Shown here piece by piece: positions 1 through 64,000 of a stretch of 64,000 bases of DNA; position 1 is the stretch's first letter, and every line of letters starts with the position of its first letter. The notes beneath the pieces were generated by a model. That model had not been told where the DNA came from, did not search any database, and saw only the letters and a list, made by a program, of their open reading frames with translations. Made by a program: the position numbers and the translations under genes. The stretch lies in assembly GCF_002237645.1 (NCBI RefSeq), contig NZ_MJUZ01000011.1, positions 124,001-188,000 of the forward strand, read 5' to 3'. The DNA comes from Desulfovibrio sp. MES5 (GTDB lineage: Bacteria; Desulfobacterota; Desulfovibrionia; Desulfovibrionales; Desulfovibrionaceae).

Positions 1-926
1 CCGTCCAGAGCGTCAAATATTTTTCGCGCCGAGGACTCGCCCATATCCACATGTGAGTCGATGGTGGCAACCCCCCGGTGCGGCGTCATGAGCACGTTGT
101 TCATGGTCCGCAACTCCGGGTGCGCATGCGGTTCATGCTCAATAACATCCAGCCCGGCTCCGGCAATGCGGCCCTCTTTCAGGGCGACCACCAGCGCTTC
201 TTCGTCCACTACCGGACCGCGCGCGGTATTGATCAAGATGGCGTTGGGGCGCATGAGCGACAGCTCCGGCGCACTGATGTAGTGCCGCGTTGCGTCGGTC
301 AGGGGAATGTGCAGGCTTACAAAATCAGAAGAAGCCAGCAATTCTTCCTTGCTCAGGTACTGCGCGCCAGTAGCTGCTTCAAATACTTCATTTCTGTGGC
401 GGGCCGTATAGCTGAGGCGCATGTTGAAACCCTGCGCGCGCTTTGCCACAGCAAGGGCAATGCGCCCGCTGCCCACAATGCCCAGGTTCTTGCCGCTCAC
501 CCGCAGGCCCATGTGAATCGTGACGCCCCAAGGCGCCACGTCATTACGTACAGTCATATCCCCATCACGCAGCCTGCGGGCCACGCCAAGCATCAACGCC
601 CAGGCGAGATCAGCCGTATCGGTTGTGACGGAGTCAGGATTGTGCGTCACCCATATGCCAAGGCGCGTGGCTTCTGCCACCGGGATATGGTCATAGCCGA
701 CGCCATAGCTGGAAATGATTTTACATGTGGGGGCAAGGGCTTCCATAACGTCAGAGTCAAGATGCTGCAATGTGGCGATAACAGCGTCTACCCCTCGCAC
801 GGCATCAATCAGGGCTTCTTTGGACAATCCCCCAGTTGGTCCCACATCCACCTGACAACGTGAACGCAGAAGATTCAGGGCTTCAGGCAATACACTACGG
901 GTTACAAATACGCGAGGTTGAGTCAT
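1..926 (-). CDS. D-isomer-specific 2-hydroxyacid dehydrogenase (3' end cut by window edge)
   Basis: NAD(P)-dependent reductase of the D-3-phosphoglycerate dehydrogenase / hydroxypyruvate (glyoxylate) reductase family. I translated the minus strand from ATG at 926-924, preceded by GGAG six bases upstream; the frame stays open for about 308 residues to the window edge, so only the extreme C-terminus is missing. The Rossmann motif IVGSGRIALAV lies near residue 150. The three catalytic positions follow in family order: Arg in INTARGPVVDEEAL, Glu in GAGLDVIEHEP and His in TPHRG. Substrate cannot be fixed from sequence; hydroxypyruvate or glyoxylate is the family default for this length, without the ACT domain of SerA. 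The next gene upstream is on the same strand but about 400 bases away. Confidence 0.85.
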   Translation of the reverse strand, partial: MTQPRVFVTRSVLPEALNLLRSRCQVDVGPTGGLSKEALIDAVRGVDAVIATLQHLDSDVMEALAPTCKIISSYGVGYDHIPVAEATRLGIWVTHNPDSVTTDTADLAWALMLGVARRLRDGDMTVRNDVAPWGVTIHMGLRVSGKNLGIVGSGRIALAVAKRAQGFNMRLSYTARHRNEVFEAATGAQYLSKEELLASSDFVSLHIPLTDATRHYISAPELSLMRPNAILINTARGPVVDEEALVVALKEGRIAGAGLDVIEHEPHAHPELRTMNNVLMTPHRGVATIDSHVDMGESSARKIFDALD

Positions 927-1210
927 AATTTCTCCATTCATGGCAAAAGAGCATGGATTACCGTATTAGGCGGCTTTCAGAGTAAATGCAAGATTTTGGA
1001 GGTCGGCGTTCACCCAACGCTGTACGCGGCAATAGGGCTGGATATGTGGGGGAGGCAAGAAAATCACGGCTTTTTACGAGGCATGCCCGTGTAATGAGCG
1101 GCCCGGCGATTCCTGAAACGGCATTCGCTTTGCCAAGAAGCGGGGCGAGCCTTAAAGACGCGACTTATTGAGCCCGCGTTTCAGTTTGCACTACAGCAAA
1201 AAGCAATAAA
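927..1210. other. Intergenic stretch, no gene seen
   Basis: Between the dehydrogenase start and the repeat at 1211. A 61-codon plus-strand frame at 986-1171 has no ribosome binding site and no recognisable protein, so I do not call it. The promoter for the dehydrogenase should lie here but no clear -35/-10 pair stands out. Confidence 0.6.
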
Positions 1211-1268
1211 GATTTTAGGGGGTGGGGGCGTGGGGGAGGGACCCTTTTGCAAAAGGTCCCTCCCCCAC
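1211..1268. repeat. Family B hairpin repeat, copy 1 (G-rich flank plus perfect hairpin)
   Basis: A G-run flank (TTTTAGGGGGTGGGGGCG) is followed by a near-perfect inverted repeat, GTGGGGGAGGGACC...GGTCCCTCCCCCAC, closed around TTTTGCAAAA. It ends 59 bases from the stop of the PPDK-like gene at 1328. Related copies are at 23832-23883, 37644-37683, 37804-37835 and 51897-51953, mostly just beyond the 3' end of a minus-strand gene, so a terminator or mRNA 3'-end role is plausible. Confidence 0.8.
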
Positions 1269-1327
1269 AAAAGGGTAGTTTATCCATGCGGCCAGGGCCG
1301 AAGCGAGCGATTCAACGTCACCTTGCC

Positions 1328-3943
1328 CTAAAGAGCGCAACCCATAAGCGGCCTGGTGCTTAACGCTTCCATATCCGCCAGCATTTTATTTTTCAGCGCC
1401 GTGGCTCTTTCTTTCTCCAGCATGACCATATCCACCTGACGGGTGTGGATGAGCAGATAGCCCAAGAGGCGCGTTTTCAGCAGTGTTTCTGCGGCGTTGT
1501 AGCCTTCGGCCACGGCAAAGACAGAGTCGTCCTTCACATCCGCGCGGAAGCCGTGCTGCTCCAGCAGATCGGCCACCATGCGGGCGCGCAACCGACGGCG
1601 CTCGCTGTCGGCGGCTCCGCCCTTGAACTGGAAGTTCACGAAGTTTTCGTGGCTTTTCTCTGCTGCGAGGCTTTCCACGGTACAGAAGTGGTAGCCATAG
1701 CGAGCCTGCAATATCATGTAGTTATCAGAAATGATAAAAAAGTTTTTGTTGGCCATGCTATTGGGCGCGGTGCTTTCAAGCTCGGGTTTCATCGTGCTCT
1801 CAAGCATAATGGTCATGAATCCCGAAGCGCTGGCCGCAGGCGGCCCGGCCCAGGGCACTGCGACCATACCATCCCACAGGGCAAGCATGGGCGCACTGGC
1901 GATCACATCCAGGTCCACTATGGGGCCTGTCACACGATGCCGGAATCCGCCGCCCATATCCACAACCCAGTACTGCAGCTTGGCTCCGGCCCTCAGCTGC
2001 TTGCCCATGCGCCTGCTGGCGTCGGCGTCTTCCTCTTCAAACATAAGGCGGACGGATTTTTCGTGGCAGAAGCGGGTAATGTCGTGCAGGGTGCGACAAT
2101 GGGCAGGCGTGAATTCAGGAGCGTCGGGATCCAGAAGATTGAGGGGCACCATAAGCTGACTCAAAGCCTGAAGCCGCTGATGCACAGGGCTGCCAGCCAT
2201 AAGATTGGTCGGCTCCACCGCTGTGGAGGCAAGTTGCGGCTGCCGCCCTGCAAAAACGGCGCAACGCCCGGCATCCAGCGTGGCTTCGCCTGCTCCATGC
2301 AGCAAGAGGCAGGCGTCGGGCAGGCTGAAGACGGCTGGCAGCCGGTATTCACGCGCTACCGACGCCAAATGCCCGGCCATGCCCCCTGTTTCGCTCACGA
2401 GCCCCGCGGCGCGCGAAAGCAACGGAGCCCAGCGGGGCAATGCCCGTTCCACCACCAAAATGCCGTCCTTGGGAAAGGAGAGCATGTCCGCTTCCTTGCG
2501 GGCCACAAAGACCGGCCCCATACCAACGCCGGGGCTTACGGCCACGCCGCCGGCAGCCAGCACCTTGAGCCCGGCGGGCAGGTCATCAAGCAAAAAGGCT
2601 TCGCCCTCTTCCTCTCCTGCCCTCGGATGCTCAATATTACTCTGCTCCGTGGCAGAATCCGCCTCATGCAGGGGGCGGCTCTGCAAAACCACGATGCGCC
2701 CGTCTTCGGCATCAAGGGCCCACTCCACATCCTGGGGCTCGGTATAATACGCTTCAAGGGCTATGGCCACTTTTGCGAGGTCAGCCGCCTGTTTGTCGGT
2801 AAGGCTTGGGGGCGTTCCCTCGGGCCCGGCCAGCCGCTTGTGGAGCAGTTCCGGCGGAACCTTGCGGCTGAAAATATACACGTCAGGTGTGACCACGCCG
2901 TCCACAACAGCCTGCGGCAAACCGGGGACGGCATTGAGAAGAATCTGCTCACGACCACGGCTGGCGGCCACGGGATCACGGCTGTACGCCACGCCCCCGG
3001 CTGCGGCGGGCACCATGGCCAGCACCCCCACGCACATGGGCGCGGCATCGTCGGGAATGCCATGCTGGTACCGGTAGCTCATGGCCGTTACCGCATACTT
3101 GCTGGCGATGATCTCCTTCCACACTTCACAGGCTTCTTCAGGCGGCACGTTGAGTTCGGACCTGTACTGCCCGGCAAACGTAACCCCCAGGGAATCTTCA
3201 CCCACCGCGCTGCTGCGCAGGGCCAGTTTGAGCCCTGGCCCTGCCTTGGCGCGCATGGCGTCCACGGCTTCTGTGATGCCTTTTTCAAGATCGGGCGGCA
3301 GCGGCGCCGTGAGCACAGCCTTTTGCAGGGCGGCGGCAAGGCTGAAGACTTCATCCAGGCTCTGCATGTCCGTTGCCTGAATGCGCCGGTTCAGTTCGCT
3401 CTGCAGACCGTTATATTCCATAAAACGGTAGTAGGCGCTGACGGTCACGGCAAAACCGTCCGGCACAGTAAGCCCCGCATTGGAGGCGACTTCGCCAAGA
3501 TTGGCCATTTTGCCGCCAACCAGGGTAAGGTCACTCAGGCTGATCTGGTCAAGATGCAGGATGAGAGGGCCGTCCTGATGGGGCATTTCTTCCAGCATGG
3601 ACTCCATTTCTGTACGGATGCGGTCCAAGGAGTCCTGCAGGGCGGCATAGCCGTTGTCGGAAAGCGCGTTCAGGTCGCGCACCATCTGAAAGACGGCGGT
3701 AACGGCCCGCGTGCTGACGGCATGCACGTAGTCCATGCCAAACGGCCTCGTGCCAGAAAGGCGGTCTTCCACCTCGCTCATGGCTTCAAGAGCGCGTTTG
3801 TTGGCCGAAAGCAGGCGGCGGAACCGGGCGCAACGCTCGCGCAGCCGGGCCTTCAGCTCTTCTTCCTGGGCCAGTACCGCCGGATCCGGCTCAGAGGGCT
3901 GCTCGCGCCCCAGCCAGTGTCGCAAATATTTGAGCAGAGCCAT
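1328..3943 (-). CDS. PEP/pyruvate-binding (PpsA/PPDK-like) protein with a non-TIM-barrel C-terminus
   Basis: 871 residues. The N-terminal PPDK-type nucleotide-binding domain is intact: LVGGKMANLGE at 142-151, LALRSSAVGED at 240-250 and DVEWALD near 408, ending VLQSRP at 419-424. A phospho-histidine swivel domain follows at about 465-565 with ETGGMAGHLASVARE; His525 matches the phosphorylated histidine of PEP synthase and PPDK. In those enzymes a PEP/pyruvate TIM barrel comes next, but here residues 570-871 are an unrelated domain I do not recognise (motifs HDITRFCHE, NFFIISDNYM, IHTRQVDMVM). It may therefore be a phosphotransfer protein or a dikinase with a different acceptor. It starts one base after the response-regulator stop, implying translational coupling. 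A paralogue lies at 6433-9054. Confidence 0.8.
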   Translation of the reverse strand: MALLKYLRHWLGREQPSEPDPAVLAQEEELKARLRERCARFRRLLSANKRALEAMSEVEDRLSGTRPFGMDYVHAVSTRAVTAVFQMVRDLNALSDNGYAALQDSLDRIRTEMESMLEEMPHQDGPLILHLDQISLSDLTLVGGKMANLGEVASNAGLTVPDGFAVTVSAYYRFMEYNGLQSELNRRIQATDMQSLDEVFSLAAALQKAVLTAPLPPDLEKGITEAVDAMRAKAGPGLKLALRSSAVGEDSLGVTFAGQYRSELNVPPEEACEVWKEIIASKYAVTAMSYRYQHGIPDDAAPMCVGVLAMVPAAAGGVAYSRDPVAASRGREQILLNAVPGLPQAVVDGVVTPDVYIFSRKVPPELLHKRLAGPEGTPPSLTDKQAADLAKVAIALEAYYTEPQDVEWALDAEDGRIVVLQSRPLHEADSATEQSNIEHPRAGEEEGEAFLLDDLPAGLKVLAAGGVAVSPGVGMGPVFVARKEADMLSFPKDGILVVERALPRWAPLLSRAAGLVSETGGMAGHLASVAREYRLPAVFSLPDACLLLHGAGEATLDAGRCAVFAGRQPQLASTAVEPTNLMAGSPVHQRLQALSQLMVPLNLLDPDAPEFTPAHCRTLHDITRFCHEKSVRLMFEEEDADASRRMGKQLRAGAKLQYWVVDMGGGFRHRVTGPIVDLDVIASAPMLALWDGMVAVPWAGPPAASASGFMTIMLESTMKPELESTAPNSMANKNFFIISDNYMILQARYGYHFCTVESLAAEKSHENFVNFQFKGGAADSERRRLRARMVADLLEQHGFRADVKDDSVFAVAEGYNAAETLLKTRLLGYLLIHTRQVDMVMLEKERATALKNKMLADMEALSTRPLMGCAL

Positions 3944-3944
3944 G

Positions 3945-4325
3945 CTACACAGCGGAACGAACCGCTTCCTCCATCTTGATGATGAGCTCGCTGATAGCTA
4001 CGGGCTTGAGCATGTAGTCGTATGCGCCAAGATCAAGCCCTTCCACGGCTACGCCCATACAGGCATGGCCGGTCAGCAGAAGGACGGGCAGTTTGGGCGC
4101 TTTCTGCTTCATGTGGCGCAGGGTTTCAAGGCCGTCCATACCGGGCATGCGCACGTCCATAACCACGATATTGAATGGCTCCCCTCCGGGGGCCAGCGCC
4201 TCATCGACCATATTGAGGGCTGTCTGTCCATCGGGCGCAGTGGCAACCTCCATCCCACGCCTGACAAGACGCTTCTGCATCAATTCCAAAAATTCCAGTT
4301 CGTCGTCCACAAACAATGCGCGCAT
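3945..4325 (-). CDS. Receiver-only response regulator
   Basis: 126 residues forming one CheY-like receiver domain and no output domain. Visible key residues: acidic pocket Asp7-Asp8, phospho-acceptor Asp57 in VVMDVRMPG, Thr85 in LLLTGHA and Lys107 in MLKPVA. I chose ATG at 4325 because GAGGAGG lies just upstream; the frame is open further upstream to 4547 but those residues are not receiver-like. The partner is probably the sensor kinase at 4739-6442, on the same strand 413 bases upstream. The downstream PPDK-like gene begins one base after this stop codon. With no DNA-binding domain, output is likely by protein-protein contact, possibly with the neighbouring PPDK-like proteins (inference). 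Confidence 0.88.
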   Translation of the reverse strand: MRALFVDDELEFLELMQKRLVRRGMEVATAPDGQTALNMVDEALAPGGEPFNIVVMDVRMPGMDGLETLRHMKQKAPKLPVLLLTGHACMGVAVEGLDLGAYDYMLKPVAISELIIKMEEAVRSAV

Positions 4326-4738
4326 GGGGCCTCCTCGGTTACAGGCAGTGCCGCGGCCAGGCCGGGCAGGTTGCCGATGCGTTGTTTCTTGCCGCCGGTG
4401 GCCGCCGGAGTCATAAATTTTGCCGTACGGCCATTCAATGAATACACAGTCTCGCGCATGCGCGCCCCAAAAATCAGGATTCAGGGCATAATCACCCTGA
4501 ATACTCAGGCGATTGATGCGCGGTTGCCTGCGCAGACGCCGGAGCATTCTTAAAGAGAAATTGCTCCACTGCGCTCAGTCTGCCACTGCGGCAACCATGC
4601 TACCAATGTTGCGCCAATGCCGGAACCAGGCGCAGGCAGGGCGCTTCGGCTTCAGCCGCAACAGGCGCTTCTGGCCACAGCCAGACCGCCCCTCGCCTAC
4701 TGACGGCAGCCAGACCTCGCTCCCGGCTTTGGGCGAAG
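4326..4738. other. 413-base gap inside the kinase/regulator module, with a dyad
   Basis: No convincing gene is seen. A perfect inverted repeat ATTCAGGG / CCCTGAAT with an 8-base spacer lies at 4479-4502, between the sensor kinase stop and the response regulator start. It could be an operator for a regulator-plus-PPDK promoter or an RNA hairpin. No T-run follows it on either strand, so a classical terminator is unlikely. Confidence 0.5.
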
Positions 4739-6442
4739 CTAGACCGCGGCCCCTTCTTCCGGCGGCAGCTGCGGCGGCTCTGGCGGCAGGGTTACGCTGA
4801 ACGTGGTGCCCTGCCCAAGTTGGCTCTGCACTTCAATGCGCCCGCCCAGTTTTTCAAGTATGGTGTAGCAGATGGCCAGCCCAAGCCCTGTACCCTCGCC
4901 CACCTTCTTGGTGGTGAAGAAAGGATCGAAAATACGCGACATGGTTTCCTGATCCATACCGGGGCCGGTGTCAGTAAACAATATGCGAACGCCCTTCTTC
5001 CACGCAAGCGTGCGAATGGTCAAAGTGCCGTTTTTGCCAATGGCGTCGACGGCATTGTCAATAATATTGATAAATATCTGCTCAAGTTGCGCCGGGTCGG
5101 ACAGGATGACCGGAACCTGCGGGTCATAGTCCCTGACAATGGAAATATTGCGGTTGGTGGCTTCGGTTTTGAGCATCTCCGCAGCCTGATCAGTCAAGGA
5201 ATTGATGAGAATCTCGGTGCGCCCCGGATTCATGCGGCGGCCAAAGCCCAACATGCGCTGCGTAATCCCCTTGGCTCTTTTGACATGCTGATCTATTTTC
5301 TCAGTACTTTCGAGTATTTCCTGATAATTTTTCATGGTGGTCGCGCTTTCGTCGTCCAGCAGATCGCGTATCCAGCCGGCATTTTCCTGAATGAGCATCA
5401 GAGGATTGTTCACCTCATGCGCTACGCCAGCGGCCATCTTGCCGAGGGCCGCCATCTTGCTGGACTGGAGCATGCGGGCGTCAATATGGGCCTGCTTCTG
5501 ATCCGACTCTTCCAGCGAGGCCACAAGCCGCCGCGTACAGAGGTCAGCCCCCATGCAGACAAGCCCGCTGCCCAGAACCATAAAGAAAATGATGAGCGCC
5601 TTGAGCTGGCGCAGGGGCCGCAGACTGTCGCGAACATCATCCAGCACCACCAGCCGCCAGGGCATGGACTCCAGCGACATCACGGCAGCCAGCATTTCCT
5701 GCCCCTCAGGGGTCTTGATATATTGGGTAACGACGTTTTTGCGCGTCATGTCGGGCAGGTCAACGTCGAACGTTTCCATACTCTTGCCGTGGTAGCGCGA
5801 ATTCGTTTGCAGTTCGCCCCTGGCGTTGACCAAAAACGCGTCGCTGTGCGGCCCGGAATACACGCGACGCAGCAGAGCCACCACGGCGTCCATATCAATG
5901 GTGGCCCGCACTATGTAACTGCGCCCCCCCTCATGCCGCAACACGGCAATGATGAAGTGCGGCTCGTTTCTGTAGCCCATGAAAACATCGCTGACGTGCA
6001 CGCCCTTGCGCAGCACCTCCCTGAACCAAGGAGTATCGGAGTAGTTGTTGTCCCTTAAGTCGTAAGGCCCCACATAGGAGACGTGCCGCCCGTCCATGCC
6101 GATAATGCCCACATCCACAAAGGAGCGGCTGTTATTCTGCATGACGCTGAAAATTTCACTCAGGCGCGCGGGATCGCTCAGTTCGGTATACGGGTGGGTA
6201 AAAGCCAGATTCTTGATCTGGGCCACGCGCTCCACCATAAAGGTATCCAGCGCGCGGTGCTTGCTGCTGGCCACAGCCTCGATGCCTGCACTGATCTTTT
6301 CGTCATAGATGACGCTCAGCCTGTCTATGCAAAAGAGGCCCAGAGCCACCAGCGGCGTCAGCGCCATGAGCAGCAGGGTAACCAGCAGGCGGCGATAGAT
6401 GGCCTTGTAGCCGCGATGTGGTGTGGGCGCTGTTACGGACAT
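4739..6442 (-). CDS. Membrane-bound sensor histidine kinase with periplasmic Cache-like domain
   Basis: 567 residues. Transmembrane segment at about 19-40, a periplasmic region of about 240 residues with Cache-type features (YVGPYDLRDNNYSDTPWF, then a long beta-rich stretch), and a second transmembrane segment near 281-300. The cytoplasmic part has a HisKA dimerisation domain with phospho-acceptor His342 in AAGVAHEVNNPLMLI, an N-box (INIIDNAVDAIG, about 459-469), G1 (FTDTGPGMD) and G2 (GEGTGLGLAI). It probably autophosphorylates in response to a small periplasmic ligand and signals to the receiver at 3945-4325. Its start overlaps the end of the upstream PPDK-like gene by 10 bases, so the two are cotranslated. 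All catalytic boxes look intact. Confidence 0.9.
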   Translation of the reverse strand: MSVTAPTPHRGYKAIYRRLLVTLLLMALTPLVALGLFCIDRLSVIYDEKISAGIEAVASSKHRALDTFMVERVAQIKNLAFTHPYTELSDPARLSEIFSVMQNNSRSFVDVGIIGMDGRHVSYVGPYDLRDNNYSDTPWFREVLRKGVHVSDVFMGYRNEPHFIIAVLRHEGGRSYIVRATIDMDAVVALLRRVYSGPHSDAFLVNARGELQTNSRYHGKSMETFDVDLPDMTRKNVVTQYIKTPEGQEMLAAVMSLESMPWRLVVLDDVRDSLRPLRQLKALIIFFMVLGSGLVCMGADLCTRRLVASLEESDQKQAHIDARMLQSSKMAALGKMAAGVAHEVNNPLMLIQENAGWIRDLLDDESATTMKNYQEILESTEKIDQHVKRAKGITQRMLGFGRRMNPGRTEILINSLTDQAAEMLKTEATNRNISIVRDYDPQVPVILSDPAQLEQIFINIIDNAVDAIGKNGTLTIRTLAWKKGVRILFTDTGPGMDQETMSRIFDPFFTTKKVGEGTGLGLAICYTILEKLGGRIEVQSQLGQGTTFSVTLPPEPPQLPPEEGAAV

Positions 6443-9054
6443 GTTTGCTTCTCCTCCACACCGGGCGAGGCCTGCGCCAGACTCTCGCCCCTGAACAGCA
6501 TGCGGCAGTGGTTCAGCATTTCTTCACGCCTTGCGGCCACCTGCGCGGCATCCTGCATGATCATGTCCAACTGCCGGGTGTGGATAGTCATATACCCGGC
6601 AATGGCCAGCAGCAGTTCGCCTTCTTCGCGATCCATACCCTTGAGCGTGGCGCTGACGGCGTCGTTGCGCACCGTGGGGTTGAACCCGAATTCCCACAGG
6701 ATTTCAGACACAAAGCGCACGCGCAGGATGCGTCGTTCAATATTGGCCGCCCCGCCACGCAGATGAAAGGTGAGGTAGTTTTCCGGGGTGCGCTCGCCAA
6801 GGCGTGCCTCCACGGACACAAAATGAAAGCCAAAGCGCGAATGTAGGCTGCAATAATCGCGCGAAATCATAAAATAATTTTTCTCTGAAAAATACGCCGT
6901 CTGCGCCGCAGGGTCCAGATTGGGATTGGCCGTGGCCTCGAAGAGCACGGACAAAAATCCTTTGCCGTCCACGGGCGGCGGCCCCTGCCAGGGATAGGCG
7001 TTCATGCCGTGCCAGAGCGCGCGCATGGGCACGGACGCTATCTGGTCAATATCGATCACAGGGCCGGGAGGGGTCACGGCGAAGCCGTCACTCAGATTAA
7101 CCACCCAGAACTGCTTGAGCACCTTGTCGCGCAGCTGCTTTACCCGCTGCGGCGCGTATTTTTTTTCCGCCCCGAGGGAGAACATGGCGCTCACAGCCCT
7201 TTCATGACAATAGCGGGCTATATCATGATAGGTCTGGCAGTTGGCCGCCTTGAATTCCGGGCTGTCCACGTCCATAGTCAGGGGCAGGATGCGGGCCGAG
7301 GCCTTTTGCAGGATGCGGTACACCGGGCTGCCCGGCATATAGTCGCGCCCCGGCGGCACATTGGGCAAGAGCGATTCCTGCCTGTCCGTATACACCTGAC
7401 AGACATCGGAACACAGGGTGATGCTCTGCCCGTTTTCCAGCGTGTCCAGCGCTCCGGCCATGCCAAAAATGGCTGGCTTGCCGAATTCCCGCGCCAGCGA
7501 GGCCAGACGCGAACCGGCCAGCCCCTCTTTGGCAATGATGCCAGCGACGCGGTCCATCAAGGCTCCCCAACGATAATTATCATCAGGCACAACCAAAATG
7601 CCGCCAGGCGGAAACCGCCGGGCATCCTCCCAGCGGTGCGCCACGCAGACAGGCCCCGCCACTCTGCCGGGGCTCACGGTGTACCCGCCCGAAAGACGCA
7701 GGCTGGAACCGACTTCAGGCAGCACGGGCGGCATGTCCACGGCGTCCACCGGCAGCGGGATGGGCCGCACCAGCAGCAAACGCAATTCCCCTTGCGGCGT
7801 CCGCACCCAGGAAAGAGAAACCGGGCACCCCAACAGCTCTTCAAGTTCAAGGGCCAGAGCAGCCACGTCCCTGGCCGTTTCAGCATCAAGAACGAGAGAT
7901 GCCGCGTCATCGGGGCCAGCAAGACTGACTATTTCGTGAGGAGGCCGCCTGTCCACCGTGGCATGGTCAGCGGGCAGCACAGAATAATCCAGTTCTTGCG
8001 GCAGACCCTGGCAGGCATAGACGTGAACCAGTTCTCCGTGCGCGCGCACAGGGCTGCACGAATGGGCAAGCCCGCCCCAGGAGCCTTCTTCCACAGCCAT
8101 GCAGGTGATGCACACGCCCGCTCCCGCATCGGTAAGACCCCGCGCCCGGCGGTACACAAGAGCCTGAGCGCGCTGCTTGCGCGCCAGCGTCAACTGTACC
8201 GCGTGCAAAATTTCCTCGTCAGACGCATTCAGAGGGACGGAAGGCCCCCAAAGAATCAGGCCGGGATCATCGCTGCCACGGGCTTCAGGCGGCCACAGTC
8301 GCCCACGCAGCACCAGCCGCATGGACTCGTGCGGGCAGCAGGCGCGCAAACGCGCCAGGGCTGCACAGATTTCCTGTTCAAGGTCAGGCGGCAGGGGCGT
8401 ATCTTCAACCAGTTGGCCGAGACTGCGCGACAGCTTGGCCAGATGCTTGGGCGCAAGCCCCCCTGCCGCCTGGATACGACGGTTGATCTCGCTTTGCAGG
8501 TCGCCGCTCTGCAAAAAATGCTGACAACCGGCCATGGTGATGACAAAGCCCCGGGGCGCCAGCTGGGGATGACGCCGCCGAACTTCTTCAAGCCTCAGGG
8601 TTGCCGGGTCCACCAGAGGAAAGCCGCTCTGAACGGAAAGCGCCTCAAAGTCGGAATCTTCGCCGAGCGGCAGCACCAGCGGGCCCAGAAGGCACACCTC
8701 CGGCTCATACACATCCTCGGCCACTTTTTTCTGAAGTTCGGCAAACCGGGCGTACAAGGCTTGGCACGGGGCCGGATCGAGCCTTTCAAGCTGTTTGACG
8801 CACTGAAAGACCTGGGTGGCCATGCTGGTGCACAGGGCGCGCACCCTGTACAGCCCGAAGGGATGGTCGCAACACAAGGTGTATTCAAGGGCGGTCATGG
8901 TTTCCTGAAAGGTATTCCATGCCGTTAAGAAGAGCTTGAAGGAATGGTGCCGCAGTGCAAAGAAGTGCTCGGCCTCGCTGTCGGAAGCCGTGACACTGGC
9001 GGCGGCGCGTCTGGCGGACCGCGTAAAAAAGCCCAGAAGGCGTGAGAGAGACAT
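6433..9054 (-). CDS. Degenerate PPDK/PEP-synthase-like paralogue (probable pseudoenzyme)
   Basis: 873 residues from ATG at 9054, chosen because GGAG lies seven bases upstream and the length then matches the 871-residue paralogue at 1328-3943. Shared landmarks are SEINRRIQA near 188, PPDLEQEI, TVSPGRVAGPV in the swivel domain, HDIARYCHE, KNYFMISRDY and IHTRQLDMIM in the same unknown C-terminal domain. Key catalytic positions are lost: the ATP-grasp LRSSAxxED signature reads LVLRGRLWPP (247-256), and the phospho-histidine is replaced by Arg516 in GLAGSRLASLARE. It is therefore likely non-catalytic, perhaps a regulatory partner of the intact paralogue (inference). It is the first gene of the module and overlaps the sensor kinase start by 10 bases. 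Confidence 0.78.
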   Translation of the reverse strand: MSLSRLLGFFTRSARRAAASVTASDSEAEHFFALRHHSFKLFLTAWNTFQETMTALEYTLCCDHPFGLYRVRALCTSMATQVFQCVKQLERLDPAPCQALYARFAELQKKVAEDVYEPEVCLLGPLVLPLGEDSDFEALSVQSGFPLVDPATLRLEEVRRRHPQLAPRGFVITMAGCQHFLQSGDLQSEINRRIQAAGGLAPKHLAKLSRSLGQLVEDTPLPPDLEQEICAALARLRACCPHESMRLVLRGRLWPPEARGSDDPGLILWGPSVPLNASDEEILHAVQLTLARKQRAQALVYRRARGLTDAGAGVCITCMAVEEGSWGGLAHSCSPVRAHGELVHVYACQGLPQELDYSVLPADHATVDRRPPHEIVSLAGPDDAASLVLDAETARDVAALALELEELLGCPVSLSWVRTPQGELRLLLVRPIPLPVDAVDMPPVLPEVGSSLRLSGGYTVSPGRVAGPVCVAHRWEDARRFPPGGILVVPDDNYRWGALMDRVAGIIAKEGLAGSRLASLAREFGKPAIFGMAGALDTLENGQSITLCSDVCQVYTDRQESLLPNVPPGRDYMPGSPVYRILQKASARILPLTMDVDSPEFKAANCQTYHDIARYCHERAVSAMFSLGAEKKYAPQRVKQLRDKVLKQFWVVNLSDGFAVTPPGPVIDIDQIASVPMRALWHGMNAYPWQGPPPVDGKGFLSVLFEATANPNLDPAAQTAYFSEKNYFMISRDYCSLHSRFGFHFVSVEARLGERTPENYLTFHLRGGAANIERRILRVRFVSEILWEFGFNPTVRNDAVSATLKGMDREEGELLLAIAGYMTIHTRQLDMIMQDAAQVAARREEMLNHCRMLFRGESLAQASPGVEEKQTCP

Positions 9055-9505
9055 GTCGGCTCCAGAACTCGTGACAAAGCCCCGGATATGAAAACGGGGC
9101 CTGTGCGCCAGCGGCGTTATCGCCGGACCGCAGACACGGAAATGCGCCATGTGCCGGAATGCCGCCCCGATGCGGACGCCCTCCCCGGTGGTCGCCGCTG
9201 CCAGACGGCAACACAGGCAGAGCGAGGACGTGCCATAACCATAAACATGCCGGACAGCCGTGCACAAAGCGGGCACAGACGCGGTCCAGCCCTGCGGGCA
9301 TTCTGCTGATTCCGGCTTTGAAAAAAAGCAGACTTTCTTTTACGAAAAGCGTGCTTTACTGGCACGTTAGTGAAACAAAAACCGATGCTTCTTTCAGTCG
9401 CAAGCCGAAAACGCACATGTCAATTCAGCCTAGCATAAGCACATGCAGCCTTCAAGCCGCATGTGACAGAATTCGCAAATATAATCCGCACGGCTATTGA
9501 AAAGT
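9055..9505. other. Intergenic stretch between fliI and the PPDK-like module
   Basis: No gene recognised; fliJ, often found after fliI, is not here. A short hairpin, ACATGC...GCATGT at 9441-9464, lies 42 bases downstream of the fliI stop and could slow or end flagellar transcription, but no T-run follows it. The promoter of the PPDK-like module should be in this interval. Confidence 0.5.
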
Positions 9506-11014
9506 TCAGCCCCGCTGCGGGGCCACGCCGTTCTGCCCGGAAGGCACGGGAGGCACGCCCTGCTGGGCTGCCGCCCCTTCCGCCAATTGGGCCAGGGCGC
9601 GCAGTTGTTGCATGCTCTGCTCCAGAAACTGCGGGTCGCCAACGTCCTGCCGCAAGAAGCTGTTGATGGCGGGCATGCTGGTAATGGCGGCGTCGATTTC
9701 GGCATTGGTGCCTTGCGCATAGGCTCCGATATTGACCATATCTTCAACCTTGCGGAAGGTGCTCATATTTCGGGTGACCACGCGCCCGGCCAGGATGTCC
9801 TGCCGCTCGCAGATGTCCGAGCGCAGACGGCTGATGGAGCGCAGCACGTCAATGGCAGGAAAGTGCCCCTGGTCCGCCAGATCGCGGGTAAGCACAATGT
9901 GGCCGTCAAGGATGGAGCGCACGGCGTCGGCAATGGGTTCGTTAAAGTCGTCGCCGTCCACAAGGACGGTGTAAATGCCTGTAATGGTTCCCTTGGCGGA
10001 ACGCCCGGCCCGCTCAAGCAGCTTTGGCAACTGGGCAAAAACTGTGGGAGTATAGCCCTTTGTGGTCGGCGGCTCGCCCACCGCCAGGCCAACCTCGCGG
10101 GCGGCCATGGCAAAACGCGTGACCGAGTCCATCATGAGCAGCACGTCCATGCTCTTGTCGCGAAAATATTCGGCAACTGCCGTAGCCGCGTAGGCCGCGC
10201 GCATACGTACCAGCGGCGACTGGTCTGAAGTGGCGATGACCAGCACCGAGCGGGCCATGCCCTCGGGGCCGAGGTCGCGCTCCATAAATTCCACAACCTC
10301 GCGGCCACGTTCGCCTATAAGCGCTATGACGTTGACGTCGGCGCGCGTGTACCGCGCCATCATGCCCATAAGGGTGGACTTGCCCACGCCGGAACCGGCC
10401 ATGATGCCCACGCGCTGCCCCTTGCCAAGAGTGAGCAGGCTGTTGACCGACCGAACGCCGACATCAAGGATGTCCGTAATGCGGGGGCGTTGCAAGGGGC
10501 TGGGCGGATCGGCGTAAATGGGCGCAAGTTCGGGATGCCACTGCTGGCGGGCCGCCTCGGCCCATTCCGGCACAAAGGGAAGCTGCTCTTCCACCTGACG
10601 GGCAAAATCGGCCTTGGCATTGTCGCCCATAGGCAGGGGAGAGGAATAGAGTTCCGTACTGACAGGCGGGCCCGCATCCAGGGGGGTGCCAAAAGCGTCA
10701 AAGGCACGGCCCAGAAGTTCCGGCCCAACAGGAAAAACCGGCGGCAGGCTGGTATTGCGGATGCGGCTGCCGGGGCGGATGCCGCGCATATCCCCATAGG
10801 GCATGAAGAGCAGGTTTCCGTCACGAAAGCCCACTACTTCGGCAGCGATGCCCTCGTCCCCTTCATCGGGCAGCATATGGCAGACAGCCCCCAGGGGAGC
10901 GCGCAGGCCGCTGCCTTCAGCCACAAGACCCACGACCTTGTTTACCTTTCCGTAAAGGCGGACGGGGTTGCTGGCTTGCAGCAGCTTGATGCAGGCTTGT
11001 GGATCAAGTTTCAT
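9506..11014 (-). CDS. fliI: Flagellum-specific ATPase FliI
   Basis: Cytoplasmic ATPase that energises flagellar type III export. 502 residues with Walker A GSGVGKST, the family block ALIGERGREVVEFME, Walker B VLLMMDSVTRFAMA and GEPPTTKGYTPTVFAQLPKL. It is longer than the usual 440-460 residues: about 40 extra residues sit between the N-terminal beta-barrel and the ATPase core (roughly 117-175, rich in Glu, Gln and Pro), plus a Gln/Pro-rich tail. Start ATG 11014 lies 14 bases after the fliH stop. The regulator FliH is encoded immediately upstream, as expected for the FliH2-FliI complex. Confidence 0.96.
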   Translation of the reverse strand: MKLDPQACIKLLQASNPVRLYGKVNKVVGLVAEGSGLRAPLGAVCHMLPDEGDEGIAAEVVGFRDGNLLFMPYGDMRGIRPGSRIRNTSLPPVFPVGPELLGRAFDAFGTPLDAGPPVSTELYSSPLPMGDNAKADFARQVEEQLPFVPEWAEAARQQWHPELAPIYADPPSPLQRPRITDILDVGVRSVNSLLTLGKGQRVGIMAGSGVGKSTLMGMMARYTRADVNVIALIGERGREVVEFMERDLGPEGMARSVLVIATSDQSPLVRMRAAYAATAVAEYFRDKSMDVLLMMDSVTRFAMAAREVGLAVGEPPTTKGYTPTVFAQLPKLLERAGRSAKGTITGIYTVLVDGDDFNEPIADAVRSILDGHIVLTRDLADQGHFPAIDVLRSISRLRSDICERQDILAGRVVTRNMSTFRKVEDMVNIGAYAQGTNAEIDAAITSMPAINSFLRQDVGDPQFLEQSMQQLRALAQLAEGAAAQQGVPPVPSGQNGVAPQRG

Positions 11015-11028
11015 GGCAGAACCCAGGA

Positions 11029-12948
11029 TCAGCGGCCTTTGTCCGCACCGGGCAGAAAACCGCCCTGCGAAAAAACGTCTTGGTCGTCATGAACGCCCGG
11101 GCCGCCCTGTCCGGAAATTCCGGAGCCGCCAGAGGAGCCCAAAGACCGGGGAGAAAGATGTTCCACCAGACCGGACACCTCCTCCGCTTCAACTTCAAGG
11201 GGAAAAAGCTCGTCTTCCAGTTCCGCCAGCGTCGGATTTTCAACCTGTGCAGCCGGGCTAGCCTTTGCGGCAGCCGCCTTTTCCTGGCCCACATGTTCCT
11301 GGCCCGCATGTTCCTGGCCCGCATGCTCTCCGGCAGCCGGAGACTGCACCGGGACAGCGCCATGAACGGTTTGGGCCGTCTGCGCGGGTGCGGCAGAAGC
11401 ATGATCTTGGCTTTGCTGCCCCTCCGCCGCAGGGGCAGAAGCGCCGACCTGCGCGTCATGGTCAACCCCAGATGAAGGGGCGGGAACGGAAGATATTGAG
11501 GGTTCGCCAGGTGCAGTACCGGGAGCAGGGTCTGGCGCAATATCTGGCGCAGAGGCGTACGCGGGATCAGGCAAAGGGCCGGGTGCAGTGCCGGGCGCAG
11601 TGGCAACCTGTTCCGGTTCTTCAACCATCAAGGCTTCGGAGTCTGGTATGGGGCCCAGGTGATCTTCCGGCAGCGCCGGTTCGTCCACGGCGGGCAAATT
11701 CTGATTCTGCCTATCCTGCCCCTGCGGCGCGGCAGCAGCCTCGCCTGCCGGATCGCCTGCCACGGCGTCTGCAGCGTGAGGAGCCGCGTCGGCAGGCATG
11801 TCAGCGGGCAGGTTATTGGGAGAATCAGTGGGCAGGCCATGCGCCAGCCCTTCCGCCAAATCTTCTGGCAGATCAGGGGGAAGGTCGACATCCAGAGGGT
11901 CGGCATGCGCGACGCCCGCAGACTGTTCATCGTATCCCGCTGCGTCCTGCTGCTCCGCGCGCGCATCCTCATGCGCTCCGTGCGCGGAGGCCTGCTCCGG
12001 CTCGGGGGACATGGCCGCAATGCGCTCAGCCTCCTGACGCACCAGCTGACTGACAGCCTCGCCTTGGCGCTTGTCATCCTGATCCGGCCCCAGAGTGAGG
12101 CAGGACAAAACACCGTTGACCAGTTCCGTATAGAGTTCGCGGCGGCAGTCAACGCTGCCGCTGACGCTTTCGGCCAGCAGACCGCCCCGTCCCACCGAGG
12201 GGTCGCCGTTGACGATCCACTGTTGCAGTTCGGGCACGCGCTCGCGCGCTGCCATAAACATGTCGCTGACGGTATCCTCGTCGTCGGGGTGTACGCGCAA
12301 CGTTACGGTGGCGCGGTCTTCGAGGAGATTGAGCGCTTCAAAGACCAGAGACTGCAAAATTTTTTTGTGCTCTTTTTCCAGTACCCACCCGGTGCCGGCG
12401 GTAACGGCCTCCTGCGTGAGCTGGGCCAGTTGCTCACGCCAGGACTCGCAAATGGCGTGACGCTGACTGTCCAAAGCATGAAGCACCGTGCCAAGGGCCT
12501 GCCCTATTTCAGCGCGAAACTCCTTGAGTTCCTGCCCGGCCTGATCCATTCCGGCCTGAAAGCCATCGGCCCGCCCGTTTTCACGCAAATCTTGCGCTTC
12601 TTGCCGCAAGGCCTGCGCCTGCGCCAGTTCCGCCTGCGCCTGGTTTCTTTCTTCCTGGGCCTGCGCCTTTAAGGCTTCACTTTCGTGCGTGAGCCGCTTA
12701 TTCAGTTCCTGTGCTTCGACCCTGGCTTCTTCCAGCACTTTCTGGCGCTCAGCATAGGCCGCGCCTAATATTTCACGCGCGCGCTCCTCAGCCTTGGCCC
12801 GCACCCGGTCAAAATAATCTTCCTGCTGCTGGTGCTGCATGCGTTCACGGCGCAAAGGCTCCTGCATGGCGTCAATCTGCTCCACGGTGGCTTCGCGCTC
12901 ACCCATGAAGACAGTTCCCCATTTTTTGCGCAACTGATCTGACGCCAT
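11029..12948 (-). CDS. fliH: Flagellar assembly protein FliH with a long disordered C-terminal extension
   Basis: Regulator and stator-like partner of FliI in the export apparatus. 639 residues from ATG 12948, supported by TTGGAAAAAG just upstream; a TTG four codons earlier is the alternative. Residues ~25-135 are a charged Gln/Glu/Ala-rich coiled coil. Residues ~140-300 form the FliH/V-ATPase E-like globular domain (TLRVHPDDEDTVSDM, NGDPSVGRGGLLAES). The remaining ~320 residues are low-complexity Ala/Pro/Asp/Glu sequence with short repeats of the form GEHAGQEHAGQEHVGQE. Typical FliH is only 230-300 residues, so the tail is unusual. The position between fliG and fliI supports the identity. 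Confidence 0.88.
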   Translation of the reverse strand: MASDQLRKKWGTVFMGEREATVEQIDAMQEPLRRERMQHQQQEDYFDRVRAKAEERAREILGAAYAERQKVLEEARVEAQELNKRLTHESEALKAQAQEERNQAQAELAQAQALRQEAQDLRENGRADGFQAGMDQAGQELKEFRAEIGQALGTVLHALDSQRHAICESWREQLAQLTQEAVTAGTGWVLEKEHKKILQSLVFEALNLLEDRATVTLRVHPDDEDTVSDMFMAARERVPELQQWIVNGDPSVGRGGLLAESVSGSVDCRRELYTELVNGVLSCLTLGPDQDDKRQGEAVSQLVRQEAERIAAMSPEPEQASAHGAHEDARAEQQDAAGYDEQSAGVAHADPLDVDLPPDLPEDLAEGLAHGLPTDSPNNLPADMPADAAPHAADAVAGDPAGEAAAAPQGQDRQNQNLPAVDEPALPEDHLGPIPDSEALMVEEPEQVATAPGTAPGPLPDPAYASAPDIAPDPAPGTAPGEPSISSVPAPSSGVDHDAQVGASAPAAEGQQSQDHASAAPAQTAQTVHGAVPVQSPAAGEHAGQEHAGQEHVGQEKAAAAKASPAAQVENPTLAELEDELFPLEVEAEEVSGLVEHLSPRSLGSSGGSGISGQGGPGVHDDQDVFSQGGFLPGADKGR

Positions 12949-13034
12949 GACTTTTTCCAACTTGCAGTTTCTACAAAAAAACGCGGTTTGGGCAATAGTG
13001 CCGTGACATCTCTCAGGGACTCAGGCCATCAGCC

Positions 13035-14030
13035 TTAGACAAAGACTTCGCCCGCGCCCCTGCTGACAACCAGCTTGCTCTCGGCCTCAAGGCGGCGCAC
13101 GATCTTTACGATATTCTGCTGCGCGGCTTCCACGTCCGAAAGCTTGGTGGGGCCCATGTACTCCAGTTCTTCGCGTATCATGTTGCCCGCGCGCTCGGAC
13201 ATGTTCTTGAAGAATTTTTCCTTGAGATCGTCGCTGGCGCCACGCAGGGCCAGGGTGAGGTCCTCGTTGGAGATTTCCTTGAGCATTTCCCGCACGCCCC
13301 TGTCGTCAATATTCTTGCAGTCCTCAAACACGAACATGAGGTTGCGGATATCTTCGGCCATCTGGGCGGAGTCTTCTTCGATCTCGGACAGGACTTCTTC
13401 TTCGGTGGCACGGTCCACGGCATTGAGGATTTCGGCCACAGACTGGACGCCGCCCACTTTTTTGCCTTCCTTGCCGCCCATGGCGATAAGCTGGCTTGTG
13501 AGCACCTTGTCCACTTCCATAAGCATGTCTTCAGGCACAGCCTCAAGGCGCGCCAGACGCATGAGCACCTCGGCGCGCACGCCTGCGGGCAGGCTTGTCA
13601 ATAAATTGGCGGCCTGATCGGGGTGCAGGTGGCCGAGAATGAGCGCCAGGGTCTGCGGATGTTCATTACGCAAAATTTGTGAAAGAAGGCGGGGGCTCAC
13701 CTGCTCAAGTTCGCGGAAGGGCGCTGGCCCGGTTTCAAGACTGAGCGAGTCCATAATGTACTTGGCGGTTTCAGGATCAAGGTTCTTGACCAGCAGGCGC
13801 TTGAGAATATCGCTGCCGCCCGCGATCATGTCCACGCCTTCCACCAGGGACTCATGAAAGTCGCGCAGCACTTCCTCGACATCTTCACGCGGCACTGGCT
13901 CCAAGTCCACAATGGCTTTGGAGATTTCGGCTATTTCCTGCCTGTCCATGCGCTTGAACACGTCGGCCGTGAACTTGTCGCCCATGGCGAGCAGCAGCAC
14001 GGCTATGCGCTGTTTGCCGGTCAGCTCCAT
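13035..14030 (-). CDS. fliG: Flagellar motor switch protein FliG
   Basis: C-ring rotor protein that binds FliF at its N-terminus and the MotA stator at its C-terminus. 331 residues; I use ATG 14030 (MELTGKQRIAVLLLAMG), which has AAGGAG eight bases upstream, rather than the GTG five codons earlier. The middle-domain EHPQT motif (NEHPQTLALILGHL) is present. The C-terminal domain has the charged torque helix region (EDIRNLMFVFEDCKNIDDRG...LALRGASDDLKEKFFKNMS). Length is normal. It is separated from the upstream fliF region by a ~150-bp palindromic repeat, and its FliF-binding domain is the likely target of the 73-residue ORF next door. Confidence 0.96.
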   Translation of the reverse strand: MELTGKQRIAVLLLAMGDKFTADVFKRMDRQEIAEISKAIVDLEPVPREDVEEVLRDFHESLVEGVDMIAGGSDILKRLLVKNLDPETAKYIMDSLSLETGPAPFRELEQVSPRLLSQILRNEHPQTLALILGHLHPDQAANLLTSLPAGVRAEVLMRLARLEAVPEDMLMEVDKVLTSQLIAMGGKEGKKVGGVQSVAEILNAVDRATEEEVLSEIEEDSAQMAEDIRNLMFVFEDCKNIDDRGVREMLKEISNEDLTLALRGASDDLKEKFFKNMSERAGNMIREELEYMGPTKLSDVEAAQQNIVKIVRRLEAESKLVVSRGAGEVFV

Positions 14031-14071
14031 CCTCAACTCCTTCACCTCGGCCCTGGGGCGGAGGCATTTTA

Positions 14072-14222
14072 GAAAACACTGATTAAAGAGCCCCTTGGAA
14101 AGGCTCAGTTATTTCGTTTGGCAAGGCGCGATCTTTTTTTTGAAGCAGGAGTGGACTCTTCCGTCCTCGACTGTTTCAAAAAAAGTGAAGCGACGCCGCC
14201 AAACGGAATACATCAGCGTTTC
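14072..14222 (+). repeat. Family A palindromic repeat, copy 1
   Basis: A 150-bp imperfect palindrome between the 73-aa ORF stop and fliG. It runs from AACACTGATTAAAGAG to AATACATCAGCGTTTCC, with internal arms TTTCGTTTGGC / GCCAAACGGAATA and CTTTTTTTGAA / TTTCAAAAAAAG around a GGACTCTTCCGTCC core. A same-orientation copy is at 16371-16521 and an inverted copy at 49562-49710. It starts two bases from the stop codon of the neighbouring gene. Confidence 0.88.
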
Positions 14223-14224
14223 CT

Positions 14225-14446
14225 TTAATCCTTGTCAGAAAGCCAGCGCTTGATAAGCCGCACGGCCTGATCCATATGCTGCTCCGTAATGCGGAACAGC
14301 CGCAGCTTCAATTCTTCAACCCGCTGATTTGTCTCTTTCTGCGCCCGGCGCAATGTCTTGAGCTGGGTGAGAGAAGCCGACGCGGGGTCGCTTTCTTTGC
14401 CTGTCAGCAGGCTTGTTCGTGACGGACTAGGCTTTAACTGTTTCAT
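14225..14446 (-). CDS. Small protein carrying a second copy of the FliF C-terminal FliG-binding motif
   Basis: 73 residues; no family name known to me. Its start overlaps the fliF stop by 20 bases in another frame, and it ends just before repeat A copy 1, upstream of fliG. Residues ~43-72 (VEELKLRLFRITEQHMDQ then AVRLIKRWL) align without gaps to the last 30 or so residues of FliF (IEALKAHIFSLSDNHMEQ then VVTLVRGWM): about 10 identities and 10 conservative changes in 30 positions by eye. In other bacteria that FliF tail is the helix pair that docks into FliG-N. The N-terminal ~40 residues are Ser/Thr/Lys-rich and probably disordered. Inference: a free FliG-binding peptide that may cap, compete with or assist FliF-FliG assembly. 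Translational coupling to fliF is likely. Confidence 0.72.
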   Translation of the reverse strand: MKQLKPSPSRTSLLTGKESDPASASLTQLKTLRRAQKETNQRVEELKLRLFRITEQHMDQAVRLIKRWLSDKD

Positions 14447-16076
14447 CTCTCTTCATCCAGCCGCGCACCAGTGTCACCACCTGTTCCATATGGTTGTCCG
14501 ACAGGCTGAAGATGTGCGCTTTCAGTGCTTCAATGTCCTTGAACATCAGATCGTCCTCGTCATCAGCATCGCCCATCGACGATTCGTCTTCAGTTCTGGC
14601 GGCCTCTTCCAGAGCCTCATAGAGAGCAAGCTGCTCTTCGGCGGCAGGCAGACCTTCCAGACCTTCGACCATTTCGCCCGCTTCGACCTTGGGGCGGATA
14701 AGCGCCAACACCACAGGCCGCACGATAAGCATCAGGAACAGGAATGCCAGCAGCGCGTTGAGTAGGGGCTTGCCCAGACGCTCGGCGTAGTCGGCCAGCA
14801 TGTCGGCAAAGTTGGGGTCCTTGGGCGGCTCCGAGTCGGTAAAGGGCGCAGAGCTGACTTCCAAAGCATCGCCCCGGCCCGTGTCCAGCCCCACAGCGTT
14901 GTGCACCAGCTGGCGCACCCGCTCAAGCTCTTCACTCTTGCGCGGCATAAAGGTCCAGACGCCATCGGTCTTTACATACGTGCCATCAATGAGGACTGCA
15001 ACCGTCAAACGGCGCAATTCACCCACATTTGAAACAATCTGCTGTTCTTCCTTGTTGATTTCATAGTTGGTGGTACGCGATTCACGCGTGCCGCTCTGGT
15101 CTGAAACCGAACCGGTGATGCCGTCGCCACGAAAATTTACATCCGGCGCGCCCGCTTCAAGATTGGCGCGGCCCTGCTGGCTTTCTTCCTGACGGTATTC
15201 ACTGCGAACCGCTGTTTTTTCAGGATCAAAAAGCTCGCGGCGTATGGTCTTCTGGCTGAAATCCATATCGGCATTGACCTTGGCGATAACACGGCCAGAG
15301 CCAAAAAGGGGCTGCAGCATTTCTTCAATGCGGCGTTCAAGGTTGCGCTGCACGGTCTGGCGGTATTCCATCTGAGTGGTCGTGATGCCCGCCAGGCTGT
15401 CTTCTTCCGGCTGGTAAAGAACCTTGCCGCTGGTGTCGGTGATGGAAACATGGGCTCTGTCCAGCCCTTCAACGGACATGAGCATCATGTTGAGAATGGC
15501 GTTGATTTCTTTCTGGTCGATCTTGATATTGGCCCGGGTAAGCTTGAGAACCACCGAGGCCGAAGGAGACTGGCGCTCTTCGACAAAAAGGCTGCGGCGC
15601 GGGATGACCAGATGCACGCGGGCGCTTTCAACACCGGGAAACTGGCTGATGGTGCGGGCCAGTTCCCCCTGGAGCGCGCGTGAGTAGTTGATCTTCTGCA
15701 CAAAGTCGGTTTGGCCGACCTTGACCTTGTCAAAAATCTCAAAACCAATGCCCTGCCCTACCAGGCCGCCTTCGCCCGCTATCTTGATGCGCTGGTCGTA
15801 AACCACTTCCTGGGGCACCATAATAGTGGCCCCGTTGTCGGTGATACGGTAGGCCACCTTGTCGCCCTGCAAGGTCTTGATGACCACGTTGGCGTCTTCA
15901 GGACCAAGGTTTGAATAAAGAACCCGGTATTCGGGGCGGGTCATCCAGATGGAAAGACCAATGACCGCAGCCAGCAGCCCGACAGCCCCGCCAACGGAAG
16001 CAACGCGTTGCAGTGGGCTCATCTTGGCCCATATCGCCGTGAAGGAGTTGACGAATTGTTGAATGAATGCAGGCAT
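14427..16076 (-). CDS. fliF: Flagellar MS-ring protein FliF
   Basis: Inner-membrane ring protein on which the basal body is built. 549 residues from ATG 16076 with AGGAG upstream. Transmembrane helices at about 24-45 and 440-465. The first periplasmic ring-building domain has the typical YRVLYSNLGPEDANVVI, and ARVHLVIPRRSLFVEERQSPSASVVLKL marks the conserved secretin-like core (residues about 168-195). The cytoplasmic C-terminus (HMEQVVTLVRGWMKRD) is the FliG-binding segment. Its own sigma-54 promoter lies ~50 bases upstream of the start. Its last 20 bases overlap the 73-aa ORF that duplicates this segment. Two same-orientation family A repeats bracket the pair. Confidence 0.96.
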   Translation of the reverse strand: MPAFIQQFVNSFTAIWAKMSPLQRVASVGGAVGLLAAVIGLSIWMTRPEYRVLYSNLGPEDANVVIKTLQGDKVAYRITDNGATIMVPQEVVYDQRIKIAGEGGLVGQGIGFEIFDKVKVGQTDFVQKINYSRALQGELARTISQFPGVESARVHLVIPRRSLFVEERQSPSASVVLKLTRANIKIDQKEINAILNMMLMSVEGLDRAHVSITDTSGKVLYQPEEDSLAGITTTQMEYRQTVQRNLERRIEEMLQPLFGSGRVIAKVNADMDFSQKTIRRELFDPEKTAVRSEYRQEESQQGRANLEAGAPDVNFRGDGITGSVSDQSGTRESRTTNYEINKEEQQIVSNVGELRRLTVAVLIDGTYVKTDGVWTFMPRKSEELERVRQLVHNAVGLDTGRGDALEVSSAPFTDSEPPKDPNFADMLADYAERLGKPLLNALLAFLFLMLIVRPVVLALIRPKVEAGEMVEGLEGLPAAEEQLALYEALEEAARTEDESSMGDADDEDDLMFKDIEALKAHIFSLSDNHMEQVVTLVRGWMKRDETVKA

Positions 16077-16137
16077 GTTCCGCTCCTGTGCGCGTAAGCG
16101 CTGGTTTTCCGACGCCAGGGCCGGGCTTTACTAGCCA

Positions 16138-16154
16138 TAGCAAGAGCTATGCCA
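16138..16154 (-). promoter_or_regulatory. Sigma-54 promoter for fliF
   Basis: Minus strand reads TGGCATAGCTCTTGCTA. The -24 GG and -12 GC are separated by exactly 10 bases, matching the TGGCAC-N5-TTGC consensus at 9 of 10 informative positions. The predicted start is near 16128, giving a ~50-base leader before fliF. Confidence 0.78.
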
Positions 16155-16370
16155 CTATATCGCATACGGATTTGACAGGGCGCATCTGGTTGCGTGGCCT
16201 GCCGCGTGAAGCTCAAATTCGTGACGCAAAAAAACCTTTCCCCAGCGGCAGAGCCACATGAGGAAAGGTCGTTCAGGAGTACGCGTTCGTCGGGCAGAGA
16301 ATTGTGTTGGCCGGATATGAACTGTCTATAGTTACGCCGTAAAAGGTAAGCCCCCGGCAAACGTCATCTA

Positions 16371-16521
16371 GGGAAGCACTGATTAAAGAGCCTCCTGAAA
16401 ACGCGCAGTTATTTCGTTTGGCAAGACGCGATCTTTTTGAAAGCAGGAGTGGACTCTTCCGTCCTTAACTGTTTCAAAAAAAGTGAAGCAACACCGCCAA
16501 ACGGAATAAATCAGCGTTTCC
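16371..16521 (+). repeat. Family A palindromic repeat, copy 2
   Basis: Same orientation as copy 1 and highly similar (GGGAAGCACTGATTAAAGAG ... AATAAATCAGCGTTTCCC). The ends form terminal inverted repeats of about 14 bases (GGGAARCRCTGATT). It abuts the fliE stop codon and lies between fliE and the fliF sigma-54 promoter, so it could terminate the flgB-flgC-fliE transcript. Confidence 0.88.
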
Positions 16522-16968
16522 CTAGAACTGCATCTTTGAAATTTCTTTATACGCTTCCAGAACCTTGCCGCGCACAGCGGTCGTCAGCTTCATGGCAAGA
16601 CTCGACTTCTGCATGGTGATCATGAGTTCCTGCACGTTTTGCGTGCGCCCAGAAGCGAAGTCATCGATGGCATTGTCCTTCACGTTCTGTAACTGATTTA
16701 CCTTGTTGAGCGAGTCTTTGAGCGTTCCTGTAAAGCTGTTCTCGGGCATCACGGGCGTTGAAGCCCTGCCGGGGAACTGCATCTTGTCTATCTGAGCGCC
16801 GAAGTTTTCACCGGTATCCACCTGGCTGCGGGCAAGGCTCTGATCCAGAGTGCGGGAAAAAAGCGTCTGCCCGCCGACCGCCGACCCTTGCTGCAAGCTG
16901 CCTGAAACCTTGTTGAAATGCTGTATGGCTTCGCTATAGGCGCGCATGCCCGTTGCCTGAATGCTCAT
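16522..16968 (-). CDS. fliE: Flagellar hook-basal body protein FliE
   Basis: Small periplasmic adaptor joining the MS ring to the proximal rod. 148 residues, longer than the usual 100-115 because of an N-terminal extension of about 40 residues. The conserved C-terminal part is clear: FTGTLKDSLNKVNQLQ, then DDFASGRTQNVQELMITMQK, LAMKLTTAVRGKVLEAYKEI and a hydrophobic end. Start ATG 16968 has AGGAG seven bases upstream. It lies in the standard order flgB-flgC-fliE. A palindromic repeat begins at its stop codon. Confidence 0.93.
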   Translation of the reverse strand: MSIQATGMRAYSEAIQHFNKVSGSLQQGSAVGGQTLFSRTLDQSLARSQVDTGENFGAQIDKMQFPGRASTPVMPENSFTGTLKDSLNKVNQLQNVKDNAIDDFASGRTQNVQELMITMQKSSLAMKLTTAVRGKVLEAYKEISKMQF

Positions 16969-17026
16969 GATGTTCTCCTGACGCTACCCGCTGGTTCCAT
17001 TTGCCCGTAACGGCGCATACACTGTA

Positions 17027-17464
17027 CTATTTGCCGATTTCAAGCGCCTTGGTGTACATGCCCTTGATGGCGTCCACCGTGGTGACGTTGGCTTCAAAAT
17101 TGCGTTGGGCCGTCATGAGGTTGGCCATTTCCTCCACCACGTTGATGTCGGGATACATCACGTAGCCTTCGGCGTTGGCGTCGGGATTGCCCGGCTCATA
17201 CACGCGCTTGAAGGGGCGGTTGTCCATTGTCACGGCCATGACGCGCACGCCTTTGACCGAGCGGTCAAGGGCCGACTGCATGTGGACGGAAAAAGGATCG
17301 TCCACGTCAGCCGTCTGCTGCACGACGGTGCGCCTGCGGTAAGGACCGCCCAAAGGCGTACGCGTGGTCTTGGCATTGGCCAGGTTCATTGAAATTGTAT
17401 TGATGCGCGTACGATCGGCCGCGAGGCCCGATGCGCTTATGTCAAATGCTGTCATGAAGTCCAT
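17027..17464 (-). CDS. flgC: Flagellar basal-body rod protein FlgC
   Basis: Proximal rod subunit exported by the flagellar type III apparatus. 145 residues, normal length. N-terminal rod-family signature FDISASGLAADRTRINTISMNLANA, and C-terminal NVVEEMANLMTAQRNFEANVTTVDAIKGMYTKAL typical of FlgB/FlgC/FlgG rod helices. ATG 17464 has AGGAGG six bases upstream. It sits between flgB and fliE with short spacers, so the three are one transcription unit from the sigma-54 promoter at 18022-18038. Confidence 0.96.
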   Translation of the reverse strand: MDFMTAFDISASGLAADRTRINTISMNLANAKTTRTPLGGPYRRRTVVQQTADVDDPFSVHMQSALDRSVKGVRVMAVTMDNRPFKRVYEPGNPDANAEGYVMYPDINVVEEMANLMTAQRNFEANVTTVDAIKGMYTKALEIGK

Positions 17465-17568
17465 GACGTCCTCCTGATACGCAAAAATCCGTAAAACTCG
17501 CCCGACCTGCCTGCGCTTCCTGCATGACGAGCCGGGTCGCGCGCTGCCCGTTGACCGGGCGGCGCTTC

Positions 17569-17982
17569 TTACGCCTGCTTGCCGTCCTGTATGACGGTAT
17601 GTATGCCTTCAAACGTTTTTGTCAGAACTTGGGCCAGCGCTGTAAACTGCAACTGGTTCTTGGAGTGCTTGGCCATTTCCTTATCCAGGTTCACACGGTC
17701 TTCGCCGTGAATACGCCTGGGCTTGAAAGCCTCCGACCACTCGGGCCTGAAGGATGAAGGATCAAAGGTCGAGGGAATGTGCTCCTCGCTGGTGCGGCTC
17801 ATCTGCCCTTCCATATTCTGTCCGAGGGCGGTCTGAAGCTCTTTTTCAAAGCTCAATTCACGCGGCTTGTAGTTGGGGGTGTCAATGTTGGCCAAGTTGG
17901 CGGCAATGACATTCTGCCTTTGAAGCTGCATGTTCATGACCGTGCCGACCAGGCTAACCTGACTGGTGAACAAACTTTTCAT
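17569..17982 (-). CDS. flgB: Flagellar basal-body rod protein FlgB
   Basis: First proximal-rod protein. 137 residues from ATG 17982 (MKSLFTSQVSLVGTVMNM), chosen because GGGAGG lies just upstream; an in-frame start 19 codons earlier has no such site. The N-terminal motif VIAANLANIDTPNYKPRE is diagnostic, and the C-terminus (LQFTALAQVLTKTFEGIHTVIQ) is the usual amphipathic rod helix. It is the first gene of the basal-body cluster and is preceded by a sigma-54 promoter and, further up, a strong terminator that isolates it from the exonuclease gene. Confidence 0.95.
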   Translation of the reverse strand: MKSLFTSQVSLVGTVMNMQLQRQNVIAANLANIDTPNYKPRELSFEKELQTALGQNMEGQMSRTSEEHIPSTFDPSSFRPEWSEAFKPRRIHGEDRVNLDKEMAKHSKNQLQFTALAQVLTKTFEGIHTVIQDGKQA

Positions 17983-18021
17983 GATGCCTCCCGCAGTCCT
18001 TATGGATTGCTGACAAGGCGG

Positions 18022-18038
18022 AAGCAAAACCTGTTCCA
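18022..18038 (-). promoter_or_regulatory. Sigma-54 promoter for flgB-flgC-fliE
   Basis: Minus strand reads TGGAACAGGTTTTGCTT: GG and GC are separated by 10 bases and the -12 part is a perfect TTGC. It lies ~40 bases upstream of the flgB start, in an A+T-rich leader. Confidence 0.75.
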
Positions 18039-18091
18039 TTTTTATTTATACAAATTAAAACAGTTTGTTATATAAAAAATCACACAACATA

Positions 18092-18146
18092 AAAACCTCT
18101 GGCCCGGACATCGCCATTTTGTTGACGAGGCCGGGCCAGAGGTTTT
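18092..18146 (-). terminator. Strong hairpin terminator between the exonuclease gene and flgB
   Basis: Perfect 16-bp inverted repeat AAAACCTCTGGCCCGG / CCGGGCCAGAGGTTTT with a 23-base loop, followed on the minus strand by TTTTTATG. It ends transcription of the 18424-19384 genes before the flgB promoter. Confidence 0.85.
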
Positions 18147-18192
18147 CAGGCCCCGGTGCACCCTGCACAGGCAGGTTTGGAGCCATAGATTA

Positions 18193-18325
18193 CCTTTGAA
18201 ATGCTTCACATTTCAATTTTTCATTCTGCGGAAAATGCGGTTTTTACCGAGTTTACGGCACGCTGCGGCGATTTTCAGGCGAGCGCAGCGTTAGCGTTTT
18301 TTCCTTTGAACAAGGTAAAAGGCTC
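18193..18325 (+). repeat. Family C dispersed element, copy 1
   Basis: Begins CCTTTGAAATGCTTCACATT, in which TTGAAAT and ATTTCAA form a small hairpin; a region with CGCTGCGGCG follows, and it ends near CCTTTGAACAAGGTAAAAGG. Related elements are at 19984-20130, 23639-23770, 51712-51845 and 59473-59592. This copy is the most diverged. Confidence 0.6.
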
Positions 18326-18423
18326 TATTCTGATCAGGCTTCATAAAAGCGCCTTTTCCACAACCACCCCTGCTTCACGGGCATGGCAGGAAAATGCATT
18401 GCACGGCAAGGCCGCGGCGCCGT

Positions 18424-18954
18424 CTACAGACGCATCTGGCCGTCAGTGACGCCCAAGGCCCGCAAATGCAGGTAGACCTCGGCGCAGGCCTCGGCATCCG
18501 ACCCGGCGTTGTGGTGGTTGAGCGCTATGCCGAAATGCTCGCAGACATGGTTGAGCTTCTTGGAAGGCAGGGGCAGGCTGCGCCGTGCACCCTTGAGCGT
18601 GCATAAAAAATGGAACCTGGGGGTTTCGGCCCCGGCCTCGCGGCAGCAGGCCTGCAACACGCGCCTGTCAAAAGAGGCGTTGTGCGCCAGCAACGCATCG
18701 GCCCCAGCCATGAATGTTTCCATTTGCGGCCAGACGTCGGCGAAGGTGGGCGCGTCTTTAAGCATGGGCCAGGTGAGCCCGTGGATTTCCGTAAACATAA
18801 CCCGTGAGGACGGCGGGCGTATCAGACTGTAAAGCCGGTCCACAACGCGCCCGTCCTCAATGCGGGCAAGGCCCACAGCGCAAGCGCTGTGGGCCGCATA
18901 CCCGGAGGTTTCAAAATCTATGGCCACGCAGGGCGCGGCGTGTACAGCGAGCAT
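18424..18954 (-). CDS. DEDDh 3'-5' exonuclease (DnaQ/epsilon-like)
   Basis: 176 residues from ATG 18954, one base after the stop of the gene at 18956, so translation is coupled. The DEDDh active site is complete: Asp-x-Glu in CVAIDFETSGY, Asp in LLAHNASFDRRVL, and His/Asp in HHNAGSDAEACAEV. EIHGLTWPML is the usual substrate-strand contact. Small stand-alone proteins of this type act as DNA polymerase III epsilon-like proofreaders, RNase T-like enzymes or general exonucleases; sequence alone cannot decide. No BRCT or helicase domain is attached. Confidence 0.85.
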   Translation of the reverse strand: MLAVHAAPCVAIDFETSGYAAHSACAVGLARIEDGRVVDRLYSLIRPPSSRVMFTEIHGLTWPMLKDAPTFADVWPQMETFMAGADALLAHNASFDRRVLQACCREAGAETPRFHFLCTLKGARRSLPLPSKKLNHVCEHFGIALNHHNAGSDAEACAEVYLHLRALGVTDGQMRL

Positions 18955-18955
18955 G

Positions 18956-19384
18956 TTACTCCACGTTTTTTTCGGCGTTGCGCGCGCCTTCGGCCAGACG
19001 GGCCATGATGTAGTCACGCATGTGGGCGTCGTCGCCTTCAAGATTGAAGCAGCGTGCGTCCTCGTCCATCAGGCCATCGGGCACAAAGTCGCCCATGTCT
19101 TCAGCGTCCGTAACCATGTTGTTGTAAAAGCAGACAGACAGCCAGCGGTTATCCGGTTCATCGTCCACCACGTCAAGCAGCACAAAGAGTTCGCGCTTGA
19201 TCTGGGCGGCGTGCCGGGCGCGCAAAGAGTAGCTCACGCCGGGTCTGGCCTTGAAGGTAAAACTCATACCGCTGTGCGCGGCCAGAAAATCCATATAGGC
19301 TGTAAAAGCCGCCTTGACATTCTGGGGATCGATTTTCCAGCCATCAAGAAATTCCCGCAACTCCTGCGAACCCGTGACGTTCAT
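18956..19384 (-). CDS. Conserved-looking hypothetical protein upstream of the exonuclease
   Basis: 142 residues; I do not recognise the family. It starts MNVTGSQELREFLDGWKIDP with an ATG at 19384, contains a beta-rich middle (GMSFTFKARPGVSYSLRARH, then ELFVLLDVVDD) and an acidic C-terminal helix with a Cys-Phe-Asn-Leu-Glu stretch. No signal peptide or membrane segment is seen. The stop codon lies one base before the exonuclease start. Such tight coupling suggests a functional link, for instance a substrate-binding or regulatory partner (inference only). Confidence 0.6.
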   Translation of the reverse strand: MNVTGSQELREFLDGWKIDPQNVKAAFTAYMDFLAAHSGMSFTFKARPGVSYSLRARHAAQIKRELFVLLDVVDDEPDNRWLSVCFYNNMVTDAEDMGDFVPDGLMDEDARCFNLEGDDAHMRDYIMARLAEGARNAEKNVE

Positions 19385-19400
19385 ATCTGCTCCAGTTGTT

Positions 19401-19886
19401 TTATCTACCCCACTGCCAGGGCGGAGTGCCTATTTTCAGGCCCCATATGCCCCGTTTTTCCACAACAGCCTGGTGTTCCTGTATCATCCAGCGGCGGCAA
19501 AAGATAGCCCTGCAATTTTGTCTGTCAATCCAGGCCAGGCCTTCCATCACCAGCTGATAGTTAACGGATGCGCCCCCAACCTGGATAAGCGCGCTTATGG
19601 TGCCCGACTCGCTCTCGCCCACGGGCTCCACCGTTACCCTTGAGCCACGCGGCATGATCTCGGCAAGGCGTTGGCGGGCCTCTGGCCCAAAGGGCTGATT
19701 CAGGGTCGGGGCCTCAATGCCATAAAACCGCAACACCACCTCAGCATCGTCGCCCTTGTCTGTCTTGTTGACGGTAATGGTGTTGCCATCCTCCACACGA
19801 ACAACCCTGGCGTCCCAGGCAAGAGCCGGGAGGCTTCCCCAAGCAAGACAGATGGTCAGACAGAAACAAATGATCCTGATCAGCAT
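19401..19886 (-). CDS. Exported staphylococcal-nuclease-like (SNase fold) protein, catalytic residues altered
   Basis: 161 residues from ATG 19886, with a G-run ribosome site just upstream. Residues 1-24 are a Sec signal peptide ending ALA-WD. The rest follows the SNase/TNase fold: RVVRVEDGNTITV, VVLRFYGIEAPTLNQPFGPEA and VNYQLVMEGLAWI. Compared with active members, the DGDT metal-ligand Asp is Asn (DGNT), and the later YGR-LA segment reads SGT-ISA, lacking the second catalytic Arg; the Arg and Glu of RFYGIEAP are kept. It is therefore probably a weak nuclease or a binding protein located in the periplasm. It lies 16 bases upstream of the 18956-19384 gene. Confidence 0.78.
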   Translation of the reverse strand: MLIRIICFCLTICLAWGSLPALAWDARVVRVEDGNTITVNKTDKGDDAEVVLRFYGIEAPTLNQPFGPEARQRLAEIMPRGSRVTVEPVGESESGTISALIQVGGASVNYQLVMEGLAWIDRQNCRAIFCRRWMIQEHQAVVEKRGIWGLKIGTPPWQWGR

Positions 19887-19983
19887 ACACCCCCCGGTGC
19901 GCGTCTTGAGTACTTTCACGTTGTAACGCCCAGGCGGTTGCATGGGCGGCAAACGCGCAGAGATGCAAACGCAGCCTGGCCGT

Positions 19984-20130
19984 TAGAGCATTTTTACCTT
20001 TGAAAAAGGCTGCATGCCCCACTACTGCACTCGAGTGCAGCGCGCCGCAACGTGGCGTGGATTCGGACGAAAATAGCGTTTTTCGAAGAAAAAATCGCTC
20101 CGCCCTTGAGGATGTATACCCTCAAGAGCG
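19984..20130 (-). repeat. Family C dispersed element, inverted copy
   Basis: Contains TTTTTACCTTTGAAAAAGG, then CACTCGAGTGCAGCGCGCC, then GCAACGTGGCGTGG and a T/A-rich hairpin (AGCGTTTTTCGAAGAAAAAA). It matches the reverse complement of the element at 51712-51845. It sits between the feoB terminator and the SNase-like gene. Confidence 0.6.
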
Positions 20131-20191
20131 CTTTGAACAAAAGTCCAAAACCGAAAGTCTATTATACAGGCGTCGATAACTCAAAAACAAT

Positions 20192-20230
20192 GCCCGTGCC
20201 GCAAGCCCTTTGTCAAGGCGCGGCACGGGC
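20192..20230 (-). terminator. Terminator downstream of feoB
   Basis: Perfect 11-bp stem GCCCGTGCCGC / GCGGCACGGGC followed on the minus strand by ATTGTTTTTG, 135 bases after the feoB stop. Confidence 0.75.
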
Positions 20231-20365
20231 GTATTGGTAAGATGAGTATTCTGTTACGAAGGCTTTTGCCTTCGGGCGGCGCGGGTTGCGCCCCGCTCCA
20301 TGCCGTGCAAAAGGCTCAGACGGCCCTGGCGCGGCAGGCAGGCAACGCAAGCCCGCCCATGCAAG

Positions 20366-22630
20366 CTATCCCCAGACAGAGCGGCCTACCTGATAGGCCG
20401 CCAGCGCGACCACGTAGGCTACGGCAGTATTGAAGACCATGCTGAAAAGCAGCCAGCCCCAGCTTCCCGCCTCCTGCTTGATGACCACGAGCGCCACAAA
20501 GCAGGGAGAATACATAAGCACGAACAACATGAGAGAAAGCGCCGTGGCCTTTGACCAGTTGCTGTCGCTCTTCAGGCGTTCGGCCAGGGGAGCGGCGTCT
20601 TCCGGGTCCTGCGCGCCAATGGCGTAAGCTGTGCCAAGGGTAGACACGATGGCTTCCTTGGCGGCAACGCCTGCCAGCAGGGCAATGTCGGTACGCCAGT
20701 CAAAGCCCACGGGCTGGGTGGCAGGTTCGATGGCCTTGCCCAGGCGTCCGGCAATGGAGTAGGCCAGTTCTTCTTCACCCATTTCGTCACGCACGCCAGT
20801 CAGCTCTTCCTCAAGGGCGGTACGCTCTTCAGCGCCTTCGGGGAAGGCGGCGATCTGCGCTTCAAGCTGCTCGATCTTCTGTTCGAAAGGCGCGGCCATT
20901 TCTTCGGGCATCTTGGGGAAGGTCATGCCCGCCCAGATGATGATGGAAATGGCCACCAGCACGGTACCGGCCTTTTTAAGATACATCCAGGCGCGTTCCC
21001 AGCAGTGCAGCAGCAGGCTGAACAGGGTGGGCATGCGGTACGGCGGCAGTTCCATAACAAAGGGCGTCGCTTCGCCCTTGACGATGGAGGAGCGCAGCAG
21101 GCGCGCCACCAGCAGGGCCATAACCCAGCCCACAAGCATGATGAGGAACATGACGGTGGGCGCATTATCGGGGAAGAATGCGCCAGCCAGCATCAGAAAG
21201 ACCGGCAGCTTCGCGCCGCAGGCCATGTAGGGCAGGGTCAGCAGGGTCGCCAGTTTTTCCTTGGGGCTGCGCAGAGTACGGGTGGCCATGGCTCCGGGGA
21301 TGGCGCAACCGCCGGCAATGCCGCCGGAAATGATGTAGGGCATGACCGAAGCGCCGTGCAGGCCGAAGAAGCGGAAGATGCGGTCCATCATGTAGGCCAC
21401 ACGGGCCATGTAGCCGCTGTCTTCCATAAAGGAAATGAGGACAAACATGATGAGGATCAGCGGCACAAAGCTGATGACGCCGCCCACACCGGCAATGATG
21501 CCGTCCACGACCAGGGATTTGGCAAGCCCTTCAGGCATCACGTCGCCCAAAAACCCGCCAAGCCAGGCAAAGCCGTCTTCGACCCAGCCCTGAGGATACG
21601 CGCCCACCTCAAAGGTGACGTAGAACATGAAATAAAGCACGCCGATCATGATCAGCGGGCCGAACAGCGCGTTGGTGAGCACTTTGTCCAATTTGTCGGA
21701 AAGGGCCAGGCGGTCCTTGCCGGGGTCCTGCTGGAAAACGCCGTCACGCAGGATGCTGCGAATGTAGCCATAACGATGGTCCGTAATGAGGGACTCAAGG
21801 CTGGCATTCAGCGTGGCGCGCGTATGGTCTGCGATTTTTTTACGCAGGCCTTCAAGCTCGGTGGTGGTTTTGGGGTCGGCCTTGCGGACTTCATTCAATA
21901 TAACGTCATCCCCTTCCAGCAGCTTGAGGGCTACCCAGCTCGGCAGGTAACGATCGGTCAGCAGCTTGGCGGCGACAATGCGTTTTTCAAGTTCAAGCAG
22001 CGCTTCATCAAGCTCCGCGCCGTAAGAAATGCGCATAGGTTCGCGCTTGCCCTTCTGGCTCAGCTCAACGGCGGCTTCCATAGCCTCCTTGAGGCCTTCG
22101 CCAGTGCGCGCCACCATGGGCAGCACAGGGATGCCCAGCAGGGCGCCCAGGCGATCCATATCAATATGCACGCCCGAATTGCGCGCTTCGTCCATCATAT
22201 TGCAGGACAGCACCAGAGGCGTGCCCATTTCAAGCATCTGCACGGTGAGAAGCAGGTTACGTTCAAGGGCCGAGGCATCGACCACGTTGATGACCGCCTG
22301 CACGTTATCGCTGGCAAGTTCCTGCCGGGCCACAAGTTCTTCCTGCGAATAGGCAGTCAGCGAGTAGGTGCCGGGCAAATCCACCACGATTACGCGCGTA
22401 CCGTTTACATTAATGTGGCCTTCTTTTTTATCAACGGTAACGCCGGGGTAGTTGCCCACATGCTGGCGAGCGCCGGTATAGCCGTTAAACACCGTTGTCT
22501 TGCCGCAGTTGGGATTGCCAGCCAGGGCGATACGCAGGGCATGGCCGTGGTGGCCATGCTGCCCGTGGTGGTCATGCTCATGCTGACCGTGCGCTCCCAC
22601 GCCATTCTCCAAATCTTTTGTCTCACTCAT
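20366..22630 (-). CDS. feoB: Ferrous iron transport protein FeoB
   Basis: Inner-membrane Fe(II) importer with a cytosolic G domain. 754 residues from ATG 22630, with GGGAGG upstream. The N-terminus carries a His-rich stretch (about residues 14-30: several His and Gln-His pairs) before the G domain: G1 AGNPNCGKTT at 38-46, GNYPGVTVDKK, G3 DLPGTYSLTAYS and G4 NMMDEA. The membrane part has the two gate motifs, with Cys-containing GGIAGGCAIPGAMATRTL and PYMACGAKLPVF. No feoA lies next to it in this window. A Fur-like box ~190 bases upstream and its own terminator suggest an iron-repressed single-gene unit. Confidence 0.97.
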   Translation of the reverse strand: MSETKDLENGVGAHGQHEHDHHGQHGHHGHALRIALAGNPNCGKTTVFNGYTGARQHVGNYPGVTVDKKEGHINVNGTRVIVVDLPGTYSLTAYSQEELVARQELASDNVQAVINVVDASALERNLLLTVQMLEMGTPLVLSCNMMDEARNSGVHIDMDRLGALLGIPVLPMVARTGEGLKEAMEAAVELSQKGKREPMRISYGAELDEALLELEKRIVAAKLLTDRYLPSWVALKLLEGDDVILNEVRKADPKTTTELEGLRKKIADHTRATLNASLESLITDHRYGYIRSILRDGVFQQDPGKDRLALSDKLDKVLTNALFGPLIMIGVLYFMFYVTFEVGAYPQGWVEDGFAWLGGFLGDVMPEGLAKSLVVDGIIAGVGGVISFVPLILIMFVLISFMEDSGYMARVAYMMDRIFRFFGLHGASVMPYIISGGIAGGCAIPGAMATRTLRSPKEKLATLLTLPYMACGAKLPVFLMLAGAFFPDNAPTVMFLIMLVGWVMALLVARLLRSSIVKGEATPFVMELPPYRMPTLFSLLLHCWERAWMYLKKAGTVLVAISIIIWAGMTFPKMPEEMAAPFEQKIEQLEAQIAAFPEGAEERTALEEELTGVRDEMGEEELAYSIAGRLGKAIEPATQPVGFDWRTDIALLAGVAAKEAIVSTLGTAYAIGAQDPEDAAPLAERLKSDSNWSKATALSLMLFVLMYSPCFVALVVIKQEAGSWGWLLFSMVFNTAVAYVVALAAYQVGRSVWG

Positions 22631-22819
22631 GCAAGTGCCCTCCCGCTCCGCTAATGACGCAAAAAAACCCGTGCAGATCACGAATCATGATCATGCCGGA
22701 AAACTTGCTCATACTAGCCGTCCTGGAGCTCTGATTGTGACAGTTCCTGGGCGGGCACCATAGAGTCCTGCGCACGCCCGCCACCGCCATTTAATGACGT
22801 CTGGGTTCCCCGAAAAAAA

Positions 22820-22834
22820 TGAAAATGAATTCCA
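22820..22834. promoter_or_regulatory. Fur-like box upstream of feoB
   Basis: TGAAAATGAATTCCA matches the 7-1-7 Desulfovibrio Fur palindrome TGAAAAT-N-ATTTTCA at 12 of 14 defined positions. It lies ~190 bases before the feoB start, so the transcript would have a long leader; only a promoter test would prove its role. Confidence 0.5.
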
Positions 22835-22951
22835 AAGTCCTAGCGGGTTTATATGGTTGCCGAAAAAATGTCAAGCGGACTGAAATTTTTTTTGCCCGTT
22901 CACCGCCTATCCAGCCAAGACATAAGAACATTTTTACAGTATTTAAAATAT

Positions 22952-22988
22952 TCGCCCGACTGCGGAGTCTTCTTCCACAGTCGGGCGA
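22952..22988 (-). terminator. Terminator after the DUF2325 gene
   Basis: Perfect 11-bp stem TCGCCCGACTG / CAGTCGGGCGA with a 15-base loop, followed on the minus strand by an A/T-rich tail (ATATTTTAAATA). It separates the DUF2325 gene from feoB. Confidence 0.7.
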
Positions 22989-23053
22989 TTCACTGGAGCC
23001 ATGAGACTCTCCTCTTGGGGATGATGCCGTCAAACCCTGAACGTCACCTCTGC

Positions 23054-23329
23054 CTATGAGCCACGCAGACATTCACGCAGGGAGGAGACGCCGCACGAAT
23101 GCACCATTTGCAGGGGGATATTGCGCGAGCGCGCAACCTGCACGGCCTTGCGCTTGGCTTCATGAGAAATCTTGTTGGTAAAAACAATCATGGCGTCGGG
23201 ATTGCCGATCTTTTCGATGAAGTTCCGCTCATTGCGGCTGATGCACTTGAGGGAATGCCCGTTTTCCTTGGCCGCAGCTATGTAATCTTTTTGCAACCTG
23301 TCCATGCCGCCTATAAGTGTTACGCACAT
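23054..23329 (-). CDS. DUF2325 family protein
   Basis: 91 residues, start ATG 23329 with AAGGAG upstream. The family hallmark is an N-terminal LIGGMDRLQKDYIAAAKENG, a central alternating beta-alpha fold (DAMIVFTNKISHEAKRKAVQ) and a C-terminal VHSCGVSSLRECL with one Cys in the conserved HS-x-G-V-S-S loop. The biochemical role is unknown. A perfect Fur-like palindrome lies ~75 bases upstream and feoB is the next gene, so a role in iron homeostasis is a reasonable inference. Cytosolic; no signal peptide. Confidence 0.8.
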   Translation of the reverse strand: MCVTLIGGMDRLQKDYIAAAKENGHSLKCISRNERNFIEKIGNPDAMIVFTNKISHEAKRKAVQVARSRNIPLQMVHSCGVSSLRECLRGS

Positions 23330-23404
23330 GCTCTGCTCCTTGCTATGTCGGGCCCGCCGAAGCGGTAAGCGCCGGTATGGGTGAATCGCGTTGTCTTATT
23401 TGTA

Positions 23405-23423
23405 ATTGAAATTCAATTTCAAT
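23405..23423. promoter_or_regulatory. Fur-like box upstream of the DUF2325 gene
   Basis: Perfect 9-1-9 palindrome ATTGAAATT C AATTTCAAT, close to the Desulfovibrio Fur consensus TTGAAAAT-N-ATTTTCAA, in an A+T-rich promoter region 76 bases before the start codon. Confidence 0.6.
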
Positions 23424-23516
23424 GTCAAGCGAATTTATTCTTTTTCCCCAGTATTTTAAAAAATAATTTTATTAATGTATAACTGATTAATATTATATGT
23501 TTATTTAAAACACAAA

Positions 23517-23541
23517 AGCCCCCTTCGGTGTGAAGGGGGCT
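23517..23541 (-). terminator. Terminator of the trp operon region
   Basis: Perfect 10-bp stem AGCCCCCTTC / GAAGGGGGCT with loop GGTGT, followed on the minus strand by TTTTGTGTTTT. It lies 385 bases beyond trpA, after repeat elements, and isolates the trp operon from the iron-regulated DUF2325 gene. Confidence 0.72.
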
Positions 23542-23638
23542 GTAATGACAGAGAGGCGCGAGGCCAGAGTAAATAATCTTTGAACGTGACGGTGTCTGCT
23601 GGCGTGATCCTTAAAGACTAGCTTCCAGATCAGACCAC

Positions 23639-23770
23639 CCTTGAAATACTTCACATTTCAATTTTCCTTTCAGCCGAAAAATACGTTTTGGGCTGAATCT
23701 CCGCCACGTTGCGGCGCGTGTGCTTTTGCGCAGTTTTGGAGCGTGCCCTTTTTTTCAAAGGTAGTCGGCT
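23639..23770 (+). repeat. Family C dispersed element, copy 3
   Basis: Begins CCTTGAAATACTTCACATTT, contains CCACGTTGCGGCGCG and ends CTTTTTTTCAAAGGTAGTC, matching the 51712 copy in the same orientation. It is followed, as there, by a family B hairpin. Confidence 0.7.
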
Positions 23771-23831
23771 CCCCCCTCCCCTTCCGCCTCAGATCAAACA
23801 ACTCTTTGCGTTATAGCCACATACAATAAGA

Positions 23832-23883
23832 GTTTTAGGGGGTGGGGGCGTGGGACCCTTTTGCAAAGGGGCCCTCCCCCCCC
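23832..23883. repeat. Family B hairpin repeat, copy 2
   Basis: GTTTTAGGGGGTGGGGGCG flank, then a shortened hairpin GGGACCCTTTTGCAAAGGGGCCC, ending 44 bases from the trpA stop. Confidence 0.75.
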
Positions 23884-23926
23884 AAAAACATTTCACCGCG
23901 AAATAGCTCAAACTATACGTCTACTG

Positions 23927-24694
23927 TTACTTCCAGCGGGCCATGAACTCTTCGGCGCTCTTGCCTTCATCAAGGTGCTTGAGCAAGGCGCTGCCAAAAA
24001 CGACGGCATCGGGCCTGGCGTCGGCTGGCAGGGCTTCCAGCTGCGCCGGTTCGCGCAGGCCGAACCCCAGGGCAAGAGGCAGCTTGAAGACAGAGCGCGC
24101 CCGGCGCATAGTTTCCGCAACCTTGGGAGCCACATTGCTTCGCTCGCCAGTAATGCCCATAACCGAGACGACATAGACGTAGCCCTCGCCTTCGGCCGCA
24201 TACAGAGCCATGCGTTCGGCGCTGGTATTGGGGCCAACCAGGGGGATAAGCGCAATACCCTCTTTTTTCAGGGCGCAGCGCAGGGGTTCTGCCTCTTCAT
24301 GGGGCAGGTCGGGCACGATAAATCCGTGAACGCCGCCCTTGGCCGCGTCCTGCGCCAGTTTTTCATAGCCGTACTGCAAAAATGGATTGAGGTAGCCCAT
24401 CAGCACCACGCCAGCCTGAATGAGGCCCTTGCGCTGTATGAGATCCGCCAGGATGCCGCGCAGATTTACGCCGTCGCTCAGAGCGCGCCGTGAGGCGTCT
24501 TCAACCACGGGACCGTCGGCCACCGGATCAGAAAAGGGCACGCCGATTTCAATGATGTCCGCGCCGTTTTCATCCAGTTCCATCAGTGTGGGCCAAAAGT
24601 CCGTCTGGTTGGGAAATCCGGCAGTAAGAAAAGGAATCAGAGCCGGACGCCCTGCGGCAGTGGCCTTACGAATTTTTTCTTCAAGCAGGTTCAT
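23927..24694 (-). CDS. trpA: Tryptophan synthase alpha subunit
   Basis: Cleaves indole-3-glycerol phosphate to indole and glyceraldehyde-3-phosphate in the TrpA2B2 complex. 255 residues, normal length. The TIM-barrel catalytic pair is visible: Glu in GADIIEIGVPFSDPVADG (about residue 49) and Asp of the same motif (about 60). Other family blocks are MGYLNPFLQYG, FIVPDLPHEE and VSVMGITGERS, with the phosphate loop ALGFGLREPAQ. It is the last gene of the operon, two bases after the trpB stop. A hairpin repeat and a terminator lie downstream. Confidence 0.97.
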   Translation of the reverse strand: MNLLEEKIRKATAAGRPALIPFLTAGFPNQTDFWPTLMELDENGADIIEIGVPFSDPVADGPVVEDASRRALSDGVNLRGILADLIQRKGLIQAGVVLMGYLNPFLQYGYEKLAQDAAKGGVHGFIVPDLPHEEAEPLRCALKKEGIALIPLVGPNTSAERMALYAAEGEGYVYVVSVMGITGERSNVAPKVAETMRRARSVFKLPLALGFGLREPAQLEALPADARPDAVVFGSALLKHLDEGKSAEEFMARWK

Positions 24695-24696
24695 GA

Positions 24697-25887
24697 CTAC
24701 ACCTCGCCCTGCCCCTGGGCAAAACCCAGGGCCTTGTTGATGATGCCAAGGTCTTTGTCTCCCCGGCCTGAAAGATTGACCACCACCTGCTGCCCAGGTT
24801 TGAATTCATGCGGATGGTCCAGCACCCATGCCAGCGCATGGGATGACTCCAGAGCAGGCAGGATGCCCTCGGCGCGGCACAGACGCTGGAACGCGGTCAG
24901 GGCGTTGGCGTCCTTGACCATGCCGTACTGCGCGCGGCCGGTCTTGTGCAGCCAGGAATGCTCGGGGCCCACGCCCGGATAGTCCAGACCTGCGGAAATG
25001 GAGTGTGAAGGTTCCACCTGGCCGTCGTTGTTCTGCAAAAGCATGCTGTACGCGCCGTGCAGCACGCCAGGCGTGCCCAGGTTGAGGGGGGCGGAGTTGA
25101 AGCAGCCCGGTTCGCCGGTGCCTGCCGCCTCCACGCCGATAATACGCACGCTCGCGTCTTCAAGGAAGGGATGGAACATGCCTATGGCATTGGAGCCGCC
25201 GCCAACGCAGGCCACCACGGCGTCTGGCAGCCTGCCGGTTTTTTCAAGCATCTGGGCGCGGGTTTCACGGCCAATGACGCTTTGCAGTTCACGCACCAGC
25301 AGGGGGAAGGGATGCGGCCCGGCAGCCGTGCCGAAGCAATAGTGGGTGGTTTCCTGGCTGCTGATCCACGCGCGAAGGGCTTCGTTAATGGCGTCCTTGA
25401 GGGTGCGGGTTCCGCTTTCAACAGGGTGGACGATAGCGCCCAGAAGCTTCATGCGCATGACGTTGGGGGACTGGCGCTCCACGTCTTCAGCGCCCATGTA
25501 GACCGTGCATTCCATCCCCAGACGGGCGGCTGCGGCGGCCGTAGCCACGCCGTGCTGCCCCGCGCCGGTCTCGGCCACAAGGGCCGTCTTGCCCATATGT
25601 TTGGCAAGCAGCGCCTGCCCCAGCGTATTGTTCACCTTGTGCGCGCCCGTGTGCAGCAGATCTTCCCGCTTGAGCCAGAGATCGAAGCCCAGCTCACGCG
25701 ACAACGTGGGACAATGGGTCAAAGGGGTTTCACGTCCGGCATAATTGTGCAGCAGATCATGCAACTCGGCCTGAAAGGCCTCGGTGGGATAGATGCTGTG
25801 CATGGCCGCTTCCACTTCCATAAGGGGCGGCATGAGCAGCTCAGGCACAAAGCAACCGCCGAACTCGCCAAAATATCTGTTTTTCAT
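24697..25887 (-). CDS. trpB: Tryptophan synthase beta subunit
   Basis: PLP enzyme joining indole and serine to make tryptophan. 396 residues. Lys84 in [15 protein letters not shown] is the Schiff-base lysine; [13 protein letters not shown] and the PLP phosphate loop [15 protein letters not shown] follow, then [14 protein letters not shown] and [10 protein letters not shown]. This is the TrpB1 type that pairs with TrpA, consistent with the adjacent trpA. Its start codon overlaps the trpF stop by four bases (ATGA). Confidence 0.97.
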
Positions 25888-26519
25888 GACAAATACCCAT
25901 TGCCTTTCTGTTTGGAGGCAACCACCAGAGCGGCTGCCAGCTTTTGCGCATTTTTCAGGCCCGGCGCATCTTCAACGCCGGAATTCAAATCTATGCCGTC
26001 AGGTGAGCAGAGGCGTATCGCCTGTCCCACATTATCCGCACTTAACCCCCCTGCCAACAGCCAAGGATGCGGGGCAGGCAGATGGCTCAAATCCTGCCAG
26101 TCCAGGCTGGCTCCGCTGCCGCCCCCTGCGAGACCAGCGTCAAGCAGATAGCAGGCGCAGGCCCCGGCATGCTTTTGCAGTTCATTATAGAGCAGTGCCC
26201 TGTGACAATAACGGCCCGGCCAGATGACCCGTATGACCCTTTGCACTCCCACGACCCTGGCGCACTCCACATCCTGTTTGCCGTGCAGCTGGGCCATGTC
26301 CAGCCGCGCTTCAGCCATTATGCGGCATATTTCATCCGCTGTCTGGTTCACAAAAACACCCACGCGCAGCATTTTGCCACTTTCAAGGGATGCCACATGG
26401 GCCGGAGTCACATTCCGTGGACTGGAGGCATGAAAGATGAAACCGCACATGCCCGCCCCCAGTGAGGACGCCGTATCCAGATCCTGCTGGCGGGTGAAGC
26501 CGCAGACCTTAATGAGCAT
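25884..26519 (-). CDS. trpF: Phosphoribosylanthranilate isomerase
   Basis: Amadori isomerase of tryptophan biosynthesis. 211 residues from ATG 26519 ([14 protein letters not shown]), where the catalytic Cys of the KVCGFTR motif lies at the usual N-terminal position; an upstream in-frame start adds only non-conserved residues. Other motifs: [32 protein letters not shown], and the C-terminal catalytic region [18 protein letters not shown] with Asp. Its start overlaps the end of trpC by 11 bases and its stop overlaps the trpB start, showing strict coupling. Confidence 0.95.
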
Positions 26520-27399
26520 GACCGCCGCCCTCCCCCGGTGTCGACCGGCTTTCGCCAAGGACGCGCGCATCGTTCGCCGCTTCTTTCAGCAGCCTGGACA
26601 GTGCGCGCCCCGGCTGCGCCCCCTCCATAAGGGAACTGCCCACAAGCGCGGCGTGGAAGCCAGCCTGTGCGGCTGCCAGCAGGTGTTCGCCCCTGCCGAT
26701 GCCGCTGGCGGCTATCCAGGTTTCGCCTTCCTGCGGGGGGCAGGCGCGGGCCAGATCCAGAGCTGCCGCCCTGTCTGTCTTCAATGTTTCCAGATCGCGG
26801 GCGTTGACCTGTATGATGCGCGCGCCGCTCTCACGCGCGAGCAGCAGGTCTTCACGGTCAAAAACCTCTACCACTGCCTGCATGCCGTGGCTTTCAGCCT
26901 GTTCGCGCAGGGCACGCAACGTGGCCGCATCCGGCGTCAGGCGCACGATGAGCAGAAGGGCCGATGCCGGGGTAGCCGCCGTGGCAGCCACCTGCAAGGG
27001 ATCAAAAATGAAATCCTTGCGCAGCAGGGGCGGACGCGCCCCCGCGTACAGACCTGCGGCCGCCGCTCGATCAAGATACTCCAGGCAGCCACGAAAATGC
27101 GCGGCTTCCGTCAGGATGGAGAGGCAGGCGGCTCCTGCCGCGGCATACTGGCGCGCCACCTCTTCCACCTCAAGGCTTTCACAGATTATGCCGCGTGAAG
27201 GCGAAGCCCTTTTGTATTCCGCCACCACCGTCAGGGGACGGCCCTCAATGACAACAGGAGAACCGGATGCGCCGCGCAGAGCCGCCAGAAAATCCGGACG
27301 CGGCCCCTCAAGAGGCGCGGGCATGCCGCCGTGGTCTGCCAGCAGGCGCAGGGCGTCCACCTCTGCCTGTTTGGCCGTACGAAAGCGCTCAAGCAGCAT
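26509..27399 (-). CDS. trpC: Indole-3-glycerol phosphate synthase
   Basis: Converts CdRP to indole-3-glycerol phosphate. 296 residues, slightly longer than usual (about 260) because of an Arg/Gly/His-rich tail. TIM-barrel signatures are VVAEYKRASPSRGII (catalytic Lys), CLSILTEAAHFRGCLEYL, PPLLRKDFIFDPLQV (second Lys), GARIIQVNARDLETL and ASGIGRGEHL. Its start overlaps trpGD by 11 bases. It is encoded separately from trpF, unlike the fused TrpCF of enterobacteria. Confidence 0.96.
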   Translation of the reverse strand: MLLERFRTAKQAEVDALRLLADHGGMPAPLEGPRPDFLAALRGASGSPVVIEGRPLTVVAEYKRASPSRGIICESLEVEEVARQYAAAGAACLSILTEAAHFRGCLEYLDRAAAAGLYAGARPPLLRKDFIFDPLQVAATAATPASALLLIVRLTPDAATLRALREQAESHGMQAVVEVFDREDLLLARESGARIIQVNARDLETLKTDRAAALDLARACPPQEGETWIAASGIGRGEHLLAAAQAGFHAALVGSSLMEGAQPGRALSRLLKEAANDARVLGESRSTPGEGGGHAH

Positions 27400-28981
27400 G
27401 CAGCACCTTCCTGCCGAAACCGCCGCTCACGGCTTCGCGGGCACGGGCCATACACAGGGCCATGTCCATATTTTCTTCCAACAGGTAGATGGCCAGGCCC
27501 ACATTGAGCGTGACCATGTCCATCATGGCGCGCGGCCCGTTGCCGTCCAGAATATCCTTGAGCACGGCCACAGCTTCTTCCTTGCCGTCGACCGACAGGT
27601 CTTCAACCTTGCAGGGTTCGATGCCGAACTCCGCAGGATCAAGGGTCATCTGCGTCATTGTGCCCGCGTGGAGCACGGCCATCTGGGCAGGGCCAATGGG
27701 CGTTATTTCATCATAGTTGCCAGCGCCGCAGACCACGGCGGCCCGGTAAAGCGGCGACTGCAGGAGGGTTTCGGCCACAAGCTTCACCAGTTCCGGGCGG
27801 GCCACACCCATGAGCAGGTGGCTGGGCCGGGCCGGATTGATCATGGGGCCAAGGATGTTGAAAAGCGTCCGCACGCCAAGTTCCTTGCGCACAGGGCCGA
27901 TATTGGCGAAAGACGGGTGAAAATACGGCGCGAACAAAAAGGCGAAATTACGCCGTTTGACCATTTCGGCCACAGAGGCCGGATTGTTGTCCAGAGCGAT
28001 GCCCAGAGCCTCCAAAGCGTCGGCGCTGCCGCACTTGGAAGAAACGGCGCGCCCGCCGTGCTTTACAACCCTGTACCCCATCCCCGCCAGAATGAGGGAC
28101 GTGGCCGTGGAGCAGTTGAAAGAGTTGCGCCCGTCGCCGCCGGTACCCACCACGTCAATGGTCGTGCCGGAGATGCCGTCCACGCGCACTGATCTGGCCA
28201 GGGCGGCGCGGGTGGCGTGGGCCAGCTCAAGGGCGCTTTCGCCCTTCATGCGAAGCCCGATGAGAAAGCTGCCAGCCTGAGCCGGGCTCATTTTGCCGTC
28301 CATAAGCGCGGCAAAACCGGCTGCCGCCATCTCTGCACTGAGGTCTTCCCCGCGGGCCAGCGTGTCCAGAATGGTCGCAAAGTCGCTGGCATCGCTCCCC
28401 GCGCCCATGACGGACTGGGGGAAGTTGCCGAGCAGCCGCAAACCGTCGGGCGTCAGCACCGATTCGGGATGAAACTGCACCCCGACCCAGGGGCGGTCAT
28501 TGTAGCGCAGGGCCATTACTTCGCCTTCCGGGCCGCGAGCCGTCACCGTGAACCGGGGATTTTCAGCGTCCTCATCGGCGCGGACCACCAGCGAATGGTA
28601 GCGCCCCACCCGCATGGGGTTGGGCAGGCCCGAGAACAGGCCCGTACCGTCGTGCACGATTTCCGACTGTTTGCCGTGCATGATGCAGGGGCCGACCTCT
28701 ACCCGCGCCCCGGCGTGCAGGCCAAGCAGCTGATGGCCCAGGCACACGCCCAGCACTGGAATCTTGGGGCTCAGGCGTTTGAGGAATTCAGGGCAAAAGC
28801 CCGCACTGGCAGGATGCCCCGGTCCCGGTGAAATGCAGACCATGGCAAGTTCCGGGTTCGCGGCCATTTCCAGCACAGCCGGGTCGTCATTGTGCAGCAC
28901 CACAGGCTTGTGCCCAAGGGCGTAGAACGCCTGCACAAGATTGTAGGTGAAGGAATCGTAATTATCTATGAGCAAGAACAT
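27389..28981 (-). CDS. trpGD: Anthranilate synthase component II / anthranilate phosphoribosyltransferase fusion
   Basis: 530 residues from ATG 28981 (MFLLIDNYDSFTYNLVQ). The N-terminal glutamine amidotransferase domain has nucleophile Cys80 in VLGVCLGHQLLG and the catalytic His/Glu in GVQFHPESVLT. From about residue 205 the TrpD domain follows with DVVGTGGDGRNSFNCST, VVKHGGRAVSSKCGSADALEALG, the LFAPYFHPS helix and GVRTLFNILGPMINPA. It feeds ammonia to TrpE and then adds the phosphoribosyl group to anthranilate. It overlaps trpE by 20 bases and trpC by 11. Several Desulfovibrio keep trpG and trpD as separate genes, so the fusion is lineage-specific. Confidence 0.95.
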   Translation of the reverse strand: MFLLIDNYDSFTYNLVQAFYALGHKPVVLHNDDPAVLEMAANPELAMVCISPGPGHPASAGFCPEFLKRLSPKIPVLGVCLGHQLLGLHAGARVEVGPCIMHGKQSEIVHDGTGLFSGLPNPMRVGRYHSLVVRADEDAENPRFTVTARGPEGEVMALRYNDRPWVGVQFHPESVLTPDGLRLLGNFPQSVMGAGSDASDFATILDTLARGEDLSAEMAAAGFAALMDGKMSPAQAGSFLIGLRMKGESALELAHATRAALARSVRVDGISGTTIDVVGTGGDGRNSFNCSTATSLILAGMGYRVVKHGGRAVSSKCGSADALEALGIALDNNPASVAEMVKRRNFAFLFAPYFHPSFANIGPVRKELGVRTLFNILGPMINPARPSHLLMGVARPELVKLVAETLLQSPLYRAAVVCGAGNYDEITPIGPAQMAVLHAGTMTQMTLDPAEFGIEPCKVEDLSVDGKEEAVAVLKDILDGNGPRAMMDMVTLNVGLAIYLLEENMDMALCMARAREAVSGGFGRKVLHAA

Positions 28982-30419
28982 TTTCTTCGTCCTCCGCACG
29001 CAGGGCCAGGCGCATGATGGCTGATTTATTGCACACTTCATTCCATTCCATATCCGGGTCCGAGTCGTGGACTATGCCCCCGCCCGCCTGCCAGAAAAGC
29101 CTGTTGTCGCGCAGCCACATACTGCGGATGGTGATGCCCATATCCAGATTCACGCTGTCCTTGTCGAGCCCCAGCCAGCCGATGCAGCCCGCGTAGGGGC
29201 CACGGCTGCGTCCTTCAAGCTCGCGGATGATCTGCATGGCGCGGATCTTGGGCGCGCCGGAAACCGTGCCCGCCGGAAAGGTGGCCGCCAGTACGTCCAG
29301 AGCGTCCAGCCCCGCATCCAGACGGGCCGAAACCCGGCTCGTGAGGTGCATGACGTGGGAGTACCGCTCCACTTCCATATAGCGTTCAAGAGTCACCGTG
29401 CCGGGGCGGGCCACGCGGCCAAGGTCGTTGCGGCCCAGGTCCACCAGCATGACATGCTCCGCCCGCTCCTTGGGGTCATCGCGAAGTTCGGCAGCCAGGC
29501 GGGCGTCTTCCAGGTCGTCCGCCCCGCGCTTGCGCGTGCCTGCGATGGGCGAAAGCTGCAGGCAACCCGCAGTGCAGCGCACCATGACCTCAGGCGAAGA
29601 GCCGAAAAGCGTCAGCTCGGGAAAAGACATGTAGAACATGTAGGGCGAAGCGTTGAAGCGGCGCATGCGCCTGTAAAGCTCAAAGGGATTGCCCATGAAG
29701 GGGGTGGAGAACCGCACCGAAGGCACCACCTGGATGGCTTCGCCCTGGCGCAGCATCTCCTTGATCCTGCGCACGAAGTCCTTGTAGCCCTCTTCGCCGG
29801 GTTCTGCGCACACCTTGTCCGGGTCGATGTCCGGCCCGGGGCCCCTGGTTCCGGCGCGCGGCTCCAGAGACTGGCGTGCGCTTTGCAGGGCGCGGTGTTC
29901 GCCAAGGCTCACCTGACAGAGCCGGTTGTACAGATGGTCAAAGACCAGCACCGTGGCAGGCAGCATGAGTATGCAGTCGGCCTCGTTTTCGGGCATGATG
30001 CTGGCAAGGCTGGGATTGAAGAGCCCCGCCATGCCAAAGCCAAGGTAACCGTACAGGGCGCGGGTGATGGGCGGCAGACCGGCGATATTTTCCGCCGGGG
30101 CGATTTCAAGGCGTCCCATAAGCTCCCGCAGCCCCTCCACAAAGGGACGGCCTTCAAGGCCTGCGAGGGACGACAGCCTCTGGTCCTTCACATCCAGAAC
30201 CAGCTTGCCCTCGCGGCAGAAGATGAAGAGGGCCGGGTCGCAGGCAAGGATACTGTAGCGGCCCCAACGGCCATCAACCTCGGCGCTTTCCAGCAAAATG
30301 CCGTTGCCCGCGCCCACCATGCCCATAAACAGGCTGATGGGCGTATCCATATCCGCTGGCAACCAGCGGGCAGACTGGCGCAGCGTAAGCGAGTGCAACT
30401 TGTCACCGTTCTCTTTCAT
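28962..30419 (-). CDS. trpE: Anthranilate synthase component I
   Basis: Makes anthranilate from chorismate. 485 residues from ATG 30419 (MKENGDKLHSLTLRQ), chosen because AAAGGA lies eight bases upstream; ATGs at 30446 and 30428 lack a site. The Trp feedback motif LLES is present (GILLESAEVDG). The C-terminal chorismate domain has FGSSPEVMV, SPIAGTRKRG, ERAEHVMLVDLGRNDLGRV, FPAGTVSGAPKIRAM, and the last catalytic Glu in EWNEVCNKS. The start codon lies just after the attenuator terminator, so translation of the leader peptide controls this and all downstream genes. Confidence 0.96.
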   Translation of the reverse strand: MKENGDKLHSLTLRQSARWLPADMDTPISLFMGMVGAGNGILLESAEVDGRWGRYSILACDPALFIFCREGKLVLDVKDQRLSSLAGLEGRPFVEGLRELMGRLEIAPAENIAGLPPITRALYGYLGFGMAGLFNPSLASIMPENEADCILMLPATVLVFDHLYNRLCQVSLGEHRALQSARQSLEPRAGTRGPGPDIDPDKVCAEPGEEGYKDFVRRIKEMLRQGEAIQVVPSVRFSTPFMGNPFELYRRMRRFNASPYMFYMSFPELTLFGSSPEVMVRCTAGCLQLSPIAGTRKRGADDLEDARLAAELRDDPKERAEHVMLVDLGRNDLGRVARPGTVTLERYMEVERYSHVMHLTSRVSARLDAGLDALDVLAATFPAGTVSGAPKIRAMQIIRELEGRSRGPYAGCIGWLGLDKDSVNLDMGITIRSMWLRDNRLFWQAGGGIVHDSDPDMEWNEVCNKSAIMRLALRAEDEENVLAHR

Positions 30420-30447
30420 CTGCCGCATCCTTTGGGTTTTAAACATA

Positions 30448-30481
30448 CAAAAAAAGCGCCGCCTCCTGGGGGAGACGGCGC
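30448..30481 (-). terminator. trp attenuator (terminator in trpE leader, with competing antiterminator)
   Basis: Minus strand: GCGCCGTCTCC loop GGAGGCGGCGC followed by TTTTTTT, 28 bases before trpE. Its 5' arm CGTCTCCCCC (30468-30477) is perfectly complementary over 10 bases to GGGGGAGACG inside the leader peptide gene (30525-30534), giving the mutually exclusive antiterminator expected for Trp-controlled attenuation. Confidence 0.9.
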
Positions 30482-30510
30482 CTGAATACAGCTATGCCAA
30501 CGTATCGGAA

Positions 30511-30600
30511 CTATTTAGCCCGCACGTCTCCCCCACGCAGTTGATTGCGCCACCACCAGCCCTGAAGGCTGCAAGAAATGGTGTTGGAGAAAGAGTTCAT
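30511..30600 (-). CDS. trpL: trp leader peptide
   Basis: A 29-residue frame, ATG at 30600 with CAGGTAG just upstream, ending TAG at 30511. It contains three consecutive Trp codons in CSLQGWWWRNQLRGG. The antiterminator strand lies just downstream of the Trp codons, so a ribosome stalled there for lack of charged tRNA-Trp would free it to pair with the terminator arm at 30468-30477 and let trpE transcription continue. This is the classical transcription attenuation layout. Confidence 0.9.
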   Translation of the reverse strand: MNSFSNTISCSLQGWWWRNQLRGGDVRAK

Positions 30601-30630
30601 GCGACTACCTGATTCCTTTACTTTTTTGCT

Positions 30631-30659
30631 AAACTACACATGTCCCTGCCTGCTGTCAA
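30631..30659 (-). promoter_or_regulatory. Sigma-70 promoter of the trp operon
   Basis: Minus strand TTGACA (perfect -35), 17-base spacer, TAGTTT as a weak -10. It is ~30 bases upstream of trpL and directly follows glnN, from which it is separated by only a weak hairpin (GGCGG...CCGCC at about 30690-30714, then TTTT). Confidence 0.7.
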
Positions 30660-30722
30660 CAGAAACATGTTGCTATTATGCGACAAAACCGCAGGCGGGT
30701 TTAATTCCGCCAGCGAAAACGC

Positions 30723-32915
30723 TTACTTGCCAAACAGGATTTCCTGGTAATTGGGCAGCGCCCACAGGTCGTCCGCCACGCGGGTTTCCAGCATGTCCGC
30801 ATGCTTCCGCACCCTGGCCATGTGCGGCAGCACCTCGCTGCAATAGCGGCGGGCGGCATCAAAGCCCACGCCCAGGCCGTCAGCCTCGCCCAGTACGCTC
30901 TCAAGCGCTGCTATGGCTGACTGCATCTGGCGGAGCTGCTCGGTCACTTCTTCAAGGGTGATGGTTTTGGCTTCCAGCCCCAGAGACCGCATACTGGCGG
31001 CAGTGCTCGCCAGCTCGCCCTGATAGCGCATGGCTGCGGGGAATATGATTGTGCGGGCCATGCGGATAACAAGGTTGGCCTCGGTGCGCACGGTCTTGCA
31101 GTACTGCTCCACATAGATGTCCTGACGCGCCCGCAGTTCCGCCTTGTTGAGCACGCCCGCCTTTTCATAGACTTCCACCACTTCGGGGCTGACAAGCACT
31201 GGCAGCGCTTCGGGGGTGGTGCGCAGGTTGGGCAGACCACGCCGTACCGCTTCTTTGTGCCAGATTTCGGAGTACCCGTCGCCGTTGAAAATGACGGCGC
31301 TGTGCTCTTCAATGACATGGCTGATAAAGGATTCCAGAGCTTCATTGAAGCTTCGGCCCTCACCCATTTCCTTTTCAAGCCAGTCGGCGGCAAAGCCCAG
31401 TGAATCCGCCATGATGACGTTGAGCGCCGTAATGGAGCCCGCCGCAGACTGGCTGGATCCAAGAGCGCGGAACTCAAAGCGGTTGCCGGTAAAGGCCACG
31501 GGGCTCGTGCGGTTGCGGTCGCCGGGGTCGGCGGGCAGCGGCGGCAAAGTGTCCACGCCGATGTTGAGCGCGCCGCGTTTTTTGCCGTTGGCGGCATCGT
31601 CAATGCGTCCGGCGCGAAAAGCCTCGAACACTTCGGTGAGCATGTCGCCGAGGAAGATGGACATGATGGCCGGGGGGGCCTCATTGGCGCCCAGGCGGTG
31701 GTCATTGCTGGCGCTGGCCACAGTGGCGCGCAGCAGGCCGCCGAACTTGTGCACGCTGCGGATCATGGCCGCGCAGAACACCAGAAACTTGGCGTTGGCG
31801 TGCGGCGTTTCACCGGGATCAAAGAGCGAGCCGAGGTCCGCGTTGCCGATGGAATAGTTGACATGCTTGCCCGAGCCGTTGACCCCGGCAAAGGGCTTTT
31901 CGTGCAGCAGGCACTTGAGCCCGTAGCGCTTGGCAACGTTACGCAGGGTGGACATGATGATGTGGTTGTGGTCAACGGCCAGATTGCTGACCTCGTACAG
32001 GGGCGCGATTTCATACTGGCTGGGGGCCACTTCATTGTGGCGGCAGCGCACGGGCACGCCCAGCTTGTAAAGCTCGCGCTCCACTTCCATCATATAGGAA
32101 AGCACGCGCTGGGGAATGACGCCGAAGTACTGGTCGCTGAATTCCTGCCCCTTGGCCGGACGCGCGCCAAAGAGGGTGCGACCGGCTATCTGTATGTCGG
32201 GCCGGGCAAAATTGAAATTGTGGTCAATGGCGAAGTATTCCTGCTCAAGCCCGGCATACGCCACCACCGGCAGTTCCGTTTCCTGTCCGAAAAGGCGCAG
32301 CACGCGCTTGGCTTCGCGATTGAGCGCCTGACTGGAACGCAGAAGCGGCGTTTTTTTGTCCAGAGCCACGCCCGTCCACGAAAGGAACATGGTGGGGATG
32401 CACAAAAAGGTGCCGTTGGGGTTTTCCATAATATAGGCGGGGCTGGTCACATCCCACGCCGTGTAGCCGCGCGCTTCAAACGTCGAGCGCAGGCCGCCGG
32501 ACGGAAAGGAAGAAGCGTCGGGTTCGCCGCGAATGAGCATGGAGCCGGAAAATTCGGCAATCACGCCGCCAGAGCCGTCGGGCATGAGAAAGCTGTCGTG
32601 CTTTTCGGCGGTCTGCCCGGTAAGCGGGTAGAAAATATGGGTAAAGTGAGTGGCCCCTTTTTCAATGGCCCAATCCTTCATGACCGCAGCCACGGTGTCG
32701 GCGATGGAGGGGTCCATGCGCTGGCCGAACTCAATGGTCTTGCGAAGGGAGCGGTACACGCTTTTGGGCAGGCGCTCGCGCATGACGCGGTCATTGAAAA
32801 CGTTGCAGCCAAAAATGTCTGTGGGCCTGGTGTCGGCGAAATTGAGAGGGGCCGCTTCAGGCTTGTAGGTGGTGATGGCCTGAATGGCATTGTGTCTGGC
32901 TATTTTGCTGCTCAT
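30723..32915 (-). CDS. glnN: Glutamine synthetase type III
   Basis: ATP-dependent glutamate plus ammonia to glutamine, the GSIII class (about 700-730 residues, dodecamer). 730 residues from ATG 32915 with GAGG upstream. Class features: [20 protein letters not shown] near the N-terminus, the metal-binding [45 protein letters not shown] and the nucleotide-binding [20 protein letters not shown], then [16 protein letters not shown]. No adenylylation site of the GSI type is present. It stands alone just upstream of the trp promoter. Whether it is the only glutamine synthetase in the genome cannot be seen here. Confidence 0.95.
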
Positions 32916-33027
32916 ATACAACCTCGCGTCGAAAAGGGGCTGACGCACCAAAAAAATATCGTTCTGAAACTTTTTCGCCTACGGGCCGGGCCGCAAAACG
33001 CCAAACAACCACATGGCGCAAAGCCTT

Positions 33028-33062
33028 GAAAAAAAGGCCGGCAGACTGTCGCCCGCCGGCCT
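33028..33062 (-). terminator. Terminator after slyD
   Basis: Perfect 8-bp stem AGGCCGGC / GCCGGCCT followed on the minus strand by TTTTTTT, 11 bases after the slyD stop. Confidence 0.85.
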
Positions 33063-33072
33063 GATGCTTGCT

Positions 33073-33495
33073 CTAGTTGACGCCGACGATCTCGATTTCA
33101 AACGTGAGGGACTTGCCCGCCAACGGATGGTTGGCGTCAAGGGTCACTTCATCGGCGGTCACTTCAGTAATGGTCACATCCATCTGGCCCTGTTCATTGG
33201 ACAGCTGCAGGGGCACGCCCACATTGAGGGGGATGTGATCCGGCACCTGGGCGCGGGCCACGGTGAACACCAGTTCCGGGTCGGCTTCGCCATAGGCTTC
33301 GGCCGGGGCGATGGTCACAGTGACGGTATCGCCGGCTTCGCGCCCTTCCACGGCAGACTCAAAGCCGGGAATGAGCATGCCTTTGCCCATGACGAATTCC
33401 AGGGGGTCGCGCTCGCGCGAAGAGTCGAATACTGTGCCGTCTTCCAGGGTTCCCGTATAGTGCGCACGCACCGTGTCGCCTTTCTTGATAGGCAT
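33073..33495 (-). CDS. slyD: FKBP-type peptidyl-prolyl cis-trans isomerase, SlyD-like
   Basis: 140 residues from ATG 33495 with GGAG upstream. The FKBP domain (HYTGTLEDGTVFDSSRERDP, EFVMGKGMLIPGFESAVEG) encloses an insert-in-flap domain (AYGEADPELVFTVARAQVPD ... VTADEVTLDANHPLAGK), the arrangement of SlyD/FkpA-type folding helpers. It lacks the His/Cys-rich metal-binding tail of E. coli SlyD and ends at EIEIVGVN. It probably acts as a cytosolic chaperone-isomerase; the lack of a tail argues against the nickel-storage role. Own terminator downstream; divergent from lysA. Confidence 0.93.
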   Translation of the reverse strand: MPIKKGDTVRAHYTGTLEDGTVFDSSRERDPLEFVMGKGMLIPGFESAVEGREAGDTVTVTIAPAEAYGEADPELVFTVARAQVPDHIPLNVGVPLQLSNEQGQMDVTITEVTADEVTLDANHPLAGKSLTFEIEIVGVN

Positions 33496-33676
33496 AACTA
33501 CTCCAAATGGTGGTCTGTGGGCGATTTGGCGGGTGCCCTGCCGCATGGTTGCATATGCGCGGTCCTGCGGCACAAGCGCATGAAAAGCGCCCGTTGTCAA
33601 AAAAAGAACCAAAACACGGCGCGCTTTTTATGTCAATGTGCCAGTGCGTACGCGCGCTCCTGCCCGCAGGCGAGGC

Positions 33677-33705
33677 TTGACAGTGCAGACCATGACCGGG
33701 ATAAT
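33677..33705 (+). promoter_or_regulatory. Sigma-70 promoter of lysA
   Basis: Perfect TTGACA at 33677-33682, 17-base spacer, GATAAT (5 of 6) at 33700-33705. It is followed ~75 bases later by AGAGG and the lysA ATG. Confidence 0.8.
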
Positions 33706-33785
33706 TAAAAATTACCCCCCAGAGGTGAACTACTGCCCGGGCGCGGGCAGCAACAGAAATTTTTTGAGGCATCCCAGAGGTATCT

Positions 33786-35063
33786 ATGTCCGACATCCGC
33801 TCCATCTACACTGATAATCAGCACTTTTACGGCCGCCACACTCCGCGCGAACTGGCAGAAACCTTCGGCACTCCGCTCTATGTGTATAATGAGGACGTGC
33901 TGCGCCAGCGGTGCCGCGACCTCATGGGCCTTTCAAGCCATCCGGGCTTTGGCGTCAACTACTCCATCAAGGCCAACGCCAACCCCGTGCTTTTGCGCAT
34001 GGTGCGTGAAGAGGGCCTGGTGGTGGATGCCATGAGCCCCGGCGAACTGTATATGGATCAGCTTGCTGGCTTCAACCCCGAACAGATCCTGTATATTTCC
34101 AACAACAATTCGCGTCAGGAGCTGCAAACAGCCCTTGCGCACGGCCTGCTTGTCAGCGTGGACTCGCTCTCCCAACTGGACGACCTCGGCGCCATCAACA
34201 AGGGCGGCAAGGTTATGGTGCGCTTTAATCCCGGCATCGGCGCAGGCCACCATGCCAAGGTCGTGACCGCTGGCAAGGAAACCAAGTTTGGCGTCAACCC
34301 CGGCCAGATGGACGAAGTCTTCGCCCTGCTGAAAAAGCACGACATGACTCTGGCGGGCGTCAACCAGCACATAGGCTCCCTCTTTATGGAGGCCGAAGGC
34401 TACCTCAACGCCGCAGAAGTGCTGCTGCATCTGGCCGAACAACTGCCCGAAGGCGCGCTGAACACGCTTGAAGTCATCGACTTCGGCGGCGGTTTCGGCA
34501 TCCCCTACCACAAGTACGAGGGGCAAGCCCGCCTGGATATGGCGGAACTCGGCAGCCGCCTGCACGCCCTCATCAGCACATGGGCCGAAAAAACCGGCTA
34601 CACCGGGCGCTTTCTTGTTGAGCCGGGCCGCTATGTCGTCGCAGAATGCAGCGTGCTGCTTGGCAGCGTGCACGCCGTAAAAAACAATGGCGAAAAGCGT
34701 TACGTGGGCACGGACCTGGGCTTCAACGTTCTGGTGCGCCCCGCCATGTACGATTCCTTCCACGACGTTGAAATCTATGGTAAAGACAGAGGAACGCCCC
34801 GCAAAAATATGGTGCAGACCGTGGTGGGCAATATTTGTGAAAGCGGCGACATCCTTGCCAAGGATCGCGAACTTCCGGAAATATGCGAGGGAGATGTGCT
34901 TGGCATACTTGACGCGGGCGCATATGGTTTTACTATGAGTTCCAATTACAACCAGCGCCAGCGCCCGGCCGAAGTGCTCATCCAGAGCGACGGCACGGCA
35001 AGGCTCATCAGGCGGCGCGAATCTCTTGAAGACCTGGCCCGTTGCCTTGAGGGCCTAGAATAG
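33786..35063 (+). CDS. lysA: Diaminopimelate decarboxylase
   Basis: PLP enzyme making lysine from meso-diaminopimelate, the last step of the DAP pathway. 425 residues. PLP Lys62 in NYSIKANANPVLL; EVIDFGGGFGIPY binds the PLP phosphate; the catalytic Cys region is VVGNICESGDILAKDRELP; the C-terminal barrel ends DAGAYGFTMSSNYNQRQRPAE. Start ATG 33786 has AGAGG upstream. It is the first gene of a plus-strand group followed by a MATE transporter (49 bases later) and a DUF2156 protein, expressed from the promoter at 33677-33705. Confidence 0.96.
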   Translation: MSDIRSIYTDNQHFYGRHTPRELAETFGTPLYVYNEDVLRQRCRDLMGLSSHPGFGVNYSIKANANPVLLRMVREEGLVVDAMSPGELYMDQLAGFNPEQILYISNNNSRQELQTALAHGLLVSVDSLSQLDDLGAINKGGKVMVRFNPGIGAGHHAKVVTAGKETKFGVNPGQMDEVFALLKKHDMTLAGVNQHIGSLFMEAEGYLNAAEVLLHLAEQLPEGALNTLEVIDFGGGFGIPYHKYEGQARLDMAELGSRLHALISTWAEKTGYTGRFLVEPGRYVVAECSVLLGSVHAVKNNGEKRYVGTDLGFNVLVRPAMYDSFHDVEIYGKDRGTPRKNMVQTVVGNICESGDILAKDRELPEICEGDVLGILDAGAYGFTMSSNYNQRQRPAEVLIQSDGTARLIRRRESLEDLARCLEGLE

Positions 35064-35112
35064 TCACATATAACTTCGTAACGGACTGCCGTAACGGAAC
35101 TGCGATTCTGCC

Positions 35113-36525
35113 GTGATTGAACAACGCGGTCTGTCCGCTCTTCAGAGTCGGCCCACACCCGATCTGAGCACCTCGCCCCGCGCCGTATGGCGCCTCACAT
35201 GGCCCCAAATGCTCATGATGTACCTTGTGTTCTTCATGGGCCTTGTGGCCGTGTGGGTGGCGGGGCAGATCAGCGCCGAGGTTCAGGCCGCCCTTGGCAT
35301 GGTCAACCAGTGCGGCATTCTGCTCATGGTGGTTGCCATGGCCATCTCCAGCGGGGCGACTGCCGCCGTCAGCCAGTCGCTTGGCGCGCTCAAGGTGGCG
35401 CGCGCGCAACGGTACGTAGGCACGACCGTTTTGGGCTGTTTTGCCCTGGGCTTTGTGGTTGCGCTGTTTGGCTGGTATTTTGGCGATGCCATCCTGGGCA
35501 TGCTCATGGTTCCCGACAGCATCAAGCCCCTCACAAAAGAGCTCTGGCAGGTAGGCATGCTGGCGCTGCCCGCCCAGTATGTGTACGCGGCCACGGGCGT
35601 CATGTTTCGCGCAACGCGCCAGGTCATCCCGCCCCTGTGGGTGGCGGCCATTGTCTGCGTTGTCAACCTGCTGGCCTGCCTTGGCTTTGGCCTGGGCTGG
35701 TTTGGCCTGCCCAACTGGGGTTATATGGGCCTCGCGTGGGCCACTGTGGGCTCGCAATGCCTCGGCGCCATATGCAACTGCGCCCTGCTCATGAATTCCG
35801 GCTATCTGCAACGCCGCACCCTGCCCACGCTACGCTGGCTCAAGGCAGGGCTGCCCTATCTCTTCAAGGTGGCGCTGCCCGCCGGGGCCGCGCAGATTGT
35901 CTGGCAATCCGGGTACCTGACCCTTTTCGTACTGGTGGCCTCCCTGCCTTTTGACAGCGTCAACGCCCTGGCCGGGCTCACTGCCGGTCTGCGCGTGGAA
36001 GCCCTGTTATTTCTGCCCGGCATGGCGTTCAACATGAGCGTGGCCGTTCTTGTGGGCAACAGCCTTGGCGCTGGCAAGCCAAAAGAAGCAAAAAAGGTCG
36101 CCCTTACAATGGTGGCTTTTTCAGCTCTGGCCATGAGCCTTGTTGCCGCCCTGCTCTGGCCTTTCAGGCAGGATATCGCCCTGCTGCTTTCGCAGGAGCC
36201 GGGCACCCAGGCCCAGATTGTCAACTACCTGACCTACAACCTGCTCTCCACCCCATTTTCCATCGCCAGCACCGTTATGGGCGGCGTCATGACAGGGGCT
36301 GGAGCAACCAAGTACAACCTGATGATTTTTGGCGGCACCTTCTGGCTGGTACGCCTTCCCCTCGGCTGGCTTCTTGGCCATATCCTCTGGGGCACGGCCT
36401 CTGGCGTCTTTGTGGCCATGCTTGTCTCCCAGTGCCTGCAAACCAGCATCATGCTCTACGTGGTGCTTCGCCGCGACTGGATGCGCTTTGTCATGAGCCG
36501 CAGCCGCCAGCCCAACCATGCCTAG
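35113..36525 (+). CDS. MATE-family efflux transporter
   Basis: 470 residues with about twelve hydrophobic helices; MATE families use H+ or Na+ gradients to export cationic drugs or metabolites. The N-terminal half has TWPQMLMMYLVFFMGLVAVW and the family-typical AMAISSGATAAVSQSLGAL; the C-terminal half has GLTAGLRVEALLFLPGMAF, NMSVAVLVGNSLGAGKP and FSIASTVMGGVMTGAGAT. The start is GTG 35113 by length; the ribosome site there is weak, so a later start is possible. It sits between lysA and a DUF2156 gene. The substrate is unknown. Confidence 0.9.
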   Translation: MIEQRGLSALQSRPTPDLSTSPRAVWRLTWPQMLMMYLVFFMGLVAVWVAGQISAEVQAALGMVNQCGILLMVVAMAISSGATAAVSQSLGALKVARAQRYVGTTVLGCFALGFVVALFGWYFGDAILGMLMVPDSIKPLTKELWQVGMLALPAQYVYAATGVMFRATRQVIPPLWVAAIVCVVNLLACLGFGLGWFGLPNWGYMGLAWATVGSQCLGAICNCALLMNSGYLQRRTLPTLRWLKAGLPYLFKVALPAGAAQIVWQSGYLTLFVLVASLPFDSVNALAGLTAGLRVEALLFLPGMAFNMSVAVLVGNSLGAGKPKEAKKVALTMVAFSALAMSLVAALLWPFRQDIALLLSQEPGTQAQIVNYLTYNLLSTPFSIASTVMGGVMTGAGATKYNLMIFGGTFWLVRLPLGWLLGHILWGTASGVFVAMLVSQCLQTSIMLYVVLRRDWMRFVMSRSRQPNHA

Positions 36526-36578
36526 ACGCCCGAAAGGGTTCCCCGGCAGCTGATACTGCCCCCTTCAAGGAGAATATC

Positions 36579-37472
36579 GTGAGTAAAAACTTTCTTCCCG
36601 TAAGCCTGGACAGCAGCCAGGCATACTATGATCTTTGGCAGCGCACCCCCCAGCGCTCGCTGGATTATACTCTTGCCAACCTCTGGGGCTGGCAGGATTA
36701 TTACGGTCTTGAATGGTGCTTTGACGATAATTTGTGCTGGATACGCCAGACCCGCCCGTACCAGGTCTGCTGGGCCCCTGTGGGCGACTGGAACGCCGTG
36801 GACTGGAAAAGCCTTCTGCCCTGCTCCTTCAGCGAAACCGCCCATAATATAGTGCGCGTGCCGGAAAAGCTTCTGCACACATGGCAGGAACACCTGCCCG
36901 GCCTCGTGGACCCAGAAGAAGACAGGGGGCAGTGGGAGTATCTCTACAAGCAGGAAGAGCTGGCGGAACTGCCGGGCAACCGCTATCACAAAAAGCGCAA
37001 TCACTATAACAGCTATATCAAAACCTACGGCGAGCCGGACTACCGCAGCCTTGACGACGCCATGGTGGAAGACGTGCTGGCCGTGCAGGACGACTGGTGC
37101 CAGTGGCATGAATGCGAGGGTTCCCCGTCCCTGATGGCCGAAAATGAGGCCATTAACCGCGTGCTGAGCCATTGGAACTGCTTTCGCGGGCTTGTGGGCG
37201 GCTCCCTCTATGTAGATGGAAAAATGGTGGCCTTCAGCGTTGGCGAAAACCTGGACGGCGAGAACCTCGGCGTTCACTATGAAAAAGGTCTCAGCGGGTT
37301 CAAGGGCGTGTACCAGACCATTAACTGCATATTCTCCCGCCGTGCCGGAGCCGGATTCACCTATATAAACCGCGCGCAGGACCTGGATGAAGAAGGCTTG
37401 CGTCAGGCCAAAATGACCTATCTGCCCGCCGATTTTCTGCGCAAGTACAAGGTTCGCATCCGCAAAGCCTGA
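36579..37472 (+). CDS. DUF2156 (GNAT-like, phosphatidylglycerol lysyltransferase C-domain type) protein
   Basis: 297 residues from GTG 36579, chosen because AAGGAG lies six bases upstream. It follows the DUF2156 pattern: RTPQRSLDYTLANLWGWQDY, ELPGNRYHKKRNHYNSYIK, SLYVDGKMVAFSVGENLDG, YEKGLSGFKGVYQTINCIF, then YINRAQDLDEEGLRQAKMTY. That fold is the cytosolic aminoacyl-transferase half of MprF-like lysyl-phosphatidylglycerol synthases, but here there is no membrane domain. It is the third gene after lysA and the MATE transporter, which fits a lysine- or aminoacyl-tRNA-linked transfer (inference). Confidence 0.8.
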   Translation: MSKNFLPVSLDSSQAYYDLWQRTPQRSLDYTLANLWGWQDYYGLEWCFDDNLCWIRQTRPYQVCWAPVGDWNAVDWKSLLPCSFSETAHNIVRVPEKLLHTWQEHLPGLVDPEEDRGQWEYLYKQEELAELPGNRYHKKRNHYNSYIKTYGEPDYRSLDDAMVEDVLAVQDDWCQWHECEGSPSLMAENEAINRVLSHWNCFRGLVGGSLYVDGKMVAFSVGENLDGENLGVHYEKGLSGFKGVYQTINCIFSRRAGAGFTYINRAQDLDEEGLRQAKMTYLPADFLRKYKVRIRKA

Positions 37473-37538
37473 TGCCTGGGCTTTTTACCAAAATCTGATG
37501 GAATGTCCCGATCTTTTGGGGACGCTGCCAAGGGATAC

Positions 37539-37576
37539 AATCCCCCATGGCCCGCGTGATGCGGGCATGGGGGATT
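37539..37576 (+). terminator. Hairpin after the lysA-MATE-DUF2156 operon
   Basis: AATCCCCCAT-G-GCCCGC / GCGGGC-ATGGGGGATT, a 16-bp stem with one bulge, followed by TTTCCATTTC on the plus strand, 66 bases beyond the DUF2156 stop. Confidence 0.75.
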
Positions 37577-37643
37577 TCCATTTCTGCCCGGCGGTACAAT
37601 GGCACTGTGAAATGCTTGGGGAAGTGCTTTGTGGGGATGCTGC

Positions 37644-37683
37644 GTGGGGGAGGGACCCTTTTACAAAAGGGTCCCTCCCCCAC
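37644..37683. repeat. Family B hairpin repeat, copy 3 (perfect)
   Basis: GTGGGGGAGGGACCCTTTT / AAAAGGGTCCCTCCCCCAC, a perfect 19-bp stem closing only two bases. It lies in a ~390-base gene-free stretch between convergent operons. Confidence 0.85.
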
Positions 37684-37803
37684 AGAGCCGAGCAGCGCTC
37701 CCAGTATCTTTACTCACGTCCGCCCTGCACAGTGTCGCAACGCGCCACTTGCCCTTCCCCACACGACAGTGCAATGGGCCACAGCCCAGGCCCTTACAAA
37801 CGA

Positions 37804-37835
37804 GGGGAGGGGCCTTTTAAAAAAGGCCCCTCCCC
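37804..37835. repeat. Family B hairpin repeat, copy 4 (short)
   Basis: GGGGAGGGGCCTTTT / AAAAGGCCCCTCCCC, a perfect 15-bp stem, 27 bases from the flxA stop. Confidence 0.8.
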
Positions 37836-37861
37836 ATAAATCATTTCAACGTCAATGCGCG

Positions 37862-38884
37862 CTACATTTCAGGCGGCAGTTCCTGCAGTTCCTTCCAGGT
37901 AAACACCGGGCCGTCCACGCAGACGTAGCGCCCGCCGATGTTGCAGCGGCCACAGATGCCGATGCCGCACTTCATGCGCTTTTCGAGGGTGGTGACGATG
38001 TTTTCGGGAGCGAACTTCAGTTTTTCCAGAGCCTGCACCGTGAACTTGATCATGATGGGCGGCCCGCAGAGCACGGCCACGCAGTTTTTGGGATCAGGGT
38101 TCAGTTCGGTAAGCACGTTGGGTATGAGGCCGACCTTGTGTTCCCATCCTTCAAAGGGCGCGTCGATGCACAGGGTGCAGTCCAGATCGTCGCGGCGCAG
38201 CCAGTCTTCAGTCTCATAGCTGAAGGCCATGTCGCGGGGGGTGCGCGCGCCGTAAAGCAGGCTCACCTTGCCGTAATCCTTCCTGTTTTCCAGAATGTGC
38301 ATCATGATGGTGCGGATGGGGGCCATGCCTATGCCGCCGCCCACAAAGAAGATGTCTTTGCCCTTCCAGTCATTGTAGGGGAAGAAGTTGCCCAGCGGCG
38401 CGCGTACGCCCACCTTGTCGCCCGGCGACAGGCGGTGGATGGCTGCGGTGACTTCCCCTGCCTGCATGACGGAGAACTGCAGATAGTTCTTCTGCGACGG
38501 CGGCGAGTTGATGACAAAGGTGGACTCGCCCGCGCCAAAGACGGAGAGCTGCCCCACCTGGCCGGGTTCGTAGGTGAAGTTTTTCATGGCGTCGGCATCG
38601 TCGAGCACCACGCGAAGGGTGCGGATGTTGCCTGTCTCCTGAATAGCTTCAGCCACGGTGGCGGGCATGGGCAGGTACGGGTTGCCCGAAGGCTGCGGGC
38701 GGGGCGTTATTTCACGCAGCATGCCGCCCTTGGCCTGAGCCTGGGGCTGCCCCTTGGGCGCAGCCGCCTGCGCGGCTGCGGGCTTTGCCGCTTCGGTTTG
38801 GACTTCAGCGGCCTTGGCCGCAGCTGCGGGAGCGGCCGCCTGGGAGTCGTTATTGGCTTTGGTAGTATTCTTCTTGGTTGCCAT
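37862..38884 (-). CDS. flxA: FAD/NAD(P)H-binding oxidoreductase FlxA
   Basis: NADH-oxidising subunit of the Flx/Hdr complex. 340 residues from ATG 38884 with AGGAG upstream. An Ala/Gln/Lys-rich, probably disordered N-terminus (~55 residues) precedes a ferredoxin-NADP reductase fold: FAD-binding LSVFGAGESTFVINSPP, NAD-binding FFVGGGIGMAPIRTIM and CGPPIMIKF. A C-terminal DHODB-type [2Fe-2S] Cys cluster follows (EKRMKCGIGICGRCNIGGRYVC). It is the last gene of the hdr-flx operon, eight bases after flxB. In this family it passes electrons from NADH to the FlxB/FlxC iron-sulfur subunits. Confidence 0.88.
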   Translation of the reverse strand: MATKKNTTKANNDSQAAAPAAAAKAAEVQTEAAKPAAAQAAAPKGQPQAQAKGGMLREITPRPQPSGNPYLPMPATVAEAIQETGNIRTLRVVLDDADAMKNFTYEPGQVGQLSVFGAGESTFVINSPPSQKNYLQFSVMQAGEVTAAIHRLSPGDKVGVRAPLGNFFPYNDWKGKDIFFVGGGIGMAPIRTIMMHILENRKDYGKVSLLYGARTPRDMAFSYETEDWLRRDDLDCTLCIDAPFEGWEHKVGLIPNVLTELNPDPKNCVAVLCGPPIMIKFTVQALEKLKFAPENIVTTLEKRMKCGIGICGRCNIGGRYVCVDGPVFTWKELQELPPEM

Positions 38885-38892
38885 GTCTGCTC

Positions 38893-39966
38893 CTACTCGG
38901 CTTTGGGCTGCTTGGCTTCCAGCGCTGCCAGTACGATGGCGCGGATGTCCAGACAGACGGGGCAATTGCTGATGCACCGGCCACAGCCGCTGCATGAGAA
39001 CGAACCCCAGTTTTCAGGATAGGTGGAGTACTTGTGCGAAACGCGGTTGCGCATGCGAAAGGCCTTTACGGTGCGGGGGTTATGCCCGCTGGCCTCACGC
39101 GTGAACAGCGACGACATGCAGTTGTCCCAGCTGCGCAGGCGGCGTCCGCCTTTTTCGCTCAGACCTTCACCTTCGTCAGTGATGTTGAAGCAGTAGCAGG
39201 TGGGGCAGAAGTAGGTGCACGCGCCGCAGGACAGGCAACGGTCGGTCTGGTTTTGCCAGAACTCCACATCCGTGAACAGGGCAGCCAGCTTTTCCGGGGC
39301 TTCCTTGAGATTGGGGGCGGGCACAAGGCTGGCCCAGGCCGCCTTGCGCACTTCCTCAACCTTGGAGAAGCGGTCAGCGCCATCCTCGAGCGAAGAGGCG
39401 GCCAGCAGTTCCTCACCCTTGGGAGTGATGGCCTGAAGCACATAGCCGCCCTCAATTTCGGTCATGAGGATGTCCGAACCTTCGGGAGAGGTGGGGCCGC
39501 CGCCAACCCAGTGGCAGAAGCAGGTATTGCAGCCGGAGTTGCAGGTCAGGCTGATGACGGTGAGCGCCTCGCGCCGGGCCTTGTAGTAGGGGTCGGCAAA
39601 GGGACCCTTGAGGTAGGGCCGGTCAAGGACGGCATAGCCGCGCGCGTCGCAGGGGCGGGTGGCGAAAACCACCGTGGCCTCGGCCTCGGGCTTGTCGTCA
39701 AGCTGTATGGAGACGCGGCTCGGATTTTCCGGGTCCTTGCTTTTCTTGTAGCGCACCAGGGTTTCGCTCTGGGGCAGTACGGCCTCCTTGGCGGGCACGG
39801 TGGCTTTTTCAAGGGTGAAGGGCATGCCTTCGCGCCAGGGTTCAAACACCACCGAACGCTTGGCCGCAGGCTTTTCTACGGGCACAAGCACGCGGTTGCC
39901 TTGTTGCGAGAGAAAGGCCAGAAAGGCGGGCAAACCGTCGGGGGTTACAAATCGGGTCATGCTCAT
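38893..39966 (-). CDS. flxB: Iron-sulfur subunit FlxB (AsrA/4Fe-4S dicluster type)
   Basis: 357 residues. The N-terminal half resembles the anaerobic sulfite reductase A family, with a Cys-rich loop (VISLTCNSGCNTCFCHWVGGG). The C-terminal half carries two [4Fe-4S] clusters, RCLSCGACTYFCPTCYC and CSGCGRCISNCPVC. It probably carries electrons between FlxA and the FlxCD/HdrA part. ATG 39966 overlaps the flxCD stop by four bases (ATGA), so the proteins are made together. The label FlxB is by order and domain type. Confidence 0.82.
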   Translation of the reverse strand: MSMTRFVTPDGLPAFLAFLSQQGNRVLVPVEKPAAKRSVVFEPWREGMPFTLEKATVPAKEAVLPQSETLVRYKKSKDPENPSRVSIQLDDKPEAEATVVFATRPCDARGYAVLDRPYLKGPFADPYYKARREALTVISLTCNSGCNTCFCHWVGGGPTSPEGSDILMTEIEGGYVLQAITPKGEELLAASSLEDGADRFSKVEEVRKAAWASLVPAPNLKEAPEKLAALFTDVEFWQNQTDRCLSCGACTYFCPTCYCFNITDEGEGLSEKGGRRLRSWDNCMSSLFTREASGHNPRTVKAFRMRNRVSHKYSTYPENWGSFSCSGCGRCISNCPVCLDIRAIVLAALEAKQPKAE

Positions 39967-41411
39967 TTCCAGTCCCTCTCATGGATGTTCTTTTCTTCCA
40001 CTTCATAGCCCAGCAGCGGCGGCACGTCCTCGGCATTGAGGCCCGACTTGTAGCCGTCAAAGAGCTGGGTCACGGCGCGGGCGATCTGCTGGCGCAGGGC
40101 AAGAATGGGAATGCCCACGGGGCAGGCCCGCTGGCATTCGCCGCAGCCCGTGCAGCGACCGGCAAGGTGCATGGCGTGTATGGTCTGGAAGAACAGTTTT
40201 TCCTTCACGCTGTCGTCCTGCGTCATCCAGTGCGGGTCGCGGCTGTCTGAAACGCAGAAGTCGCGGCAGACGCACATGGGGCAGGCGTTGCGGCAGGCGT
40301 AGCAGCGCAGGCAGCGCTCCATCTGGCCGCGCCAGAAGGCCATGCGTTCTTCAAGACTCATAGAGTCCAGCAGGGCCAGTTCCGGCGGGGTGTATGGGCC
40401 TGCTTCAACCTTGACGGGCGCGCCAAGGCGCGTGTCGGCCAGAACCGCCGAAGGCGTGGTACAGCCGTAGCATTTGCCCTGGGCGTAGTCGGTCATGCAG
40501 AAGCGGGTGGGCTTGCCGTCAGCCGTGATGGTGACGCCGGCCTCGTCATATTCCACCTTGTCGATCTTTGTGTACCGGCCAAGGCCCTGGTTGACGCGGG
40601 CCATATCCAGCGTGCCCTCGCAGGGCATGGCGAAGATGGTCACGTCCTCGCGGCGGATGAGCTTTTCCTGCAGCAGTTCCACCACGGAGCGTGAATCGCA
40701 GCCCTTGACGACAATGCCGACCTTTTTGCCCTTGAAGGAGGGCAGGTACACGGCGAGGTTGTTGACGTTGAAGGGCCCCCACACGAGCTTGTCCACGTCT
40801 TCGGGCGTCTTCATGAAGATGGGCACGGTATGGGCGGCGTCGTAGCCTTCGCCCCAGCCGAGCACCATGTCCAGTTCGGGCAGTTTGGCCTTGATGGCGT
40901 CCTTGAGTTCGCCGAGGGCGGCGCTTTGCCCTGTGCCCAGAGGACGCAGCGAGGTAAGCGCCATGTCGGCTATCTTGAGCAGCGGTTCGGGGTCTTCAAG
41001 GCTGGGCGCGGGGCCGAGCTTGTGGATGCGGTCGGTAAAGACCGTCACCACCTGCTGCCAGCGCTGGCCTTCGGAAGCCGAAACCCAGGTGTATTCAAAG
41101 CGGCGGTCGTCAATGCCAAGTACGGGCAGGAACTGCTTGAGCACCTCAAGACGGCGGCGGGCGTAGAAGTTGCCGGCCGCATAGTGGCAGTCGCGCGGAT
41201 GGCAGCCGGAAACCAGCACGCCGTCCGCCCCGTTAAGCAGTGCCTTGACGATGAACAGGGGGTCGATGCGGCCCGAGCAGGGCACGCGTATGATACGCAG
41301 ATCCGTGGGCTGGTTGGCGCGGGCCACACCAGCTGTATCGGCGCCGCCATAGGAGCACCAGTTGCAGAGAAAACCCACAATCCGCAATTCTTTGCCTTCT
41401 AACACTGGCAT
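39963..41411 (-). CDS. flxCD: FlxC-FlxD-type fusion: MvhD/HdrA-linker domain plus ferredoxin-type subunit
   Basis: 482 residues. Residues ~8-135 are an MvhD-type [2Fe-2S] domain that docks to HdrA (IVGFLCNWCSYGGADTAGVAR, IIRVPCSGRIDP, CHPRDCHYAAGN). After a short linker (~135-175) comes a coenzyme F420 hydrogenase beta-like region (GIVVKGCDSRSVVELL, FAMPCEGTLDM) and two C-terminal [4Fe-4S] motifs (RCLRCYACRNACPMC, CTGCGECQRACPVG). The two domains are often encoded by separate genes. It overlaps hdrA by 13 bases and flxB by four. It is the physical bridge between the NADH-oxidising Flx part and the Hdr part. Confidence 0.85.
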   Translation of the reverse strand: MPVLEGKELRIVGFLCNWCSYGGADTAGVARANQPTDLRIIRVPCSGRIDPLFIVKALLNGADGVLVSGCHPRDCHYAAGNFYARRRLEVLKQFLPVLGIDDRRFEYTWVSASEGQRWQQVVTVFTDRIHKLGPAPSLEDPEPLLKIADMALTSLRPLGTGQSAALGELKDAIKAKLPELDMVLGWGEGYDAAHTVPIFMKTPEDVDKLVWGPFNVNNLAVYLPSFKGKKVGIVVKGCDSRSVVELLQEKLIRREDVTIFAMPCEGTLDMARVNQGLGRYTKIDKVEYDEAGVTITADGKPTRFCMTDYAQGKCYGCTTPSAVLADTRLGAPVKVEAGPYTPPELALLDSMSLEERMAFWRGQMERCLRCYACRNACPMCVCRDFCVSDSRDPHWMTQDDSVKEKLFFQTIHAMHLAGRCTGCGECQRACPVGIPILALRQQIARAVTQLFDGYKSGLNAEDVPPLLGYEVEEKNIHERDWK

Positions 41412-43360
41412 AGCGCGTTAACCTCCGCAAGGATCTGGTTGTCTGTGGCGTGTGAAAGCTGGATAGCGCCTTGCGGGCAGGTGGCCGTGCAGAGGCCGCA
41501 GCCCTGGCAGACGGTTTCGATAACCTGCGCCTTGCCCTCGCCCCGCACTTCCACTTCCTTGATGGCTCCGAAGGGGCAGCACTGGATGCACTTGCCGCAG
41601 TTGACGCAGCGGCGCATGTCCACCTGGGCGATCTGCGGGTCGCTTTCAAGCTTGTCCTTGGAGAAGAGAGCCAGCACCTTGGCGGCAGCGGCGGAACCCT
41701 GGGCCACGGAGGCGGGAATGTCCTTGGTGCCCTGGCACACGCCAGCCAGATATACGCCGGCGGTGTTGGTTTCCACAGGTTTGAGCTTCACATGGCTTTC
41801 CATAAAGAAGCCGTAGCTGTCGTAAGAGATGCGCAGCTTTTCGGCCAGTTGGGGCGCGCCCTTGCTGGCCTCTATGCCCACGGCCAGCACCACGAGGTCG
41901 GCCTTGACTTCAATGGCCTGGCCCATGAGCGTATCCACGCCCATGACCACAAGCTGGCCCTGCCCGTCGGGGTATATCTGCGAGACGCGCCCGCGGATGT
42001 ATTCGGTGCCGTATTCTTCCACCGTGCGGCGGGTGAACTCGTCGTACAGCTTGCCAGCGGCGCGGATGTCCATATAGAAGACGTAGGACTGGGAATCGGG
42101 GATGTGGTCCTTGGTCAGAATGGCCTGCTTGGCCGTGTACATGCAGCAGAAGCCGGAGCAGTAGGGCCGTCCGATGGACTTGTCGCGCGAGCCGACGCAT
42201 TGCACGAACACGATGCTCTTGGGCTCCTTGCCGTCCGAGGGGCGCACGATGTGCCCGGAGGTGGGGCCGGAGGCGTTGAGCAGGCGTTCGTACTGCAGTG
42301 ACGTGATGACGTCGGGGTACGCGCCGCCGCCGTATTCCTGGTATATGGTCCAGTCCATGAGGTCATAGCCGGTGGCGGCAATGATGCTGCCCACTTCTAC
42401 GGTGATGATCTCATCTTCCATGTCATACTTGATGGCCCCTGTGGGGCAGATCTTGGCGCACACGCCGCACTTGCCCTTGACGAACTGACGGCAATGGGCG
42501 GCGTTGATGACGGCCTTTTTGGGAATGGCCTGGGGAAAGGCTATGGTGATGGCCGTGGTGTCGCTCACGAGCTCGTTGAAGGCGTCGGGCGTCTTTTTGC
42601 TGGGGCATTTTTCGGTGCAGGCCCCGCAGCCCGTGCACAGGCTCCAGTCCACATAGGTGGCGCGCTTGCGGATCTTGACCGTGAAGTTGCCCACATAGCC
42701 CGAAATGTCTTCCACTTCAGAGTAGGCGTGGAGCGTGATGTTGGAGTGCTGGGCCACGTCCACCATCTTGGGGCCGAGAATGCAGGCAGAGCAGTCCACA
42801 GTGGGGAAGGTCTTGTCCAGCTTGGCCATCTTGCCGCCGATGGTGGCGTCGCGTTCGACGAGCACCACGGGCACGCCGCCATCGGCGCAGTCAAGAGCGG
42901 CCTGAATGCCCGCCACGCCGCCGCCGATAACCAGCACGCGCTTGTTCACGTCAAAGCTCTTGGCCAGAAGCGGCCTGTTGTTGCGCAGCTTTTCCACCGC
43001 CAGCAGCACGAGCTCCGCGGCCTTGTTGGTATTGGCGTTCATGTCGCGGCCAATCCACGAAACGTGTTCGCGGATGTTGGCCATTTCAAGCATGTAGCGG
43101 TTCAGGCCCGCGCGTTCCACCGTACGGCGGAAGGTGGGCTCGTGCATGCGGGGCGAACAGGAGGCGACCACGACGCCGTCAAGCTTGTGTTCGTGAATGG
43201 CGGCCTCAATGGCGGCCTGGCCGGGTTCGGCACAGGTGTACATGGGGTCGTCGGCATAGACAACGTCGGGATAGGAGCGGGCAAGTTCCGCCACCTTGGC
43301 GCAGTCGACGGTGCCCGCAATATTGCTGCCGCAGTGGCAGACGAAAACACCTATTCTCAT
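41399..43360 (-). CDS. hdrA: Heterodisulfide reductase-like subunit A
   Basis: Flavin-bifurcating core subunit. 653 residues with FAD-binding VLVIGGGVAGIQAALDCAD, then GKMAKLDKTFPTVDCSACI. Several [4Fe-4S] sites: CTGCGACTEKCPSKKT, CGVCAKICPTGAIKY, CVNCGKCIQCCPFGAI and CQGCGLCTATCPQGAI. An N-terminal Cys cluster is also present (VFVCHCGSNIAGTVDC). It fits the full-length HdrA of methanogens and sulfate reducers. ATG overlaps hdrB by four bases; the stop overlaps flxCD by 13. It splits electron pairs between a high-potential (HdrBC) and a low-potential (ferredoxin) acceptor. Confidence 0.95.
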   Translation of the reverse strand: MRIGVFVCHCGSNIAGTVDCAKVAELARSYPDVVYADDPMYTCAEPGQAAIEAAIHEHKLDGVVVASCSPRMHEPTFRRTVERAGLNRYMLEMANIREHVSWIGRDMNANTNKAAELVLLAVEKLRNNRPLLAKSFDVNKRVLVIGGGVAGIQAALDCADGGVPVVLVERDATIGGKMAKLDKTFPTVDCSACILGPKMVDVAQHSNITLHAYSEVEDISGYVGNFTVKIRKRATYVDWSLCTGCGACTEKCPSKKTPDAFNELVSDTTAITIAFPQAIPKKAVINAAHCRQFVKGKCGVCAKICPTGAIKYDMEDEIITVEVGSIIAATGYDLMDWTIYQEYGGGAYPDVITSLQYERLLNASGPTSGHIVRPSDGKEPKSIVFVQCVGSRDKSIGRPYCSGFCCMYTAKQAILTKDHIPDSQSYVFYMDIRAAGKLYDEFTRRTVEEYGTEYIRGRVSQIYPDGQGQLVVMGVDTLMGQAIEVKADLVVLAVGIEASKGAPQLAEKLRISYDSYGFFMESHVKLKPVETNTAGVYLAGVCQGTKDIPASVAQGSAAAAKVLALFSKDKLESDPQIAQVDMRRCVNCGKCIQCCPFGAIKEVEVRGEGKAQVIETVCQGCGLCTATCPQGAIQLSHATDNQILAEVNALCQC

Positions 43361-44277
43361 GACCTGCCTCCTTCAGCGGCCTTGGATCCGGCGGCGGAGT
43401 CGCGCCGCAGTTCGTCCAGCTTGCGGATGAGGCCGTCGGCGCTGACGCGCAGCTTGCCGAGCCCCAGGTCCTTGTGGTCAAGGCCAAAGGCTATGCCCAT
43501 CATCTGGGTAAAGTAGAGCACGGGCAGGTTGAAGGACGTGCCCATTTCCTTGGATGCCTGCGGCTGACGCAGGTCAAGGTTCATCTGGCAGAGAGGACAG
43601 GCCACGATGACGGCGTCCACGCCAAGCTGGGTGGCAAGGTCAAGGATGCGGCCCGAGTTGCGGGCCGTCATGACGCGCTCGGGTATGCCGAAGGAAGCGC
43701 CGCAGCAGGCCGTCTTGAGGGGAAAGTCCACCATTTCGGCCCCACAGGCGGCCAGCATGCTTTCCATAAGGGTGGGATTTTCCGGGTCGCCAAAGTTCAT
43801 GATCTCCGCCGGGCGGCTCATGAGGCAGCCGTAGTAGGCGGCCAGCCGCAGCCCCTTAAGGCTTTTGCGCACGCGGGCGGTGATGGCTTCCATATCAAAG
43901 TTTTCGGCAATGCCCTGCATGACCGAAGTCACGGGCGGAAAGGTCTTGGCCGAGGGGCCGTCGAGCAGATCGTCCACGCGCACGCGAAAAGCGGGGTCTT
44001 CCATACGTTTGGAGGCCAGCTTGAGGTTGGACAGGCAGCTTGGGCAGGGGGTGAGCACAAGCTCGGCCTGCTGCTGGGCGGCTATGTCCAGGTTGCGCAC
44101 GCAGAGCGCGGCGGAAAGCTCGGTGTCCACCGCGTGGGCCGGGGTGGAGCCACAGCAGTTCCAGTCGGGAATGTCTACAAGGTTGATGTCCAGGGCCTTG
44201 CAGACGGCCTGGGTGGACAGTTCATAATCCTTGGAAGACCCCCTGGCCGAGCAGCCGGGGTAGTAGACAAAATTCAT
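43357..44277 (-). CDS. hdrB: Heterodisulfide reductase-like subunit B
   Basis: Catalytic disulfide-reducing subunit. 306 residues with two CCG domains (CxnCCGx~33-38CxxC): the first runs from WNCCGSTPAHAVD to TPCPSCLSNL, the second from TACCGASFG to VACPLCQMNL. These bind the non-cubane [4Fe-4S] pairs where a disulfide is reduced in methanogens. In Desulfovibrio the disulfide is thought to be DsrC or a related thiol, but that partner is not in this window. It overlaps hdrC by four bases. Confidence 0.95.
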   Translation of the reverse strand: MNFVYYPGCSARGSSKDYELSTQAVCKALDINLVDIPDWNCCGSTPAHAVDTELSAALCVRNLDIAAQQQAELVLTPCPSCLSNLKLASKRMEDPAFRVRVDDLLDGPSAKTFPPVTSVMQGIAENFDMEAITARVRKSLKGLRLAAYYGCLMSRPAEIMNFGDPENPTLMESMLAACGAEMVDFPLKTACCGASFGIPERVMTARNSGRILDLATQLGVDAVIVACPLCQMNLDLRQPQASKEMGTSFNLPVLYFTQMMGIAFGLDHKDLGLGKLRVSADGLIRKLDELRRDSAAGSKAAEGGRS

Positions 44278-44855
44278 GGGCGAACCCCCTCGCGTTTGGC
44301 GCGTTCTTTATAGCGCTCGAAAATGCGTGAAACCGGGGCGGCTCCCTGGGGCAGCACATGGGGCTTGAGGCCGAGCTTGCCCTTTTTGAGGGCTTCGGGG
44401 GCCAGGTCCACGTCTGTAAAAACGCGCATGGAGCGCATCATGAACAGGGCCATGGTGCCTATTTCATAGGTGCGGCCAAAGGCGCGCACGGTGTCAAGGA
44501 AGGAAAACCAGAACTTTTCCACCTTGGGCACGGTCACGCGGCCTTCTTTGCGGGCCATGTGGCGCAAGGTCTCCATTATGCCCGCGACGTCGATATTGTT
44601 GGGGCAGCGGAGACTACAGGTGGAACAGGACAGGCACATCCAGATGGAGCGCGAATTGAGCACTTCATCCCTGAGGCCAAGCTGCACGGCCCGCATGATC
44701 TTGTTGACCTGAAGGTCATAGGCGAGCCCTGCCGGGCAACCGGCAGTGCAGTTGCCGCATTGATAGCAGGTAGACACGTTTTGGCCGCTTAGCGCCTCCA
44801 CTTCCGCCGTAAAGGCGGTATCGCGCATCCGGCTCAGATTGATGGCGTCGTTCAT
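44274..44855 (-). CDS. hdrC: Heterodisulfide reductase-like subunit C
   Basis: 193-residue iron-sulfur electron carrier with two [4Fe-4S] motifs: STCYQCGNCTAGCPAG (about 29-45) and CLSCSTCSLRCPNNID (about 74-89). It is the first gene of the operon. Start ATG 44855 has AGAGAG upstream. An A+T-rich promoter region lies between it and the aroQ terminator. It relays electrons from HdrA to HdrB. Confidence 0.93.
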   Translation of the reverse strand: MNDAINLSRMRDTAFTAEVEALSGQNVSTCYQCGNCTAGCPAGLAYDLQVNKIMRAVQLGLRDEVLNSRSIWMCLSCSTCSLRCPNNIDVAGIMETLRHMARKEGRVTVPKVEKFWFSFLDTVRAFGRTYEIGTMALFMMRSMRVFTDVDLAPEALKKGKLGLKPHVLPQGAAPVSRIFERYKERAKREGVRP

Positions 44856-44941
44856 GAGAACTCTCTGGTTAGAGGCTGAGAGGGGGGACCCTCAGGACAA
44901 ATAAAATAATGCCACAACGAGTAACGCAGAAAAATGTAAAA

Positions 44942-44979
44942 AGCTAGTTCCAGTGCAGTGGAATGTACTGGAACTAGCT
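44942..44979 (-). terminator. Terminator after aroQ
   Basis: Perfect 13-bp stem AGCTAGTTCCAGT / ACTGGAACTAGCT with a 12-base loop, followed on the minus strand by TTTTTACATTTTT. It stands five bases after the aroQ stop and precedes the hdr promoter. Confidence 0.9.
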
Positions 44980-44984
44980 CAAGT

Positions 44985-45431
44985 TTATTTATTCATATGT
45001 ATGACAGCATTACGTGCCGCACGCAGGCCAAGAAGATAACTGGCCGGGCCAAAGCCGCAGATGCTGCCCGTGCATACGCTCGACAGCACGGAATCGTGCC
45101 TGAAGCTTTCACGGGCATGTACGTTGGACATGTGCACTTCCACCACGGGTATTTTCAGTATGGCCAGGGCCTCGGCGATGGCATGACTGTAGTGGGTCCA
45201 TGCCCCGGCGTTGATGATCACGGCCTGGACGTCGTCATCCAGAACCTTGTGAATGCGCTCCACCATTTCGCCTTCATGATTGGTCTGAAAACATTCCACG
45301 GTAACGCCGAGTTCAGCGCCCAGCGTCTCAAGCCCCGAATCTATCTGGGCCAGAGTGGCTGTGCCGTAATGGGCAGGATCGCGCCTGCCAAACATGTTCA
45401 GATTGACGCCGTGCAAAACTAGTATGCGCAT
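44985..45431 (-). CDS. aroQ: Type II 3-dehydroquinate dehydratase
   Basis: Third step of the shikimate pathway. 148 residues, usual length. Catalytic Tyr22 in GRRDPAHYGTATL, substrate motif VNLNMFG at the N-terminus, NAGAWTHYSHAI near residue 74 and catalytic His in VEVHMSNVHARESFRHDS. ATG 45431 has GAGG seven bases upstream. It is a soluble dodecameric enzyme. The strong terminator directly after it makes it a single-gene unit. aroE is 600 bases upstream on the same strand. Confidence 0.96.
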   Translation of the reverse strand: MRILVLHGVNLNMFGRRDPAHYGTATLAQIDSGLETLGAELGVTVECFQTNHEGEMVERIHKVLDDDVQAVIINAGAWTHYSHAIAEALAILKIPVVEVHMSNVHARESFRHDSVLSSVCTGSICGFGPASYLLGLRAARNAVIHMNK

Positions 45432-45594
45432 ATGAACCTCGCTTGCGTCTGGCCAACGACGGGGGGTATCCGGCGGCCCGGGCTTTCGCCCTGTATATAC
45501 TCCACGGCGGCCGCAAGCGCGCCTGTGGAATGGTGTCGTGATTGAGGCATTGCGGCCCTGGCAGAGCGGCTGCGCGTCAGGGCTGCTGTGCCGT

Positions 45595-45780
45595 GCGCCT
45601 TGAGCCGTTCGTCTGAAACCGTCCGCCTGCAGTTGTTCGTCCGAAATTTGCGGCCTAAGCCGTTCACTCTTAACCGTGCGCCCGCTGATGTTCGCCCGAA
45701 GCCTGCGGCAAAGCCGAGCGCCCGAAGCCGGGCATCCGAAATCTGTGGCCGAAGCCGTTCGCCTGCCGGGGCCCAGCCCG
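45595..45780. repeat. Degenerate tandem-like repeat (CCGAAGCCGTTCGCC type)
   Basis: Within a ~615-base gene-free stretch between aroQ and aroE, words such as GCCGTTCGTCTGAA, GTTCGTCCGAAATTTGCGGC, GTTCGCCCGAAGCCTGCGGC and ATCCGAAATCTGTGGCCGAA recur every 20-45 bases with drift. A 151-codon minus frame covers it (RLRPQISDARLRAL-type repeats) but has no ribosome site and looks non-coding. Confidence 0.45.
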
Positions 45781-46046
45781 TCGCAGTCGCTTGGACGGCC
45801 ATGCTGGCGGCGCTCGGCGTGAAGGCCTTGGCGCTTGCGCCCCTACTGTTACGCGGCGGAACGGGGGGCTTCAACCCCTACCATGCCTTCCCCACGCATG
45901 CCCTTATGAATACTCCCAACGCATGCCCCTTGCAAAGGGCGTCTGCACCGGAACGGGGGCACAGCCCCCGTTGCCCGTCGGTCGCGCAGCCGGGCGTGCG
46001 CCTGCGCGCAGGATGCATCCTGCCGCAGCCTCTTTCCTGCAAAATT

Positions 46047-46970
46047 CTAGTTTGCGGCCAGGGCCGCTTCCAGAGCGCGCCGCGACTCCAGGGGCAGGCC
46101 CTGGCCTGTCCACAGGCGGAACTGGGCGTCGCCCTGTCCGAAAAACATGTCCATGCCGGAGAGGCACCGCCTGCCGTGGCGGGCGGCGTCGCGCAGGAAC
46201 AGCGTTTTCAGCGGGTTGTACACGATGTCGTAGGCCAAAGTGGTTGTTTTGGCTGCATCTTTGTCACTTTTTTTACCCGCGAGCTCAAAAAGATAGGGAG
46301 TCTCGTCTTCGGCCTTGCCGCGCATGCCAAGGGGCGTGGTGTTGACCACAAGCCGCGCCGAAACCTCGTGGCGCTGCGCCCATGGCAGGGGCGTCAGCCC
46401 AAATTCTTCAGCCAGGGGAAGGTGCGAAGCGTCAGAGGGCGTGCAGATGAATACCGTGCCCGGCCTGCGTTCTTCCGCAAGGCCCGTGAGCCCGGCGGCG
46501 GCGGCTCTGGCCGCGCCGCCCGCGCCAAGCAGCAGCACGTTTGCTCCGTGCAGGTCTTCCTGGGCCAGTGGGGCCATAAATCCGGCCACATCGGTGTTTT
46601 CGCCGCAGAGGCGGTCTCCCTGCCAGTAGATGGTATTTACCGCGCCCACCCGTTGCGCCAGAGGGCTTGCCTCGTCCAGCAGGGGCAGCAGGGCGACCTT
46701 GTGGGGAATGGTGACGGAGCAGCCGCCAATGCGCAGGGTGCGCACGCTGTCCACAAAAGCGGGCAGACGCTGGGGCGGAATTTCCCAGCGCAGGTAAAGG
46801 GCGCGCAGCCCAAGGGTTGTAAAGCCGGTGTTGTGCAGAAGAGGGGAGAGGCTTTGAGCCAGAGGCCAGCCCGTGACGCCGTAAAGAACGGTTTCAGCGG
46901 CGGTCTGCGCTTCGGGCTGAAAATTTTTACTGCCTGAAGCGGGGATGTCTGACGGTATGGAAGCATTCAT
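46047..46970 (-). CDS. aroE: Shikimate dehydrogenase (NADP+)
   Basis: Reduces 3-dehydroshikimate to shikimate. 307 residues from ATG 46970; GGAG lies 12 bases upstream, so a slightly later start is possible. Substrate-binding SLSPLLHN, catalytic Lys in SVTIPHKVALLP, GENTDVAGF, the nucleotide loop LLLGAGGAARAAAAG, NTTPLGMRG and AYDIVYNP are all present. Longer than the usual ~275 residues by an N-terminal Gln/Glu-rich extension. Confidence 0.93.
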   Translation of the reverse strand: MNASIPSDIPASGSKNFQPEAQTAAETVLYGVTGWPLAQSLSPLLHNTGFTTLGLRALYLRWEIPPQRLPAFVDSVRTLRIGGCSVTIPHKVALLPLLDEASPLAQRVGAVNTIYWQGDRLCGENTDVAGFMAPLAQEDLHGANVLLLGAGGAARAAAAGLTGLAEERRPGTVFICTPSDASHLPLAEEFGLTPLPWAQRHEVSARLVVNTTPLGMRGKAEDETPYLFELAGKKSDKDAAKTTTLAYDIVYNPLKTLFLRDAARHGRRCLSGMDMFFGQGDAQFRLWTGQGLPLESRRALEAALAAN

Positions 46971-47273
46971 GGCTTCGGCTTCTCCATGCTGTTGCCGCGC
47001 CGCCACATAACTTGATGGCGGGCAGGGCCGCCGTCTGAAAAAAGTGGATGCGGCAATATGGCCCGTGGCGTAACCCGGGATAATATTTAGGCCAGCAACC
47101 ACGCGGCGTTGAGCGCAGTTCTGGCAGGCCCGCCCGAAAAAAGGCGGACTCCGAAGACAGGGCGTGCAATGCACCCGGAGGTGAAAGCAAGTCCGTATCA
47201 AAATTGACATTTTTGCACAACATGCCGCGTTTTGTGCATTCGGTGTCAGTTGTATACCATTTGTGAAAATAAT
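46971..47273. other. Intergenic stretch, no gene seen
   Basis: Between aroE and the flgE terminator. A palindromic word pair around TTGTGCAAAAATG / CATGTTGTGC is weak. No recognisable promoter or repeat family copy. Confidence 0.5.
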
Positions 47274-47295
47274 AAAAAAGCCCCTTTGCAGGGGC
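47274..47295 (-). terminator. Terminator downstream of flgE
   Basis: GCCCC TTTGCA GGGGC hairpin followed on the minus strand by TTTTTTATT, about 190 bases after the flgE stop. Confidence 0.7.
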
Positions 47296-47481
47296 AGTAA
47301 ATACAGAATGCTGCGTTAGGTCATTAAGGTGCTGGTTTATCGATATAACTTTGTTCTGTGCCGCCGGTTTTCTCCAGCGCGTGGCAGACTGGCCAGACCG
47401 TGCGGGAAGGAAAGGTGTGAATTTTGCTGGCAAATCTGCCGACAAAATGCCGGTGTTCCCCTGCCAGAGCCGCAGCGCTGG

Positions 47482-48978
47482 TTAACGCTTCAGGTCCACA
47501 GCCTTTTGCAGCATCTGGTCTGCAGTCGTGACCACCTTGCTGTTGGACTGGAAGCCGCGCTGGGTAATGATCATATTGGTCATTTCCGTGGCCATGTCCA
47601 CGTTGGAATTTTCGGTGTTGTACGCGCGGATGGTGCCGTAGTTTTCCGTCCCGGCCACGCCCATGTCCATCTTTCCGGCATCGGGCGAGGCGCTGAAGAG
47701 GTTGTTGCCTTCACGGCGCAACCCGTCTTCGCTGGTAAACCGGCAAACGGGTATCTGCCACAGGTTTGCGCTCTGGTTGTTGGAGTAGGTGCCCACCACT
47801 GTGCCGTCGCCGGAAATGCTGATGGTGCTCAAGGTCCCGGAGGCGTATCCGTTCTGGGTGTTGCGCCGCGTGACCGGCGAAGAGCCGAGGTAGTTTGTGG
47901 TGGCGTCAGTGGCAACGGTTGCCCCTGTGCCCATGCCGCCCAGGGCGGACTGGCTGGTGCCCACGGCTGCCGCATTGGCGGGCGCGTTCTGCCAGCCGCC
48001 AGTGGACTTGATGCCCAGATCCACCGTGGTGGCGACCCCGTTCACGGTCATCTGGGGCAGGCCGTCCGCTGAAAGCTGCGAGGGCACCCAGTCCGTCAGA
48101 TTGGTGCTGCCTGCCACCGCCGGGGTGAAGGCTGTCATGTCTTTCAGTTGCCCTGTGGAGTCAAAGGTCAGGGTGCCGGTCATGAGCGCGCCCGTGCCTG
48201 CTGTGGCCGTGCCGTCCTTGGCGGTGTCGCCTGTGGCGATGAGGTATTTCACCACACTGCCGGGCTGACTGCTGGGGGCGGCGTCAAAATAGATGGTGGC
48301 CTGCTGCGTGGAGCCGTCCGCGCCGTACATGGTGATGGCCTGAGCGTAGCCATAGGCCGTGTTGGAAATGGGAGGCGAACCGGTGGCGTCGTAGTTGCTC
48401 AGAAGGGTGAAATACGGGTTGGTGGCGTCAGTGGAGCTTGGCGTGTTCAGCCCGAGGTTGAAGCGCATGTCCACGGCAGTGGTTGTTTTGGCGGGCATGT
48501 CTGAAAACTTGTCAATGGTGACCTGTTGCAGGCTGCCCTTGGTGCCGTCGGCATTATACTTGTAGCCGTTGAGGGCCATGCCCGAAGGCGTGCGCAGAAC
48601 GCCCTGGTCGTCGGCGCGGAAGTCTCCGGCGCGGGTATAGTAAAGATCCACGCCATCCGTGACCTGAAAAAAGCCCTTGCCGTTGATGGCCATGTCCGTG
48701 ACGGTATTGCTGGAGTCAAAAGAGCCCTGGCCAAACATCGTGCGCACGGATTCCACCTGAAGGCCCATGCCTACCTGGCCCAGGGCCACACGCGAATTGT
48801 CCTGCGCATTCCACCAGCCCCCCGTTCCGCCCTGCTGGGCATAGTAAATGTCGGAAAAAAGGATGCCCTGCTGCTTGTAGCCTATGGTGCTGATGTTGGC
48901 GATGTTATTGGTGGTAACATTCATGCCCTCAGCCAGGCCTTTCATGCCGGTGGCGCCTATATATAATGACGAGTTCAC
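47482..48978 (-). CDS. flgE: Flagellar hook protein FlgE
   Basis: Exported hook subunit. 498 residues from GTG 48978, with GGAGG six bases upstream (a TTG four codons earlier has none). N-terminal rod/hook signature NSSLYIGATGMKGLAEGMNV, then NNIANISTIGYKQQGILFSD; DMAINGKGFFQV; a large variable Gly/Ser/Thr/Ala-rich middle typical of hook protein; and the C-terminal DMATEMTNMIITQRGFQSNS. It is away from the main flagellar cluster and has its own sigma-54 promoter and terminator, so it is a separately controlled class of flagellar gene. Confidence 0.93.
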   Translation of the reverse strand: MNSSLYIGATGMKGLAEGMNVTTNNIANISTIGYKQQGILFSDIYYAQQGGTGGWWNAQDNSRVALGQVGMGLQVESVRTMFGQGSFDSSNTVTDMAINGKGFFQVTDGVDLYYTRAGDFRADDQGVLRTPSGMALNGYKYNADGTKGSLQQVTIDKFSDMPAKTTTAVDMRFNLGLNTPSSTDATNPYFTLLSNYDATGSPPISNTAYGYAQAITMYGADGSTQQATIYFDAAPSSQPGSVVKYLIATGDTAKDGTATAGTGALMTGTLTFDSTGQLKDMTAFTPAVAGSTNLTDWVPSQLSADGLPQMTVNGVATTVDLGIKSTGGWQNAPANAAAVGTSQSALGGMGTGATVATDATTNYLGSSPVTRRNTQNGYASGTLSTISISGDGTVVGTYSNNQSANLWQIPVCRFTSEDGLRREGNNLFSASPDAGKMDMGVAGTENYGTIRAYNTENSNVDMATEMTNMIITQRGFQSNSKVVTTADQMLQKAVDLKR

Positions 48979-48990
48979 GCTGGCCTCCAA

Positions 48991-49031
48991 AAAAATAGGG
49001 GCGGCGGAGGAAAAATATTCCTCCCCGCCCC
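48991..49031 (-). terminator. Terminator hairpin between the rhodanese gene and flgE
   Basis: Minus strand GGGGCGGGGAGGAA / TTCCTCC-G-CCGCCCC, then TATTTTTTT. It terminates read-through from the rhodanese gene. The predicted flgE transcription start (about 49027) falls inside its 5' arm. Confidence 0.8.
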
Positions 49032-49036
49032 TGAAG

Positions 49037-49053
49037 ATGCAGAGAGCGTGCCA
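49037..49053 (-). promoter_or_regulatory. Sigma-54 promoter for flgE
   Basis: Minus strand TGGCACGCTCTCTGCAT: perfect TGGCAC at -24, GC at -12, 10-base spacing between GG and GC. It is 60 bases upstream of the flgE GTG. Confidence 0.85.
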
Positions 49054-49065
49054 GCCTGTGAAAGA

Positions 49066-49473
49066 TTATTTTTCCAAAGGCAGACCAAGCTTTTGCCACA
49101 CAATGATGCCTTCGTTCATATGCAAAATATTCCCAACGCCCGCCTTGGTCATGGTGTCGTAGGCGCTGCCCGAACGGTTGCCCGTGCGGCAGTAGAGCAG
49201 AACAGGGGCGGTTTTGGGCAGGCTTTGGATCTGCGATTCAAACGGCCCGCCAAAGTAGTCCATATTCACCGCGCCGGGCAGATGCCCCTCACGAAACTCC
49301 GCCGGAGTGCGCACGTCCACGATGACCAGCCCTTCAGGCGGGTTTTGCAGCAGGGCGGCGGCGTCCTGCACGCTGATATCCTTGGCCAGGGCGGGAACCG
49401 CCAGCAGCACAAGCATGAGCAGAACCCAAAGGCGGAAAATGTGGCGCGGTATGAAGTCAAGCGTGTTTTTCAT
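49066..49473 (-). CDS. Periplasmic rhodanese-domain protein
   Basis: 135 residues with an N-terminal signal/anchor ending AVPALA-K (residue 30), so it acts in the periplasm. One rhodanese domain: VIVDVRTPAEFREGHLPGAVN and active-site Cys95 in VLLYCRTGNRSGSAYD. Such single-domain proteins carry persulfide sulfur, which fits sulfide-rich anaerobes. Length is normal for a stand-alone exported rhodanese. A palindromic family A repeat lies ~90 bases upstream of its start. The next gene downstream is flgE, insulated by a terminator. Confidence 0.9.
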   Translation of the reverse strand: MKNTLDFIPRHIFRLWVLLMLVLLAVPALAKDISVQDAAALLQNPPEGLVIVDVRTPAEFREGHLPGAVNMDYFGGPFESQIQSLPKTAPVLLYCRTGNRSGSAYDTMTKAGVGNILHMNEGIIVWQKLGLPLEK

Positions 49474-49561
49474 GATAATTCCAGTGTGACTTGGAAAAGG
49501 GGTGATTTTGAAAGTGCCGTTGCAGTGTCGTTGCGGGTTGGCAGGGCAGCTTCAGTTTGAA

Positions 49562-49710
49562 GGAAACGCTGATTTATTCCGTTTGGCGGCGTTGCTTCAC
49601 TTTTTTTGAAACAGTCGAGGACGGAAGAGTCCACTCCTGCTTCAAAAAAAGATCGCGCCTTGCCAAACGAAATAACTGCGCGTTTCCAGGAGGCTCTTTA
49701 ATCAGTGCCT
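49562..49710 (-). repeat. Family A palindromic repeat, copy 3 (inverted)
   Basis: Reverse-complement orientation to the two flagellar copies (GGAAACGCTGATTTATTCC ... CTTTAATCAGTGCCTCC), nearly identical through the core. It lies between the rhodanese gene and the aminotransferase gene. Confidence 0.88.
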
Positions 49711-49802
49711 CCTGAAGGCTGAAGCTGCCCCCAAAGGCTTTTTGCGCACGAGGCGCTTTTTCGTATTCTGCGGGCGCTATTTGCCTACGCTATTTGCCTA
49801 CG

Positions 49803-50999
49803 TTATTTCACGGTGGCGCGGGCCTTGGCAAAGCCTTCTGCCGCGTTGCGGATAACGCTTTCGTCCACGCAGAAGGCCAGGCGGAAATGGCCGGGGCAGC
49901 CAAAGCCCGTGCCTGGCACAGCCAGAATGCGCTCTTCAAGCAGGGCGTTTACAAAGGCCACATCGTCGCCGCCGGGCGCTTTGGGGAAGAAGTAAAAGGC
50001 TCCGGCGGGCATCTGGAATTCATAGCCAGCCTGGCTGAGCACCTCGCCCATGGCCTTGCGGCGGGCGGCGTAGACCGTAAGGTCCACCTGGCTGCCCAGG
50101 GCGGCGGCCATGATGTGCTGGCCGACCACAGGCGGGTTGACGAAGCCGAGGATGCGGTTGGTAAGGGTAAGGCCCGCCATGAGCTGGGCTTTTTCTTCCT
50201 TGGGCAATAAGGGGGAAACAGCGGCATAGCCAAGGCGCTCGCCCGGCAGGGAGAGGCTCTTGGAAAAGGAACTGATGGCCACGGCATAGGGGTAGAGGGG
50301 CAGCACCGAAGGCACTTCCACGCCGTCATAGGCCAGAAAGCGGTAGGGCTCGTCAGACACCAGCCAGATGGGTCTGCCGAATTCCTGGCTCTTGTTGAGC
50401 AGAAGGTCGGCTATGGCCGCCACTTCCTTACGCCTGTATACGACGCCCGTGGGGTTGTGGGGCGAATTGATGAGCACCACGCGGGTTTTTTCATTGATGG
50501 CGGCCTCAAGGGCGTCCAGGTCGGGAGCAAAGGTGTCCTTGACGCTCGGCACTGCCTTGAACACGCCGCCGTGGTTGGCGACGTAGAAGCCGTACTCCAC
50601 AAAGTACGGGGCAAAGGCGAGCATTTCTTCGCCGGGGTTGAGCACCGCGCGCAGAAAGGCGTTGAGCATGCCTGCCGCGCCGCAACCGAGAATGACGTCT
50701 TCCGCCGTTATATGCGCGCCCTGCTCCTGGCTCAGGTGCGCGGCCAGCTTTTCGCGCGCCCAGGGGTAGCCGCCATTGGGCATGTAGCCAAAGGCAAAGG
50801 GTTCGCGCGCATGTTGGGCAAAGGCTGTCAGGCCATCGGCAACAGCGGGCGGAGCGGGCAGGTCGGGGTTGCCGAGGCTGAAATCATAAACCTTGTCCGC
50901 GCCATAACGGGCCTTAAGCTGTCCCCCGGCTTCGAACATGCGACGTATCCAGGATGCGTGTTCAAGATAGCCGGTAACGCTGTCGGCAAGAATAGACAT
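49803..50999 (-). CDS. PLP-dependent aminotransferase, class I/II
   Basis: 398 residues from ATG 50999 with GGGAG upstream. Fold-type I aminotransferase: FSLGNPDLPAPPAV and YMPNGGYPWAREKLA at the N-terminus, LINSPHNPTGVVYRR, VSDEPYRFLAYDG, Schiff-base Lys in ISSFSKSLSLPGERLGY, and the Arg of HFRLAFCVDES. It belongs to the AspC/LL-DAP-like subfamilies; substrate is not determined by motif alone. Two 13-base direct repeats (CTATTTGCCTACG) abut its stop codon. Divergent from the lipoprotein gene. Confidence 0.9.
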   Translation of the reverse strand: MSILADSVTGYLEHASWIRRMFEAGGQLKARYGADKVYDFSLGNPDLPAPPAVADGLTAFAQHAREPFAFGYMPNGGYPWAREKLAAHLSQEQGAHITAEDVILGCGAAGMLNAFLRAVLNPGEEMLAFAPYFVEYGFYVANHGGVFKAVPSVKDTFAPDLDALEAAINEKTRVVLINSPHNPTGVVYRRKEVAAIADLLLNKSQEFGRPIWLVSDEPYRFLAYDGVEVPSVLPLYPYAVAISSFSKSLSLPGERLGYAAVSPLLPKEEKAQLMAGLTLTNRILGFVNPPVVGQHIMAAALGSQVDLTVYAARRKAMGEVLSQAGYEFQMPAGAFYFFPKAPGGDDVAFVNALLEERILAVPGTGFGCPGHFRLAFCVDESVIRNAAEGFAKARATVK

Positions 51000-51087
51000 A
51001 AACGACTCCCAGTGGTTGTTGTATTCAACATGACTATTGGTTATGCTTCCAAAAGCTGCATAAAGCAAATGTCATTTGGAGGCTCTG

Positions 51088-51525
51088 ATGCGTTTTGATA
51101 TTTTCGGCAAAGCCCTGCGCGTCCTGATGCCCGCGCTGTGCGCGGCCCTGCTGTTGCCGGCCTGCGCCGCCAAAGAAACACAGGAAGCGCCCGCCGGTAT
51201 GGGCGTTACGGTAAATCTGCGCGACGTTCACCGCTGTTCGCGTATTTCTCCTGAAATAACGGTAGATCAGGCTCCTAACGGAACGGACTACTATGATGTG
51301 CGCCTGGTGGAATACACCGGGGATTCCCAGGAACTCTATCTTGGTGGCGGCACGTGGAACAATGACGGTACCGGCATCATACCCGAAGGCGGGCTGACCC
51401 GCCACTACCGCGGCCCCTGTCCCCCCAGCGGGCAGGCCAGGGACTTCGCCTTTGTGGTCGCGGCCATGAACAAGGGCAGCATGCAACCTCTGGCGGTGCG
51501 GCTGCACCGTTTTACGCAGGAATAA
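51088..51525 (+). CDS. PEBP-like outer-membrane or periplasmic lipoprotein
   Basis: 145 residues from ATG 51088, GGAGG seven bases upstream. A signal peptide with lipobox LLLPAC (Cys28) predicts lipid anchoring. The mature part resembles phosphatidylethanolamine-binding proteins of the YbhB/YbcL class: CSRISPEITVDQAPNGTDYY, then HYRGPCPPSGQARDFAFVVAAMNK. It is shorter than typical PEBP proteins (about 160-190), and the middle is reduced. Ligand unknown. A strong terminator follows. It starts 88 bases from the divergent aminotransferase gene. Confidence 0.78.
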   Translation: MRFDIFGKALRVLMPALCAALLLPACAAKETQEAPAGMGVTVNLRDVHRCSRISPEITVDQAPNGTDYYDVRLVEYTGDSQELYLGGGTWNNDGTGIIPEGGLTRHYRGPCPPSGQARDFAFVVAAMNKGSMQPLAVRLHRFTQE

Positions 51526-51562
51526 CGCTATAGCGGACAGTTGTGTTCGCGCCAAATATAAG

Positions 51563-51604
51563 AAAAACCCGGCCTTCGTGCAAACGAAGGCCGGGTTTTT
51601 CTTT
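51563..51604 (+). terminator. Rho-independent terminator after the lipoprotein gene
   Basis: Perfect 16-bp stem AAAAACCCGGCCTTCG / CGAAGGCCGGGTTTTT, six-base loop, then CTTTTTCTT on the plus strand. Confidence 0.93.
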
Positions 51605-51711
51605 TTCTTGCTGATTTTATTGACAATATCCTGTGAACACGCCCCTTCTGGAGCGGATAAACTTTGAGCTGATGCGTTGCCTCGAAGGCGCGGCCATTAG
51701 ATCAGAGGAGC

Positions 51712-51845
51712 TTTGAAATACTTCACATTTCAAGTTGTCATTCTGCCGACAACTGCAATTTTCGGCGAACCACGTCGCGTTGCGGCGCGCCGCACTCTCG
51801 GCAGAGGGAGCGCATGCAACCTTTTTCAAAGTAAAATGCTCGAAC
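51712..51845 (+). repeat. Family C dispersed element, copy 4
   Basis: GCTTTGAAATACTTCACATT start, CGTCGCGTTGCGGCGCGCCG middle, CTTTTTCAAAGTAAAATGCT end. It is followed within ~50 bases by a family B hairpin, as at 23639-23883. Confidence 0.7.
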
Positions 51846-51896
51846 ACCCCAGTTTCAAATCAGAACGCATTTTATAATGCGCCAAATACAGTGAAG

Positions 51897-51953
51897 GTTT
51901 TAGGGGGAGGGGGTGTGGGGGAGGCGACCCTTTTGCAAAAGGGTCCCTCGCCC
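51897..51953. repeat. Family B hairpin repeat, copy 5
   Basis: GGTTTTAGGGGGAGGGGGTG flank, then GTGGGGGAGGCGACCCTTTT / AAAAGGGTCCCTCGCCCA. It ends 24 bases from the stop of the gene at 51977. Confidence 0.8.
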
Positions 51954-51976
51954 ATGAATAAAAGAGGCTGCGTGCT

Positions 51977-53686
51977 CTAGACAGAAAGGCCCATCTTGAT
52001 GACCGACTGCATGCCGCCGGTGGAGTTCACCACATTGGTGACGCCGTGACGGGCCAGAACAAGCAGGCTGTCATAGGAGCGCAGGCCGGTGTTGCAGATA
52101 ATGGCCACAGGGCGGTCTTTGGGCACCTCGTTGACGCGTGCGGCCACCTCTTCCAGCGGGATGGCGTGCCAGTCGGGGTGTTTTTCCTGCATGGCGCGGC
52201 CAGCGGCGGCAGGCCGGGCGTCAATGAAGAACACGTGGTTTTCTTTGCGGTTCTTCCACAGGTCAATGAACTTGTCGCCAGTGACGGGGGTAAAGCGCCC
52301 GGCCAGAACATTGTCGGCCACGTTGGCCACCACGTTGACCACGTCCATGGCCGAGGCAAAGGGCGGGGCGTAGGCGATTTCAAGGTTGGAGATGTCCTCC
52401 ACAGTGGGCTTGGAGTATTGCAGCGCGGCGGCCACGGCGTCCACGCGGGCCTTGAGGGAATCGCCGTCGGCGCAGGCTCCCTGCATGCCAAGCACGCGGC
52501 TGGTGGCTTTATCCACAACCAGTTCCAACGTCATCATGGCCTTTTCGGGATAGAAGTGGGCATGGTCGAACTGCTCCACGCTGACGCTGAAGGCGTCAAA
52601 GCCTTCCTTGCGGGCGCGCTCAACGGTAAGGCCCACGCCGCAGAATGAAAGGCCAAAAAGCTTTACGGCCCAGGAACCCACATAGCCAGGGAAGCTGGCA
52701 TTGCCGCCAGCCAGGTTGGTGCCGATGACGCGGCCCTGGCGGTTGGCCATGCTGCCCAGAGGCAGGTAGCCGATTTTGTCGGTGATGATGTTCTTGATGG
52801 CCACGCAGTCGCCGCCAGCGTAGATGGACGGGTCAGAGGTGCGCATGTGCTGGTCGACGACAATGGCGCCAAAGGGGGCCACTTCAAGCCCGGCGTCCTT
52901 GGCGATCTGCCCGTTGGGAATAAAGCCTGCGGCAAAAATGACCAGCTGGGCATTGAGCTCGCGCTTGTCGGTGACAACCTTGCTCACCGCGCCGTCCTTG
53001 CCTTCAAGGCGTACGACCTTTTCACCGGTGTAAACGTCCACCTTGTGCGTGACGCAGTCGTGGGCGGCCATTTGGGCCACGGAGTTCGAAAGGACGCCGG
53101 GCAGGATCTGGTCCACCATTTCCACTACGCTGCACTTGACGCCCCACATGTCGGCCAGCGCAACGGCGGCTTCAAGGCCGATAAAACCGCCGCCCACAAT
53201 GACGGCCTCGGTGATCTTGCCTTCTTCGCAGGCGCTGCGGATGGCTCCGGCGGCTTCAAGGCGGGTGAGGGAAAGGACGTTCCTGAGGTCTTTGCCCTCG
53301 ACAGGGGGCACGCGGGGGGTAGCGCCGGTGGCCAGCACCAGTTTGTCATAGGGCAGTTTTTCTTCCTGCCCGGTAACCACGTTTTTGACGGCAAGGGTTT
53401 TGGCCGCGCGGTCGATGGCCGTGGCGCGCGTTTGCGTGCGAACGGTGATGCCCTTCATGTCACGGAAAAATTCCGCGTCACGCACTGTGTGGTAGGGCGT
53501 GGAGCGCAGGTCATTCAGGTTCTGGATTTCGCCGGACACGTAGTAGGGGATACCGCAACCACCGTAAGAAATGAAGACGTTTTCATCCACCATAGTTACT
53601 TCAGCATCAGGCATAAGGCGTTTGCACCGGGCCGCAGCCTTGGGGCCAAGGGCGACGCCGCCCACAACCAGAATTTTTTCAGCCAT
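51977..53686 (-). CDS. CoA-disulfide reductase-like flavoprotein fused to a rhodanese domain
   Basis: 569 residues. Two-dinucleotide-binding flavoprotein: ILVVGGVALGPKAAARCKRL at the N-terminus, redox Cys44 in FISYGGCGIPYYVSGE, NAD-binding VIVGGGFIGLEAAVALADM and FAD motif SIYAGGDCVAIK. A C-terminal rhodanese domain has Cys531 in VAIICNTGLRSYDS. This matches the CoADR-Rhd / NADH-dependent persulfide reductase family, which reduces CoA persulfide or polysulfide with NAD(P)H. AAGGAG precedes ATG 53686. An AT-rich near-palindrome lies upstream. It belongs with the periplasmic rhodanese functionally, though not in one operon. Confidence 0.92.
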   Translation of the reverse strand: MAEKILVVGGVALGPKAAARCKRLMPDAEVTMVDENVFISYGGCGIPYYVSGEIQNLNDLRSTPYHTVRDAEFFRDMKGITVRTQTRATAIDRAAKTLAVKNVVTGQEEKLPYDKLVLATGATPRVPPVEGKDLRNVLSLTRLEAAGAIRSACEEGKITEAVIVGGGFIGLEAAVALADMWGVKCSVVEMVDQILPGVLSNSVAQMAAHDCVTHKVDVYTGEKVVRLEGKDGAVSKVVTDKRELNAQLVIFAAGFIPNGQIAKDAGLEVAPFGAIVVDQHMRTSDPSIYAGGDCVAIKNIITDKIGYLPLGSMANRQGRVIGTNLAGGNASFPGYVGSWAVKLFGLSFCGVGLTVERARKEGFDAFSVSVEQFDHAHFYPEKAMMTLELVVDKATSRVLGMQGACADGDSLKARVDAVAAALQYSKPTVEDISNLEIAYAPPFASAMDVVNVVANVADNVLAGRFTPVTGDKFIDLWKNRKENHVFFIDARPAAAGRAMQEKHPDWHAIPLEEVAARVNEVPKDRPVAIICNTGLRSYDSLLVLARHGVTNVVNSTGGMQSVIKMGLSV

Positions 53687-53720
53687 TTCTGGGCTCCTTA
53701 CTTGAATGTATTATGAGCAA

Positions 53721-53748
53721 ATGAGCATTATTAACGTATAATAAGCAT
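53721..53748. promoter_or_regulatory. AT-rich dyad upstream of the CoA-disulfide reductase gene
   Basis: ATGAGCATTATT AACGTATAATAAGCAT: outer ATG...CAT and inner ATTAT...ATAAT form an interrupted palindrome, 35 bases before the start codon. Possible operator for a small helix-turn-helix regulator; not identified. Confidence 0.4.
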
Positions 53749-53857
53749 GGTTCGCAACAGGAACAGTAGCTGAAAGCCGATATTTTTACGATGTTTCAGC
53801 AGCCCGCCAAAAAGCGCAAAGGCTTGTTGCCCGCCGTCGCCTCCAGGCAGAGGCTTG

Positions 53858-55831
53858 TCAGCGCCCGCGATAGCGACGCTGGTCGCCCACGCGCACGGTG
53901 ATACGTTCGTTGTCCATATATTCAAGAAGCGAAATCAGATACTTGCGTGAAAGGCCCAAGATCTCCTTGAGGCTGCCCACATCAAGGTTGTCGTTGCTTT
54001 CAAACCAGCGGCGCACACGCTCCAGAATATCATTGAGCACGGGGCCGTGGTAGTAGAGGCCGTCCTTGATTTTCACAAGGGCTCCCTCTTCGCAGAGCAG
54101 ACGCATGACGGGCGCGGCCTCCTTGGCGCTGACGCCCAGTTCTTCAAGCACGTCCTTAAGATTGGGCGGAGTCAGTTGCGCGGTGGCGTGGGCGTCCAGC
54201 AGCTTTTGCCGCAATCCGGCCTGATCCGCAGCAAGGCTGACTTTGTGCCCGGCCAGGCGCAGGCCTTCGCCTTCAAGAGCGAGGAGCTCCTGCTTGAGAG
54301 CTGCGTCCAGCACGCGTTGGACAAGGCGCGGGGGCAGGGCCTTGCTCCAGCCCGTGCAAAGAGCGCCACGGGTGAACCCGGGCTTGAGCGGGTCTTTCTG
54401 GTGCAGTTCAGCGCCGCGGGCCAGGCAGGCTTGCAGCAGGGCTTCAAAGGGCTGCTTGCCGATCCAGAGACGCCCCTCCTTGTCCCAGCACAGGGCCGAA
54501 CCACGGGCGGAAAGCAGTTGCAGGCCCGCTTCCAGCGCCGCACGGGGAAAGCCCGTGAGCACGCGCAGGCGGGCTTCGTCCGCGCCTTCGGCTCCACGCA
54601 GGGTCAGCACCGCATCAATAAGTCCGGCTCTGGCTTCATCCCTGACCTTGGCTCCGGCCTTGCCCGTGGGGGCCGTTTCAATTTCCTGGTCCAGTGCTGG
54701 CAGTTTTTGCAGCAGGGCCAGCTTTGCCTGCAACTGCGGGTCCTTGCGGCGCAGATCAGGCGGCAGGGGGCTTAAAAGCAGGCCGCCGGCCACGGTACGC
54801 AGGGGCGAATAGGCGCGCACGACGCAGTGGTCGCCAAAGATCCCCACCATTTCGTCCTTGAAGCGTACTTCCGCCAGGGCGGTCTCTCCGGGGGCCAGTT
54901 TGTCTCTGTCCCAGAAGACCACGCGCGCCGGGCATTCCAGCGTGCCGTGGTGAAAATGTATTTCCACCCGTTGCCGCAGGGCGCGCGGGGCGGAAGAAAG
55001 GCAGGTGAGGCGCATGAGCCAGCGCTTGCTTGGGAAAAGCTCGCCGGGATGGGCCAGAACCTGACCCCGTTCGATGTCGCCCACCTCAAGACCCTGAACG
55101 TTGGTGGCGCAGCGCTGGCCTGCCTGCACTTCGTCCACGCTCTTGCTGTGGCGTTGCAGGCCGCGCGCCCTGGTGGGGGTGTCGGGCGGCATGAAGCGCA
55201 GTTCGTCGCCCACTTTGACCGCGCCGGAAACAACAGTGCCCGTGATGACCGTGCCGTATCCCTTCATGCTGAACACGCGGTCCACGGGCTGACGGAAAAT
55301 GTCGCAGCGGCGGCGGGCGGGCAGATCCTTGGCCATCTGGAAAACGTGGGCGCGCAGGGCGTCCACGCCCAGGCCCGTGGTCGACGATACGGGAAAGATG
55401 GGCGCGCTCTCAAGGAAGGTGCCCGCAAGAAAGCCGCGCACGTCCTCGGTCACCATGTCCAGCCAGTCGGCTTCCACCATGTCGGCCTTGGTCAGGGCCA
55501 CAAAGCCGCTGCGGATGCCGAGCAGAGAGCAGATTTCAAGGTGCTCGCGCGTCTGGGGCATGACGCCCTCGTCCGCCGCGATAACCAGCATGACAAAGTC
55601 CACCCCTGCCGCGCCAGCCACCATATTTTTTACAAAGCGTTCGTGACCGGGAACGTCCACAATGCCCAGCCTTTCGCCGTCGGGCATGTCCACCCAGGCA
55701 AAGCCAAGCTCGATGGTGATTCCCCGGCGCTTTTCCTCTTCCAGCCTGTCGCAGTCAATGCCGGTAAGAGCGCGAACCAGTGACGTTTTGCCGTGGTCGA
55801 TGTGACCCGCTGTGCCCAGCACTACTGCCAT
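53858..55831 (-). CDS. selB: Selenocysteine-specific elongation factor SelB
   Basis: GTPase delivering Sec-tRNA to UGA codons that have a SECIS hairpin. 657 residues from ATG 55831 ([19 protein letters not shown]), G-rich ribosome site just upstream. G1 GHIDHGKT, G2 [10 protein letters not shown]3 [13 protein letters not shown]4 LTKADMVE. Translation-factor domains II-III follow, and the C-terminal half contains winged-helix SECIS-binding domains ending [19 protein letters not shown]. selA and tRNA-Sec are not in this window, so they lie elsewhere. The presence of SelB implies that this organism makes selenoproteins. Confidence 0.95.
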
Positions 55832-56047
55832 ATGGCACCCCCTGAAGTTGTTGCCCAAGGATAACATGTGGCAACAGGCATTTGCAAATGTCTGGAAAGG
55901 TGGATTCGTGCCCAAAAAAGCCCCGGCGCAGGCAAGGTCGAGTTGCCCCTGCCGCCGGGAAAACCCCGATGCGGCAAAGCCCGAAACGCCTATGCCGCCC
56001 CAAGAAACCCTGGCTCAGGCAGGGCAGAAGCGTCGTGGGACAGGGAC

Positions 56048-56074
56048 GAAAAAAGCGGGGCACGAGGCCCCGCT
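56048..56074 (-). terminator. Terminator after cheV
   Basis: AGCGGGGC / GCCCCGCT with loop ACGAG, followed on the minus strand by TTTTTTCG. It is 93 bases beyond the cheV stop and separates it from selB. Confidence 0.88.
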
Positions 56075-56166
56075 GTAGTGTATGGAGATGGCCCCGTCGG
56101 TCGGGGTGTTTTGACGCAGGCCGACAATGGCGCTGAAGCGCCGGGCGGTCGGCCCGCAAAGGTTTC

Positions 56167-57195
56167 TTACTGCCTGTGGACAGCCGCGCCGGTTGCGGCG
56201 GCTTCTTCCCGCGCCTTGATCAGTGCCAGGGCGCGGCGGGCCAGCTGTGTAACTTCGGGCTTGGATATCTGGTCGTCAGCCCCCACGCTGTCTCCCTTAT
56301 GGCGCAGCTTGTCCGTGATGAGGGAAGAGAACAGCACCACGGGCAGCTTGCTGAGCATGGGGTCGGTCTTGATGCGGTGAGTAAGATTGAGACCGTCCAT
56401 GACGGGCATTTCGATGTCCGACACAACCACATGCACAAAATCCGAAATGGGCTGGCCGCCCTCTTCGCAGCGGCGCTTGATGTCCTCAAGCCGTTCCCAG
56501 GCGGCGCGGCCGTTGGAGACGACCTCTACGGTAAAGCCCGCCTTTTCCATCAGGTCGCGCAGCATTTCGCGCACAAGGGCGGAGTCGTCCGCCACCAGGG
56601 CGCGGTAGCCGGAGTTGCTCCAGTCCTTGCCAAGGTCGTCCAGGCGCAGGCCCAGCTTGGGATTGAGGTTGGCCACGACTTTTTCGAGGTCCAGCAGAAA
56701 GATGATGCGGTCTTCAAGCTTGACCACGCCGATGACCGTGTTGTTGGAGACAGCGGCCACGTATTTGTTCGGCGGTTCAACCTGTTCCCAGCTGATGCGG
56801 TGGATGCGGTTGACGCCCGACACCATAAAGGCCGTGGTGACGTTGTTGAATTCCGTCACAATGGTTTTGGGCTGCTCTTCATTGGCAGGATGGGTCTTGC
56901 CGAGCCACATGGCCAGGTCCACCAGCGGAATGATGCGCGAACGCAGGTTGAACGCGCCAAGCACGCTCGGGTGCTGCACTTCGGGCAGTTCGGTGACCTT
57001 GGGCATGCGGATGATTTCAAGCACCTTGGCCACGTTGACGCCGTAGTAGCCGCGATAGGAGGGCTCGGGAACGGGCTGGCCGTTTTCATCGGTCTGCGGC
57101 GCGGCGTCGGACGGGGGCACGAATTCATCCAGATAGAATTCGACCACTTCCAGTTCGTTGGTGCCGGCTTCAAGTAAGATATTGGACTGGGACAT
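56167..57195 (-). CDS. cheV: Chemotaxis coupling protein CheV (CheW-receiver)
   Basis: 342 residues. N-terminal CheW domain (VLGAFNLRSRIIPLVDLAMWLG, ISWEQVEPPN) that docks CheA and receptors, then a C-terminal receiver domain (LVADDSALVREML, phospho-acceptor Asp in VHVVVSDIEMPVMDG, Lys in ISKPEVTQL). ATG 57195 has GGAGAGG upstream. It is 36 bases after ispH, so it may share a transcript with dus-ispH. It links motility control to the flagellar genes elsewhere in the window. Confidence 0.92.
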   Translation of the reverse strand: MSQSNILLEAGTNELEVVEFYLDEFVPPSDAAPQTDENGQPVPEPSYRGYYGVNVAKVLEIIRMPKVTELPEVQHPSVLGAFNLRSRIIPLVDLAMWLGKTHPANEEQPKTIVTEFNNVTTAFMVSGVNRIHRISWEQVEPPNKYVAAVSNNTVIGVVKLEDRIIFLLDLEKVVANLNPKLGLRLDDLGKDWSNSGYRALVADDSALVREMLRDLMEKAGFTVEVVSNGRAAWERLEDIKRRCEEGGQPISDFVHVVVSDIEMPVMDGLNLTHRIKTDPMLSKLPVVLFSSLITDKLRHKGDSVGADDQISKPEVTQLARRALALIKAREEAAATGAAVHRQ

Positions 57196-57231
57196 TCTGC
57201 CTCTCCAGGGTCGTGCCGCACGAGCGGGTCA

Positions 57232-58098
57232 TTAGAGCGACGAAAGCCATGCCTCGGCCGCGTCTATAAGGCTTTTCGGCGTGGATGCGCCCGCCGTAAG
57301 GCCTGCCTGCGATTTATTTGCAAAATTGGCCGCTTCAAGCTCTTCTGCGCTTTCCACATGATAGGTGGCAATGCCGCTGAGGGCGGCTACGTCGGCCAGG
57401 CGTCGCGTATTGCCGCTTTGCCGTCCCCCAACAATTACCATGACATCTACCCTGGAAGCAATGTTCCTGGCTTCTTCCTGCCTTTCACGGGTCGCGTCGC
57501 AAATAGTAGACAATACAGTAAGATTTTTGAGCGAGGAGGAAAGCGTCTCGCGTATGCCAGTGAAAATTTCACGATCCTGCGTGGTTTGCGAGGCAAGCAC
57601 GTAGGTGCCGGACGTGTCCAGGTGCAGGGCCGCCAGTTCCTCGGCATTGCCGAAAACGTGGGCGGGGCCGCTGGCATAGGAAATGAGGCCGCGCACTTCG
57701 GGGTGGTCCTCTTCGCCGAACAGCAGCAGGGTCGCCCCGTCCGAGGTGGCGCGGGCGATGGAAAGCTGCGCTTTTTTGACCTTGGGGCAGGTGGCGTCCA
57801 CCACTGTGGCCCCGCTTTCAAACACCTGCCGCTCAACCTGGCGGGTGATGCCGTGGGCGCGGATGACGGCAACGTCCCCGGCCCGCAGCTGCGAAGCTTC
57901 GTTGACGCAGGCCACGCCCCTGCCTTCGTACTCCGCCAGCACCTGCGGATTGTGGATAATGGGGCCAAGGGTGCATATGCGGCCCGGCTCGGCGCTTCTG
58001 GAGCGACCTGAAGATCCTTCCAGCGCGGAATTGAGCTTTTGCAGGGCCAGACTGACCCCCATGCAAAAACCCGCTGTTTTGGCGCGGCAAACTTTCAT
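57232..58098 (-). CDS. ispH: 4-hydroxy-3-methylbut-2-enyl diphosphate reductase
   Basis: Last step of the MEP isoprenoid pathway, a [4Fe-4S] enzyme. 288 residues with the three cluster cysteines: Cys12 (TAGFCMGVSLAL), Cys104 (VVDATCPKVKKAQ) and Cys200 (LSTICDATRERQ). His in HNPQVL and EDHPEVRG, and Glu of the same loop, are conserved. GGRQSGNTRRLADV and AGASTPKSLI bind the diphosphate. Usual length. ATG 58098 lies 284 bases after the dus stop. Confidence 0.96.
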   Translation of the reverse strand: MKVCRAKTAGFCMGVSLALQKLNSALEGSSGRSRSAEPGRICTLGPIIHNPQVLAEYEGRGVACVNEASQLRAGDVAVIRAHGITRQVERQVFESGATVVDATCPKVKKAQLSIARATSDGATLLLFGEEDHPEVRGLISYASGPAHVFGNAEELAALHLDTSGTYVLASQTTQDREIFTGIRETLSSSLKNLTVLSTICDATRERQEEARNIASRVDVMVIVGGRQSGNTRRLADVAALSGIATYHVESAEELEAANFANKSQAGLTAGASTPKSLIDAAEAWLSSL

Positions 58099-58128
58099 GT
58101 TTTCTCCTGCTGTGCCATTGCCGCCCTT

Positions 58129-58206
58129 AGAGCAATTTCACTAGCGATGCTGTCGTCAGCAGTAAGGCTTCTTTATCGCCTAACGGCTGCCGTTTGAAAT
58201 TGCTCT
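58129..58206. repeat. Inverted repeat AGAGCAATTTCA / TGAAATTGCTCT
   Basis: Perfect 12-bp arms at 58129-58140 and 58195-58206 enclose 54 bases, in the 284-base gap between ispH and dus. No T-run follows on either side. Confidence 0.7.
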
Positions 58207-58287
58207 GGCGGATGCGTGAGCAGACGCCCGCCGCAAAGGCGTAAGCGCTGTTTACTTGCGCGGTTAAGCGCCAAAGCGGGCCTATCT

Positions 58288-58319
58288 TGAACTTTGAGAA
58301 TGTACATTCTCAAAGTTCA
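58288..58319. repeat. Perfect 32-bp palindrome
   Basis: TGAACTTTGAGAATGT joined directly to its exact reverse complement (16+16, no loop), in the dus-ispH gap. It could be an operator for a dimeric regulator or a cruciform site. Confidence 0.8.
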
Positions 58320-58382
58320 TCTGCTCTAAATGGCGAAACGGAACTGACCGTCACAAACGACGATTCTGTAAAGGGCAGCGTC

Positions 58383-59378
58383 TCAAACAGTCAGGCATCT
58401 GTCCAGCGCTTCTTCAAGCTCTTCCCAGCTTGAGCAGCGGCAAAGTTCCTGCCGCAGCGCCCGCGCGCCGGGAAGGGCGCGCACATAGCGCGGCACCACG
58501 CTGCGCATTTTCCACACGGCCGCATTGCCGGGGCAGTGCAGCCGGGCAAGCTCCATATGCCGCAGGATCATGGCCTTGAGCCCTGCCGCGTCCTGGGCCT
58601 GGGGGCGGCCGCCCGCGCACAGGGCCGCGTGATCGGCAAAAATGGCCGGGTTATGCATGGCCCCGCGCGCGTACATGAGCCCGGTAACGCCTGTCTGCGC
58701 AAGACAGGCCATGCCGTCGTCGGCGGTGAACAGGTCGCCGCTGGCCATGAGGGGGATGGAAAGGCGCGGGGCGAGATCGGCCAGAGCCTGCCAATGGGCC
58801 GTGCCGCCAAAACCCTGGCGGGCCGTGCGCGGATGCAGCACAAGCCAGCCAGCCCCGGCGTCTTCTAGCCTCAGGGCCAGGTCAGGCAAAACGGGGCGCG
58901 CATCGTCCAGGCCCAGGCGCAGTTTGAAGCCCACCCGGCCCGGCCCGGCGGCGGCCAGCATGGCGCGGGCCACCTCAAGAATATTGCCCGTATCGCCGAG
59001 CATGGCAGCGCCCGCGCCCTGACGCAGCACCTTTGAAACCGAGCAGCCCATGTTGAGGTCAAACCAGCCGTACCCGGCCTCGCGCAGCAAGGTGACGGCC
59101 CTGCCCAGAAAGGCGGCCTCGGCCCCGAAAAGCTGCACCACCAGCGGCTGGTCTTCGGGCAGGCTCATCAAGAGTTCGTTGGTGCCGGGGCTTTCATAGA
59201 CCAGTCCCTTGGCGCTGACCATTTCCGTCACGCAGACGGCGGCTCCGTATTCGCGGCAGAGCAACCTGAAAGGCAGGTCGCTGTATCCGGCCAGGGGGGC
59301 CAGCCAGGGATGCTCACGCCCCATGGGCAGGGTTGGCGGGTTGCAGGGGCAGGGGGGCAGAGAAAAGACCTTGCTCAC
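58383..59378 (-). CDS. dus: tRNA-dihydrouridine synthase
   Basis: FMN enzyme reducing uridine to dihydrouridine in tRNA. 331 residues from GTG 59378, AAGGA nine bases upstream. FMN barrel start LAPLAGYSDLPFRLLCREYG, catalytic Cys112 in LNMGCSVSKVLRQGAGAAML, KLRLGLDD, VLHPRTARQGFGG, and SGDLFTADDGMACLAQTG. Which Dus subclass (A, B or C) cannot be assigned with certainty. It is the first gene of a possible dus-ispH-cheV group. Confidence 0.93.
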   Translation of the reverse strand: MSKVFSLPPCPCNPPTLPMGREHPWLAPLAGYSDLPFRLLCREYGAAVCVTEMVSAKGLVYESPGTNELLMSLPEDQPLVVQLFGAEAAFLGRAVTLLREAGYGWFDLNMGCSVSKVLRQGAGAAMLGDTGNILEVARAMLAAAGPGRVGFKLRLGLDDARPVLPDLALRLEDAGAGWLVLHPRTARQGFGGTAHWQALADLAPRLSIPLMASGDLFTADDGMACLAQTGVTGLMYARGAMHNPAIFADHAALCAGGRPQAQDAAGLKAMILRHMELARLHCPGNAAVWKMRSVVPRYVRALPGARALRQELCRCSSWEELEEALDRCLTV

Positions 59379-59472
59379 GGGAATCCTTCGAAAATCGTTG
59401 CCTGATGTTTAGGGGCACTGCGCCTTTGCGGCATCGTGCCTTTAAAAAATATTCATTGCGAAAGTCAGAGGC

Positions 59473-59592
59473 GTTTACCTTTGAAAAAGGGCAAAGGCTC
59501 TACCCCTGCACGAGAGCGCACGCGCGCAACATGGCGCGGATTCTGCCAAAAATCGCATTGCCCGGCAGAATCGTAACTCGAAATATGGAGCT
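59473..59592 (-). repeat. Family C dispersed element, copy 5 (inverted)
   Basis: TTACCTTTGAAAAAGGGC, then CGCGCAACATGGCGCGG, then a perfect 9-bp arm pair GATTCTGCC / GGCAGAATC. It matches the reverse complement of the 51712 copy and lies in the 435-base gap between sulP and dus. Confidence 0.65.
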
Positions 59593-59813
59593 TTTTACAG
59601 GCAATCCGGTCTGGTAGCTGCCTGCCTGCTGCGAAACAGCGCGCCAGCGGGTGCAGCCCACAGGCACATCTCACGGATACAGCCTGCAGACACGCCCCGC
59701 AGGTGCGGCCACTGCCGAAGCCTGCGGGCGCAAGCCACAGATACCGCTTGCCGATATATTCTGCAAACGTGCCATGGTTTCACCGGCTGCGCCGGTATGC
59801 CGCTGTTCTTCTG

Positions 59814-61988
59814 TTATTTTCGCGTCGTCGGGTCCGTTTCGGGCACAGACGGCCCTTGCAGTTCGTCCGGGCCGGGAAAGGCCGCAGGCGGGCGGGGGCC
59901 GACAATGGTTATGCTGGCTTCGGCAACCTGACCAGACATGGGCTCGGCCTGCGCTTCAGCGGCAAGGGCCGCGCCGCTGTCCGAAACAGTCGCGGCGGGA
60001 GCGTCCGCCCCTGTCGGGGCGTCGTCAGGGGAAGCTTCGTCGTCCGCGCTGCTCTGGGACTGCGCCGCGTTGGCCTTATCGACATCATGGATGTCCAGGG
60101 GCACCTGGTCAAGCTGGGTGGGGGCTGTGCTGGCTGCGGCCCCTGCCTCCGTAGCTTCCAGAACGGGCGACGCGTCCTCTGCGCCAGCGTCCGCTTCCTG
60201 GGCAGGGCCTGAAATGGCTCCCGGCTGCCCGGGCGCTCCCGCGCCGGATGAAGCCCCCTGAACCGCAAGGCCGGGCACGGGGTAGACACACTCGTCATCA
60301 CGGCAGGCAACCCTGTTCAGAAGGGCGACGGCCTGACGCAGACCTTCATTGGTGGTTTCGGCGACAAAACCATTGCTGAGGTGGTCAAGTATGCCCGTGC
60401 GTTCAAGTATGCGCCTGACGGAACGGCTGCCCACCACAAGAATGACAGGGATGCTGCGTGAGTAGCAGCGTTCGACGAACTGCGACAGGGCGTGGGCCCC
60501 GGAAGCGTCCAGCCAGAAAACGCGGGACAGGTGCAGAACCACAAGGCGGGCTGGCTCTTCGTCCTCTTCATACAATTGGCGTTCCAGTTCGTGGATGGCG
60601 CCGAAAAAAAGCGTGCCCTCAATAACATAGACGGCAATGCCATCAGGCAGTCCAGCAGGGGCTTCGCGCAGCAGCGGGTCGTTGGCGCGCAGCCGCCGCA
60701 CGCGCGGGTGGGCGGTCTTGTAGATAAAGAGCACCAGAGACAGCAGCACGCCGATGAAGATGGCCTTTTCAAGGTCAAAAATAAGGGTGGACGCAAAGGT
60801 CATTGACAACACGATACGGTCAATGCGCGTGGCCACGAGGCACAGGCGTATGGCCTCAATGTCTATCATGCCTGCGGCGATGATAAGCAGGATGCCGCCC
60901 AGGGCAGGCAGGGGCAGCCACGCGAAGAAGGGGGCCAGCACAAAGAGCATGGGCAGGGCCAGCACGCCCGAAAAGACTGTGCCCAGGCGGGTGCGGCCGC
61001 CCGATGTGACCATGAGCGCGCTGCGCGTGAACGAGCCGCAGCCCGGTATGCCCGAGGTGACGCCCGCAGCCATGTTGGCGAGCCCCTGTCCTATGAGTTC
61101 CTGACTGCCGTCGAAACTGTCGTTCCTGACGCTGGCAAGCTGCTTGCCGATGGCCAGGGACTCCACCGTGCCCAGCAGGGCCAGCGCCAGGGCCGGCATG
61201 AAGAGATCACGCACGGCGGAGAGATCAAAGGCCGGGGGCACTGACAGAGGCGGAATGACGTTGGGGATGATTCCCACAAGGCGGACGCCGTACTGGTCAA
61301 CCTTGAAATGCCAGGCAATGGCAGTGACAACGGCCAGAGCGGCCAGCGAAGCGGGAAAGCGGCGGGAGATGCGCTTGAAGCTTATGGCCAGCACTATGGT
61401 CAGGGCCGCCAGCCCCACGCACCAGTAGTTGGCCTGCGGCAAGCCGTGCAGCACGTCGAATATCTGGTGGAAAAAGCCCGCCTTCTTGGGGCCGGGTATG
61501 CCAAGAACCGTTTTGACCTGGCCCATGCCGATAAGCAGGGCCGCGCCCGTGGTAAAGGCCACCATGACCGAATGGGAAATGAAGTTGGCAAGGTCGCCCA
61601 GCCGCGCCAGGCCCATGCCCACCTGTATGAGGCCGCAAAAGAGCGCCAGGCCGAAAACATAGGTCATGCGCACTTCTTCGGGCAGGCTGATGATGTGTAC
61701 GCCGCCCACGCTCACCGTGGCCATAGTGGAAAAGATCACCATGGAGATGGCGTTGGTGGGCCCGGCGGCCATGAAGCGCGAAGACCCCCACAGGGCCGCA
61801 AGGATCACGGGCAGCATGCAGGCGTATATGCCGTACTGCGGGTGCACTCCAGCAATGATGGCGTAGGCCATGGCCTGGGGAACGGCCATGGGCGTGACGG
61901 TGATGGCGGCCATGAGGTCCGCCCTGAAGTCACGTGGGGAGTATGTTTTAAGCGTGGCGAGAAAAGGAAAGATGCCCGTGAGGCGCAT
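59814..61988 (-). CDS. SulP-family anion transporter with STAS domain and disordered tail
   Basis: 724 residues. SLC26/SulP membrane domain of about 10-14 helices (RADLMAAITVTPMAVPQAMA, SVMVAFTTGAALLIGMGQVK, AAGVTSGIPGCGSFTRSAL), then a cytosolic STAS domain near 430-555 (LVVLHLSRVFWLDASGAHAL). Members take up sulfate, bicarbonate or other anions by H+ or Na+ symport; sulfate is plausible in a sulfate reducer, but the exact ion is not fixed. About 150 extra C-terminal residues are low-complexity Ala/Asp/Pro/Gly, unusual for the family. ATG 61988 lies one base after the upstream gene's stop. Confidence 0.92.
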   Translation of the reverse strand: MRLTGIFPFLATLKTYSPRDFRADLMAAITVTPMAVPQAMAYAIIAGVHPQYGIYACMLPVILAALWGSSRFMAAGPTNAISMVIFSTMATVSVGGVHIISLPEEVRMTYVFGLALFCGLIQVGMGLARLGDLANFISHSVMVAFTTGAALLIGMGQVKTVLGIPGPKKAGFFHQIFDVLHGLPQANYWCVGLAALTIVLAISFKRISRRFPASLAALAVVTAIAWHFKVDQYGVRLVGIIPNVIPPLSVPPAFDLSAVRDLFMPALALALLGTVESLAIGKQLASVRNDSFDGSQELIGQGLANMAAGVTSGIPGCGSFTRSALMVTSGGRTRLGTVFSGVLALPMLFVLAPFFAWLPLPALGGILLIIAAGMIDIEAIRLCLVATRIDRIVLSMTFASTLIFDLEKAIFIGVLLSLVLFIYKTAHPRVRRLRANDPLLREAPAGLPDGIAVYVIEGTLFFGAIHELERQLYEEDEEPARLVVLHLSRVFWLDASGAHALSQFVERCYSRSIPVILVVGSRSVRRILERTGILDHLSNGFVAETTNEGLRQAVALLNRVACRDDECVYPVPGLAVQGASSGAGAPGQPGAISGPAQEADAGAEDASPVLEATEAGAAASTAPTQLDQVPLDIHDVDKANAAQSQSSADDEASPDDAPTGADAPAATVSDSGAALAAEAQAEPMSGQVAEASITIVGPRPPAAFPGPDELQGPSVPETDPTTRK

Positions 61989-61989
61989 G

Positions 61990-63111
61990 CTAATCCTCCC
62001 TTGGCAGGTCGTCTTCCAGACGCAGAACGTCGTGCCCCAAGGCGTAATGCATGAGACGCGGGCGTTCTACGGATTTTTTCAGTGAATTGATGATGCGGGT
62101 CATGCGCCGCGTGCCTTCCAGCACGCCGCCAAGATGCCCGGCGAGTTCGGTGAGGTCGGCGTGGGCGAGGGCGTTCTCCAGCTCAAGGGCCAGTATGCGG
62201 CCGCGCGTATCTTCGGGAAACTCCGCCATCAGTTCCCGCGCAAGACGCAGGGCGCGGGCCTGGTTGGCGTCGATATCCTCAACGAGCTCGCCGCAGTATT
62301 CCGCCTGGTTGCGCATGATGTTGAGGGCGTTGTTGCCATAGTGGGCCATGGCGCCGGCGGCTTTTTCCAGGGTGTCGCGGGCGACGGCTATGCGGCGGCC
62401 CACGGTGAGGGATACAAGGCGCGCGCACTTGCCCAGAAAGCGCTCGTCAAAAGTCTCGAAGCCGTACTCCCTTGTGGTGTACAGCATGACAAGGCCAAAA
62501 GGGGGCTTGTCATTGCGCTCACGCAGCACAAAGGCCAGGCGCGAGCGGTAGCCCTCCTTGTAGATGACGCAATCAAAGGAGTCGCCGCCCCTTTCAAGGG
62601 CCTGAAGGTTGTTGGAAACAACGTAGCGCGTGTGCCTTTGCAGGATGGCGTTCATGACCGGGTGTTCACGCAGGCTTTCTTCCAGCATGGGGGCCACGAT
62701 GGGAATGGATTTTCCGCTCACATGGTTGGCCGAGCGCGCCACCCACTCGCCCCTGCTGTTGCGCAGGCGGCAGACATAGAGCTCGGCATGCATGGCGTGC
62801 ACAAGAATTTCGGCGCTCTGGCGCAGCACTTCGCCGGGAGGGGCCATACGGTCGGCAATGGCGAGCAGGTCGCTGGAAACACGCAGCAGCATTTCCGTAT
62901 CGCTCTGCATTGACGCCACGGAAGACAGCAGGTGCAGCAGGCAGCGCCAGCTGCGCAGCGGCACGCCGCGCATGGTGGGCCTGTAGCCCTGGTTGAGGGT
63001 CCGCTTGGTAGCGGGCAACAGGGCAAGAACGGCCACGCGCATTTCTGGCGGAGCGTACTTCAGAAGCCGGATGATTTCCTCGCGGATATATTCTTTGGTG
63101 TGCTGTGCCAC
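61990..63111 (-). CDS. GAF-domain protein with HisKA-like helix but no kinase ATPase domain
   Basis: 373 residues from GTG 63111 (GGAG six bases upstream); an ATG at 63141 or GTG at 63180 are alternatives without a clear site. Residues ~85-250 look like a GAF/PAS sensory fold (EILVHAMHAELYVCRLRNSRG ... SFDCVIYKEGYRSRLAFVLR). After it, AAGAMAHYGNNALNIMRNQA resembles a histidine-kinase H-box dimerisation helix, and further helices follow, but no N-box or G-box is present. It may be a dimeric sensor or phospho-acceptor without kinase activity. Its stop lies one base before sulP, so it is coupled to the transporter and may control its expression or activity (inference). Confidence 0.72.
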   Translation of the reverse strand: MAQHTKEYIREEIIRLLKYAPPEMRVAVLALLPATKRTLNQGYRPTMRGVPLRSWRCLLHLLSSVASMQSDTEMLLRVSSDLLAIADRMAPPGEVLRQSAEILVHAMHAELYVCRLRNSRGEWVARSANHVSGKSIPIVAPMLEESLREHPVMNAILQRHTRYVVSNNLQALERGGDSFDCVIYKEGYRSRLAFVLRERNDKPPFGLVMLYTTREYGFETFDERFLGKCARLVSLTVGRRIAVARDTLEKAAGAMAHYGNNALNIMRNQAEYCGELVEDIDANQARALRLARELMAEFPEDTRGRILALELENALAHADLTELAGHLGGVLEGTRRMTRIINSLKKSVERPRLMHYALGHDVLRLEDDLPRED

Positions 63112-63160
63112 CGCGTACTCCGTTTTCCGCAGGGCGGCCATGGCCGCGCTAGAGAAATAT

Positions 63161-63189
63161 AAAAGGCTGCGGCCTTTCACGCCACAGCC
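63161..63189 (-). terminator. Leader hairpin upstream of the GAF gene (terminator-like)
   Basis: Minus strand GGCTGTGGC, loop GTGAAAG, GCCGCAGCC, then TTTTATATTTC. A 9-bp stem with one G-U pair and a T-rich tail, 50 bases before the GTG start. Since no minus-strand gene lies upstream in ~400 bases, it could be a 5'-leader attenuator. Confidence 0.55.
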
Positions 63190-63603
63190 GCCTTGATGTT
63201 CTTTTACTGTGAGGCAGGTCTGCTTTTATGGCCCGCAGTCCTGTAGACAAAAAAGGCAGGACTTGCCGCAGACTAATAAGCATATTCCTGAATGCCCGGC
63301 AGGTCAACGGCATTCATTATTTTGACCATTGTGGCGCAGGGTTTTTGTTGTTGTCTTTAACTTGTTATAAACTAAGCATATTTTTTGAGTGGCAGTGAAT
63401 TTGCATTTGATAAAATGCGGCCCGCAACGTTGTTTGTGCGTCGCGCATGGCAATGACGCCCGCCGGCAACGTGAACAACGCGCCGGAAAATATCGGGCAT
63501 GGGCAGGATTTGGCCGAGTCGCCGCGCCGGAGCGCGCGCCGAGGCCTTTGTGTCAGTCACGCCAAAAGTTCAAGGCCAAGGCCCGCAGATCACAGGAACA
63601 CTC
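63190..63603. other. Divergent intergenic region, no gene seen
   Basis: Between the GAF gene leader and the plus-strand gene at 63604. It should contain both promoters; TTGTTATAAACTAAGC near 63362 is an AT-rich candidate -10 area, but spacing to a -35 is poor. Confidence 0.45.
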
Positions 63604-64000
63604 ATGAAGCCCCATAAAACTCTTCTCATCATAGCCTCTTGCCTTGGCGGCGCGTTGCTGCTCCTGGGGCTTTTGGCGGGCTTTGTGCCGCAGAAGGAAG
63701 GGTATGAGGTGCGCCGCCGGGTGAGCCTCGTTGTGGCCAGCCTGCGGCCTGAGGATATGCCTGCTCCCATTGTTTCGCAGGGCAACGGATCGCGCCTGTG
63801 GTCGTTGCGCCTTGCGGCTTCGCCCGCAGTCGCCACCGCCGTGTCACCCCGGCCCGCAGGGATGGAGCCGGACGGGCTTTTTGCCGAAGGTCAGGATTCC
63901 CTGGTTCAGCTTGCCCCCCTGCTTGCGCTGGACGGATTCTCCATGCCTTTTCTTCTGGCCGTGCAGCCGCCGCAGTATGGCGACGCTCTGGACGCCAGGG
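63604..64000 (+). CDS. Membrane-anchored or exported protein of unknown function (3' truncated)
   Basis: Open for 132 codons to the window edge, ATG 63604 with AGGA eight bases upstream. The N-terminal MKPHKTLLIIASCLGGALL is a hydrophobic signal or anchor helix (about residues 6-28). It is followed by a basic patch (EVRRRVSLVVASLRPEDMP) and Ala/Pro/Leu-rich sequence with DGLFAEGQDSLVQLAPLLAL. I do not recognise the family. Only the N-terminus is visible, so the domain content is unknown. Confidence 0.6.
   Translation, partial: MKPHKTLLIIASCLGGALLLLGLLAGFVPQKEGYEVRRRVSLVVASLRPEDMPAPIVSQGNGSRLWSLRLAASPAVATAVSPRPAGMEPDGLFAEGQDSLVQLAPLLALDGFSMPFLLAVQPPQYGDALDAR

Follow-up and report, generated by a model that had tools for sequence, protein, structure and literature searches.

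The window, a 64,000-nt stretch of contig NZ_MJUZ01000011.1 of Desulfovibrio sp. MES5, carries on its minus strand the flagellar genes fliF and fliG and, between them, a small ORF whose predicted product resembles part of the C-terminal tail of FliF (Table 1). The fliG start codon lies about 194 bases past the ORF stop. The first-pass annotation had described a 73-aa ORF that overlaps fliF by 20 bases and is followed by fliG, and the coordinates agree with it on each of these points. The overlap recurs in related genomes: the ATG lies within fliF in 22 of 26 loci of the genus, those in which both ends were found by script, with an overlap of 20 bases in 16 and of 14–32 bases in the other six.

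Table 1. Features of the fliF–ORF–fliG locus, in positions of the window
Feature	Position	Strand	Remarks
73-aa ORF, relative of the FliF tail encoded on its own	14225..14446	minus	ATG start
ORF residues 42–69, tail-like core with invariant R42 (matched stretch proper, 43–69)	14240..14323	minus	
ORF residues 1–24, variable in sequence and length	14375..14446	minus	pN/pS 0.83 (residues 8–24); low pLDDT at 1–3 and 9–18
Overlap of fliF end and ORF start, 20 bases	14427..14446	minus	purine-rich GGATGAAGAGAG directly before the ATG
fliF, 549 aa	14427..16076	minus	both FliF Pfam domains (PF01514 YscJ_FliF, PF08345 YscJ_FliF_C)
FliF residues 515–541, tail resembled by the ORF	14454..14534	minus	PDB chains of Salmonella-type FliF align here with their C-terminal end
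fliG, presumed partner of the ORF product	13035..14030	minus	three FliG Pfam domains; conserved ATG at 14030

The surroundings of the ORF also include a repeat some 140 bases long, dispersed and in part self-complementary, found in the window at 14082–14222, 16382–16520 and 49563–49702, so that one copy stands between the ORF and fliG and another upstream of fliF. The genome of the window holds at least 40 copies, 89–100% identical (40 of 64 candidates were scored). A search of Rfam with positions 13900–16700, which span the ORF, fliF and repeat copies, gave no match at the gathering score.

The ORF product and the FliF tail

Residues 43–69 of the ORF align without gaps to residues 515–541 of FliF, with 10 identities in 31 residues. 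Against the C-terminal 70 residues of FliF the ORF has a BLOSUM62 local score of 70, while 5000 shuffles of the ORF gave a mean of 22.9 and a maximum of 51, which, together with the conservation of the ORF among genomes, rules out a chance similarity. The gap-free alignment reported in the first-pass annotation, with about 10 of 30 residues identical, is therefore borne out. The match is indeed to the tail, but it stops 8 residues short of the FliF end and does not take in the very last residues as had been stated. The description of the ORF as a duplicate of the tail holds in the sense of related sequence, but probable old paralogue is the better term, since at the DNA level the two 31-codon stretches share only 52 of 93 bases, with the best agreement at codon position 2 (23/31), which rules out a recent duplication.

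A profile was built from the FliF tails of 12 genera that lack the ORF, with leave-one-out scores of 57.4–77.0 bits. All 26 ORF cores of the window's genus match it, at 19.7–53.1 bits (mean 40.2), compared with at most 10.5 bits for shuffled cores, and the FliF tails of the same genus score a mean of 30.8 bits. In 21 of the 22 loci compared, the ORF scores higher than the tail of the adjoining FliF, the other four of the 26 having been left out because the script found no FliF tail there. In the other ORF-bearing genera the order is reversed, with FliF tails at 43.8 bits, ORFs at 26.2 and FliF ahead in 6/6. Taken together, the scores indicate that FliF tails have departed from the family pattern where the ORF is present, and most of all in the window's genus (branch 1.32).

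With the FliF C-terminal tail that co-folds with FliG-N, the ORF shares an anchor pattern of about 30 residues, a helix (predicted for the ORF) and adjacent coding, and a tryptophan near the end is kept in 25 of the 26 ORFs of the genus. It differs in being a separate product with no membrane anchor or ring domains, in having an arginine at position 42 that is invariant among the ORFs (in the FliF tails compared this is D within the genus, and in other genera K, R, T, S or H), and in being basic, with a pI of 10.4 against 5.5 for the acidic FliF tail. AlphaFold, run with 36 rows, predicts the ORF as one helix of residues 21–72, with block means of 92–97 for residues 31–70 and pLDDT below 50 in the two N-terminal stretches listed in Table 1. 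Since the lone helix is already predicted with confidence, its confidence could not report docking to a partner.

Family searches placed the ORF in no named family. In Pfam the ORF had no match up to E 1, and neither YscJ_FliF nor YscJ_FliF_C was found in any of 16 family members; the best NCBIfam match, at E 0.046, was far below its cut-off, and PHROGs gave no match at 0.01. Flagellar export chaperones include FliS, FliT and FlgN, and families of that type were absent from the Pfam matches of the 16 members up to E 1. Among solved structures, no flagellar chain was found by the ORF profile, the FliF-tail profile or the FliF tail alone, while full FliF and full FliG do find such chains (5wuj_B and 5tdy_B for FliG). 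A protein search returned 302 relatives at E ≤ 0.01, and among the 120 listed are 11 of 67–74 aa that NCBI names 'flagellar M-ring protein FliF'. These entries are members of the ORF's own family and the name is misleading, because no FliF Pfam domain was found in the window's ORF or in the 16 members tested. Some Desulfovibrio 'FliF' entries would accordingly need correction as proteins with only a tail-like stretch.

Conservation and origin

The genus was sampled in 57 genomes, 37 of them (including that of the window) taken initially and 20 more from a search of 247 genomes of the family. Among the 37, the ORF is a separate frame in 26 and full-length FliF is present in 27; in the 27th (G004) the contig stops in a run of G just past the ORF start. 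Of the further 20, the 15 that carry the ORF all have a full-length FliF ending at it, and no full-length FliF was detected at E 1e-10 in any of the five that do not. For the genus as a whole, full-length FliF is present in 42 of 57 genomes and the ORF stands directly behind fliF in 41 of these 42, the contig being cut inside the ORF in the remaining one, and an intact ORF occurs in 0 of the 15 genomes without full-length FliF. The first-pass annotation had held that absence from related genomes would speak against the ORF, and it is this wide retention that was found instead.

The substitution pattern also indicates selection on the protein. Over residues 25–73 the mean pN/pS is 0.34 (325 pairs, 26 ORFs), and in eight pairs with dS below 0.6 dN/dS ranges from 0.02 (L007–L009) to 0.36 (L010–L012); residues 8–24 have the far higher value given in Table 1, with many pair values above 1 at few sites. 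On these comparative grounds the ORF is a real gene, its tail-like core under purifying selection, and what had been annotated as a separate ORF can be described as a conserved gene encoding a separate protein related to FliF's FliG-binding tail.

Several of the 15 genomes without full-length FliF retain altered versions of the locus. The decayed flagellar locus of G036 (L028) has a remnant in which the FliF start, the ORF core and a truncated FliG lie in one 337-codon frame; the same frame recurs in the Candidatus Desulfovibrio kirbyi record (L139), and an AlphaFold model of it, in which ORF core and FliG belong to one chain, has a mean pLDDT of 48.6, too low for the model to be used. In G006, G243, G264 and G282 a much shortened FliF-like protein precedes a divergent FliG and there is no ORF, 'FliF-like' being our reading of weak alignments (E 1.5e-7 to 9e-6) of proteins with no FliF Pfam match. 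In G006 (L156, G006:C1:500400-502500) the FliF-like protein and FliG are fused in one 689-codon frame, a natural fusion.

Separate small ORFs also stand behind fliF in three more genera, labelled here g19 (G107), g52 (G099, G127 and G146) and g54 (G102 and G210), all of them divergent copies. Two further genomes, G148 of g54 and G151, which was binned with g19, also have two matches each; G151, which in the part shown has the same FliF tail as G210, does not enter the trees. In g52 and g54, fliG does not follow the ORF in the stretch read but is on another contig or more than 1 million bases off, indicating that the ORF travels with fliF. In these two genera the ORF starts past the fliF stop, once by about 300 bases, and in two cases AGG lies directly before the ATG. 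Altogether 20 stretches were read, seven with the ORF and 13 without; one of the latter (L105) was dropped for its masked bases, leaving 12 ORF-less genera. Of these, fliG was seen in 10, its estimated start lying, relative to the fliF stop, between −17 and +42 bases in nine genera and at +167 in one, and none of the 10 has an ORF of this sort between fliF and fliG. A search of 120 genomes of the order at E ≤ 0.001 gave no clear separate ORF outside the family. A 60-aa open frame in G306 (G306:C5:27394-27543), also outside the family, matches the ORF profile at E 2.1e-5; this genome is 43% complete and the frame may be a broken fliF.

A FliG tree built on 30 of 43 rows separates the ORF-bearing genera from the rest by a single branch, with figures of 99/97. 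A tree of the cores, with 32 columns and 65 distinct sequences among 72 rows, groups the ORFs of the genus with one another (88/93), and likewise those of the other genera (91/88), and the AU test does not reject a single clade that unites the 28 ORFs (p-AU 0.527), a result that is weak alone given cores of 32 columns. The core tree and the FliG tree together suggest that one old duplication of the fliF 3' end probably gave rise to the ORFs.

Possible roles in rotor assembly

FliG-N is described in published work as altering its fold on meeting the FliF tail, the two co-folding into one split domain at 1:1 (PMC7355467, PMC6079021), and in the ring the FliG-D1 fold is completed by a motif from a neighbour (PMC11087270). 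In addition, mVenus-FliG was reported to need the presence of FlhF to be stable in E. coli (PMC11236974). It is on this fold change, and on the instability of FliG without a partner in a heterologous host, that our choice among the possible roles is based: tentatively, and with less than even confidence, we favour a role for the ORF product as a free FliG-N ligand that acts as placeholder or chaperone while the rotor is assembled, and rank this ahead of a competitor or dosage device. Translation of the ORF would be coupled to that of fliF, and the product made in step with FliF; it would bind in the FliG-N groove with which the tail of FliF co-folds, and a free tail made at the fliF end could thereby supply the missing half of FliG-N before the MS ring is ready. 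A placeholder is favoured by the score beyond all shuffles, the match to the tail profile, the co-occurrence with full-length FliF, the purifying selection, the single FliG locus of the window's genome and the presence of the ORF in three more genera. Counting against it are the lack of a matching change in FliG-N, the separation of fliG from the ORF in g52 and g54, the assembly of FliG with no gene of this kind in the majority of bacteria and in ORF-less genera of this family and order, and the FlhF-like proteins, possible stabilisers of FliG, that are matched in carriers too (all below the family cut-off).

The same binding logic would serve a brake, in which the free tail occupies FliG, shrinks the pool able to join MS rings and so limits the number of flagella; the place behind fliF and the overlapping start, which suggest production in step with FliF, fit it as well. 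Such a brake is nevertheless unlikely, as an optional device is less naturally expected to be kept in every examined genome of the genus with full-length FliF, and the FlhF-like matches in carriers and non-carriers alike also speak against it, weak as that test is with every match below cut-off. Equally unlikely is a built-in rotor part, with the free tail filling FliG-N grooves that FliF tails do not reach, so that a C ring could have more FliG than the MS ring has FliF, or sharing grooves with the FliF tail. In its favour, the ORF fits the family pattern better than its own FliF tail in nearly all loci compared in the genus, and one Salmonella study counted 33 subunits in the MS ring and 34 in the C ring (PMC11087270). 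On the other hand, the number of FliG in E. coli is about 34 at any FliG level, which has been ascribed to 34 FliF (PMC10128058), a wider C ring accompanies a wider MS ring in Campylobacter (PMC12222027), and in the other ORF-bearing genera it is the FliF tail that fits the pattern better. MS rings of several sizes have been found (PMC10198558). The boldest version, in which this clade has split the two-ring joint of the rotor, a freed second tail serving as a working motor part in FliG-N grooves beside or in place of the FliF tail and uncoupling FliG number or switching from FliF number, we regard as the least likely of the roles proposed for a separate product.

A different partner in place of FliG-N, such as FliF or a factor in export or polarity, would suit the invariant arginine and basic charge that set the ORF apart from FliF tails, as well as its going with fliF and not with fliG in g52 and g54; the retained anchor pattern of the FliF tail, including the tryptophan, argues the other way, and we consider such a partner slightly less likely than the brake, though ahead of the split joint. 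That there is no separate protein at all, the ORF being untranslated or a frameshift at the fliF end giving FliF a second tail, is very improbable. The overlap of the frames would allow a frameshift, but this is disfavoured by g52 and g54, where the ORF is separate from fliF, and an untranslated ORF is disfavoured by the purifying selection on residues 25–73 and the co-occurrence with full-length FliF. In the nitrate table of a D. desulfuricans transcriptome, fliF (Ddes_1573) appears and no gene there is identifiable as the ORF (PMC5701242).

What appears to be new is that a known FliF–FliG interaction module has been set free as a gene of its own. The first-pass annotation knew of no such protein, and none was recognised in a literature search of titles, abstract openings and passages that took in few subscription papers; Desulfovibrio is absent from an article that describes an inner-membrane structure related to flagella (PMC9380563). 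Among known systems, the FliG-interaction domain of FlhF is likewise a ligand that stabilises FliG in assembly, as proposed for the ORF, but it is built of three strands plus a single helix, and its binding to FliG is chiefly to the M and C domains (PMC11236974), whereas the ORF is predicted as one helix. The FliF–FliG fusion of Chlamydia and artificial FliF–FliG fusions also rearrange the joint (PMC4768692); they join two proteins, while the ORF would be half of the joint, freed as an extra copy. If it is such a conserved free half, the ORF would be a natural tool for asking how FliG is kept ready before assembly, whether a tethered FliF is required for each FliG, and what determines the size of the rings.

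FlhF relatives control the place and number of flagella. The ORF as a substitute for a missing FlhF was considered: FlhF-like matches occur in all 25 genomes searched, carriers and non-carriers, yet all are under the family cut-off and 14 of 14 control genomes match too, which makes this a weak test. A second fliG served by the ORF is ruled out for the window's genome, in which the FliG_N model finds one fliG frame. Nor was a change in FliG-N matching the presence of the ORF found, its mean identity being 0.61 between the genus and ORF-less genera and likewise 0.61 among ORF-less genera, which rules out an altered FliG-N in carriers at this level. At a single site, position 25 of the FliG alignment, D is found in 26/26 of the genus and in 6/7 from the other ORF-bearing genera, and E in 10/10 of the ORF-less; this split may reflect mere kinship or contact with the free tail.
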